A model generated the notes under the pieces. It did not search any database, was not told the DNA's origin, and was given only the letters and a program-made list of their open reading frames with translations. From NCBI GenBank assembly GCA_017848855.1, contig JAFIHF010000006.1, positions 1 to 33,443 of the forward strand: 33,443 bases of DNA. The letters are read 5' to 3'. Origin of the DNA: Rhodanobacter denitrificans (GTDB lineage: Bacteria; Pseudomonadota; Gammaproteobacteria; Xanthomonadales; Rhodanobacteraceae). Position numbers and translations under genes: made by a program. Below, piece by piece: positions 1-33,443 of this stretch. Position 1 is the first letter of the stretch. Each line of letters begins with the position of its first letter.

Positions 1-151
1 ACAGCAGCTCGCGCGAATACTGCCGTTGGCGATGCGCCTCGAACACTTCGTCGATCCATGTCGCGGGCAAGGCCTGATCCAGCACCAGCCGTGCCATCAC
101 CGCTGCCGGCGCCTGCTGTTCGATCCGATCCACTACGGCTTGCCACGTCAT
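1..151 (-). CDS. IS4-like transposase, N-terminal fragment (runs off the window)
   Basis: An open frame on the minus strand starts with ATG at 151 and runs off the left edge, giving about 50 residues that begin MTWQAVVDRIEQQAPAAVMA and end near QRQYSRELL. The stretch containing WIDEVF and QYSRELL resembles, from memory, the N-terminus of IS4-type DDE transposases, where a short helical region precedes the catalytic core. A good ribosome site (GAGGAAGG) lies about 6 bases upstream of the ATG. The catalytic DDE residues would lie outside the window, so whether it is intact cannot be judged. It transcribes away from the cassette genes. The 135 bases to the next gene (152-286) probably contain the IS end, but I could not define its inverted repeat. 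Confidence 0.6.
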   Translation of the reverse strand, partial: MTWQAVVDRIEQQAPAAVMARLVLDQALPATWIDEVFEAHRQRQYSRELL

Positions 152-286
152 ATGCCACCTTCCTCGGCGAAAATCGCAGAGTAGCGGCTTCCTGTGAAAA
201 CACCTTGAAAGGGGTGGGCCTATGACCTTGAATCGAAGATCGCAAATTACCCGCGAATCGTTGTTGATCGAAGGATTTTGGATGCA

Positions 287-655
287 ATGAAAAGCGAGCC
301 AAGATTATATTCCTTCCACAACGACCTAGAGGATGAGCTCGGATACATCAAGAGGGAAATACAGAGAGGAAGTGACGGAATTCACTATGTTGATTACCTA
401 CGAGTAACGATCAACAACATAGATGACCCTCACTTAGGCCGCTACTCTTTCCTGAAACAACACAAGGCAAATATTCTTAGTAATATCAAGTCAATCACCG
501 AGCTGGACGGAGAATCCGTGAAATATCTCTGGGCAGCGATGTATCATAATAAATTCTTGGAAACTGAATTCAAGAAGAATGAAGAAACTGACGAGCTGTG
601 GATAACAGAGAAAGAGTTGCCGCTTCTTGAGGCCGTACGGGATCCACGTATCTAA
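287..655 (+). CDS. Hypothetical cassette protein (integron cassette 1)
   Basis: A 122-residue soluble protein with no family I recognise. It is rich in charged and aromatic residues, with no signal peptide, membrane segment or cysteine cluster. The frame opens with TTG at 278, but ATG at 287 is preferred because GAAGGA lies about 11 bases upstream of it and only 2 bases from the TTG. The gene is clearly AT-rich (about 40-45% GC by eye) against roughly 70% in the core genes, a sign of transfer. Its stop codon TAA (653-655) lies inside the first core site of an attC site, the usual arrangement for an integron gene cassette. The coding call rests on the open frame, codon composition and cassette position. 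Function is unknown. Confidence 0.7.
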   Translation: MKSEPRLYSFHNDLEDELGYIKREIQRGSDGIHYVDYLRVTINNIDDPHLGRYSFLKQHKANILSNIKSITELDGESVKYLWAAMYHNKFLETEFKKNEETDELWITEKELPLLEAVRDPRI

Positions 656-706
656 CAATTCGTTCAAGGCGGACGGCTGCACCGCCGCTCAACTCAAGCG
701 TTAGGT
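650..706 (+). other. Integron attC recombination site 1
   Basis: The 57-bp stretch starts with ATCTAAC (650-656), which fits the R'' core RYYYAAC, and ends with GTTAGGT (700-706), which fits the R' core GTTRRRY. Between them are imperfect complementary arms (around GTTCAAGGCGG and CCGCTCAACTC) and a short GC-rich centre, so the bottom strand could fold into the hairpin used by integron integrases. The upstream ORF's stop is inside R'', and the next ORF starts 6 bases after R'. Core sites, size, arms and gene placement all match known attC sites. Confidence 0.85.
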
Positions 707-711
707 GTGCG

Positions 712-1005
712 ATGAAGGTCGCCGCAAAATGGAAAGTTGCTGGGCTCTGGCTGGTTACGTTGCCTGCCGCCATTTGGTTGCTGGCATCAACCTCAATGCT
801 TCGCGCACCCAAGCTGGTCATTGCTGCGGCATTCTTGCCTCTGTTCATCGCACTTGTCATGGAGCTGCGAGCCACCTGGCGTCAGACGTCGGAGCATCCG
901 GAGTCATACGTCGAGGGCAGTCCAACAGGCAACAAGTTTGCTGTTGCGTTGGCAATCGTCCTCTTTGGGCTCGTGTTTTGGTTGGTGTACTCAGTTGTCC
1001 GCTAG
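712..1005 (+). CDS. Small predicted membrane protein (integron cassette 2)
   Basis: A 97-residue protein with three likely membrane helices (about residues 9-27, 32-51 and 75-95). A polar segment with several acidic residues (about 52-74) separates helices 2 and 3. No family is recognised. The ATG lies 6 bases after the R' core of the preceding attC site. The only Shine-Dalgarno-like bases (AGGTG, 703-707) are part of that core site, so translation would start from the cassette boundary. The stop TAG is 4 bases before the next attC site. The gene thus fills nearly all of a 360-bp cassette (701-1060). Small membrane proteins are common cassette cargo; the function here is unknown. Confidence 0.7.
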   Translation: MKVAAKWKVAGLWLVTLPAAIWLLASTSMLRAPKLVIAAAFLPLFIALVMELRATWRQTSEHPESYVEGSPTGNKFAVALAIVLFGLVFWLVYSVVR

Positions 1006-1008
1006 CAC

Positions 1009-1066
1009 ACCTAACAACTCATTCCAGCGGACGCGCTGCGCGCGCCGCTAAATTCAAGCGTTAGCC
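1009..1066 (+). other. Integron attC recombination site 2
   Basis: The 58-bp site starts with ACCTAAC (1009-1015, a perfect RYYYAAC) and ends with GTTAGCC (1060-1066, one mismatch to GTTRRRY at the third R). The inner arms (CCAGCGG and CCGCTAAATT) surround a self-complementary GCGCGC-rich centre. It shares the pattern TAACAAYTCRTTC...TTCAAGCGTTAG with site 1, so the two belong to one array and have the same orientation. The vapC stop codon lies only 8 bases beyond it. Confidence 0.85.
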
Positions 1067-1074
1067 TGCTGCAG

Positions 1075-1482
1075 TTACTTTTTCGCAAACGGGTTCAAGA
1101 GCGGAACCTTGAACCCTTTGAAGTCCGCCACATTTCGCGTCACGACAGTCAAGCCGTGGATCCGTGCAGTTGCGGCAATCATTGCATCTTCATATAGCGT
1201 GTCCGACTTCCGATGCATGAGCCTTGCCCATTCACGGAACACCTGCCCGTCCATCGGAATCACGTTATAGGCTGCCGCAAGCTGATCCAGCCAATGCGTC
1301 AACTCCGTTGCCTTGGCCTTGTCTTGCTCTTTGGTGAGCTCGATCCCGGCTTGAATTTCGCCGATCGTGACTGCGGACAGATGCAGCTCAGCATCTGCCG
1401 CCTGTTCAATCCATGCAACAACCCCACCGTGCGGCTTTTGCTTTCTGAGTTCAGATACCACGTTGGTATCGAGCAAGAACAT
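1075..1482 (-). CDS. vapC: VapC/FitB-like PIN-domain toxin
   Basis: A 135-residue PIN-domain ribonuclease, the toxin of a type II toxin-antitoxin pair expected to cleave RNA. The acidic residues of the fold are visible: D5 in LLDTN, E42 in TIGEIQAG, D99 in LYEDAMIAA and D120 in TRNVADF, with the GLTVVTRN strand typical of FitB/VapC proteins. The ATG at 1482 gives the canonical MFLLDTN start; an upstream extension to 1611 lies within the antitoxin gene and is a shadow. Start and antitoxin stop overlap as TGATG (one shared base), so the pair is translationally coupled. GGAG lies 8 bases upstream. The gene is antiparallel to the two cassette ORFs and ends 8 bases from attC site 2. It looks complete. 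Confidence 0.9.
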   Translation of the reverse strand: MFLLDTNVVSELRKQKPHGGVVAWIEQAADAELHLSAVTIGEIQAGIELTKEQDKAKATELTHWLDQLAAAYNVIPMDGQVFREWARLMHRKSDTLYEDAMIAATARIHGLTVVTRNVADFKGFKVPLLNPFAKK

Positions 1483-1739
1483 CAGGGCAGCTCCTTCACT
1501 GGACGGCGTCTTGCCCCGCCCCGCGCAGGGAGATGGATATCCCCACGTCCCTCCGGCGACAGGAGCAAATCTTTCAGGCTGGGCCTTGCGGCCTGCTTCA
1601 GGCGTCGCCACTCGGCCACATCAACCAATACCGCAGTTTCGGCGCCCCGCTTGGTGACAAGCTGAGGACCATCGTGAACACAGGCTTCCAAGAGTTCGCT
1701 GAAACGGGCCTTGGCATCTTGTACGGGCCATACACTCAT
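1482..1739 (-). CDS. Phd/YefM-family antitoxin
   Basis: An 85-residue antitoxin partner of the PIN toxin that follows it. The N-terminal half (VWPVQDAKARFSELLEAC, then LVTKRGAETAVLV) is the Phd/YefM DNA-binding fold. The C-terminal half is basic and proline/glycine-rich, as expected for a flexible toxin-binding tail. The ATG at 1739 has TGAGGTGA just upstream. Antitoxins of this family neutralise the toxin and repress their own promoter; an inverted repeat sits directly upstream. By eye the GC content is below that of the core genes, which fits with the accessory zone reaching about 1780. Confidence 0.88.
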   Translation of the reverse strand: MSVWPVQDAKARFSELLEACVHDGPQLVTKRGAETAVLVDVAEWRRLKQAARPSLKDLLLSPEGRGDIHLPARGGARRRPVKELP

Positions 1740-1740
1740 G

Positions 1741-1776
1741 GGTCACCTCAATCTGACCAGACTGGTGACTAGTTTA
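1741..1776 (-). promoter_or_regulatory. Candidate toxin-antitoxin promoter and autoregulatory operator
   Basis: Directly upstream of the antitoxin are two nested inverted repeats: GTCACC (1742-1747) with GGTGAC (1764-1769), and ACCAG-A-CTGGT (1756-1766). On the minus strand TAAACT (1776-1771) could be a -10 box that places the transcript start within the repeats. Phd-type antitoxins usually bind such palindromes to repress their operon. The repeats are seen in the sequence; the operator role is inferred. Confidence 0.45.
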
Positions 1777-1830
1777 TCGCACCCCAGCAGGGAAAGCCGG
1801 CTTCGGCATCACCGAGCACGCCGCATCGCG

Positions 1831-1841
1831 TAGCATCGCCT
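1831..1841 (+). promoter_or_regulatory. Candidate -10 box, leaderless-type, before the zwf leader ORF
   Basis: TAGCAT (1831-1836) lies 5 bases before an ATG at 1842. The spacing would put the transcript start on or next to that ATG. The same pattern occurs before def and before the glycosyltransferase at 29127. No clear -35 box is visible. Confidence 0.3.
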
Positions 1842-1970
1842 ATGCGCGAGCTTCACCGCGCGCCCGGCAGGCTAGGCGGCGCTTTGGCGCGCGCAGGCGA
1901 ACCGCGGCGAGCCTGCTGCAAGCGCCGCGCCGCGCGCACCCTTCCCACACGGAGCAAACCCGGCCCATGA
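1842..1970 (+). CDS. Possible 42-residue leader peptide overlapping the zwf start
   Basis: A short open frame starts [10 protein letters not shown] and ends in a TGA (1968-1970) that overlaps the zwf ATG (1967-1969) as ATGA. It is arginine-rich (10 of 42 residues) and contains a Cys-Cys pair. A -10-like TAGCAT sits 5 bases upstream, so its mRNA could be leaderless. The zwf ribosome site is weak (GGAG with a 12-base spacer), so coupling to this ORF would be useful. Against it, open frames arise easily in GC-rich DNA and no homologue is known to me. It is reported as a hypothesis. Confidence 0.3.
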
Positions 1971-3370
1971 CGACCTCCGCTTCCGATGCCCTGGTGTTTT
2001 TCGGCGCCACCGGCGACCTGGCGTACAAGCAGATCTTCCCCGCGCTGCTGGCGATGGTGGCGCGCGACGGGCTGGACGTGCCGGTCATCGGCGTGGCGCA
2101 TGCGGGCTGGTCGGTGGAGCAGTTGCGTCAGCGCGCGCACGACAGCGTGGCGGCGGCGGCACAGAAGGCCGGCGGCACGCTGGACGAGGCCGCGTTCACG
2201 AAGCTGGCGGCACGGCTGCAGTACGTGGACGGCGACTACAACGATGCGGCCACCTTCGTGCAGCTGAAGCAGGCGCTGGGCGCGGCGCAGGCGCCGCTGC
2301 ACTACCTCGCGATCCCGCCCGTGCTGTTCGGCACGGTGGTGGGCGGCCTGAAGGCCGCGGGCTGCGCGGACGGCGCGCGGGTGGTGGTGGAGAAGCCGTT
2401 CGGCCGCGACCTCGCCTCGGCGCAGGCGCTGAACCGCACGCTGCACGCGGTGTTCCCGGAAACCTCGGTGTTCCGCATCGACCATTACCTGGGCAAGGAG
2501 GCGGTGCAGAACCTGCTGTACTTCCGCTTCGCGAACAGCGTGCTGGAGCCGGTGTGGAACAACCGCTACGTGGACCGCGTGCAGATCACCATGGCCGAGG
2601 AGTTCGGCGTGGACGGCCGCGGCAGCTTCTACGAGGGCGTGGGCGCGATCCGCGACGTGCTGCAGAACCACCTGCTGCAGGTGACCTCGCTGCTGGCGAT
2701 GGACGCGCCGATCGGCAGCGACCCCGCGGCGCTGAACGCGGAGAAACTGCGGCTGTTCCGCGCGATGCGCCCGCTCGCGCCGGCGGACGTGGTGCGCGGC
2801 CAGTACCGCGGCTACCGCGAGGTGGCCGGCGTGGCGCCGGACTCCGAGGTGGAGACCTTCGTGGCGCTGCGCCTCGCGATCGACACCTGGCGCTGGTCGG
2901 GCGTGCCGTTCCTGATCCGCGCCGGCAAGAAGCTGCCGCTCACCACCACCCAGGTGATGGTGGACATGAAGGCGCCGCCGCTGTCGGTGTTCGACGCGGT
3001 CGGCGCGCCGCAGTCGAACTACTTCCGCTTCCGGCTCAGCCCGCAGGTGGTGCTTGCCGAGGGCATGCGGGTGAAGCGCGCCGGCGAGACGATGCAGGGC
3101 GAGCCGGTGGAGCTGGTCGCGCGCCACCACAGCGGCGCGGAGATGTCGCCCTACGAGCGCCTGCTGGGCGACGCGCTGCGCGGCGACAACGCGCTGTTCA
3201 CCAGCGACGAATGCGTGGAGGCGGCGTGGCGGGTGGTGGACAACGTGCTCGACCACGAGACCGCGGTGCGCCCCTACGCGCCGGGCAGCTGGGGCCCGCC
3301 CGAGGCGGCCGCGCTGGCCGGCGACGAGGGCTGGCACGACCCGCAGCCGGAGGCCACGCCGCCATGCTGA
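1967..3370 (+). CDS. zwf: Glucose-6-phosphate 1-dehydrogenase
   Basis: A cytoplasmic enzyme that oxidises glucose-6-phosphate to 6-phosphogluconolactone with NAD(P)+, the entry to the oxidative pentose phosphate and Entner-Doudoroff routes. It has 467 residues, slightly shorter than the roughly 490 of E. coli Zwf. The nucleotide-binding motif [10 protein letters not shown] is at residues 13-22, EKPFG at 142-146 and the substrate signature RIDHYLGKE at 170-178. The second catalytic His is probably H235 in LQNHLLQ. The ATG at 1967 begins just before the Rossmann motif. The ribosome site GGAG has a long 12-base spacer, and the start overlaps the stop of a possible leader ORF. Its last 7 bases overlap the HAD gene. 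The DLAYKQ form of the motif differs from the enterobacterial DLA.RK form and suggests another subfamily. Confidence 0.96.
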
Positions 3371-4056
3371 TCGACGCCGCCAGGCCCGAGCCGCTGGTGG
3401 TCCTGCTGGACGTGGACGACACCCTGCTCGACAACGACCGCTTCGCCGCCGACCTCGGCGCCGAGCTGGAGCGCCGCTTCGGCGCCGCCGAGCGCGAGCG
3501 CTACTGGGCGATCTACGCGCAGCTGCGCGAGGAACGCGGCTATGCCGACTACCTCGACGCCCTGCAGCGCTTCCGCCACGGGCTGGACAACCACCCCGAG
3601 CTGCTGGCGATGTCCGGCTTCCTGCTGGATTACCCGTTCGAACGGCGGCTGTTCCCCGGCGCGCTGGAAACGCTCGCCCACCTGCGCACGCTGGGCCGGC
3701 CGGTGATCCTCTCCGACGGCGACGTGGTGTTCCAGCCGCGCAAGATCCACCGCGCCGGGCTGTGGCATGCGCTGGACGGCGACGTGCTGGTCTACCTGCA
3801 CAAGCAGCAGATGCTGGACGCGATGCAGCAGCGCTACCCCGCCGCGCACTACGCGATGGTGGACGACAAGCCCGACATCCTCGCCGCGATGAAGCGCCAG
3901 CTCGGCGCGCGCCTCACCACGGTGTGGGTGCGCCAGGGCCATTACGCCGCGGCCGCGGCCGGCCAGCGCATCGACCCCGCGCCCGACCTCGCGATCGCGT
4001 GCATCGCGGAACTGCAGGAGCGTAAGCTTGCAGACCTCCTGCCCGGCGCGACCTGA
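3364..4056 (+). CDS. HAD-superfamily hydrolase (phosphatase-like)
   Basis: A 230-residue haloacid-dehalogenase-type hydrolase. Motif I is DVDDT at residues 16-20 (nucleophile D16, acid/base D18), motif II is the serine in VILSDGD (S117), and motif IV is VDDKPD at 167-171. A helical cap domain lies between about residues 25 and 95. The ATG at 3364 overlaps the zwf stop (ATGCTGA), so the two are translationally coupled; the frame stays open far upstream only as a shadow of zwf. The substrate cannot be read from the sequence. Placement between zwf and tal suggests a sugar phosphate or a metabolite-repair role, which is inference. Confidence 0.85.
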
Positions 4057-4107
4057 GCGGAACGCCTCCCACCACCCCATGCCTCGAACCTTGCCCGACT
4101 GCCGAGA

Positions 4108-4186
4108 CGTCATGCCCGCGAACGCGGGCATCCATGTCGATCTCCCGCACATCCGGAAATGGATTTCCGCTTGCGCGGAAATGACG
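4108..4186 (+). repeat. Paired REP-like repeat (CGTCATNCCCGCG type), inverted doublet
   Basis: Two copies face each other: 4108-4134 begins CGTCATGCCCGCGAACGCGG and 4160-4186 ends GCGCGGAAATGACG. Each is a hairpin on its own (CCCGCG..CGCGGG; TTTCCGC..GCGGAAA), and the outer ends CGTCAT and ATGACG pair with each other. The hairpins differ in sequence but both remain paired. It lies in the gap of about 170 bp between the HAD gene and tal. A related doublet lies at 7027-7113. Confidence 0.8.
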
Positions 4187-4230
4187 GCATTGCCGGGTTC
4201 GAAGCCTTGCCCATCATCCCCGGAGCCAGC

Positions 4231-5334
4231 ATGAAAGCGACCCAGCAACTGCACGACCTCGGCCAGAGCCTCTGGCTGGACAACATCACCCGCACCCTGC
4301 TCGACGACGGCACGCTGGCGCGCTACATCGCCGAGTTCTCGGTGACCGGCCTCACCTCCAACCCCAGCATCTTCGACGCGGCGATCGGCGGCGGCGAGGC
4401 CTACGACGCGGCGATCCACGCCAAGTCGCTGGCCGGCATGGCGGGCGAGCCGCTGTTCATGGAGCTGGCGCTGGAAGACCTGCGCCGCGCCGCCGACCTG
4501 TTCAAGCCGGTGTTCGACGCCACCCACCAGGTGGACGGCTGGGTGTCGATGGAGGTCTCGCCGCTGCTCGCCGCCGACACCGCCGGCACCATCGCCGCCG
4601 CCGCCGCGATCCACACGCAGGCGCAGCGGCCGAACCTGTACGTGAAGATCCCCGGCACGCCCGAGGGCATCCCGGCGATCGAGGAGGCGATCTTCCGCGG
4701 CATCCCGATCAACGTGACCCTGCTGTTCTCCTGCGCGCAGTACCAGGCCGCGGCGGAAGCCTACCTGCGCGGCATCGAGCGGCGCCTTGCCGCGGGGCTC
4801 GACCCGCTGGTGGCCTCGGTGGCCTCGGTCTTCGTCAGCCGCTGGGACGTGGCCGCGAACCCGCAGCTGCCCGCCGCGCAGCACAACACGCTGGGCATCG
4901 CGGTGGCGAAGCAGACCTACCGCGCGTACCGGGAGCTGCTGGCCTCGGCGCGCTTCCAGAAGCTCGCCGCCAAAGGCGCGCGCCCGCAGCGCCTGCTGTG
5001 GGCCAGCACCGGCACCAAGGATCCGAACGCCTCCGACACGCTGTACGTGGACGCGCTGGCCGCGCCGAACACCGTCGACACCATCCCCGAGAAGACCCTG
5101 CATGCGGTGGCCGACCACGGCAAGCCGGGCGCGCCGATGCCGGTGGACGGCGGCGATGCCGAAGCGGTGCTGGCGAAGATCGCCGCCGCCGGCGTGGACC
5201 TCGACGCGCTGGCGAAGAAGCTGCAGGACGACGGCGCCGATGCCTTCGTGAAATCGTGGCGGCAGATGCTCCAGCGCATCGCCGACAAGCAGGCCGCGCT
5301 GGCGGCCAAGGGCAAGGAGCCGGTTGCCCGATGA
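4231..5334 (+). CDS. tal: Transaldolase (mycobacterial-type, long form)
   Basis: A cytoplasmic transaldolase that moves a dihydroxyacetone unit between sedoheptulose-7-P/glyceraldehyde-3-P and erythrose-4-P/fructose-6-P. It has 367 residues, the length of the TIGR00876-type enzymes rather than the roughly 316 of E. coli TalB. TSNPSIF is at residues 42-48, and the Schiff-base lysine is K139 in [18 protein letters not shown] (160-167) and WASTGTKDP later in the chain are also typical. The ATG at 4231 has CGGAG 6 bases upstream; the longer open frame from 4159 is REP sequence. The gene ends in an ATGA overlap with pgi. Fused tal-pgi proteins are known in other bacteria, so this pair is functionally linked. 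Confidence 0.95.
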
Positions 5335-6998
5335 GCCGCGCCGACCTCACCCTGCTGCCCGAATGGCAAGCCCTGCAGCAGCACTGCAACCACCTCGAGA
5401 CGCTCCACCTGCGCGAGCTGTTCGCCGCCGATCCCAAGCGCGGCGAGCGCCTCGCAACCGAGGCGGTAGGCCTGTATTTCGACTACTCCAAGCAGCGCGT
5501 GGACGACGAGGCGCTGCGCCTGCTGCGCGCGCTGGCGCAGGCACGCGACCTGCCGGGCCACATCGCCGCGATGTTCCGCGGCGACAAGATCAACGCCACC
5601 GAGAACCGCGCCGTGCTGCACGTGGCGCTGCGCGCGCCGCGCGACGCGCACATCCTCGTGGACGGCCACGACGTGGTGCCTGACGTGCACGCGGTGCTGG
5701 ACCGCATGACCGCGTTCGCCGACGCCGTGCGCAGCGGCGCGTGGAAGGGCCACAGCGGCAAGCCGATGCGCAACGTGGTCTCGATCGGCATCGGCGGCTC
5801 CGACCTCGGCCCGGTGATGGCCTGCGAGGCGCTGCGCGACTACAGCCGCAGCGACATGACGTTCCGCTTCGTCTCCAACGTGGACGGCACCGACTTCGCC
5901 GAAGCCGTGCGCGACCTCGACGCCGCCGAGACGCTGTTCATCGTCTGCTCCAAGACTTTCACCACGCTGGAAACGCTCAGCAACGCGCATGCGGCGCGCG
6001 CCTGGTGCGTGGCCGCGCTGGGCGACGAGCGCGCCGTGGCGAAGCACTTCGTGGCGGTGTCCACCGCCGCCGCGGAAGTGGAAAAGTTCGGCATCGACAC
6101 CGCGCAGATGTTCGGCTTCTGGGACTGGGTGGGCGGCCGCTACTCGATGGACTCGGCGATCGGCCTGTCCACCATGCTGGCGATCGGCCCGGAGCATTTC
6201 CGCGCGATGCTCGCCGGCTTCCACGCGATGGACGAGCATTTCCGCAGCGCGCCGTTCGAGCGCAATCTGCCCGTGCTGATGGGCCTGCTCGGCCTGTGGA
6301 ACGCGAATTTCCTCGGCGCCGCCACGGTGGCCGTGCTGCCCTACGAGCAATACCTCAAGCGCTTCCCGGCCTACCTGCAGCAGCTCACGATGGAGTCGAA
6401 CGGCAAGCACGTCACGCTGGACGGCGCGCACGTGGATTACGCCACCGGCCCGATCTACTGGGGCGAGCCGGGCACCAACGGCCAGCACTCGTTCTACCAG
6501 CTGATCCACCAGGGCACCCACCTGATCCCCTGCGACTTCATCGGCTTCGGCCAGCCGTTGCAGCCCGTGCCCGCGCAAGGCGGCGGCGACCAGCACGATC
6601 TGTTGATCGCGAACCTGATCGCGCAGGGCGAGGCGCTGGCCTTCGGCAAGACCGCCGAGCAAGTGCGCAATGAGGGCACGCCCGAAGCGCTGGTGCCGCA
6701 CCGCACGTTCGAGGGCAACCGGCCCAGCAGCACCATCCTCGCCGAGCGGCTCACGCCGTTCGCGCTGGGCACGCTGGTGGCGCTGTACGAGCACAGCGTG
6801 TTCGTGCAGGGCGCGATCTGGGACATCGACTCCTTCGACCAGTGGGGCGTGGAGCTGGGCAAGCAGCTGGCGAAGACCACCATCGCCGAACTGGTCGCGC
6901 CGACCGAACCGAAGCTGGCGCACGACAGTTCGACGAATGCCTTGATCCGTCGCTACCGCGCACTGCGCGATGGCAAGCCCACATCAGAGCGCGCGTGA
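5331..6998 (+). CDS. pgi: Glucose-6-phosphate isomerase
   Basis: It interconverts glucose-6-phosphate and fructose-6-phosphate in glycolysis and gluconeogenesis. It has 555 residues against about 549 in E. coli. The phosphate-binding stretch [10 protein letters not shown] is near residues 152-161 and [14 protein letters not shown] at 267-280. The catalytic glutamate is E355 in LTMESNGK, the histidine H386 in GTNGQH, and the C-terminal signature is VELGKQLAK. The ATG at 5331 overlaps the tal stop as ATGA, in a different frame from tal. AAGGAG lies about 12 bases upstream, so translation is probably coupled to tal. The frame is open further upstream only as a shadow of tal. No oddities. Confidence 0.96.
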
Positions 6999-7026
6999 GC
7001 AACAATCACGCGAAGGTTCCCATGAC

Positions 7027-7113
7027 CGTCATCCCGGCGCAGGCCGGGATCCAGTGACTGCCACGCCAGTCCGAGCCATACCATCACTGGATTCCGGCCT
7101 GCGCCGGAATGAC
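7027..7113 (+). repeat. Paired REP-like repeat (CGTCATCCCGGCG type), inverted doublet
   Basis: The left unit (7027-7057) starts CGTCATCCCGGCGCAGGCCG and the right unit (7084-7113) ends CCTGCGCCGGAATGAC. Each forms its own hairpin (CCCGGC..GCCGGG; TTCCGGC..GCCGGAA), and together they form a larger inverted repeat around a 26-base centre. The outer bases match the doublet at 4108-4186 while the hairpin stems differ. It fills the gap between pgi and pgm. Confidence 0.82.
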
Positions 7114-7139
7114 AGCAAGAACATATCGCCCGAGGCCCC

Positions 7140-8786
7140 ATGAGCCAGCAGATCAGCCCACTCGCCGGCAAGCCGGCACCGGCATCCATCCTCGTCGACA
7201 TCGGCAAGCTGCTCGCCGCGTACACGGCGGTGAAGCCCGATCTGTCGGTGCCCGCGCAGCGCGTGGCGTTCGGCACCTCCGGCCACCGCGGCTGCTCGTT
7301 CGACGGCAGCTTCAACGAGCGGCACATCCTCGCGATCAGCCAGGCGATCTGCGACTACCGCAAGTCGAAAGGTATCGACGGCCCGCTGTTCATCGGCGCC
7401 GACACCCACGCGCTGTCGCAGCCCGCGTTCGAGAACGCGCTGGAGGTGCTGGCCGCGAACGGCGTGGAAACCATGATCTCCGCGGGCGGCGAGTTCACGC
7501 CCACACCGGCGGTGTCGCACGCGATCCTGGTCTACAACCGTGGCCGCACGACGGGCCTTGCCGACGGCATCGTGATCACGCCCTCGCACAACCCGCCCGA
7601 CAACGGCGGCTTCAAGTACAACCCCACCAACGGCGGCCCCGCCGACACCGACATCACGAAGTGGGTGGAGAACCGCGCGAACGCGATCCTCGAAGCCGGG
7701 CTGAAGGATGTGAAGCGCGTACCGTACGCGCAGGCGCGCCAGGCGGCCACCACGCACGAGCACGACTACCTCAGCGCCTACGTGGCGGACCTCGCGAACA
7801 TCGTCGACTTCGACGCGATCCGCGGCGCGGGCGTGCGCATGGGCGTGGACCCGCTGGGCGGCGCCGGCGTGCACTACTGGGCGCCGATCGCCGAACGCTA
7901 CAAGCTGGATCTCCGCGTGGTGAGCCAGGCGGTCGATCCGCAGTTCGCGTTCATGACCGTGGACTGGGACGGCAAGATTCGCATGGATCCGTCCTCGAAA
8001 TACGCGATGCAGCGGCTGATCGGGCTGAAGGACCAGTACGACGTGGCCTTCGCCTGCGACACCGACCACGACCGCCACGGCGTGGTGTCGCGCTCGGCCG
8101 GCCTGATGGAGCCGAACCATTACCTGTCGGTGCTGGTGGACTACCTGTTCCGCCACCGCCCGCGCTGGAACGCGAAGGTGTCCGTGGGCAAGACCGTGGT
8201 CACCACCGCGCTGATCGACCGCGTGGTGCAGCGCCTCGGCCGCACGCTGTATGAGGTGCCGGTCGGCTTCAAGTGGTTCGCCGAAGGCCTGTTCGACGGC
8301 CAGCTCGGCTTCGGCTGCGAGGAAAGCGCGGGCGCCTCGCTGCTGCGCCACGACGGCTCGGCCTGGGTCACCGACAAGGACGGCCTGGTGCCCGCCCTGC
8401 TGTCCGCCGAAATCACCGCGCGCACGGGCAAGGATCCGGGCGAGCTGTTCGAACAGCTCGGCCGCGAGCTGGGCCGGCCGTACGCGAACCGCGTCGAAGC
8501 CGCCGCCACGCCCGCGCAGAAGGCCAAGCTGGCGAAGCTCTCGCCGGCCGAGTTCAAGGCCACCACGCTCGCCGGCGAGAAAGTCACCCAGGTGCTGGAC
8601 AAGGCACCCGGCAACGGCGCCGCGATCGGCGGCATCAAGGTGGTCACCGAAAGCGGCTGGTTCGCCGCCCGCCCCTCCGGCACCGAAGCGATCTACAAGA
8701 TCTACGCCGAGAGCTTCAAGGACGAGGCGCACCTCGACAGCCTGCTGCAGGAAGCGCAGGCGGTAGTGGATGCGGCGCTGGCGTAG
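7140..8786 (+). CDS. pgm: Phosphoglucomutase (alpha-D-glucose phosphate-specific)
   Basis: It interconverts glucose-1-phosphate and glucose-6-phosphate, linking central metabolism to UDP-glucose and glycan synthesis. It has 548 residues, against 546 for E. coli Pgm. The phosphoserine is S149 in [11 protein letters not shown], the metal loop CDTDHDRHG has D307, D309 and D311, the sugar-binding loop is GCEESAGAS, and the phosphate loop is [14 protein letters not shown] near the C-terminus. The ATG at 7140 is preceded by GAGG at a 5-6 base spacing. It follows pgi across a REP doublet and ends the sugar-phosphate block. The nucleotide sugars that start from glucose-1-P are needed by the glycan genes downstream, for example for UDP-xylose. 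Confidence 0.96.
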
Positions 8787-8798
8787 TCAGCGACGCGC

Positions 8799-8866
8799 GT
8801 AGAAGCGCACCCTGTGCGCGATGAGGCTCTTCGCGAAAAGCATTCGCGCACAGGGTGCGCTCCTAC
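8799..8866 (+). repeat. REPIN-like inverted doublet (GTAGRAGCGCACCCTGTGCGCG type)
   Basis: The arms are GTAGAAGCGCACCCTGTGCG onward (8799-8823) and CATTCGCGCACAGGGTGCGC onward to TCCTAC (8841-8866), around a 17-base centre. The inner parts form hairpins (GCGCACCCTGTGCGC) and the arms also pair with each other. It sits between the convergent genes pgm and purD and could limit read-through. A close copy is at 17146-17222. Confidence 0.85.
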
Positions 8867-8882
8867 AGGTTGCGTCGACGCC

Positions 8883-10163
8883 TCAACGATGCAGCGCCCG
8901 ATGCGCGATATCGCGCCGGCAGAACGCGCCGTCGAAACGGATCTTCGCCACCGCGGCGTAGGCGCGCTCGCGCGCCGCGGCGATGTCCTTGCCCAGCGCG
9001 CAAACGGTGAGCACGCGGCCGCCGGCGGTGGTCACGCGGCCTTCCGCATCCAGCTTCGTGCCGGCGTGGAACACCTTCGCGTCGGCGCCGAAATCGCCGT
9101 CCAGGCCTTCGATCACGTCGCCGCTACGCACCTTGCCGGGGTAGCCGCCCGCGGCCATCACCACGCCGATGGACGGCCGCGCATCCCACTGCGCGCGAGT
9201 GTGGTGCAGCTCGCCGTCCAGCGCGGCCTCGATCAGTTCCACCAGATCGGACTTCAGGCGCAGCATGATCGGCTGCGTCTCCGGGTCGCCGAAGCGCACG
9301 TTGAACTCGATCACCTTGGGGTTGCCGGCCTTGTCGATCATCAGCCCCGCGTAGAGGAAGCCGATGAACGGCGCACCCTCGGCGGCCATGCCGTGCAAGG
9401 TGGGCTCGATCACTTCCTTCAGGATGCGCTGCTCCACCTCGGGCGTGACCACCGGCGCGGGCGAGTACGCGCCCATGCCACCGGTGTTGGGGCCGAAGTC
9501 GCCCTCGTCGCGGCGCTTGTGGTCCTGGCTCGACGCCATCGGCAGCGCGTGTGCGCCGTCGCTCATCACGATGTAGCTCGCTTCCTCGCCGTCGAGGAAT
9601 TCCTCGATCACCACGCGCGCGGAAGCGTCGCCGAACGCGTGCGCGCCCAGCATGTCGTGCAGCGCCAGCTCCGCATCCGCCAGCGTCAACGCCACCACCA
9701 CACCCTTGCCCGCGGCGAGGCCGTCGGCCTTGATCACGATCGGCGCGCCGTGCGTGCGCACATAGGCCAGCGCCGGATTCAACTCGGTGAACACCGCGTA
9801 GCGCGCGGTGGGGATGTTGTGGCGCAGGAGGAAATCCTTGGCGAACGCCTTGGAGCCTTCCAGCTGCGCGGCGACCGCGCGCGGCCCGAAGATGCGCAGG
9901 CCGGCGTTGCGGAACTTGTCCACCACGCCCGCCACCAGCGGCACCTCGGGACCGACCACGGTCAGCTCGACCTTCTCGGCCTTGGCCAGCTTCAGCAAGC
10001 CCTCGAGGTCGGTCACCGCCACATCCGCGTTGCGCACCCCGCGCTCGCGCGCCGTGCCCGCATTGCCCGGCGCCACGATCACCTCGTCCACCCGCGGCGA
10101 CTGCTTGAGCTTCCACGCCAGCGCGTGCTCGCGCCCGCCGTTGCCGATGACCAGGACTTTCAT
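8883..10163 (-). CDS. purD: Phosphoribosylamine-glycine ligase (GARS)
   Basis: This ATP-grasp enzyme of purine synthesis joins 5-phosphoribosylamine and glycine to make GAR. It has 426 residues, as usual (E. coli 429). The N-terminal domain starts MKVLVIGNGGREHALAWKL. The ATP-grasp region has KADGLAAGKGV, the GARS signature FGPNTGGMGAYSP, and the metal-binding FNVRFGDPETQ. The ATG at 10163 has GGAG 7 bases upstream. No purH is nearby. It faces pgm convergently across a REPIN, and a large structured repeat lies upstream of it. Confidence 0.96.
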   Translation of the reverse strand: MKVLVIGNGGREHALAWKLKQSPRVDEVIVAPGNAGTARERGVRNADVAVTDLEGLLKLAKAEKVELTVVGPEVPLVAGVVDKFRNAGLRIFGPRAVAAQLEGSKAFAKDFLLRHNIPTARYAVFTELNPALAYVRTHGAPIVIKADGLAAGKGVVVALTLADAELALHDMLGAHAFGDASARVVIEEFLDGEEASYIVMSDGAHALPMASSQDHKRRDEGDFGPNTGGMGAYSPAPVVTPEVEQRILKEVIEPTLHGMAAEGAPFIGFLYAGLMIDKAGNPKVIEFNVRFGDPETQPIMLRLKSDLVELIEAALDGELHHTRAQWDARPSIGVVMAAGGYPGKVRSGDVIEGLDGDFGADAKVFHAGTKLDAEGRVTTAGGRVLTVCALGKDIAAARERAYAAVAKIRFDGAFCRRDIAHRALHR

Positions 10164-10200
10164 GAGGTGACTCCGAGAGGGGGCTGAAGCGATGAGGTGG

Positions 10201-10217
10201 CCGGCTATTGTAGCCGG
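10201..10217 (-). promoter_or_regulatory. Candidate purD promoter inside a palindrome
   Basis: CCGGCTA-TTG-TAGCCGG (10201-10217) is a perfect inverted repeat. On the minus strand it contains TACAAT (10212-10207), a good -10 box about 44 bases before the purD ATG. No clear -35 at the standard spacing is seen. The palindrome could also be an operator; which protein would bind it is unknown. Confidence 0.4.
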
Positions 10218-10261
10218 CGCTGCGGATGGCCCGCCTTGGCAACGATATCGCTCGCATGAAA

Positions 10262-10940
10262 TGCAGTTTCGTGCGCCTGCCGCAAGGAACAGAGCGGTTT
10301 CGTGCCGCTGCCGCGGCCCGAGTTACTTCTCCTTTGCTTGTCCAAAGGAGAAGTAACCAAGAGGAAACGACACCCCGATGGCGCGCCCTCCAGGCATTCT
10401 GCCTTCCGGGTGCGCGGGCGGGTTACGGGGTTTTTCGACGGGACTCCTGTCCCGGCGAAAAACTGGCCCGCATCCGTGCGGGCCATCCTGCGGACTTTCC
10501 TCCACCCGCCCGCCGCGCCATAGGGGCCCCGGGTAGAGCAGCGCGCTCCCAGCGCGCAGAAGCAACGGCAAGAGCACCCCACCCCAGCCCTCCCCTGCGC
10601 GCAGGGGAGGGAGAGAACTCGCAAGTTTGCGGCGCTTCGCTCTTGCTCTTGCTTCTGGCGCGCACGATGCGCGCCTGCTCTTCCCGGGGCCCCTCGGCGG
10701 CGGTGAGCCGTGGACGACAAGGCCGCGCAGCGGGCATCGCCATGGAGGGCGATGCCTTTTCGACCGGGCAGGAAGCCCGGCCGAAAAGCCCGGCCACGGC
10801 TCACGGACTTTCCGTCCACGGACGGACGGAAAGCGCCGCCGCGGGGTGCCCTTTCTCTTTGGCTACTTTCTCTTTGGGCACGCAAAGAGAAAGTAGCTCG
10901 GGCGCCGGCAGGCGGCCGAAAGCCCGCCGCAGGCGAGCCC
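10262..10940 (+). repeat. Mirror-arm structured repeat, copy 1 (core 10317-10902)
   Basis: This non-coding stretch of about 650 bp fills most of the gap between purD and the AMP-ligase gene. The core is an inverted duplication: left arm 10317-10575, centre 10576-10638, right arm 10639-10902. Left arm order: hairpin A (10323-10356, TTACTTCTCCTTTG stem); stem D (10414-10423 with 10504-10513) enclosing hairpin B (10431-10462) and hairpin C (10465-10484); hairpin E (10541-10557). Right arm, read on the opposite strand: A (10863-10896), D (10703-10713 with 10794-10804) enclosing B (10757-10787) and C (10733-10756), E (10657-10675). Stems B-E differ between arms in most bases yet stay paired. Open frames on both strands here are low-complexity and unsupported. 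A second copy lies at 19990-20641 in the same orientation. I do not recognise it as a named element. Confidence 0.85.
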
Positions 10941-10966
10941 AACTACGGAAGTGAAAGATTCTCGCG

Positions 10967-11010
10967 AGCACCCGCCCCTCACCCCAGCCCTCTCCCCAAA
11001 GGGGAGAGGG
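10967..11010 (+). repeat. CCCTCTCCCC-type hairpin repeat with GCGAGCACCCGCCCC tail
   Basis: The hairpin CCCTCTCCCC-AAA-GGGGAGAGGG (10988-11010) follows CACCCGCCCCTCACCCCAG. The same unit in reverse orientation lies at 19902-19950, beside copy 2 of the structured repeat, so the unit accompanies both copies. It lies about 20 bases past the stop of the AMP-ligase gene, which reads on the minus strand, and might act in termination, although no T-run follows. Confidence 0.75.
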
Positions 11011-11030
11011 GGGCGCAAGGCCCCAGAGGC

Positions 11031-12437
11031 TCAGCCCAGCAGCGCCAGCAGCGCCCCCCTCGGCAGCTTGCCCGTCTCATTGCGCGGCAGCGCATCCACC
11101 AACCGCAGGCGGCGCGGCAGGAACACCGGATCGACCGCGCGGCGCAGCGCGTCGAGGATCGCCGCCTCGGTGAGCACAGGCGCCACCGCCAACGCGGCGA
11201 TGCGGCGCACGCCGGCGGCATCCGCCGAATCGAGCTGGAACACGATGCCGTCCTGTACGCCGGGGATGGCCAGGAGGCGCCGGGTGAGGTCGCCGAGCGA
11301 GGCGCGCTTGCCGGCGATTTCCAGGAGGTCGGTGTTGCGGCCGCAGAGGCGGAAGCGGCGGCCTTCGTCGTGCAGGCTCACGATGTCGGCCAGCACCACC
11401 GGGGCGTCGAGCTGGGGCGCCTCGACCAGGGTGCCGTCGGGCTGCGGGTGCAGGCGCACGTCTTCGTACAGCGTCCAGTCCGCGTCGGCGGTGACGCGGC
11501 GGCTGGCGAAGGCGCAGGTTTCGGTGGAGCCGAACACCTCCAGCAGCGGCGCGCCGAAGGCCTGTTCGGCGGTCTGCGCCAGCTCGGGCGGCAGCGGCGC
11601 GGTGGCGGACAGGATCGCCGCCAGCGGCGGCAGCGCGGTGCCGGCGGCGACCAGCGCGCGCAGGTGTACCGGCGTGGTCACCAGCACGCGCGGCGCGGGC
11701 ACCTCGGCCAGCGCGGCGGCCACGTCGGCGGGAAAGAACGGCCGCCCCGCGTGCACGGCCACCTCGCCCAGCAGCGGCAGCAGCACGCTCATCTCGATGC
11801 CGTAGATGTGCTGCGGCGGCACGGTGGCGACCACGTGGAACGGCGCGCCGGCCACCGCGCCCAGCATCGCCTGCGTGCCGGCGCTGCTGGCGGCGAGGCT
11901 GCGCCAGCTTTTGGCATGGGCGCGCGGCGTGCCGGTGGAGCCGGAGGTGTAGGCGATCACCGCGGGCTGGTCGGCGGGAATCGTGGGCACCGCGGCCGGC
12001 GCGGGGTCGGGATCGACCGCCAGCGCGGGCAGCTTGCGGTAGCCGTGCGGCGCGGACGCCAGCGCCAGTTCGCCCAGCGCGTAGCTGCCCGGATGCGCGG
12101 CCATCACCTCCTCCACCGCCTGCGGCGCGCGCGAGGGCGGCAGCAGGTTGGCCTGGCCGCGCCGCGCGATGGCGCAGAACGCCACCAGGAAGGCGTAGCG
12201 GTCCTCGCACAGGTTCACCGCGGCGCTCGCCTCGGGCAGCAGCGCGGCGACCTGCTCGACATGGGCGAGGAACTGCGCCGCGCACACCGCCGCGCCGTGG
12301 CGCCAGGCCACGATGCGGCGCGGATCGCAGGCGTGCAGCAGGGGCAGCGCGGCTTGCGCCGATGCACGCTCCAGGCTGTCGTAGACGATGGCCAAGTGTC
12401 GCTGCTCTCCCAGGTTCGCGGCCACCGGCGGCCGCAC
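11031..12437 (-). CDS. AMP-dependent acyl/aryl ligase (adenylate-forming), orphan
   Basis: An ANL-superfamily adenylating enzyme of up to 468 residues, expected to activate a carboxylate with ATP and transfer it to CoA or an acyl carrier. The P-loop YTSGSTGTPRAHAKS is at residues 163-177 of the long form, the A5-type motif FGSTETCAFA in the middle, and the C-terminal lysine motif NETGKLPRG near the end. It is shorter than typical acyl-CoA synthetases (more than 500). The length and sequence feel resemble the stand-alone AMP-ligases of aryl polyene/xanthomonadin clusters, but no ketosynthase, ACP or dehydratase gene is nearby. The open frame begins with GTG at 12437. A TTG at 12395 has a better ribosome site (GGGAG about 9 bases upstream), so the true start may be there. 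The substrate is unknown. Confidence 0.8.
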   Translation of the reverse strand: MRPPVAANLGEQRHLAIVYDSLERASAQAALPLLHACDPRRIVAWRHGAAVCAAQFLAHVEQVAALLPEASAAVNLCEDRYAFLVAFCAIARRGQANLLPPSRAPQAVEEVMAAHPGSYALGELALASAPHGYRKLPALAVDPDPAPAAVPTIPADQPAVIAYTSGSTGTPRAHAKSWRSLAASSAGTQAMLGAVAGAPFHVVATVPPQHIYGIEMSVLLPLLGEVAVHAGRPFFPADVAAALAEVPAPRVLVTTPVHLRALVAAGTALPPLAAILSATAPLPPELAQTAEQAFGAPLLEVFGSTETCAFASRRVTADADWTLYEDVRLHPQPDGTLVEAPQLDAPVVLADIVSLHDEGRRFRLCGRNTDLLEIAGKRASLGDLTRRLLAIPGVQDGIVFQLDSADAAGVRRIAALAVAPVLTEAAILDALRRAVDPVFLPRRLRLVDALPRNETGKLPRGALLALLG

Positions 12438-12538
12438 TGCGCCCCGCCCATGCGCGGGTGGCGTCCGGATGCTAGGGGTTCCCCATGCTCGCGCCGCTGA
12501 ATCGGACCTGCCGGCGGCAGGCGCGATTCACCGCCGAG

Positions 12539-13111
12539 TCAGGCCCGGATGATAGCGCCGGTGAGTGCGTCGCGGATCGTGGTGGGGCGCTCCTGCGCGC
12601 CCAGCGGGGCGTCGAGCAGGCCGGCCAGCGCGTCGCCGAAGTAGTCGCGCACGGCCTGCGCGCTCCTCGCGGGCGGCTGGCCGTGCGGGTTCGCGCTGGT
12701 GGAAACCAGCGCGCCGCCGAACGCGCGGCACAGCGCGGCGGCGGGCGCGTGCGCGGTGACGCGCAGCGCGATGCCCGCATGCGCACCGGCCACCCAGTCG
12801 GGCACGGCGGCGCTGCGCGGGAAGATCCAGGTGTGCGGGCCGGGCCAGCTGGCCTGCACTTGCGTCAGCACCTCGGCCGGCACGTTCGCGAAGTCGATGT
12901 AGCGCTCGACCTGGGCGAAGTCGGCGGCGATCAACAGCACGCCCTGGGTGGCGGGGCGCTGCTTGAGCGCGAAGATCTGCTCGAAGGCCGCGCGGTCGTG
13001 CGGATCGCAGCCCAGGCCGTAGACCGCCTCGGTGGGATAGGCGAGCACGCCGCCCGCGCGCAGCAGCGTGGCAGCGGCGTCGAGTTCGGCCAGGGTGAAG
13101 GTTTGCGGCAT
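12539..13111 (-). CDS. tsaC: Threonylcarbamoyl-AMP synthase (TsaC/YrdC)
   Basis: It makes threonylcarbamoyl-AMP from threonine, bicarbonate and ATP, the first step of the t6A37 modification of ANN-decoding tRNAs. It has 190 residues, the same as E. coli TsaC. Family motifs visible are VLAYPTEAVYGLGCDP near residues 22-37, the basic stretch ALKQRPATQG around 48-57, and the nucleotide loop LVSTSANPHGQPP at about 134-146. The ATG at 13111 gives MPQTFTLAELD. It lies downstream of dprA and topA on the same strand, the usual neighbourhood in gammaproteobacteria, but a REP doublet separates it from topA. Confidence 0.93.
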   Translation of the reverse strand: MPQTFTLAELDAAATLLRAGGVLAYPTEAVYGLGCDPHDRAAFEQIFALKQRPATQGVLLIAADFAQVERYIDFANVPAEVLTQVQASWPGPHTWIFPRSAAVPDWVAGAHAGIALRVTAHAPAAALCRAFGGALVSTSANPHGQPPARSAQAVRDYFGDALAGLLDAPLGAQERPTTIRDALTGAIIRA

Positions 13112-13154
13112 GGGGCGATGTTATGCCTGCGCCGATACGAGCCGCTGGGTTGGC

Positions 13155-13213
13155 GTAGGTCGGGCTTCAGCCCGACATGTGCGGCGCGGGTGTCGGGCTG
13201 AAGCCCGACCTAC
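13155..13213 (+). repeat. REP doublet (GTAGGTCGGGCTTCAGCCCGAC type)
   Basis: Two inverted units, GTAGGTCGGGCTTCAGCCCG onward (13155-13176) and GTCGGGCTGAAGCCCGAC plus CTAC (13192-13213), surround the centre ATGTGCGGCGCGGGT. Each unit is a hairpin by itself. It lies between topA and tsaC. The same family occurs at 29946-30002 and 31107-31212. Confidence 0.9.
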
Positions 13214-13242
13214 GGCCCGACCTGCAAGTGGGGCCGACGGCA

Positions 13243-15729
13243 TCAGGCGGGCGCCTTCTTTGCCGCGGTTTTCTTCGTGGCCACTTTCTTGGTCGCGGTC
13301 TTTTTCGCAGCGGCTTTCTTTGCGGCTGTTTTCTTGGCCGGCGCCTTCTTCGTTGCGGCCTTCTTCACCGCCGCCTTCTTCGCGACCGGCTCCTTCTTCG
13401 CCGCGGTCTTGCGGCCGAAGCGGCCGCCCTTCTTCGCGGGCGCGGCGGCGAGCAGCTCCAGGCACTGCGCCTCGGTGAGCTCCTTCGGTTCCTGGTCCTT
13501 GGGGATGCGCGCGTTCTTCTCGCCGTCGGTGATGTAGGGGCCGTAGCGGCCGTTGAGCACCTGCACGCCGTTGCCGAAGTCGAGAATCACGCGGTTGGCG
13601 AGCATCGTGAGTTTTTCTTCCACGATCTGCAGCGCGCGCGGCAGTTCGATGGTGTAGGGGTCGTCCTCGGGCTTGAGCGAGGCGTAGGTGCTGCCCTGCT
13701 TCACGAACGGGCCGAAGCGGCCCACGCCCACGCTGACCTCGTCGCCGTTCGGCGCCTGGCCCAGCTTGCGCGGCAGCTTGAACAGCTCCAGCGCTTCGGC
13801 CAGCGTGATGGTGTGCATGCTCTGGCCGGGGCGCAGCGAGGCGAACTGCAGCTTCTCGTCGCTGTCCTTGTCGCCGATCGCGGCGTACGGCCCGAAGCGG
13901 CCCAGCCGCACGAACACCGGCTTGCCGCTCTTGGGGTCGGTGCCCAGCTCGCGCGCGCCGGTGGCCTGGCTGCGATCCACCGACTCGGTCTTCTCGTCCA
14001 CCTGCTGCTTGAACGGCTGCCAGAAGCGCTGCATCAGCGGCACCCAGGCTTCCTCGCCGCGGCTCACGGCGTCGAGCTCGTCCTCGAGCTTGGCGGTGAA
14101 GTCGTAGTCCACGTAGCGGCTGAAATGCTGGGTGAGGAACTTGCCCACCGCGCGGCCGATGTCGGTGGGTTTGAAGCGGCGGCTGTCGAGCAGCACGTAT
14201 TCGCGGTTCAAGAGCACCTGGATGATGCTGGCGTAGGTGGAGGGGCGGCCGATGCCGTATTCCTCCAGCGCCTTCACCAGCGAGGCTTCCGAGTAGCGCG
14301 GCGGCGGCTCGGTGAAGTGCTGGTCGGCGACGATGTCGTGCAGCGGCACCTGCTCGCCCTTTTCCAGCCGCGGCAGGCGGCGGCCTTCGTCGTCGTCGTC
14401 CGCGCTCTTCTGGTCGCGGCCTTCCTCGTACACGGCGAGGAAGCCGGGGTCGACCACGGTGGTGCCGGTGGCGCGGAACGCGGCGGGGCCGCCGGCGGCA
14501 TGCGGCAGCTCGAAATCCACCGACACGGTGTTGAGCGTGGCGTGGATCATCTGGCAGGCCACGGTGCGCTTCCAGATCAGCTCGTACAGCTTGCGCTGCT
14601 CGTCGCTCAGGAAGGCGGCCACCTCGCGCGGCGTGCGCATGGCGGAGGTGGGGCGGATCGCCTCGTGCGCCTCCTGCGCGTTCTTGCTCTTGGCCTTGTA
14701 GAACTGCGCGTGGTCGGGCAGCGCCTTGTGGCCGTAGTCGCGGGCGATCAGCGCGCGCAGCTCGGCCAGCGCGTCGTCGGCCAGCGCCACCGAGTCGGTA
14801 CGCATGTAGGTGATCAGGCCCACGTTGCCTTCGCTGCCGAGGCTCACGCCTTCGTACAGGCCCTGCGCCACCTTCATCGTGCGGCTGGTGGTGAAGCCGA
14901 GCTTGCGCGCGGCCTCCTGCTGCAGGGTGGAAGTGGTGAAGGGCGGCGCGGGGCGACGCTTGCGTTCCTTGCTGCCCACTTCGCTCACGCTGAGGCGACC
15001 GTGCGCGGCCTCCTTCAGCGCGGCGCGCGCGGCATGGGCGTCGTGTTCGTTGGTGAGGTCGAACTGCTCGAACTTCTTGCCGTTGAGCTTGGTGAGCTTG
15101 GCGCTGAACTCGCCCTCGGCGTGGCGCAGCTGCGCCTCCACCGTCCAGTATTCGCGCGCCTTGAACGCCTCGATCTCCTCCTCGCGCTCCACGATCATGC
15201 GCAGCGCGGGGCTCTGCACGCGGCCGGCGGAGAGGCCGCGCTGCACCTTGCGCCACAGCACCGGCGAGAGGTTGAAGCCGACCAGGTAATCCAGCGCGCG
15301 GCGCGCCTGCTGGGCGTCCACTAGGTCGTGCGAGAGCTGGCGCGGCGCGGCCACCGCAGCCTTGATCGCCTTCGGCGTGATCTCGGAGAACACCACACGG
15401 TGCAGCGCCTTGCCCTTGGTCAGCCCGCGGTCTTTCAGGATCTCGCTGATGTGCCAGCTGATCGCCTCGCCTTCGCGATCCAAGTCGGTGGCGAGGTAGA
15501 TGTCGTCGGCCTGCTTGGCGGCCTTGGCGATCGCGTCGACGTGCTTCTCGTTGCGCTCGATCACCTCGTATTTCATGGCGAAGCCGTGATCCGGATCGAC
15601 CGCGCCCTCCTTGGGCTTCAGGTCGCGCACATGGCCGTAGGAGGCGAGAACCTGGAAGTCCTTGCCGAGGTATTTGTTGATCGTCTTGGCCTTGGCGGGC
15701 GACTCGACGATGAGCAGGTTCTTGGCCAT
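13243..15729 (-). CDS. topA: DNA topoisomerase I (type IA) with lysine-rich tail
   Basis: It relaxes negative supercoils by passing DNA through a transient single-strand break. It has 828 residues. The Toprim domain at the N-terminus has [10 protein letters not shown] (E9) and TDLDREGE (D82, D84, E86), and the active tyrosine is Y308 in [10 protein letters not shown]. The C-terminal part has repeated GRFGPY/GRYGPY modules instead of the Cys4 zinc fingers of E. coli TopA. From about residue 755 the chain is almost only Lys, Ala and Thr ([12 protein letters not shown] style), a histone-H1-like DNA-binding tail. The ATG at 15729 has AAAGAGA upstream. The opposite strand carries a 715-codon open frame here that is a GC-skew shadow. 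A palindrome next to a TATATATA run lies 60 bases upstream. Confidence 0.96.
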
Positions 15730-15787
15730 GAATCTCTTTGCGGTGGGTGTGGCAATCCATGCCGCAGTGCGACATGCCTATATATAT

Positions 15788-15817
15788 TTGACACCATGCC
15801 GGCCGGCAGGCTGTCAA
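15788..15817 (-). promoter_or_regulatory. Palindrome and AT-rich box upstream of topA
   Basis: TTGACA (15788-15793) and TGTCAA (15812-15817) form the ends of a 30-bp near-palindrome centred on TGCCGGCCGGCA. A TATATATATTT run (15779-15789) borders it on the topA side. On the minus strand TTGACA could be a -35 box, but the TATATA lies about 25 bases away, too far for a standard promoter; a -10 nearer the repeat or a regulator site is possible. topA is often supercoiling-controlled, and the AT run would suit that (inference). Confidence 0.4.
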
Positions 15818-15872
15818 GCCGGGCGGCGTGAAAGCGCGACCCGGGGCTGGTTCGGCCGCTCCCGGAGCGAGT

Positions 15873-17000
15873 TCAAGGCAGGCGCTGGTAGCGGTTGCCG
15901 GGCAGGCCGGCCACGCGGCCTTCCAGCTCCAGCATCAGCAGCATCGAGGACAGCGCCGCCGCGGCCAGCCCGCTGCGCTGCACCAGCTCGTCCAGGCTGG
16001 CCGGATCGTGGCCCAGCGCAGCCAGCAGGCGCTGGTAGTCCGGGTCGTCGTGCCGGCCGCCGCCCGCGGCCGGCAGCGGGGCGTCGGGCCGGGCCAGCCG
16101 TTCGGCCAGCTCCACGCCCAGCGCGCGCGCCGCCGGCGCCAGCGCCTCGGCCACCTCGGCCGGTTCCTCCACCAGCCGCGCGCCGTCGCGGATCAGCCGG
16201 TGGCAGCCGCGCGCCAGCGGGTTCGCGATCGAGCCGGGCAGTGCGAACACCTCGCGGCCCTGCTCGCCAGCCAGCCGCGCGGTGATCAGCGAGCCGGACT
16301 GCAACCCCGCCTCCACCACCACGGTGCCCAACGCCAGCCCCGAGATGATCCGGTTGCGGCGCGGGAAATGGTCGGCGCGCGCCGCGGTGCCGGGCGGGAA
16401 TTCGCTGACCAGCGCGCCCTGCGCCACGATGCACTGCGCCAGCACGTGGTGCTTGCGCGGATAGACCCGGTCCGGCCCGGTGCCGACCACCGCGACGGTG
16501 GCGCCGCCCGCGTCCAGCGCGGCCTCGTGCGCGGCGCCGTCGACGCCCTCGGCCATGCCGCTGGTGACGGTGAAGCCGGCCAGCGCCAGCGCGCTGGCGA
16601 AGCGGCGCGCGTGTTCCAGCCCCGCCGGGCTGGCGCCGCGCGCGCCCACGATGGCCACCTGCGGATGCAGCAACAGGCCGGCATCGCCGGCCACGAACAG
16701 CGCGGCGGGCGGCTGCGGGATGGTTTCCAGCAGCGGCGGGAAATCCGCCTCGGTGCAACGCAGCAGGCGGTGGCCGGGCTCGGCCAGCCAGGCGAGGTCC
16801 TGCGCGAGGCGGGTTTCGTCGGGCGCATCCAGCCAGGCAGCGGCGCCTTCGTCCAGCGCGGCGGCATGGCGGCGCAGCCACGCCAGCGCGCCTTCGATGC
16901 GGCCGTCGGCAGCGGCCAGCGCCTCGCGCAGCCCACCCTGGCCCAGCCCCGGCGTGCGCAGGGCGGTGAGCCAGGCGCGCAGTTCGTTCGTGTCGTCCAT
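15873..17000 (-). CDS. dprA: DNA-processing protein DprA
   Basis: DprA binds incoming single-stranded DNA and loads RecA during natural transformation. It has 375 residues from the ATG at 17000, which gives MDDTNELRAWL; an open frame to 17090 adds residues from the intergenic hairpins and is not favoured. The Rossmann domain shows VAIVGARGASPAG (residues 115-127) and TSGMAEGVDGAAHEAAL (from about 146), then FPRRNRIISGLA and SGSLITARLA. A winged-helix C-terminal domain follows a short linker (about 310-375). No strong ribosome site precedes the start. It lies upstream of topA on the same strand, but 143 bases separate them. Confidence 0.94.
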   Translation of the reverse strand: MDDTNELRAWLTALRTPGLGQGGLREALAAADGRIEGALAWLRRHAAALDEGAAAWLDAPDETRLAQDLAWLAEPGHRLLRCTEADFPPLLETIPQPPAALFVAGDAGLLLHPQVAIVGARGASPAGLEHARRFASALALAGFTVTSGMAEGVDGAAHEAALDAGGATVAVVGTGPDRVYPRKHHVLAQCIVAQGALVSEFPPGTAARADHFPRRNRIISGLALGTVVVEAGLQSGSLITARLAGEQGREVFALPGSIANPLARGCHRLIRDGARLVEEPAEVAEALAPAARALGVELAERLARPDAPLPAAGGGRHDDPDYQRLLAALGHDPASLDELVQRSGLAAAALSSMLLMLELEGRVAGLPGNRYQRLP

Positions 17001-17019
17001 CGCCGCAGTGTAGAACGAC

Positions 17020-17041
17020 AAAACGGCAGGACTGCCGTTTT
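17020..17041 (-). terminator. Hairpin with A/T flanks between the LysM gene and dprA
   Basis: AAAACGGCAG-GA-CTGCCGTTTT is a perfect 10-bp stem that ends in a T-run on both strands, so it could terminate in either direction. It lies 20 bases upstream of the dprA start, so on the minus strand it could stop read-through from the LysM gene, or act as an attenuator in the dprA leader. The two-base loop is tight. Confidence 0.5.
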
Positions 17042-17145
17042 GCACGCCCGCAGGGCGCCCGCCAGGGTGGCGCACAGGGACGTGCGCCATGAAAACGGCG
17101 CGGGGTGAGCCGCGCCGTCGTGTCGGGCAATGCCCAGGTTTTCAC

Positions 17146-17222
17146 GTAGGAGCGCACCCTGTGCGCGAATGCTTTTGCTTCGATCAAGCGCCAGAGCATT
17201 CGCGCACAGGGTGCGCTCCTAC
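17146..17222 (+). repeat. REPIN-like inverted doublet (GTAGGAGCGCACCCTGTGCGCG type)
   Basis: The arms GTAGGAGCGCACCCTGTGCG onward (17146-17171) and GCATTCGCGCACAGGGTGCG onward to CTCCTAC (17196-17222) are almost perfect reverse complements around a spacer of about 25 bases. The copy at 8799-8866 has the same arms and a shorter centre. It begins 3 bases past the stop codon of the LysM gene (minus strand). Confidence 0.88.
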
Positions 17223-17225
17223 GAA

Positions 17226-18350
17226 TCATTCCGGCAGGCGCAGCACGTCGCCCTTCTTCACCGGGCGCAGGCCGTCCATCACCAGGCCGTAGCTGACATG
17301 ATCGAAAGTGCGGAACACCATCACGTGGCCGATGTATTCCTCCGGCAGGGTCACCCGCTGGCCCACGGCGCGGTCCCAGCTGTTGCTGGCCACGTCGTCG
17401 TGGATGGTGTCGCCGGGCTGCCAGATCGCGAAGGTGGTGCCGTTGTCGACGCCGTCGGCCTTGCCCACCGAGAGCGCCACCACCTGGTGCGGACCCACCG
17501 CGTCCATCGCGTCGGTGAACGCGATCACGCGGCCGTCCTTGGGCAGGCTCTGCGGCGCGTGCGGGTAGAAGTACGGGTCGTAGGGGTTGTCGTTCACCGG
17601 CAGGAGGCGGTCGCCGCTGCGGATTTCCTGGGTGGCGTCGGTCACCAACAGGGTGGACGGGTCGCCGGTGCGCAGCGTCTCGGCGCTGCCGATCACCTTC
17701 ACCTCGACGCCCATGTCGCGGCCGCGGCGGTACTGGCCGGAGCCGTTGTTGAAATCCTCTTCCCACGGCGACTTCACCATCGCCGCGTTGGCAAACAGCT
17801 CGTCGCCGAACACCGCGTTGCCGCCCTCGCCGTTGTCGTAGCCGCGGAACAGGTGCTCGGGCCGCACGATCGCCCAGCGCTGGCCGGGCTGGCTGTCGAG
17901 GCCGCGCACGTAGATGTTCTGGCCGGCGGTGACGCGCAGCTGGTTCTCTTCCACGCCCACCACGTAGGGCGCCTTGCTGACCGCGCTGGAATCCATCACG
18001 CGCAGGTCCTTCAGGAAGGTCTTGAGCGCATCCAGCGGGATCGCCGGCACCGCCTCGCCCTCGCGATGCACGGCCGGCTCCAGCTTCAGCGAGGGGCCGT
18101 TGATGAAGGACAGGTTGAGCACGTCGCCCGGGTAGATCAGGTGCGGGTTGCGCACCTGCGGGTTGGCCTGCCAGATCTCCGGCCACAGCCACGGCTTGGC
18201 GAGGAACTTGGCCGAGATGCCCCACAGCGTGTCGCCGCGGCGCACGGTGTAGGAATCGGGATGGTTGCTGCGCAGCTGCGCGGCACCGGCGGCGCACACC
18301 GCCGCCGCGACCATGGTGCCGGCCAGCACCGTGAAGGCTTTCTTGAACAT
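17226..18350 (-). CDS. Secreted LysM-domain peptidoglycan-binding protein
   Basis: A 374-residue exported protein. The N-terminus [20 protein letters not shown] is a Sec signal peptide with likely cleavage after AAGA (about residue 23). A LysM domain follows (about 33-81: [17 protein letters not shown], then [13 protein letters not shown]), which should bind peptidoglycan in the periplasm. The remaining 290 residues match, from general familiarity, the LysM proteins found next to dprA in many gammaproteobacteria; the function is not known in detail. The ATG at 18350 has AGGGGG about 9 bases upstream; the longer frame to 18911 runs antisense through def. It is divergent from def and ends 3 bases from a REPIN. 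Confidence 0.9.
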
Positions 18351-18382
18351 CGGTGGGAACCCCCTCTCCCGCGGTAAGCGCG

Positions 18383-18410
18383 AGTGTAACCGAAGCATTA
18401 AGCCGCGCAA
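18383..18410 (-). promoter_or_regulatory. Sigma70-type promoter for the LysM gene
   Basis: On the minus strand TTGCGC (18410-18405) and TACACT (18388-18383) are 16 bases apart and fit a -35/-10 pair. The start would lie near 18376, giving a leader of about 26 bases that contains the AGGGGG ribosome site. Confidence 0.55.
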
Positions 18411-18460
18411 TCGGGCGCGGTTCGCAGATTCTTCGGCCGTCCCCGCCGGCGGCCCCGTAT

Positions 18461-18473
18461 TACAATGTGCGGC
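18461..18473 (+). promoter_or_regulatory. def promoter -10 box, apparently leaderless
   Basis: TACAAT (18461-18466) lies 7 bases before the def ATG at 18474, exactly where transcription would start, and no Shine-Dalgarno sequence precedes that ATG. A -35 box is not clear. The arrangement suggests leaderless mRNA. Confidence 0.5.
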
Positions 18474-18983
18474 ATGTCCCTGCTCACCATCCTCGAATTC
18501 CCCGATCCCCGCCTGCGCACCAAGGCCGCGCCGGTCGCCGCGTTCGACGCCCGGCTCAAGCAGCTCGTCGCCGACATGTTCGAGACCATGTACGCCGCCA
18601 ACGGCGTGGGCTTGGCCGCCACCCAGGTCAACGTGCACCAGCAGGTGCTGGTGATCGACATGAGCGAGGAGCGCAAGCAGCCGCTGGTGCTGATCAACGC
18701 CGAGATCGTGGAGAAGGAAGGCGCCCAGGTGTACCAGGAAGGCTGCCTGTCCTTCCCCGGCGTCTACGCCGACGTCACCCGCGCGCTGAAGGTGAAGGTG
18801 CAGGCCCGGGACGTGGACGGCAAGGCCTTCACCTACGAGGCCGAAGGCCCGCTGGCGGTGGCCGTGCAGCACGAGCTGGACCACCTCGCCGGCAAGGTGT
18901 TCGTGGACCACCTCTCGCCGCTGAAGCGCTCGCTGCTGCTCAAGCGTCTGGAGAAGCAGCGCAAGCAGGCGGCCAGCGCTTGA
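18474..18983 (+). CDS. def: Peptide deformylase
   Basis: A metalloenzyme that removes the N-formyl group from new proteins. It has 169 residues, as in E. coli. All three motifs are present: GVGLAATQ (residues 44-51), EGCLS (89-93, metal ligand C91) and QHELDH (132-137, ligands H133 and H137, catalytic E134). The ATG at 18474 gives the usual [15 protein letters not shown] start; an ATG at 18465 overlaps the putative -10 box and would add three residues. The stop overlaps the TTG start of fmt, so deformylase and formyltransferase are coupled as in most bacteria. Confidence 0.97.
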
Positions 18984-19933
18984 GCCTGCGCGTCGTCTTC
19001 GCCGGCACCCCGGAATTCGCCGTCCCCTGCCTCGAAGCCTGCCGCGCCAGCGGCGCCGAGGTGGTGGCCGTCTACACCCAGCCCGACCGCCCCGCCGGCC
19101 GCGGCCGCAAGCTCGCGCCCAGCCCGGTGAAGCAGGCCGCGCTCGCCGCCGGCATCGCGGTGGAGCAGCCCGAATCGCTGAAGGGCGCCGAGGCGCAGGC
19201 CCGGCTCGCCGCCTACCGCCCCGACCTGATGGTGGTGGTGGCCTACGGCCTGATCCTGCCGCGCAAGGTGCTGGCCATCCCGCGCCTGGGCTGCTGGAAC
19301 GTGCACGCCAGCCTCTTGCCGCGCTGGCGCGGCGCCGCGCCGATCCAGCGCGCCATCCTCGCCGGCGACGCCGAGACCGGCGTGGGCCTGATGCAGATGG
19401 AAGCGGGCCTGGACACCGGCCCGGTGCTGCTGGAACGACGCACCCCGATCACCCGCGACGACACCGGCGGCTCGCTGCACGACCGCCTCGCCGCGCTGGG
19501 CGCGGAAGCCCTGGCCGAAGGCCTGCGTCGCGTGCAGGCCGGCGAGACGCTGGTCGCCATACCGCAGGCGGACGCAGGCGTGGTCTACGCGCACAAGCTG
19601 GACAAGGCCGAGTCGGCGCTCGACTTCACCCGCTCCGCGATCGAACTGGAGCGCCAGGTGCGCGCGTTCGATCCGTGGCCGGGGAGCGACGCGGAGATCG
19701 CCGGTGAGCGGCTGAGGGTGTGGGGAGCGTTGGCGCTCGATCTTTCGCACGCTGCCACGCCGGGCAGCGTGGTTGGCGCTGGGCGCGAGGGTATCGACAT
19801 CGCCTGTGGGGAAGGGGTGCTGCGCGTCGTTTCTTTGCAGCGTGCGGGCGGACGACGCATCAGTGCCGCGGATTACCTCAATGCGCGGCCCGAGCTTCGC
19901 TCCCTCTCCCCTTCGGGGAGAGGGCTGGGGTGA
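18980..19933 (+). CDS. fmt: Methionyl-tRNA formyltransferase
   Basis: It formylates initiator Met-tRNA with 10-formyl-THF. It has 317 residues. The N-terminal [14 protein letters not shown] is at residues 5-18, and the active-site triad is N107 and H109 in [17 protein letters not shown] plus D145 in GLDTGPVL. The C-terminal OB-like domain runs from about 205. No ATG fits; TTG at 18980 overlaps the def stop (TTGA) and gives [13 protein letters not shown], matching other family starts. The last 10 codons ([10 protein letters not shown]) and the stop are read from a CCCTCTCCCC hairpin repeat, so the native end has been replaced by repeat sequence. The catalytic core is untouched. Confidence 0.96.
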
Positions 19934-19951
19934 GGGGCGGGTGCTCGCGAT
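19902..19951 (-). repeat. CCCTCTCCCC-type hairpin repeat that supplies the fmt C-terminus
   Basis: CCCTCTCCCC-TTC-GGGGAGAGGG (19902-19924) is followed by CTGGGGTGAGGGGCGGGTGC and TCGCGA. This is the reverse complement of the unit at 10967-11010. The fmt frame passes through the hairpin and uses the TGA in GGGGTGAGGGG as stop. It marks the left flank of copy 2 of the structured repeat. Confidence 0.85.
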
Positions 19952-19989
19952 GAGCTCTGCCGATTCGGCTTTTCTTGCTGTTATCGCAA

Positions 19990-20641
19990 GCGACAAAGCG
20001 GTTTCGTGCCGCTGCCGCAAGGAACAAAGCGGTTTCGAGCGCCTGCCGGCGCCCGAGTTACTTCTCCTTTGCTTGTCCAAAGGAGAAGTAACCAAGAGGA
20101 AACGACACCCCGATGGCGCGCCCTCCGGGCATCCTGCCCTGCGGGTACGCGGGCGGGTTCCGGGGTTTTTCGACGGGACTCCTGTCCCGGCGAAAAACTG
20201 GCCCGCATCCCTGCGGGCCATCCTGTCGGACTTTCCTCCACCCGCCCGCCGCGCCATAGGGGCTCCGGGTAAAGCAGCGCGCTCCAAGCGCGCACTCTTC
20301 AAAAGAGCAACAGCCCCGCAAGTTTGCGGCACCACGGCTTTTGCTCGCGCTCTTGCCTTGGCTTCTGGCGCGCACGATGCGCGCCTGCTCTTCCGGGGCC
20401 CCTCGGCGGCGGTGAGCCGTGGACGACAAGGCCGCGCAGCGGGCATCGCCATGGAGGGCGATGCCTTTTCGACCGGGCAGGAGGCCCGGCCGAAAAGCCC
20501 GGCCACGGCTCACGGACTCGCAGGGCAGGATGCCCGGAGAGCGTCGCCGCGGGGTGCCCTTTCTCTTTGGCTACTTTCTCTTTGGGCACGCAAAGAGAAA
20601 GTAGCTCGGGCGCCGGCAGGCGCTCGAAACCGCTCTGTCGC
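19990..20641 (+). repeat. Mirror-arm structured repeat, copy 2 (core 20052-20610)
   Basis: A second copy of the element at 10262-10940, in the same orientation, fills the fmt-rsmB gap. Terminal inverted repeats are clearest here: GCGACAAAGCGGTTTCG (19990-20006) against CGAAACCGCTCTGTCGC (20625-20641). A nearly perfect run of about 30 bases (GCGGTTTCGAGCGCCTGCCG and on to CCCGAG) also brackets the two A hairpins. Left arm: A 20058-20091, D 20149-20158 with 20240-20249, B 20166-20197, C 20200-20219. Right arm: A 20571-20604, D 20412-20422 with 20503-20513. A CCGGGCATCCTGCCCTGCG block is kept in both arms in this copy but lost from both arms of copy 1. Open frames through it lack support as genes. 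Confidence 0.87.
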
Positions 20642-20674
20642 TAACGACAAGCCACAAAGCCACCCCCATCCCAA

Positions 20675-20698
20675 CCCTCTCCCGCAAGCGGGAGAGGG
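20675..20698 (+). repeat. CCCTCTCCCG hairpin repeat before rsmB
   Basis: CCCTCTCCCG-CAAG-CGGGAGAGGG is a perfect 10-bp stem, 15 bases before the rsmB ATG. Its right arm (GGGAGAGGGG) could serve as a ribosome site, though the spacing is long, or hide one when folded. It belongs to the same family as the hairpins at 10988, 19902 and 22017. Confidence 0.75.
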
Positions 20699-20713
20699 GA
20701 TCGAGTGCGTCCC

Positions 20714-22009
20714 ATGAACGACACCCGCGCCCTGGCAGCCAAAGCCCTCGCCGACATCGCCCTCCACGGCGCCTCCCTCCGCGAAGCGATGGAGCGCCAC
20801 GCGCAGAAACTCCCCGACCCTCGCGACCGCGCCCTGCTGATGGCGCTGGTCAGCGACGGCGCGCGCTGGTGGCCGCGGTTCGACGCCGCACTGGATCGTC
20901 TGCTGGAGCAGCCGCTGCGCAAGAAGGCGCCGGTGGTGCATGCGCTGCTGGTGCTGGGCCTGGTGCAGCTGGAGGTGCTGGAGCTGGCCGATTACGCCGC
21001 GGTGGCGGCCACGGTGGAGGCGGTGCGCGCGCTGAAGCGGCCGCAGTTCGCGGGCCTGGTCAACGCGGTGCTGCGGCGCTGGCAGCGCGAGCGCGCCACG
21101 CATCTCGCCGCGCTCGACGCCAAGCCCGAAACCCGCCACGCGCACCCGCGCTGGCTGGCCGACGCCATCGCGCGCGACTGGCCGGCGCAGGCCGAGGCGG
21201 TGATGACGGCGGACAACCGCGAGCCGCCGCTGATGCTGCGCGCGAACCGTCGCCGCGGCACGCGCACGGCGCTGGTCGAGCGCCTGCGTCTGGACGGCCA
21301 GACGGCCGAAGCGCACGCCTGGCTGGCCGACGCCATCGTGCTGCCACACAGCGTGGATGTGACCCGCCTGCCCGGCTTCGACGAGGGCGCCTTCGCGGTG
21401 CAGGACGGCGCCGCGCAGGTCGCTGCCGACCTCGCCGATGTGCGCGACGGGCTGCGCGTGCTTGACGCCTGCGCCGCGCCGGGCGGCAAGGCCTGCCACC
21501 TGCTGGAGCGCGCGGACATCGACCTCACCGCGCTGGACTCCGCGCCGCCGCGCGTGGACCGCATCCGCCAGAACCTGCAGCGGCTGCGCCTGGACGCGCG
21601 TCTGCTGACCGGCGACGCGGGCGCGCCGAAGGCCTGGTGGAACCGCCAGCCGTTCGACCGCATCCTGGTCGACGCGCCCTGCTCGGCCACCGGCGTGCTG
21701 CGCCGCCGGCCTGACGTGCGCCTGCACCGGCGCGCCAGCGACATCGCCGCGCTGCAGGCGCAGCAGCGGCGCATCCTCGCCGCGCTGTGGCCGCTGCTGG
21801 CGCCGGGCGGGCGGCTGCTCTACATCACCTGCTCGCTGTTGCGCGCGGAGAACGAGGCGATCGTGGGCGAGCTGCTGGCGGCGCGGCCGGATGCGCACGC
21901 GCTCGCATTCGAACTGCCCGTGGGCCAAGCCGCCGCGGTGGGCTGGCAGATCCTGCCCGGCGATGGCGACCTCGACGGCATGTACTATGCGGTGCTCGAA
22001 AAGCATTGA
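20714..22009 (+). CDS. rsmB: 16S rRNA m5C967 methyltransferase
   Basis: A SAM-dependent methyltransferase that modifies C967 of 16S rRNA. It has 431 residues from the ATG at 20714; an upstream GTG at 20705 would add three. An N-terminal NusB-like RNA-binding domain (about 1-135) is followed by the catalytic fold, with the SAM loop LDACAAPGGKACHLLE, motif IV DAPCSATGVLRRRPDV carrying one conserved cysteine and motif VI LYITCSLLRAENE carrying the nucleophilic cysteine. The fmt-rsmB order after def is standard in gammaproteobacteria, but here a structured repeat of about 650 bp separates fmt and rsmB. Confidence 0.95.
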   Translation: MNDTRALAAKALADIALHGASLREAMERHAQKLPDPRDRALLMALVSDGARWWPRFDAALDRLLEQPLRKKAPVVHALLVLGLVQLEVLELADYAAVAATVEAVRALKRPQFAGLVNAVLRRWQRERATHLAALDAKPETRHAHPRWLADAIARDWPAQAEAVMTADNREPPLMLRANRRRGTRTALVERLRLDGQTAEAHAWLADAIVLPHSVDVTRLPGFDEGAFAVQDGAAQVAADLADVRDGLRVLDACAAPGGKACHLLERADIDLTALDSAPPRVDRIRQNLQRLRLDARLLTGDAGAPKAWWNRQPFDRILVDAPCSATGVLRRRPDVRLHRRASDIAALQAQQRRILAALWPLLAPGGRLLYITCSLLRAENEAIVGELLAARPDAHALAFELPVGQAAAVGWQILPGDGDLDGMYYAVLEKH

Positions 22010-22016
22010 CCGTTTT

Positions 22017-22139
22017 CCCTCTCCCGCTTGCGGGAGAGGGTGCCGAAGGCGGGAGAGGGGCGCGGCGCAGCCGCGTGGCCTGACGAAAAGCGTCCTCTCC
22101 AGCCCTGCCGGGCAGCCTCTCCTGCCAGCGGGAGAGGCG
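22017..22139 (+). repeat. Cluster of CCCTCTCCCG-type hairpins between rsmB and the first GT39 gene
   Basis: A perfect hairpin CCCTCTCCCG-CTTG-CGGGAGAGGG (22017-22040) begins 8 bases past the rsmB stop and may help end transcription. A partial unit (GGCGGGAGAGGGG, about 22048-22060) and another hairpin, GCCTCTCC...GGAGAGGC (22115-22138), follow. The open frame of the next gene extends through this stretch but has no reason to start here. Confidence 0.7.
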
Positions 22140-22174
22140 AAAGCAGGAAACTCTCCATCCTTCCGAGTTGCTCC

Positions 22175-23929
22175 ATGTCCGCTCCCACCCAGGCCACGCC
22201 GCAGGAACGCCGCCGCTTCTGGCTGCTACTCGTGATCGCGCTGGTGATCCTTGGCGCCGGCATCGGCCTGCGCGACCCCTGGCCGTCGGACGAGCCGCGC
22301 TTCACGCTGGCGGCGAAACAGATGGTGGAGAGCGGCGACTGGCTGTTCCCGCACCGCGGCAGCGAGCTGTATGCGGACAAGCCGCCGATGCTGATGTGGG
22401 CGGAAGCCGCCAGCTTCGAGCTGGTGCGCTGGTGGCGGCTGGCCTTCATGCTGCCTTCGCTGCTGGCGGGGCTGGGCACGCTGCTCCTGGTCTACGACCT
22501 CGGCCGCCGGTTGTGGAACCGCCGCACGGGGCTCTACGCCGCGGGCGGCCTGCTGCTCGCGTTCCAGTTCGTCTACCAGAGCCAGCGCGCGCAGATCGAT
22601 CCGCTGGTGGTGTTCTTCATCACCGCGGCGAACTGGGGCCTGCTGCGCCATCTGCTCGCGCCGCCCGACAGCGGTGCGAGATCGAACTGGCCGCTGTACT
22701 GGTTCGGCTGCTTCTGCGCGGGGCTGGGCGTGATCACCAAGGGCGTGGGTTTCCTCGCCCTGCTGATGCCGATCCCCTACGCCTGGGCCGCGTGGCGCGG
22801 CTGGGACGGCGTGGCGCGCCCCGGCCGCGGCGCGTGGTGGCGCTGGCTGCTGGGGCTGGCGGCGGCGCTGGCGGCGATCGCGCTGTGGCTGCTGCCGATG
22901 CTGCTGGTCGCGCAGGCGCGCGACGGCAACCCCGCTTACGCGGCCTACGTCAACGACATCCTGTTCCACCAGACCGCGAAGCGCTACGCGCACGCCTGGC
23001 ACCACATCCACGCGTGGTGGTACTACATCCCGATCCTGCTGTTCAGCTGGTTGCCGCTGTCCCTGCTCTATCCCGGCTGCCTGCCGCGCTGGTGGCAGCG
23101 CTTGAAGGCGCGCGACGCGCGCGTGCTGCTGCCGCTGGGCTGGGTGCTGCTGGTGCTGCTGTTCTTCAGCGCCTCGCCGGGCAAGCGCGACGTGTACATC
23201 CTGCCCGCGCTGCCGATGCTGGCGCTGGCCTGTGCGCCATTCGTGGACGAGCTGCTGCCCAAGCGCTGGCTGCGCGCGGCAGGCCTCGCCTTCATCGCGC
23301 TGCTGGGCGCGGCGATGCTGGGCGCCGGCGTCTACGCCCTGCTCGCGCACGCGCCGAAGGTGGCGCAGTTCGCCGCCGACCGCGATCTCGCCGACGGTGG
23401 CGCCGCGCTGTGGTGGATGTGCGTGGTGCTGGGCGCGGTGCAACTGGCGCTGGTCACCGCGTTGCGCCTGCGCCGCGCGGTGTGGGCGGTGTGCGGCGGC
23501 ATGGCCGCGCTGTGGCTGGCCTGGGGCTGCTGGGCGGTGCCGCTGCTCAATCCCTCCAGTTCCTCCTCCGCGTTGATGGCCGAGGTGCGCAGCCATCTCG
23601 GTCCGCACGACGAACTCGGCCTGGTGGCATGGACCGAACAGAACCTGCTGATGCTGGGCCGCCCCGCCACCGACTTTGGGTTCAAGCAGCCGTACCACCT
23701 GCAGTTCGCCCGCGCCGTCGCGTGGCAGGCGCAGGCGCGGGCCACGCGCTGGCTGTTCGTGCAGCAGCCGGCGATGGGCGACTGCGTGGACCGCGCCAAG
23801 GCGATTCCCCTCGGCCACGCCAACCAGCGCGACTGGTGGATGTTCAAGGCCGATGCGCTGGTGCCCGGCTGCCTGCCGGGGGCCAAGGTGGACGAAGCAT
23901 CGGACGGCGACCCGGGCGCCGAACCATGA
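22175..23929 (+). CDS. ArnT-like GT39 glycosyltransferase (membrane)
   Basis: A 584-residue inner-membrane protein with about 11-13 predicted helices, of the ArnT/PMT (GT39) type that uses lipid-phosphate-linked sugars in the periplasm. The first periplasmic loop carries the family's acidic pair in DPWPSDEPRF (D39, E40), then MVESGDWLFPH and YADKPPMLMW, which match the ArnT signature. The C-terminal 150 residues form a soluble domain. The ATG at 22175 gives MSAPTQATPQ and then the first helix; the longer frame to 22028 runs through hairpin repeats. The end overlaps the next gene (ATGA). Acceptor and donor are unknown; a role in LPS or lipid A modification is inferred from its neighbours. Confidence 0.85.
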   Translation: MSAPTQATPQERRRFWLLLVIALVILGAGIGLRDPWPSDEPRFTLAAKQMVESGDWLFPHRGSELYADKPPMLMWAEAASFELVRWWRLAFMLPSLLAGLGTLLLVYDLGRRLWNRRTGLYAAGGLLLAFQFVYQSQRAQIDPLVVFFITAANWGLLRHLLAPPDSGARSNWPLYWFGCFCAGLGVITKGVGFLALLMPIPYAWAAWRGWDGVARPGRGAWWRWLLGLAAALAAIALWLLPMLLVAQARDGNPAYAAYVNDILFHQTAKRYAHAWHHIHAWWYYIPILLFSWLPLSLLYPGCLPRWWQRLKARDARVLLPLGWVLLVLLFFSASPGKRDVYILPALPMLALACAPFVDELLPKRWLRAAGLAFIALLGAAMLGAGVYALLAHAPKVAQFAADRDLADGGAALWWMCVVLGAVQLALVTALRLRRAVWAVCGGMAALWLAWGCWAVPLLNPSSSSSALMAEVRSHLGPHDELGLVAWTEQNLLMLGRPATDFGFKQPYHLQFARAVAWQAQARATRWLFVQQPAMGDCVDRAKAIPLGHANQRDWWMFKADALVPGCLPGAKVDEASDGDPGAEP

Positions 23930-24891
23930 CGGCGACACCGCGCATCCAGCTGCTGGCGCGCGACAACGGCGCGGGCCTCAGCCGCGACATGGCCCTGCTC
24001 GCCACGGCGCTGGGCGAGGCGGGCGCATCGGTACACGCGACCGGATTGCCGCACCGCGGCCGCCTCGCCGAATGGCTCACGCGCCTGCGCCTCGCCGGAC
24101 GCGCGCCGGCGTTCGATCTCAACCTGATGCTGGAACGCGTGCGCCCGGAATTCGCCCGCGCCGCACGACGCAACGTGCTGGTGCCCAATCCGGAATACTT
24201 CCGCACGCAGGATCGCACCGCACTGGACTGCATCGACGTGGTGTGGGCCAAGACCCGCCATGCCGAGCGCCTGTTCGCGGCGCTGGGCAAGCCCGTGCGC
24301 CACATCGGCTTCACCAGCCCCGACCGTCTCGATGCCACCGTGCCACGCCGGCACGCGTTCTTCCACGGCCCCGGCCGCAGCGCCAACAAGGGCACCGCGG
24401 CGCTGCTGCGGCTGTGGGCGGCGCACCCCGAATGGCCCACGCTCACCGTGGCGTGGCGGCGCAAGCGGGTGGAGCTGGAGGCGCTGCCGGCCAACGTGCG
24501 GTTGATCCGCGAGCACCTCGACGACGCGGCCTACCGCCGGCTGCAGAACGAACACCGCTTCCACCTGTGCCCGTCGCAGACGGAAGGTTACGGCCACTAC
24601 CTGGTCGAGGCGATGAGCTGCGGTGCGGTGGTAGTGACGCTGGACGCCGAGCCGATGCACGAACTGGTGACCGCCGAGCGCGGCGTGCTGGTGCCGGCAC
24701 AGGCCGCGGGCACACAGGACCTGGCCACGCTGTACGGCTTCCGCGACGAGGACATGGCGCGCGCGATCGAACGCTGCGCGGCGATGCCGGAGGCCGAGGC
24801 CGTCGCGCTGGGCGCGACGGCGCGCACCTGGTACGAGGCCGAGCGCTCCGCGTTTCCGGCACGGCTGCGCGAAGCGCTCGACACCGTTTAG
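23926..24891 (+). CDS. GT4-like glycosyltransferase
   Basis: A 321-residue GT-B glycosyltransferase, likely cytoplasmic, that transfers sugar from a nucleotide donor. The C-terminal signature CPSQTEGYGHYLVEAMSCGA holds the E-x7-E motif (E220, E228) of GT4 enzymes, followed by the strand VVVTLDAEPMHEL. The N-terminal half is short and diverged. The start overlaps the GT39 stop as ATGA. Its stop (TAG, 24889-24891) overlaps the stop of the convergent GT2 gene (TAA, 24890-24888), leaving no room for a separate terminator. Family assignment is fair; sugar and acceptor are unknown. Confidence 0.8.
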   Translation: MTATPRIQLLARDNGAGLSRDMALLATALGEAGASVHATGLPHRGRLAEWLTRLRLAGRAPAFDLNLMLERVRPEFARAARRNVLVPNPEYFRTQDRTALDCIDVVWAKTRHAERLFAALGKPVRHIGFTSPDRLDATVPRRHAFFHGPGRSANKGTAALLRLWAAHPEWPTLTVAWRRKRVELEALPANVRLIREHLDDAAYRRLQNEHRFHLCPSQTEGYGHYLVEAMSCGAVVVTLDAEPMHELVTAERGVLVPAQAAGTQDLATLYGFRDEDMARAIERCAAMPEAEAVALGATARTWYEAERSAFPARLREALDTV

Positions 24892-25733
24892 CCGTCCAGA
24901 CGTCCGGCGTCGGCAAACTCCGCGAGATGGCCGTCGATGCCGCGCTCGCAACGCACGATGCCTTCGGTGCGGGTGGCGTGGAACAGGCGGTTGTTCGGCA
25001 GGCTGAGGTCGTCGACGTCGGGCTGGGCGCGCGAGCGGTGCCACAGGTGCACGGCCAGCGCGGCCCATTTCAGCGCGCGCCGGCGCAGCCCGGCGTTTTC
25101 CAGCCGCGCCACCAGTTCGCGATCCTCGGCGCCATAGCCTTCCATGCGTTCGTCGAAACCGTTGACGCGCAACAGGTCGTCGCGCCAGAAGCTCATGTTG
25201 CAGCTCATCACGCGGCCGCCGTTCTTCGAGCGCGATTTCCAGCGCGCGAGCTGCGGCTGGCGGAACGCGTAGAGGCGCCTGGTACCGTCGAATTCGTGGA
25301 AATCCGCGCGCGACCATGGCGCGAACACCGGCTGGCCGCCCGCCAGCAGCCGGGCGCTTTCCTCGCGCGTGGCCTTGATCCGCCCGCCCTGCAGGAAGAA
25401 ACCGCGTTCGGCCAGCATCAGGTGGTCGGCGACGAAACGCGGGTGCAGCAACATGTCGCCGTCGAGCAGGATCACGTAGTCGCCGCGGCTGGCGGCGATG
25501 CCGCGGTTGCGCGCGCGCGCGGCGCGGAAGCCGCGATCCTCCTGCCACACGTGGCGCAGCGGCACCGGATAGTCGCGCGCCATGCGCTCGACCAGCGCAC
25601 GGGTTTCCTCGCCCGAACCGTCGTCGGCCACGATCACTTCGTCGGGCAGGCGCGTCTGCGCGGCAAGGCTGGCCAGCAGGCGCTGCAGCGCCGCGGGCCA
25701 GTTGTAGGTGAGCGCGACGACGCTGACCTTCAT
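24888..25733 (-). CDS. GT2-family glycosyltransferase
   Basis: A 281-residue GT-A enzyme. The N-terminal MKVSVVALTYNWPAALQRLL, DDGS (37-40) and metal-binding DGD (91-93) are typical of GT2. The later segment with NGGRVMSCNMSFWRDDLLRVNGFDE and GYGAEDREL (residues shown in parts) is the galactosyltransferase-like C-terminal module seen in chondroitin/kfoC-type and capsule enzymes. The ATG at 25733 starts exactly at the family N-terminus. It lies 8 bases downstream of the second GT2 gene, in one operon with the decarboxylase and ligase genes. No membrane helix is seen. Confidence 0.85.
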   Translation of the reverse strand: MKVSVVALTYNWPAALQRLLASLAAQTRLPDEVIVADDGSGEETRALVERMARDYPVPLRHVWQEDRGFRAARARNRGIAASRGDYVILLDGDMLLHPRFVADHLMLAERGFFLQGGRIKATREESARLLAGGQPVFAPWSRADFHEFDGTRRLYAFRQPQLARWKSRSKNGGRVMSCNMSFWRDDLLRVNGFDERMEGYGAEDRELVARLENAGLRRRALKWAALAVHLWHRSRAQPDVDDLSLPNNRLFHATRTEGIVRCERGIDGHLAEFADAGRLDG

Positions 25734-25741
25734 GCCCGTGC

Positions 25742-26656
25742 TCAGTGTCCGCGCAGGCCGCGCAGCAGGATCGCCAGCGCGCGCTCGGTGCGCTTCCACC
25801 ACGACACCCGGCTGTGCAGGGCGATGCCCGCGTAGATGCGCGCCTCCTCCCAGTCGCAGCGTTCGCGCGACTTGAACTCGGCCTTGGCCAGGTCCAGCGC
25901 GTGGACGTCCAGGTGCATGCGCGCGGCGTAATGGTTGATCAGGCAGCGCGAGCGGAACTGCGGCGCGAACTCGCGCATGCGCGCCTGCTCGTGCCACCAG
26001 CCGTTGCGGCCGTGGATGCGGTAGTCGACGTTGCCGGTGGGCAGGAAGTACTTGCGCGCGCCCAGCACGCTGGCGCCGAACACCAGGCAGTTGTCGGCGC
26101 TGATGCGCCAGTTCGCGGCGAACTCCGGCGGCAGGTCGAGCACGCGTTCGGCCAGCTTGCGGCGCAGCGCCAGCGCCGAGGTGGGCGCGCCGTACCAGCG
26201 CGCGCGCACCCAGGTGCCGAGCACGGTGTAGCCGAGATCCATGGCCTCCTTCGCGTAGCCCTGCGTGCCCGACTCGTTGCCCACCAGGCGCACGTCGGAG
26301 AACACGAAGTCGATGTCCTTGCGTGCGGCGAACACTTCAGCAAGCTGGCGCAGATAGTCCGGCCCCCAGCGGTCGTCGGCGTCGAGGAAACACACCACGT
26401 CGCCGCTGACCGCGGCGAGGCCGCGCTGGAACGCGGCGAGCTGGCCGCCGTTCTTGCCGCACAGCAGTTTCACCCGTGCGTCGTGGCCATAGCGTTCCTG
26501 CAGGTAGTCGGGCGAGCCGTCGGTGGAGCCGTCGTCCACCACGATCACTTCCAGCGGCGCATGGGCCTGCGCCAGCGCGCCGTCCACCGCCTCGGCGACG
26601 AAGTCGCGGTAGTTGTAGTTGGTGACGACGACGGAGAAGCTGAGCGGCGCGGTCAC
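25742..26656 (-). CDS. GT2-family glycosyltransferase
   Basis: A 304-residue GT-A enzyme with FSVVVTNYNYRDFV at the start, DDGSTDG (41-47) and LDADD (91-95), the nucleotide-sugar and metal-binding motifs of GT2. The best start is GTG at 26656: GGAGG lies 6 bases upstream and the codon follows the decarboxylase stop by one base. The open frame to 26707 would overlap that gene. The C-terminal half has no recognised domain. Donor and acceptor are unknown; the neighbours suggest LPS core or O-chain assembly. Confidence 0.85.
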   Translation of the reverse strand: MTAPLSFSVVVTNYNYRDFVAEAVDGALAQAHAPLEVIVVDDGSTDGSPDYLQERYGHDARVKLLCGKNGGQLAAFQRGLAAVSGDVVCFLDADDRWGPDYLRQLAEVFAARKDIDFVFSDVRLVGNESGTQGYAKEAMDLGYTVLGTWVRARWYGAPTSALALRRKLAERVLDLPPEFAANWRISADNCLVFGASVLGARKYFLPTGNVDYRIHGRNGWWHEQARMREFAPQFRSRCLINHYAARMHLDVHALDLAKAEFKSRERCDWEEARIYAGIALHSRVSWWKRTERALAILLRGLRGH

Positions 26657-26657
26657 C

Positions 26658-27599
<942 letters not shown>

Positions 27600-27624
27600 G
27601 GGGTCGTTCCGGAACGCGAGGCGG

Positions 27625-28890
27625 CTAGTGTAAGCGACCGGCGACGGCGATACGGCGACGCGCGTCGACCTCCTGCCACAGCGCCAGCGCCAGCGGCAGC
27701 CACGCCAGCAGCCAGCCCGGCCGCGGGCTGTCCAGCAGCTGCGGCATGTCGAACTGCAGCACCACGCTGGCATACAGCCACAGCGCCAGCACCAGCCGGC
27801 CGGTCACTCGCCGCCGGTGCCGCCAGCCCAGCCAGGCGGTCGCCAGCCACAGCGCGACCAGCAGCAGCAGGCCGGGCAGGCCCAGTTCGATCATGGTCTG
27901 GGTCAGCACGTTGTGGCTGTGCGTGTAGTCCACGCCGGCCACCGCCAGCGTGAACGGCGCGCCCTGCCCCAGGCCCAGCCACGGGTGCTGCGCGATCAGG
28001 TGCACGGATTGCACGAACAATTGCGGCCGCAGCGAGGTACCGCGTTCCACCAGCACCGGCAGCGGCCAGATGCAGCAGGCCAGCACCGCGGCCAGCGCCA
28101 TGCCGGCCAGCCAGCGCGCCGTGCGTCCCGCATGCCACAGCGGCGCGCACACCACGCACGCGGCCAGCGCCAGCCACACGCTGCGCGAACCGGTCAGCGC
28201 GATGAAGGCCAGCAGCACCGGCAGGGCCAGCCAGCGCAATGCCGAAAGGCGCCAGCCTGCGACCGGCAGCAAGGCCAGCCAGAGGCAGGCCGCACCCATC
28301 ACCGCCGCGGCGTAGTTCGCGGTGGCGATCACGCCCTCGCCCACGATGCGGCCGTCCACCGGCGGGTGGCGCAGGTAGTGCAGGCAGTAGCAACCCGCGA
28401 TCAGCGCGATGCCCAGGCCCGCCAGCAGCAGCAGGCGCTGGCCGCGCCGCTCGTCCGCGCCCAGCCAGACCGGCCACGCCAGCACGAAGGCCAGCACGCT
28501 CAGCAGGCGGCTGAGCTCGTCGCCCAGGTGCCGCGCATGCGCCCACAACAGGGACAGCGCGGCCCAGGCCAGCAGCAGCAGGAAGATCCGGAACGCCGGT
28601 AGCGGCAGCAGCTCCTTCCAGGTCGCCGCCCGCGGCGTGAGCGCGAGGCACCAGGCCGGCAGGTACAGCAGCAAAATCAGGCTGCCCTGGTACAGCTTGC
28701 CCGGGTTGAACGACACCCCCGAGGGCATCGCCACGAGGCCGAGCATCATCCACACCAGACCCACGCCCAGCACGCCCTGCCAGAACCCGCGGCGGCGCAG
28801 GAACAACGGCGCGTCGGCGACCTCGGCCAGGGACCGAGTGGCGACCGGCATGCCCTGCACCAGCGGGATATTGTGCTTTTCGTGGCCCAT
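27625..28890 (-). CDS. O-antigen ligase/polymerase (WaaL/Wzy family)
   Basis: An integral membrane protein of about 421 residues with roughly 10-12 helices and a large periplasmic loop. The Wzy_C signature is visible as [10 protein letters not shown], then [19 protein letters not shown]. Members either ligate O-polysaccharide to lipid A-core or polymerise O-units; the sequence alone does not decide which. Several starts are possible. ATG at 28890 has AAGG 4 bases upstream; ATG at 28905 and the frame start at 28956 have no good ribosome site. It is the first gene of the four-gene minus-strand glycan operon. Confidence 0.85.
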
Positions 28891-29112
28891 GGAACCTTCA
28901 GACATGGCGCGTGCGATCGCCACCACATTCCCTTGCGCAGCGCGCAGCATAACCAATGGTGCGCCCGCACTGGGTCAATACGCCGGCAAACGCATCAACA
29001 CGAGGTGACAGTGGTCGCATCATGCCTGCCGCCAGCTGAAACCCAGCCCACCGGCGGCGCCGATGTGCAGAAGGCGTCAACACGTTTGCCAAGTGGGACG
29101 CAGCGCCGGCCC

Positions 29113-29126
29113 GCTAGAATCCCGCC
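29113..29126 (+). promoter_or_regulatory. Leaderless-type promoter box before the WaaE-like gene
   Basis: TAGAAT (29115-29120) lies 6 bases before the ATG at 29127, and there is no Shine-Dalgarno. The 16-mer GCTAGAATCCCGCCAT recurs identically at 31223-31238, before the second GT39 gene. No good -35 at 17 bases is seen. Confidence 0.5.
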
Positions 29127-29942
29127 ATGCCCACCCTGCCCCTCACTCTCGCCGTCATCACCCACAACGAGGCTGCCTGCATCGCGCGCTGCCTGGACAG
29201 CGTGCCGTTCGCGGCGGAGAAGCTGGTGGTGGATTCGGGCAGCGACGACGACACCGTGGCGATCGCGCAGGCGCACGGTGCGCGCGTGGTGCACCAGGAC
29301 TGGCTGGGCTTCGGTGCGCAGCGCAACTTCGCCAGCGGCCTGTGCAGCCACGACTGGATCCTGGTGCTGGACGCCGACGAGTGCCTGTCGCCGGAACTCG
29401 CCGCCGAGCTGGAACGCAAGCTGCCCGCGCTGATGGCCGGCGACGCCCCTGCCGCCTGGCTGCGCCGCCGCACCATCTACATGGGCCGGCCGATGCGCTG
29501 GTACCGCCCCAACGTGGGCGAGAAGCTGGCCCGGCTCTACCACCGCGGCCGCGCGTGCTGGAGCGATGCGCGGGTGCACGAGTCGCTGCGTTTCGAAGGC
29601 AGCGCGCCGGTGTTCGACGCACCGTTCGACCACGCCAACAACCCCACCCTGGTGCACAAGCAGCTCAAGGTGCTGCGCTATGCCGAGCTGAAATGCCGCG
29701 ACTGGCGCGACAAGGGCAAGCCCGCGCGGATGTGGCAGGCGCCGTTCGTGTACCTGCTGGCCTTCCTCAAGGACTACGTGTTCCGGCTGGCCATGCTCGA
29801 CGGCTGGCGCGGCTTCGTGATCGCGCAGACCGCGGCCAGCTACGCGCTGTACAAGCGCATGCGCTACTACGAGATGGTGAGGAATCCCGCGTCGGTCGCG
29901 GAAGCGGCCGACGCATTGGAAAAGCACCGCATCGATCGTTGA
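29127..29942 (+). CDS. WaaE/KdtX-like GT2 glycosyltransferase (LPS core)
   Basis: A 271-residue GT2 enzyme of the LPS-core type. LAVITHNEAACIARCLDSV opens the protein, followed by VVDSGSDDDT (35-43), WLGFGAQRNFAS (59-70) and LDADE (81-85). These motifs match the WaaE/KdtX and LgtF group, which adds a beta-1,4-linked glucose to the core heptose. No clear membrane helix is seen. The start is fixed by the -10 box directly upstream. It is divergent from the ligase gene, with 236 bases between the two starts, and is followed by a REP doublet. Confidence 0.87.
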   Translation: MPTLPLTLAVITHNEAACIARCLDSVPFAAEKLVVDSGSDDDTVAIAQAHGARVVHQDWLGFGAQRNFASGLCSHDWILVLDADECLSPELAAELERKLPALMAGDAPAAWLRRRTIYMGRPMRWYRPNVGEKLARLYHRGRACWSDARVHESLRFEGSAPVFDAPFDHANNPTLVHKQLKVLRYAELKCRDWRDKGKPARMWQAPFVYLLAFLKDYVFRLAMLDGWRGFVIAQTAASYALYKRMRYYEMVRNPASVAEAADALEKHRIDR

Positions 29943-29945
29943 TCC

Positions 29946-30002
29946 GTAGGTCGGGATTCATCCCGACACCGAACCGGCATGTCGGGCTGAAGCCCGACCT
30001 AC
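29946..30002 (+). repeat. REP doublet (GTAGGTCGGGATTCATCCCGAC type)
   Basis: The left unit GTAGGTCGGGATTCATCCCG (29946-29967) and right unit GTCGGGCTGAAGCCCGAC plus CTAC (29981-30002) are inverted around a short spacer. The left hairpin has A-T where the right has G-C (GGGATTCATCCC against GGGCTGAAGCCC), a paired change. It lies 4 bases past the glycosyltransferase stop. Confidence 0.9.
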
Positions 30003-30059
30003 GCAGGCCGCCGAGGGCTGCGCGCTAAGCTATCCGCCTCCGTCCGAAAACCCGACCCC

Positions 30060-31094
30060 ATGCCCAAGCACTACCTCCTCTACGGCTCCGAGCGTTACGC
30101 GCTGGCGATCCTGCGCCCGATCCAGGCGGCGATCCGCGCGCGCGGCGACGAGGCAGCATGGTTCTTCGACGGCCCCGGCGCGGAAGACCTGCACGCGGAC
30201 GAGCGCCTGCTGACGGTGCAGGAAGTGCGCGCGTGGAAGCCGCTGGCGGTGATCACCTCGTCGAATGCGGTGCCGCACTTCTTCCCCGGCGTGAAGGTGG
30301 AAACCTTCCACGGCTTCGATGCCGGCAAGCCGCGGCACATCTACGTGCGCGGCTTCTTCGATCTCTACTGCACCACCGGCCCGCGCGACACCGCACAGTT
30401 CCAGGCGATCGCCGACAAGGTGGGCCACTTCAGCGTGATCGAGACCGGCTTCCCCAAGATCGACCCGTTCATGCGCGAGCTGGGCGGCGCCATGCCGCCG
30501 GTGCGCACGCCGCCGGCGATCCTCTACCACAGCACCTTCTCGCCCTCGTGGAGCGCGGCGGAGACGCTGTACGAGGAGGTGAAGCGGCTATCGCGCGACG
30601 GCCGCTGGCGCTGGATCGTCAGCTTCCACCCGAAGATGAATCCGGAGACGGTGGCGAAGTTCAAGGCGCTGCAGAACGAGTACCTCACCTTCGCCGAGAA
30701 CGACAACATCCTGGAGCTGTTCGGCCAGGTCGACATGATGTGCTCGGACACCAGCTCCGCGCTCAACGAGTTCCTGCTCACCGGCAAGCCGGTGGTGACC
30801 TTCAACAACCGCCGCCCCGGTCCGCAGCTGATCGACATCCACGACGCCAGGGATTTCGAGCCGGCGATCGAGCGCGCACTCTCCCGCCCGCCGGAGCTGA
30901 TGGCCGCGATCCGCGCCTACGCCGATGCGATCCACCCCTACCGCGACGGCCGCTCCAGCGAGCGCGTGCTGGACGCGATCGACACCTTCGTCGCGAAGGG
31001 CGGCAAGAACCGCAAGCCCAAGCCGTGGAACCTGTGGCGCAAGCTGAAGATCCGCCGCCGCATCGGCTATTGGGGCCCCGCGCGCTGGCGCTGA
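30060..31094 (+). CDS. TagB/TagF-like CDP-glycerol (polyol) phosphotransferase
   Basis: A 344-residue protein resembling the CDP-glycerol glycerophosphotransferase family (GT-B fold), best known from teichoic acid synthesis and also found in some Gram-negative capsule and O-antigen clusters. Motifs seen are VETFHGFD (80-87, the counterpart of the TagF HG loop), the basic SFHPKMNPE (188-196) and the donor loop CSDTSSALNEFLLTGKPV (228-245). The C-terminus is strongly basic (KNRKPKPWNLWRKLKIRRR), suited to membrane-surface binding. The ATG at 30060 has no good ribosome site. The substrate is inferred only from the family. Confidence 0.75.
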   Translation: MPKHYLLYGSERYALAILRPIQAAIRARGDEAAWFFDGPGAEDLHADERLLTVQEVRAWKPLAVITSSNAVPHFFPGVKVETFHGFDAGKPRHIYVRGFFDLYCTTGPRDTAQFQAIADKVGHFSVIETGFPKIDPFMRELGGAMPPVRTPPAILYHSTFSPSWSAAETLYEEVKRLSRDGRWRWIVSFHPKMNPETVAKFKALQNEYLTFAENDNILELFGQVDMMCSDTSSALNEFLLTGKPVVTFNNRRPGPQLIDIHDARDFEPAIERALSRPPELMAAIRAYADAIHPYRDGRSSERVLDAIDTFVAKGGKNRKPKPWNLWRKLKIRRRIGYWGPARWR

Positions 31095-31106
31095 ACCGTG
31101 GGTCGG

Positions 31107-31212
31107 GCGTAGGTCGGGCTTCAGCCCGACATCCCGCCCTGAATCGTGGGTCGGGCTTCAGCCCGACGCGTGCGGGATGTCGGGATGAATCCCGACCTAC
31201 AAGCCCGACCTG
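31107..31212 (+). repeat. Cluster of REP units (GTCGGGCTTCAGCCCGAC type)
   Basis: Four related units lie in the gap of about 160 bp after the TagB-like gene: GTAGGTCGGGCTTCAGCCCG onward (31109-31130), a direct copy GGTCGGGCTTCAGCCCGAC (31149-31167), an inverted GTCGGGATGAATCCCGAC plus CTAC (31179-31200), and a half unit AGCCCGACCTGCG (31202-31214). GTCGGGCG just before the first unit may be another fragment. Three or more units in a row, rather than a clean doublet, suggest repeated insertion or slippage. Confidence 0.85.
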
Positions 31213-31222
31213 CGCCACCGCG

Positions 31223-31238
31223 GCTAGAATCCCGCCAT
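31223..31238 (+). promoter_or_regulatory. Promoter box for the second GT39 gene
   Basis: The 16-mer GCTAGAATCCCGCCAT is identical to the box at 29113-29128. Here the triplet after the box is ATC rather than ATG. The next start (GTG, 31258) lies 28 bases beyond TAGAAT, with GAGAG as ribosome site, so this transcript would have a short leader. Confidence 0.5.
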
Positions 31239-31257
31239 CTTCCACGCGAGAGCGCCC

Positions 31258-32985
31258 GTGACCCTCACCCCCTACAGCCGCTCCGAACACCTGCGCTCGC
31301 TCTGGCCGTGGCTGCCGTTGTGGACGGTGGTCGCCCTGCTGGCGATCTTCGCGCACGGCCCGATGCCGCTGTATTCCACCCGCACGCTGGCGGTGGCGTG
31401 GGAGATGTGGAGCCAGCACCACTGGCTGGTGCCGCACATCAACGGCCAGCCCTACAGCGAGAAGGCGCCGCTGCTGTTCTGGCTGATCCACGCCGGCTGG
31501 GCCGTGTTCGGCGTGGGCGATGGCTGGCCGCGCGTGCTGGAGGTGATCTTCGGCGGCGCCGAGCTGGTGCTGGTCTCGCTGCTGGCGCGGCGCCTGTTCC
31601 CGAACCGGCCGTGGATGGCCAAGGCCGCGCCGTGGGCGCTGGCGGCGCTGTCGTTCGCCTTCCTGTTCGGCCTGCAGATCATGTACGACGTGCTGCTGGC
31701 GGTGTGGGCGCTGGCGGCGCTGTTGTGCCTGGTGCCTACCGCGCGCCGCGCGGAGCCGCGCTGGTGGCTGTTCGGCCTGTGCATCGGCTTCGGCCTGCTG
31801 ACCAAGGGGCCGGTGATGCTGCTGCACGTGCTGTTCCCCTGGCTGCTCGGCCCGCTGTGGAGCGAAGCCGCGCGCACGCGGCGCGCGCGCTGGTACGGCC
31901 GCGGCGCGCTGGCCGTGCTGCTGGGCTTCGCGATGCTGCTGGCCTGGGCGCTGCCCGCCGGTTTCGCCGGCGGCGAGGCCTACATGCACCGGCTGTTCTT
32001 CAGCCAGACCGCGGCGCGGGTGATCCACGGCGTGGAAACCGCCGAACCGCTGCAGAGCCACGCGCGCCCGGTGCTGTGGTACGTGCTGATGCTGCCGCTG
32101 CTGCTGTTCCCGTTCATCGCCTGGCCGCGCGCCTGGGTGGCGCTGGCCACGCTGCGCAAGCCGCTGGAACCGGGCCTGCGCTTCGCGCTGTGCTGGGTGC
32201 TGCCCACTTTCCTGCTGTTCTCGCTGATCCGCGGCAAGCAGCTCTACTACATGCTGCCGGAACTGGCCGGCGCGATGCTGCTGCTGTGCGGCGCGATCGC
32301 CATGCTGCGCGAACGCCGGCCCAGGCTCGCCAACACCGGCTGGCTGGGCACCTGGCCACTCGGCGCGGGCAGCCTCGCGTTCGCGCTGCTGCTGTTCGTG
32401 CTGCCGAACCTGGTGGCCGGCAACCACCTGCACGGCGAATGGCCCGACGCCTGCGCGCCGTACAGCCGCTACTTCGCCGTGGTGTTCCTGCTGCTGGGCC
32501 TACTCCTGCTGCTGCGCGGACGCGGCGAACTGCGCCGACTGGCGGTGGCGGGGCTGGTCGGCACGCTGGCGCTCAACACCTTGTTCACCCTCACCATGTG
32601 GCCGCGCTACGAGCTGCGCCCCACCTCGCAACTGCTGAGCGCGGCCGAGCAGGGCGGTCACCCGATCGGCTACCTCGGCAACTACGAGGGCGAGTTCCAT
32701 TTTCAGGGTCGGCTGACCCGGCCGATCGCGGAGCTGTACAACGACGCCCAGCTGACCGCGTTCGCCCAGGCGCACCCCGACGGCCTGGTGGTGGAGCATC
32801 CCTCGAAGGTCTCACCGCAGGCGATGCGCTACGCGCTGCTGGTGCAGCCGTTCCGCTCGACCTGGCTGGTGGTGTGGCCCGCCACCGCACTGGCCGACCT
32901 GCGCAACGGCGTGGCCCCGCCCGAACCGTCGCAGCCGCCGCAGATCTACTCCGCCAACGGCGGCCGCTCGCGCACCCTGCCGTGA
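31258..32985 (+). CDS. ArnT/GT39-like membrane glycosyltransferase
   Basis: A 575-residue membrane protein with about 11-12 helices and a soluble C-terminal region (about 450-575). WLVPHINGQPYSEKAPLLFW (residues 56-75) matches the conserved loop of ArnT-like proteins. Upstream of it, where the first GT39 gene in this window has DEPRF, this one has YSTRT (39-43), so the usual acidic pair is missing, although E49 is near. It may be inactive, or use another residue. The GTG at 31258 has GAGAG upstream. It overlaps the TPR gene by 4 bases. The donor is presumably a polyprenyl-phosphate sugar. Confidence 0.82.
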   Translation: MTLTPYSRSEHLRSLWPWLPLWTVVALLAIFAHGPMPLYSTRTLAVAWEMWSQHHWLVPHINGQPYSEKAPLLFWLIHAGWAVFGVGDGWPRVLEVIFGGAELVLVSLLARRLFPNRPWMAKAAPWALAALSFAFLFGLQIMYDVLLAVWALAALLCLVPTARRAEPRWWLFGLCIGFGLLTKGPVMLLHVLFPWLLGPLWSEAARTRRARWYGRGALAVLLGFAMLLAWALPAGFAGGEAYMHRLFFSQTAARVIHGVETAEPLQSHARPVLWYVLMLPLLLFPFIAWPRAWVALATLRKPLEPGLRFALCWVLPTFLLFSLIRGKQLYYMLPELAGAMLLLCGAIAMLRERRPRLANTGWLGTWPLGAGSLAFALLLFVLPNLVAGNHLHGEWPDACAPYSRYFAVVFLLLGLLLLLRGRGELRRLAVAGLVGTLALNTLFTLTMWPRYELRPTSQLLSAAEQGGHPIGYLGNYEGEFHFQGRLTRPIAELYNDAQLTAFAQAHPDGLVVEHPSKVSPQAMRYALLVQPFRSTWLVVWPATALADLRNGVAPPEPSQPPQIYSANGGRSRTLP

Positions 32986-33431
32986 GCAAGGACGCGCTGA
33001 TCGCCAACCTGCGCAGCCAATGCGGCGGCCCGCGTGACGGCGCCCTGCTGCGCTACGCCTTGGGCAACGCGTTGCTGGAAATCGGCGATGCCGCCGCGGC
33101 CGTGGAGGAATTCCGCCATGCGTTGCGCTTCGATGCGCGTTATTCCGCGGCGTGGAAATTGTTGGGGAAGGCTTGTCTTGCCGCAGACGACCGTTTGGGC
33201 GCAATCGAAGCCTGGCGGCAGGGCATCGCCGTGGCGCAGGCGCGTGGGGACAAGCAGGCGGAGAAGGAGATGGGGGTGTTTTTGCGGCGTCTCGAGCGCG
33301 AGGGTGGTGAACCGCCCCGGGATTCTCGGAGGCTCCAACTCTTGAGAGGATGGAGCGATGGAAACCCCGAAGAAGAAGACCCCAACGTACTCGCCGGAAG
33401 TCCGCGAGCGGACCGTCCGGATGGTGTTTGA
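32982..33431 (+). CDS. TPR-repeat protein, 3' end replaced by an IS element
   Basis: A small tetratricopeptide protein. Two TPR units are clear (ALLRYALGNALLEIGDAAAA and SAAWKLLGKACLAADDRLGA, each followed by its second helix), then DKQAEKEMGVFLRRLERE. The start is GTG at 32982, overlapping the GT39 stop (GTGA). Family members that I recall end shortly after RRLE. Here the IS3-type inverted repeat starts at about 33308 and the frame reads on for roughly 40 residues of IS sequence to a TGA at 33431. The TPR fold is intact, so the protein may still work with a foreign tail. Role unknown; TPRs usually hold protein partners. Confidence 0.75.
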   Translation: MSKDALIANLRSQCGGPRDGALLRYALGNALLEIGDAAAAVEEFRHALRFDARYSAAWKLLGKACLAADDRLGAIEAWRQGIAVAQARGDKQAEKEMGVFLRRLEREGGEPPRDSRRLQLLRGWSDGNPEEEDPNVLAGSPRADRPDGV

Positions 33432-33443
33432 ACACCGTGCTGA
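33308..33443 (+). mobile_element. Left end of an IS3-family insertion sequence
   Basis: TGAACCGCCCCGGGATTCTC (33308-33327) looks like an IS3-family terminal inverted repeat (TG start, GAACCGCCCCGG), and an orfA-type reading frame begins 50 bases inside it. The other end is beyond the window, so the target duplication cannot be checked. It interrupts the last codons of the TPR gene. Confidence 0.75.
33358..33443 (+). CDS. IS3-family transposase OrfA, N-terminal fragment
   Basis: The ATG at 33358 opens a frame that runs off the window, about 28 residues beginning METPKKKTPTYSPEVRERTV and then RMVFEH. The SPEVRERTVRMVFEH stretch is the start of the helix-turn-helix in IS3-type OrfA proteins. 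AGGATGGAG precedes it. In intact elements OrfB with the DDE core would follow by -1 frameshift. Confidence 0.85.
   Translation, partial: METPKKKTPTYSPEVRERTVRMVFEHRA

What the first reader, a model, noticed from the sequence alone, without database searches (positions are those of the whole stretch)
10262..10940. Large mirror-arm structured repeat of unknown type (copy 1)
The core 10317-10902 is an inverted duplication with 259- and 264-base arms around a 63-base centre. Both arms carry the same order of structures: hairpin A, stem D enclosing hairpins B and C, hairpin E. This is neither a simple palindrome nor a REPIN, and no coding region explains it. It could be a non-autonomous transposable foldback element, a large structured RNA readable from either strand, or a chromosome-organising site. 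I do not recognise it as a described family.
Basis: seen in the sequence. Interest (0 to 1): 0.88.

Follow-up and report, generated by a model that had tools for sequence, protein, structure and literature searches.

The report
Paired triple-helix repeat between bacterial genes
A long non-coding DNA element, present dozens of times in this Rhodanobacter genome and in related form in many other bacteria, ends at each side in a sequence built to fold into a knotted three-stranded helix; what it does is not known.

Summary
In detail: 10317-10902 has 259- and 264-base inverted arms round a 63-base centre. It belongs to a large family: 137 end modules in this 3.49 Mb genome, probably a Rhodanobacter.

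Each outer end is a 55-nt module that should fold as an H-type pseudoknot whose first loop lies as a pyrimidine third strand on stem P2. Support: pseudoknot stem P1 in 155 of 171 modules, 47 by permutation; third strand A→T 1099/1125, G→C 286/301, T→G 10/12. Modules sit head-to-head (77 of 82 close pairs). Arms carry GGA-loop hairpins on one strand: 528 of 798 loops, TCC 11.

Nearest known: BoxC/PIT intrastrand-triplex repeats, and Rfam TwoAYGGAY RNA, which matches arms of some relatives but not this genome. My ten paper searches found no description of the combination. One site inside an operon is empty in sister species. Neither CsrA nor a Y1 transposase is required. I favour a mobile-type repeat acting through its folded GGA strand at gene 3' ends. 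The fold is well supported; RNA level and function are inferred.

The parts
10263..10314 (.). outer repeat, two 31-base units, left side
   Evidence: direct repeat D1; a solitary unit stands at an otherwise empty site in G008 and G009
10322..10376 (-). left end module: pseudoknotted triplex; P2 10322-10336/10343-10357, third strand about 10360-10368
   Evidence: R1 match C6:10322-10376:-; covariation
10373..10526 (-). left (alpha) arm body, closing stem 10373-10385/10514-10526
   Evidence: inverted repeat I13; alpha type by reading
10430..10463 (-). hairpin B of left arm, AGGA loop on - strand
   Evidence: I9; loop statistics
10464..10485 (-). hairpin C of left arm, ACGGAT loop on - strand, followed by GTTTTT (terminator-like)
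10541..10557 (.). hairpin E of left arm
   Evidence: sequence
10577..10611 (-). BoxC-like intrastrand triplex motif in the centre
10658..10676 (.). hairpin E of right arm
   Evidence: sequence
10690..10846 (+). right (beta) arm body, closing stem 10690-10702/10834-10846
   Evidence: I15; beta type by reading
10733..10756 (+). hairpin C of right arm, ATGGAG loop, followed by TTTTC
10756..10788 (+). hairpin B of right arm, AGGAA loop
   Evidence: I12
10808..10833 (+). outermost GGA hairpin of right arm (loop ACGGAC)
   Evidence: I22
10843..10897 (+). right end module: pseudoknotted triplex; P2 10862-10876/10883-10897
   Evidence: R1 match C6:10843-10897:+
10976..11010 (-). BoxC-like motif just outside copy 1
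19995..20649 (.). copy 2, between fmt and rsmB; modules 20057-20111 (-) and 20551-20605 (+)
19902..19936 (+). BoxC-like motif beside copy 2

Best explanation
It is a dispersed, non-coding, mobile-type repeat. Its constant core is two head-to-head 55-nt modules that fold, in the strand running from the centre outwards, into an H-type pseudoknot with a pyrimidine-motif triple helix: P1 TGNC/GNCA or longer; P2 about 14 bp; loop 1 laid parallel along the purine strand of P2. In the Xanthomonadales loci examined the arms between centre and module are TwoAYGGAY-like, with several A(N)GGA hairpins. Because the modules face outwards, a transcript entering from either side contains one complete arm and module in the folding sense. 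SHOWN by sequence: copies, layout, covariation, strand bias of the GGA loops, bias against divergent gene pairs, occupied and empty site. INFERRED: the folded strand is used as RNA at gene 3' ends, where the arm ends transcription or the knot blocks 3'-to-5' decay. INFERRED and weaker: the folded strand is also what the unknown mobilising machinery recognises.
For: Third-strand code over 182 unique modules: A→T 1099/1125, G→C 286/301, T→G 10/12; seven of the T→G cases are internal, from four families. 145 of 182 modules have >=8 canonical triples, permutation mean 48, max 61 of 200. An earlier test on 152 unique modules scored 1249 against 1004 with SD 11, max 1037 of 300. P1 of >=4 bp in 155 of 171 unique modules, permutation mean 47, max 61 of 500. 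Head-to-head order in 77 of 82 adjacent pairs. GGA in 528 of 798 arm hairpin loops, TCC in 11; flanking control 38 and 45 of 520. GGA hairpin followed by T>=4 on the GGA strand in 43 of 61 own arms, 0 on the other strand. Five terminator-like sites in 10200-11030, 1.1 expected. Elements avoid divergent gene pairs: 10 of 119 called against 56 of 276, p=0.003. The fmt-rsmB junction is occupied in G000, G001 and G005 and empty in same-genus G002, G003, G004, G013 and G014. R1 matches, own genome included, in 58 of 99 relatives, 85 of 369 genomes of the class and 73 of 398 of the phylum.
Against: No expression data were available. No sigma-70-like promoter found. The G.U excess in P2 (36 against 7 A.C) comes mostly from one position (30 modules); without it the rows listed add up to 15 and 7. 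In the arm hairpins G.U (9) is not more common than A.C (18), so RNA over DNA is not proven. Arms in other families of the class rarely have the T-run (3 of 60). Termination at hairpin C would stop before the triplex is transcribed. Many P2 purine cores are mirror-symmetric, so a backward reading of the third strand also reaches the threshold in 93 of 182 modules. Permutations do not correct for relatedness. No target-site duplication and no mobilising enzyme were found. The gene caller was rough (33 of 152 sites uncalled).
Confidence: 0.5

Rival explanations
1. It acts as DNA: the modules form intrastrand triplexes when strands separate, stall replication and provoke deletions, as proposed for BoxC/TM_ECO.
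For: Same layout as BoxC. A BoxC-like motif lies in the centre or within 300 nt of 21 of 23 own elements but once in 49.9 kb elsewhere. Sites differ between sister species. G.U evidence for RNA is weak.
Against: GGA loops are strongly strand-asymmetric. P1 gives a pseudoknot; the BoxC paper's text holds no mention of one. Bias to gene 3' sides.
Confidence: 0.25
2. It is a reservoir of CsrA/RsmA binding sites: transcribed arms sequester the regulator through A(N)GGA loops.
For: Loop sequence and strand bias. Rfam gives TwoAYGGAY and RsmY the same clan label, CL00106. GGA loops 47 of 105 hairpins in 35 CsrA+ genomes against 7 of 34 in 9 CsrA- genomes, p=0.015, not corrected for relatedness; 6 genomes of unknown CsrA status (12 of 20) left out.
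Against: Ten of 85 element-bearing genomes have no CsrA match, against 46 of 284 without the element, p=0.39 (the ten confirmed). Nine f118 genomes with modules, all rated 100% complete, lack CsrA. 16 of 35 CsrA+ genomes examined show no GGA hairpin, 4 of them with no hairpin parsed at all.
Confidence: 0.15
3. A REP/REPIN-like repeat moved by a RAYT (Y1) transposase.
For: Dispersed and intergenic; P2 often ends GTAG, followed by another hairpin.
Against: Y1_Tnp has no match in G003, G004, G005, G011, G041, G048 and G053, which have 17 to 57 modules listed. GTAG is not conserved: GTAAC, GGAAC and GTCAC occur.
Confidence: 0.04

Closest known systems
BoxC / PIT elements / TM_ECO intrastrand triplex repeats (PMC4666352; abstract, parts 1-5 of 10, discussion part 1 of 2, and search passages read)
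   Same: Pyrimidine-purine-purine order on one strand (class II) and pyrimidine-motif class IV on the other; intergenic; in E. coli MG1655 five inverted pairs, each one type A with one type B.
   Different: Sequence here is A/T-richer; it has a covarying pseudoknot stem P1 and a third strand that follows the pyrimidine-motif code; spacing 331-629 nt in 70 of 77 pairs against about 30 nt in the two E. coli pairs I looked at; long structured arms.
TwoAYGGAY RNA, Rfam RF01731 (only its table row in PMC2864571 seen)
   Same: Arms of some relatives match at gathering score, 2 to 44 nt 5' of a module (L197, L198, L203, L288); hairpins with GGA loops.
   Different: No match in own genome; matches in G025, G062, G065, G075 and G090 have no triplex cap that my finder or eye detected; that Rfam's model covers no head-to-head pair follows from its 168-nt length.
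Triplex pseudoknots of telomerase RNA, SAM-V and guanidine-III riboswitches (passages in PMC4689454; abstract openings in the listing)
   Same: H-type pseudoknot with a third strand on a stem.
   Different: Not a riboswitch or telomerase; a dispersed repeat in genomes.
REP / BIME / REPIN (PMC3733652, passages only)
   Same: High-copy intergenic palindromes.
   Different: More than ten times longer than a 20-40 bp REP; no conserved GTAG; no RAYT needed.

Membership tests
BoxC / PIT (TM_ECO) | consensus CCCTCNCCC N3-6 GGGNGAGGG N3 GGGNGAGGG | tested here: not met
   The end modules have a different sequence. A BoxC-like motif is a separate part at 10577-10611 (a looser pattern of my own).
BoxC / PIT (TM_ECO) | three-domain intrastrand triplex layout | tested here: met
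   by sequence:
BoxC / PIT (TM_ECO) | inverted pairs of two different types | tested here: met
   77 of 82 close pairs head-to-head; arm identity within an element at most 0.88 in 103 pairs; 24 of 28 own elements alpha-beta
TwoAYGGAY RF01731 | match at Rfam gathering score | tested here: not met
   Window: none. Own genome: none at E<=0.01, 25 of 217 candidates scored. Met in 4 of 30 loci of relatives: L197, L198, L203, L288.
TwoAYGGAY RF01731 | hairpins with A-Y-GGA-Y loops | tested here: inconclusive
   GGA in 138 of 192 own hairpin loops; the strict AYGGAY form was not counted
REP/REPIN | RAYT transposase in the genome | tested here: not met
   Y1_Tnp absent from seven module-rich genomes
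MITE / IS-derived | target-site duplication at the ends | tested here: inconclusive
   Flanks of available relatives too diverged
CsrA-binding RNA | binding of CsrA/RsmA | not testable with these tools
   needs a binding assay

The most novel reading that the evidence does not exclude
A widespread class of bacterial RNA whose 3' part is a knotted triple helix of 8-9 base triples, spread through genomes in outward-facing pairs so that transcription from either side yields the same protected RNA end: a bacterial counterpart of the triple helices that guard some viral and nuclear RNAs (that comparison is recalled).
Probability: 0.3. Interest if true: 0.92.

Novelty: new variant of a known kind. 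Interest (0 to 1): 0.74.

Why it matters
Base triples are rarely visible as covariation. Here a third strand tracks the duplex across many bacterial families, including G opposite inverted T-A pairs. It gives a ready test set for natural triplexes, links two unexplained repeats (BoxC and TwoAYGGAY) in one element, and offers a natural comparison (families with and without CsrA) to ask what the GGA hairpins do.

Tried and rejected
Coding: three ORFs across the element give no Pfam or NCBIfam match at E<=0.1. Rfam on the window: only sub-threshold matches. Plasmids and phages: no blastn match to the element at E<=1e-5. RAYT as helper: rejected as necessary. CsrA as necessary partner: rejected. 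Clean empty site for copy 1 upstream of purD: not clean; G007 has an arm relic there that my pattern missed. Target-site duplication: not resolved. Own-genome unpaired modules (65 of 137) often lie at contig ends, so they are no proof of solo copies; I did not count how many. One search looked for perfect 8-of-8 class-IV triplexes in L309-L327 (L308 was left out by the script) and found them only in the three G053 loci; it is strict, and by eye the two G070 loci also show a module after the TwoAYGGAY match. One search counted 1 GGA loop in 18 f118 hairpins on a smaller set. G374's first 20 kb (L297) gave no module. Paper searches found no description of this composite element; most subscription papers are not held. 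Ideas not followed: chromosome organisation, frameshifting, cargo capture.

Full report
OBSERVATION. Window 10317-10902 is an inverted duplication as described, with very stable folds on both strands. A second copy lies at 19995-20649. The window is contig C6 of a 3.49 Mb draft genome. G001, listed as the same genus, has a contig whose module positions equal those of a Rhodanobacter sp. PCA2 record (L182), and another contig of the same length as a second PCA2 record, so I infer Rhodanobacter. BLAST with the element gave 117 matches (40 of 252 candidates scored).

THE END MODULE. Reading each arm from the centre outwards, the last 55 nt read GGGGTG-NN-C/G, a pyrimidine run, GG, then a 15-bp hairpin. 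The hairpin loop complements the TGNC just before the pyrimidine run, and the run itself matches the purine strand of the hairpin in parallel, as in a pyrimidine-motif triple helix. I built a covariance model, R1, from 11 own modules with only the hairpin paired. It finds 137 modules at E<=0.01 in the own genome (150 of 1028 candidates scored), and at E<=0.001, own genome included, matches in 58 of 99 relatives, 85 of 369 genomes of the class and 73 of 398 of the phylum, 32 of these from one family outside the class, many of them weak. These three searches scored 57, 15 and 14 candidates per genome, so counts per genome are lower bounds.

COVARIATION. Alignments hold 114 matches, 150 of 178, 116, 32 and 59; partial or long matches were dropped by length. 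Test 1: 274 modules parsed of 316, 42 skipped, 152 unique; total parallel match 1249 against 1004 (SD 11, max 1037 of 300 permutations). Test 2: P1 of at least 4 bp in 155 of 171 unique modules, permutation mean 47, max 61 of 500. Test 3: 366 records, 5 unparsed, 182 unique; opposite A the third strand has T in 1099 of 1125 cells, opposite G it has C in 286 of 301, opposite T it has G in 10 of 12 (against 23 of 1444 elsewhere); the 18 C cells (13 C, 4 T, 1 G) follow no clear rule and by eye are mostly parse edges. Seven of the T cases are inside the run (L197, L198, L203, L204, L205, L211, L289; genomes of four families), three are at its edges, two miss. The register was chosen for best fit, which favours A-T and G-C but not T-G. 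G facing an inverted T-A pair is the preferred pyrimidine-motif triple (recalled). At least 8 canonical triples occur in 145 of 182 modules, in 48 on average after permutation (max 61 of 200), and in 93 when the third strand is read backwards, because many cores are mirror-symmetric. Permutations do not correct for relatedness.

ARMS. On the same strand, 528 of 798 hairpin loops in 270 unique arms contain GGA and 11 contain TCC; in flanking DNA 38 and 45 of 520 (the control may hold some element DNA). By group, GGA of all hairpins: own genome 138 of 192, genus to order 100 of 131, named genomes 285 of 451, other families of the class 49 of 104. The same loop occurs on many stems, for example TGGA on 31. 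In own arms a GGA hairpin is followed by four or more T on this strand in 43 of 61 arms and in none on the other; genus to order 25 and 3 of 45, named genomes 63 and 4 of 142, other families 3 and 0 of 60.

LAYOUT. Of 82 neighbouring module pairs closer than 1.5 kb, 77 are head-to-head, 70 of them 331-629 nt apart. In 103 such pairs the two arms of one element are at most 88% alike. Own alpha arms of different elements average 94%, beta arms 88%, alpha with beta 82%, and the two arms of one element 81% (the first three from sampled pairs). Long perfect palindromes are unstable in bacteria (established knowledge), which may explain the unlike arms. A BoxC-like motif lies in the centre (16) or within 300 nt (13) of 21 of 23 own elements, but once in 49.9 kb farther off.

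CONTEXT AND MOBILITY. With a rough GC3 gene caller, elements lie between codirectional 70, convergent 39 and divergent 10 gene pairs (119 called, 33 uncalled; sites nearer than 400 nt to a locus end were not tried), against 166, 54 and 56 of 276 neighbouring pairs in the named loci (Fisher p=0.003 for divergent). Copy 2 splits the fmt-rsmB pair. Of 30 loci examined, that junction holds elements in G000, G001 and G005; an arm remnant next to a likely toxin-antitoxin pair in G010 (judged by eye); BoxC-like pieces of 181 and 136 nt in G011 and G006; 10 nt in G007; a lone outer repeat in G008 and G009; and nothing in same-genus G002, G003, G004, G013 and G014. G012 could not be judged. Copy 1 was found by pattern only in the own genome among 30 purD loci, but G007 has a relic.

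KNOWN RELATIVES. Holder et al. 2015 (PMC4666352; read parts 1-5 of 10, discussion part 1 of 2 and search passages) describe BoxC/PIT/TM_ECO, whose layout is the same. Their database, by its stated limits, may list our modules as single hits; the main text has no hit for Xanthomona, Lysobacter or pseudoknot. Rfam TwoAYGGAY matches arms at gathering score in L197 and in L198, L203 and L288, 4 of 30 loci scanned in those two calls. In the own genome it has no match at E<=0.01; 9 of 99 genomes have one, 6 over the cut-off. In G053 three TwoAYGGAY hits are followed by the triplex module, and by eye two in G070, a bridge between the two; in G025, G062, G065, G075 and G090 I saw none. The 2010 paper that lists it (PMC2864571, table row only) rates it probably RNA, probably not cis-regulatory.

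CsrA. The loops look like CsrA/RsmA sites (recalled) and Rfam gives TwoAYGGAY and RsmY one clan label. But CsrA presence is not associated with the element (75 of 85 against 238 of 284, p=0.39, with the ten negatives confirmed). Family f118 is a natural experiment: the 9 genomes with modules that I tested, all rated 100% complete, lack CsrA yet keep head-to-head pairs, and GGA loops fall to 3 of 29 hairpins in the six examined. Over all, 47 of 105 hairpins in 35 CsrA+ genomes against 7 of 34 in 9 CsrA- genomes (p=0.015); 6 genomes of unknown status (12 of 20) were left out, three of the CsrA- genomes are drafts that may lack the gene by incompleteness, and 16 of the 35 CsrA+ genomes show no GGA hairpin (4 had no hairpin parsed), so lineage alone may explain it. 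The triplex pair, not the GGA arm, is the constant core.

RNA OR DNA. Non-standard pairs in P2 on the GGA strand are G.U 36, A.C 7, but 30 modules share one position; arm hairpins show 9 G.U and 18 A.C. The GGA loops and T-runs point to one strand; the molecule is not settled.

VERDICT. A real, widespread element: a new variant that joins two known kinds of unexplained repeat, with unusually clear sequence evidence for a natural triple helix. Function remains open; I favour action of the folded GGA strand at gene 3' ends.

Noticed in passing
13139-13178 and 31093-31132: Two copies of a repeat with GTAGGTCGGGCTTCAGCCCGAC, which looks like a GTAG-type REP (recalled).
   Followed up: no
17142-17227: A long hairpin that several microRNA models score below their cut-offs.
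   Followed up: no
L223 (G010), fmt-rsmB junction: A likely antitoxin and PIN-type toxin pair sits beside an alpha-arm remnant, possible cargo or a later insertion (judged by eye).
   Followed up: no
own genome contig ends, e.g. C42, C66, C69, C70 at 58-112: Several contigs start or end at the element: the repeat seems to break assemblies.
   Followed up: partly
L009, L016, L019, L024: A variant module has about 65 extra bases inserted in the P2 loop, with hairpins of its own.
   Followed up: no
L103, L204: Modules in direct or clustered arrays: three in one direction; five in 1.7 kb.
   Followed up: no
L228 centre: Another inverted repeat (GTCATTCCTGCGAAAGCAGG...) is nested in the centre of an element.
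   Followed up: no
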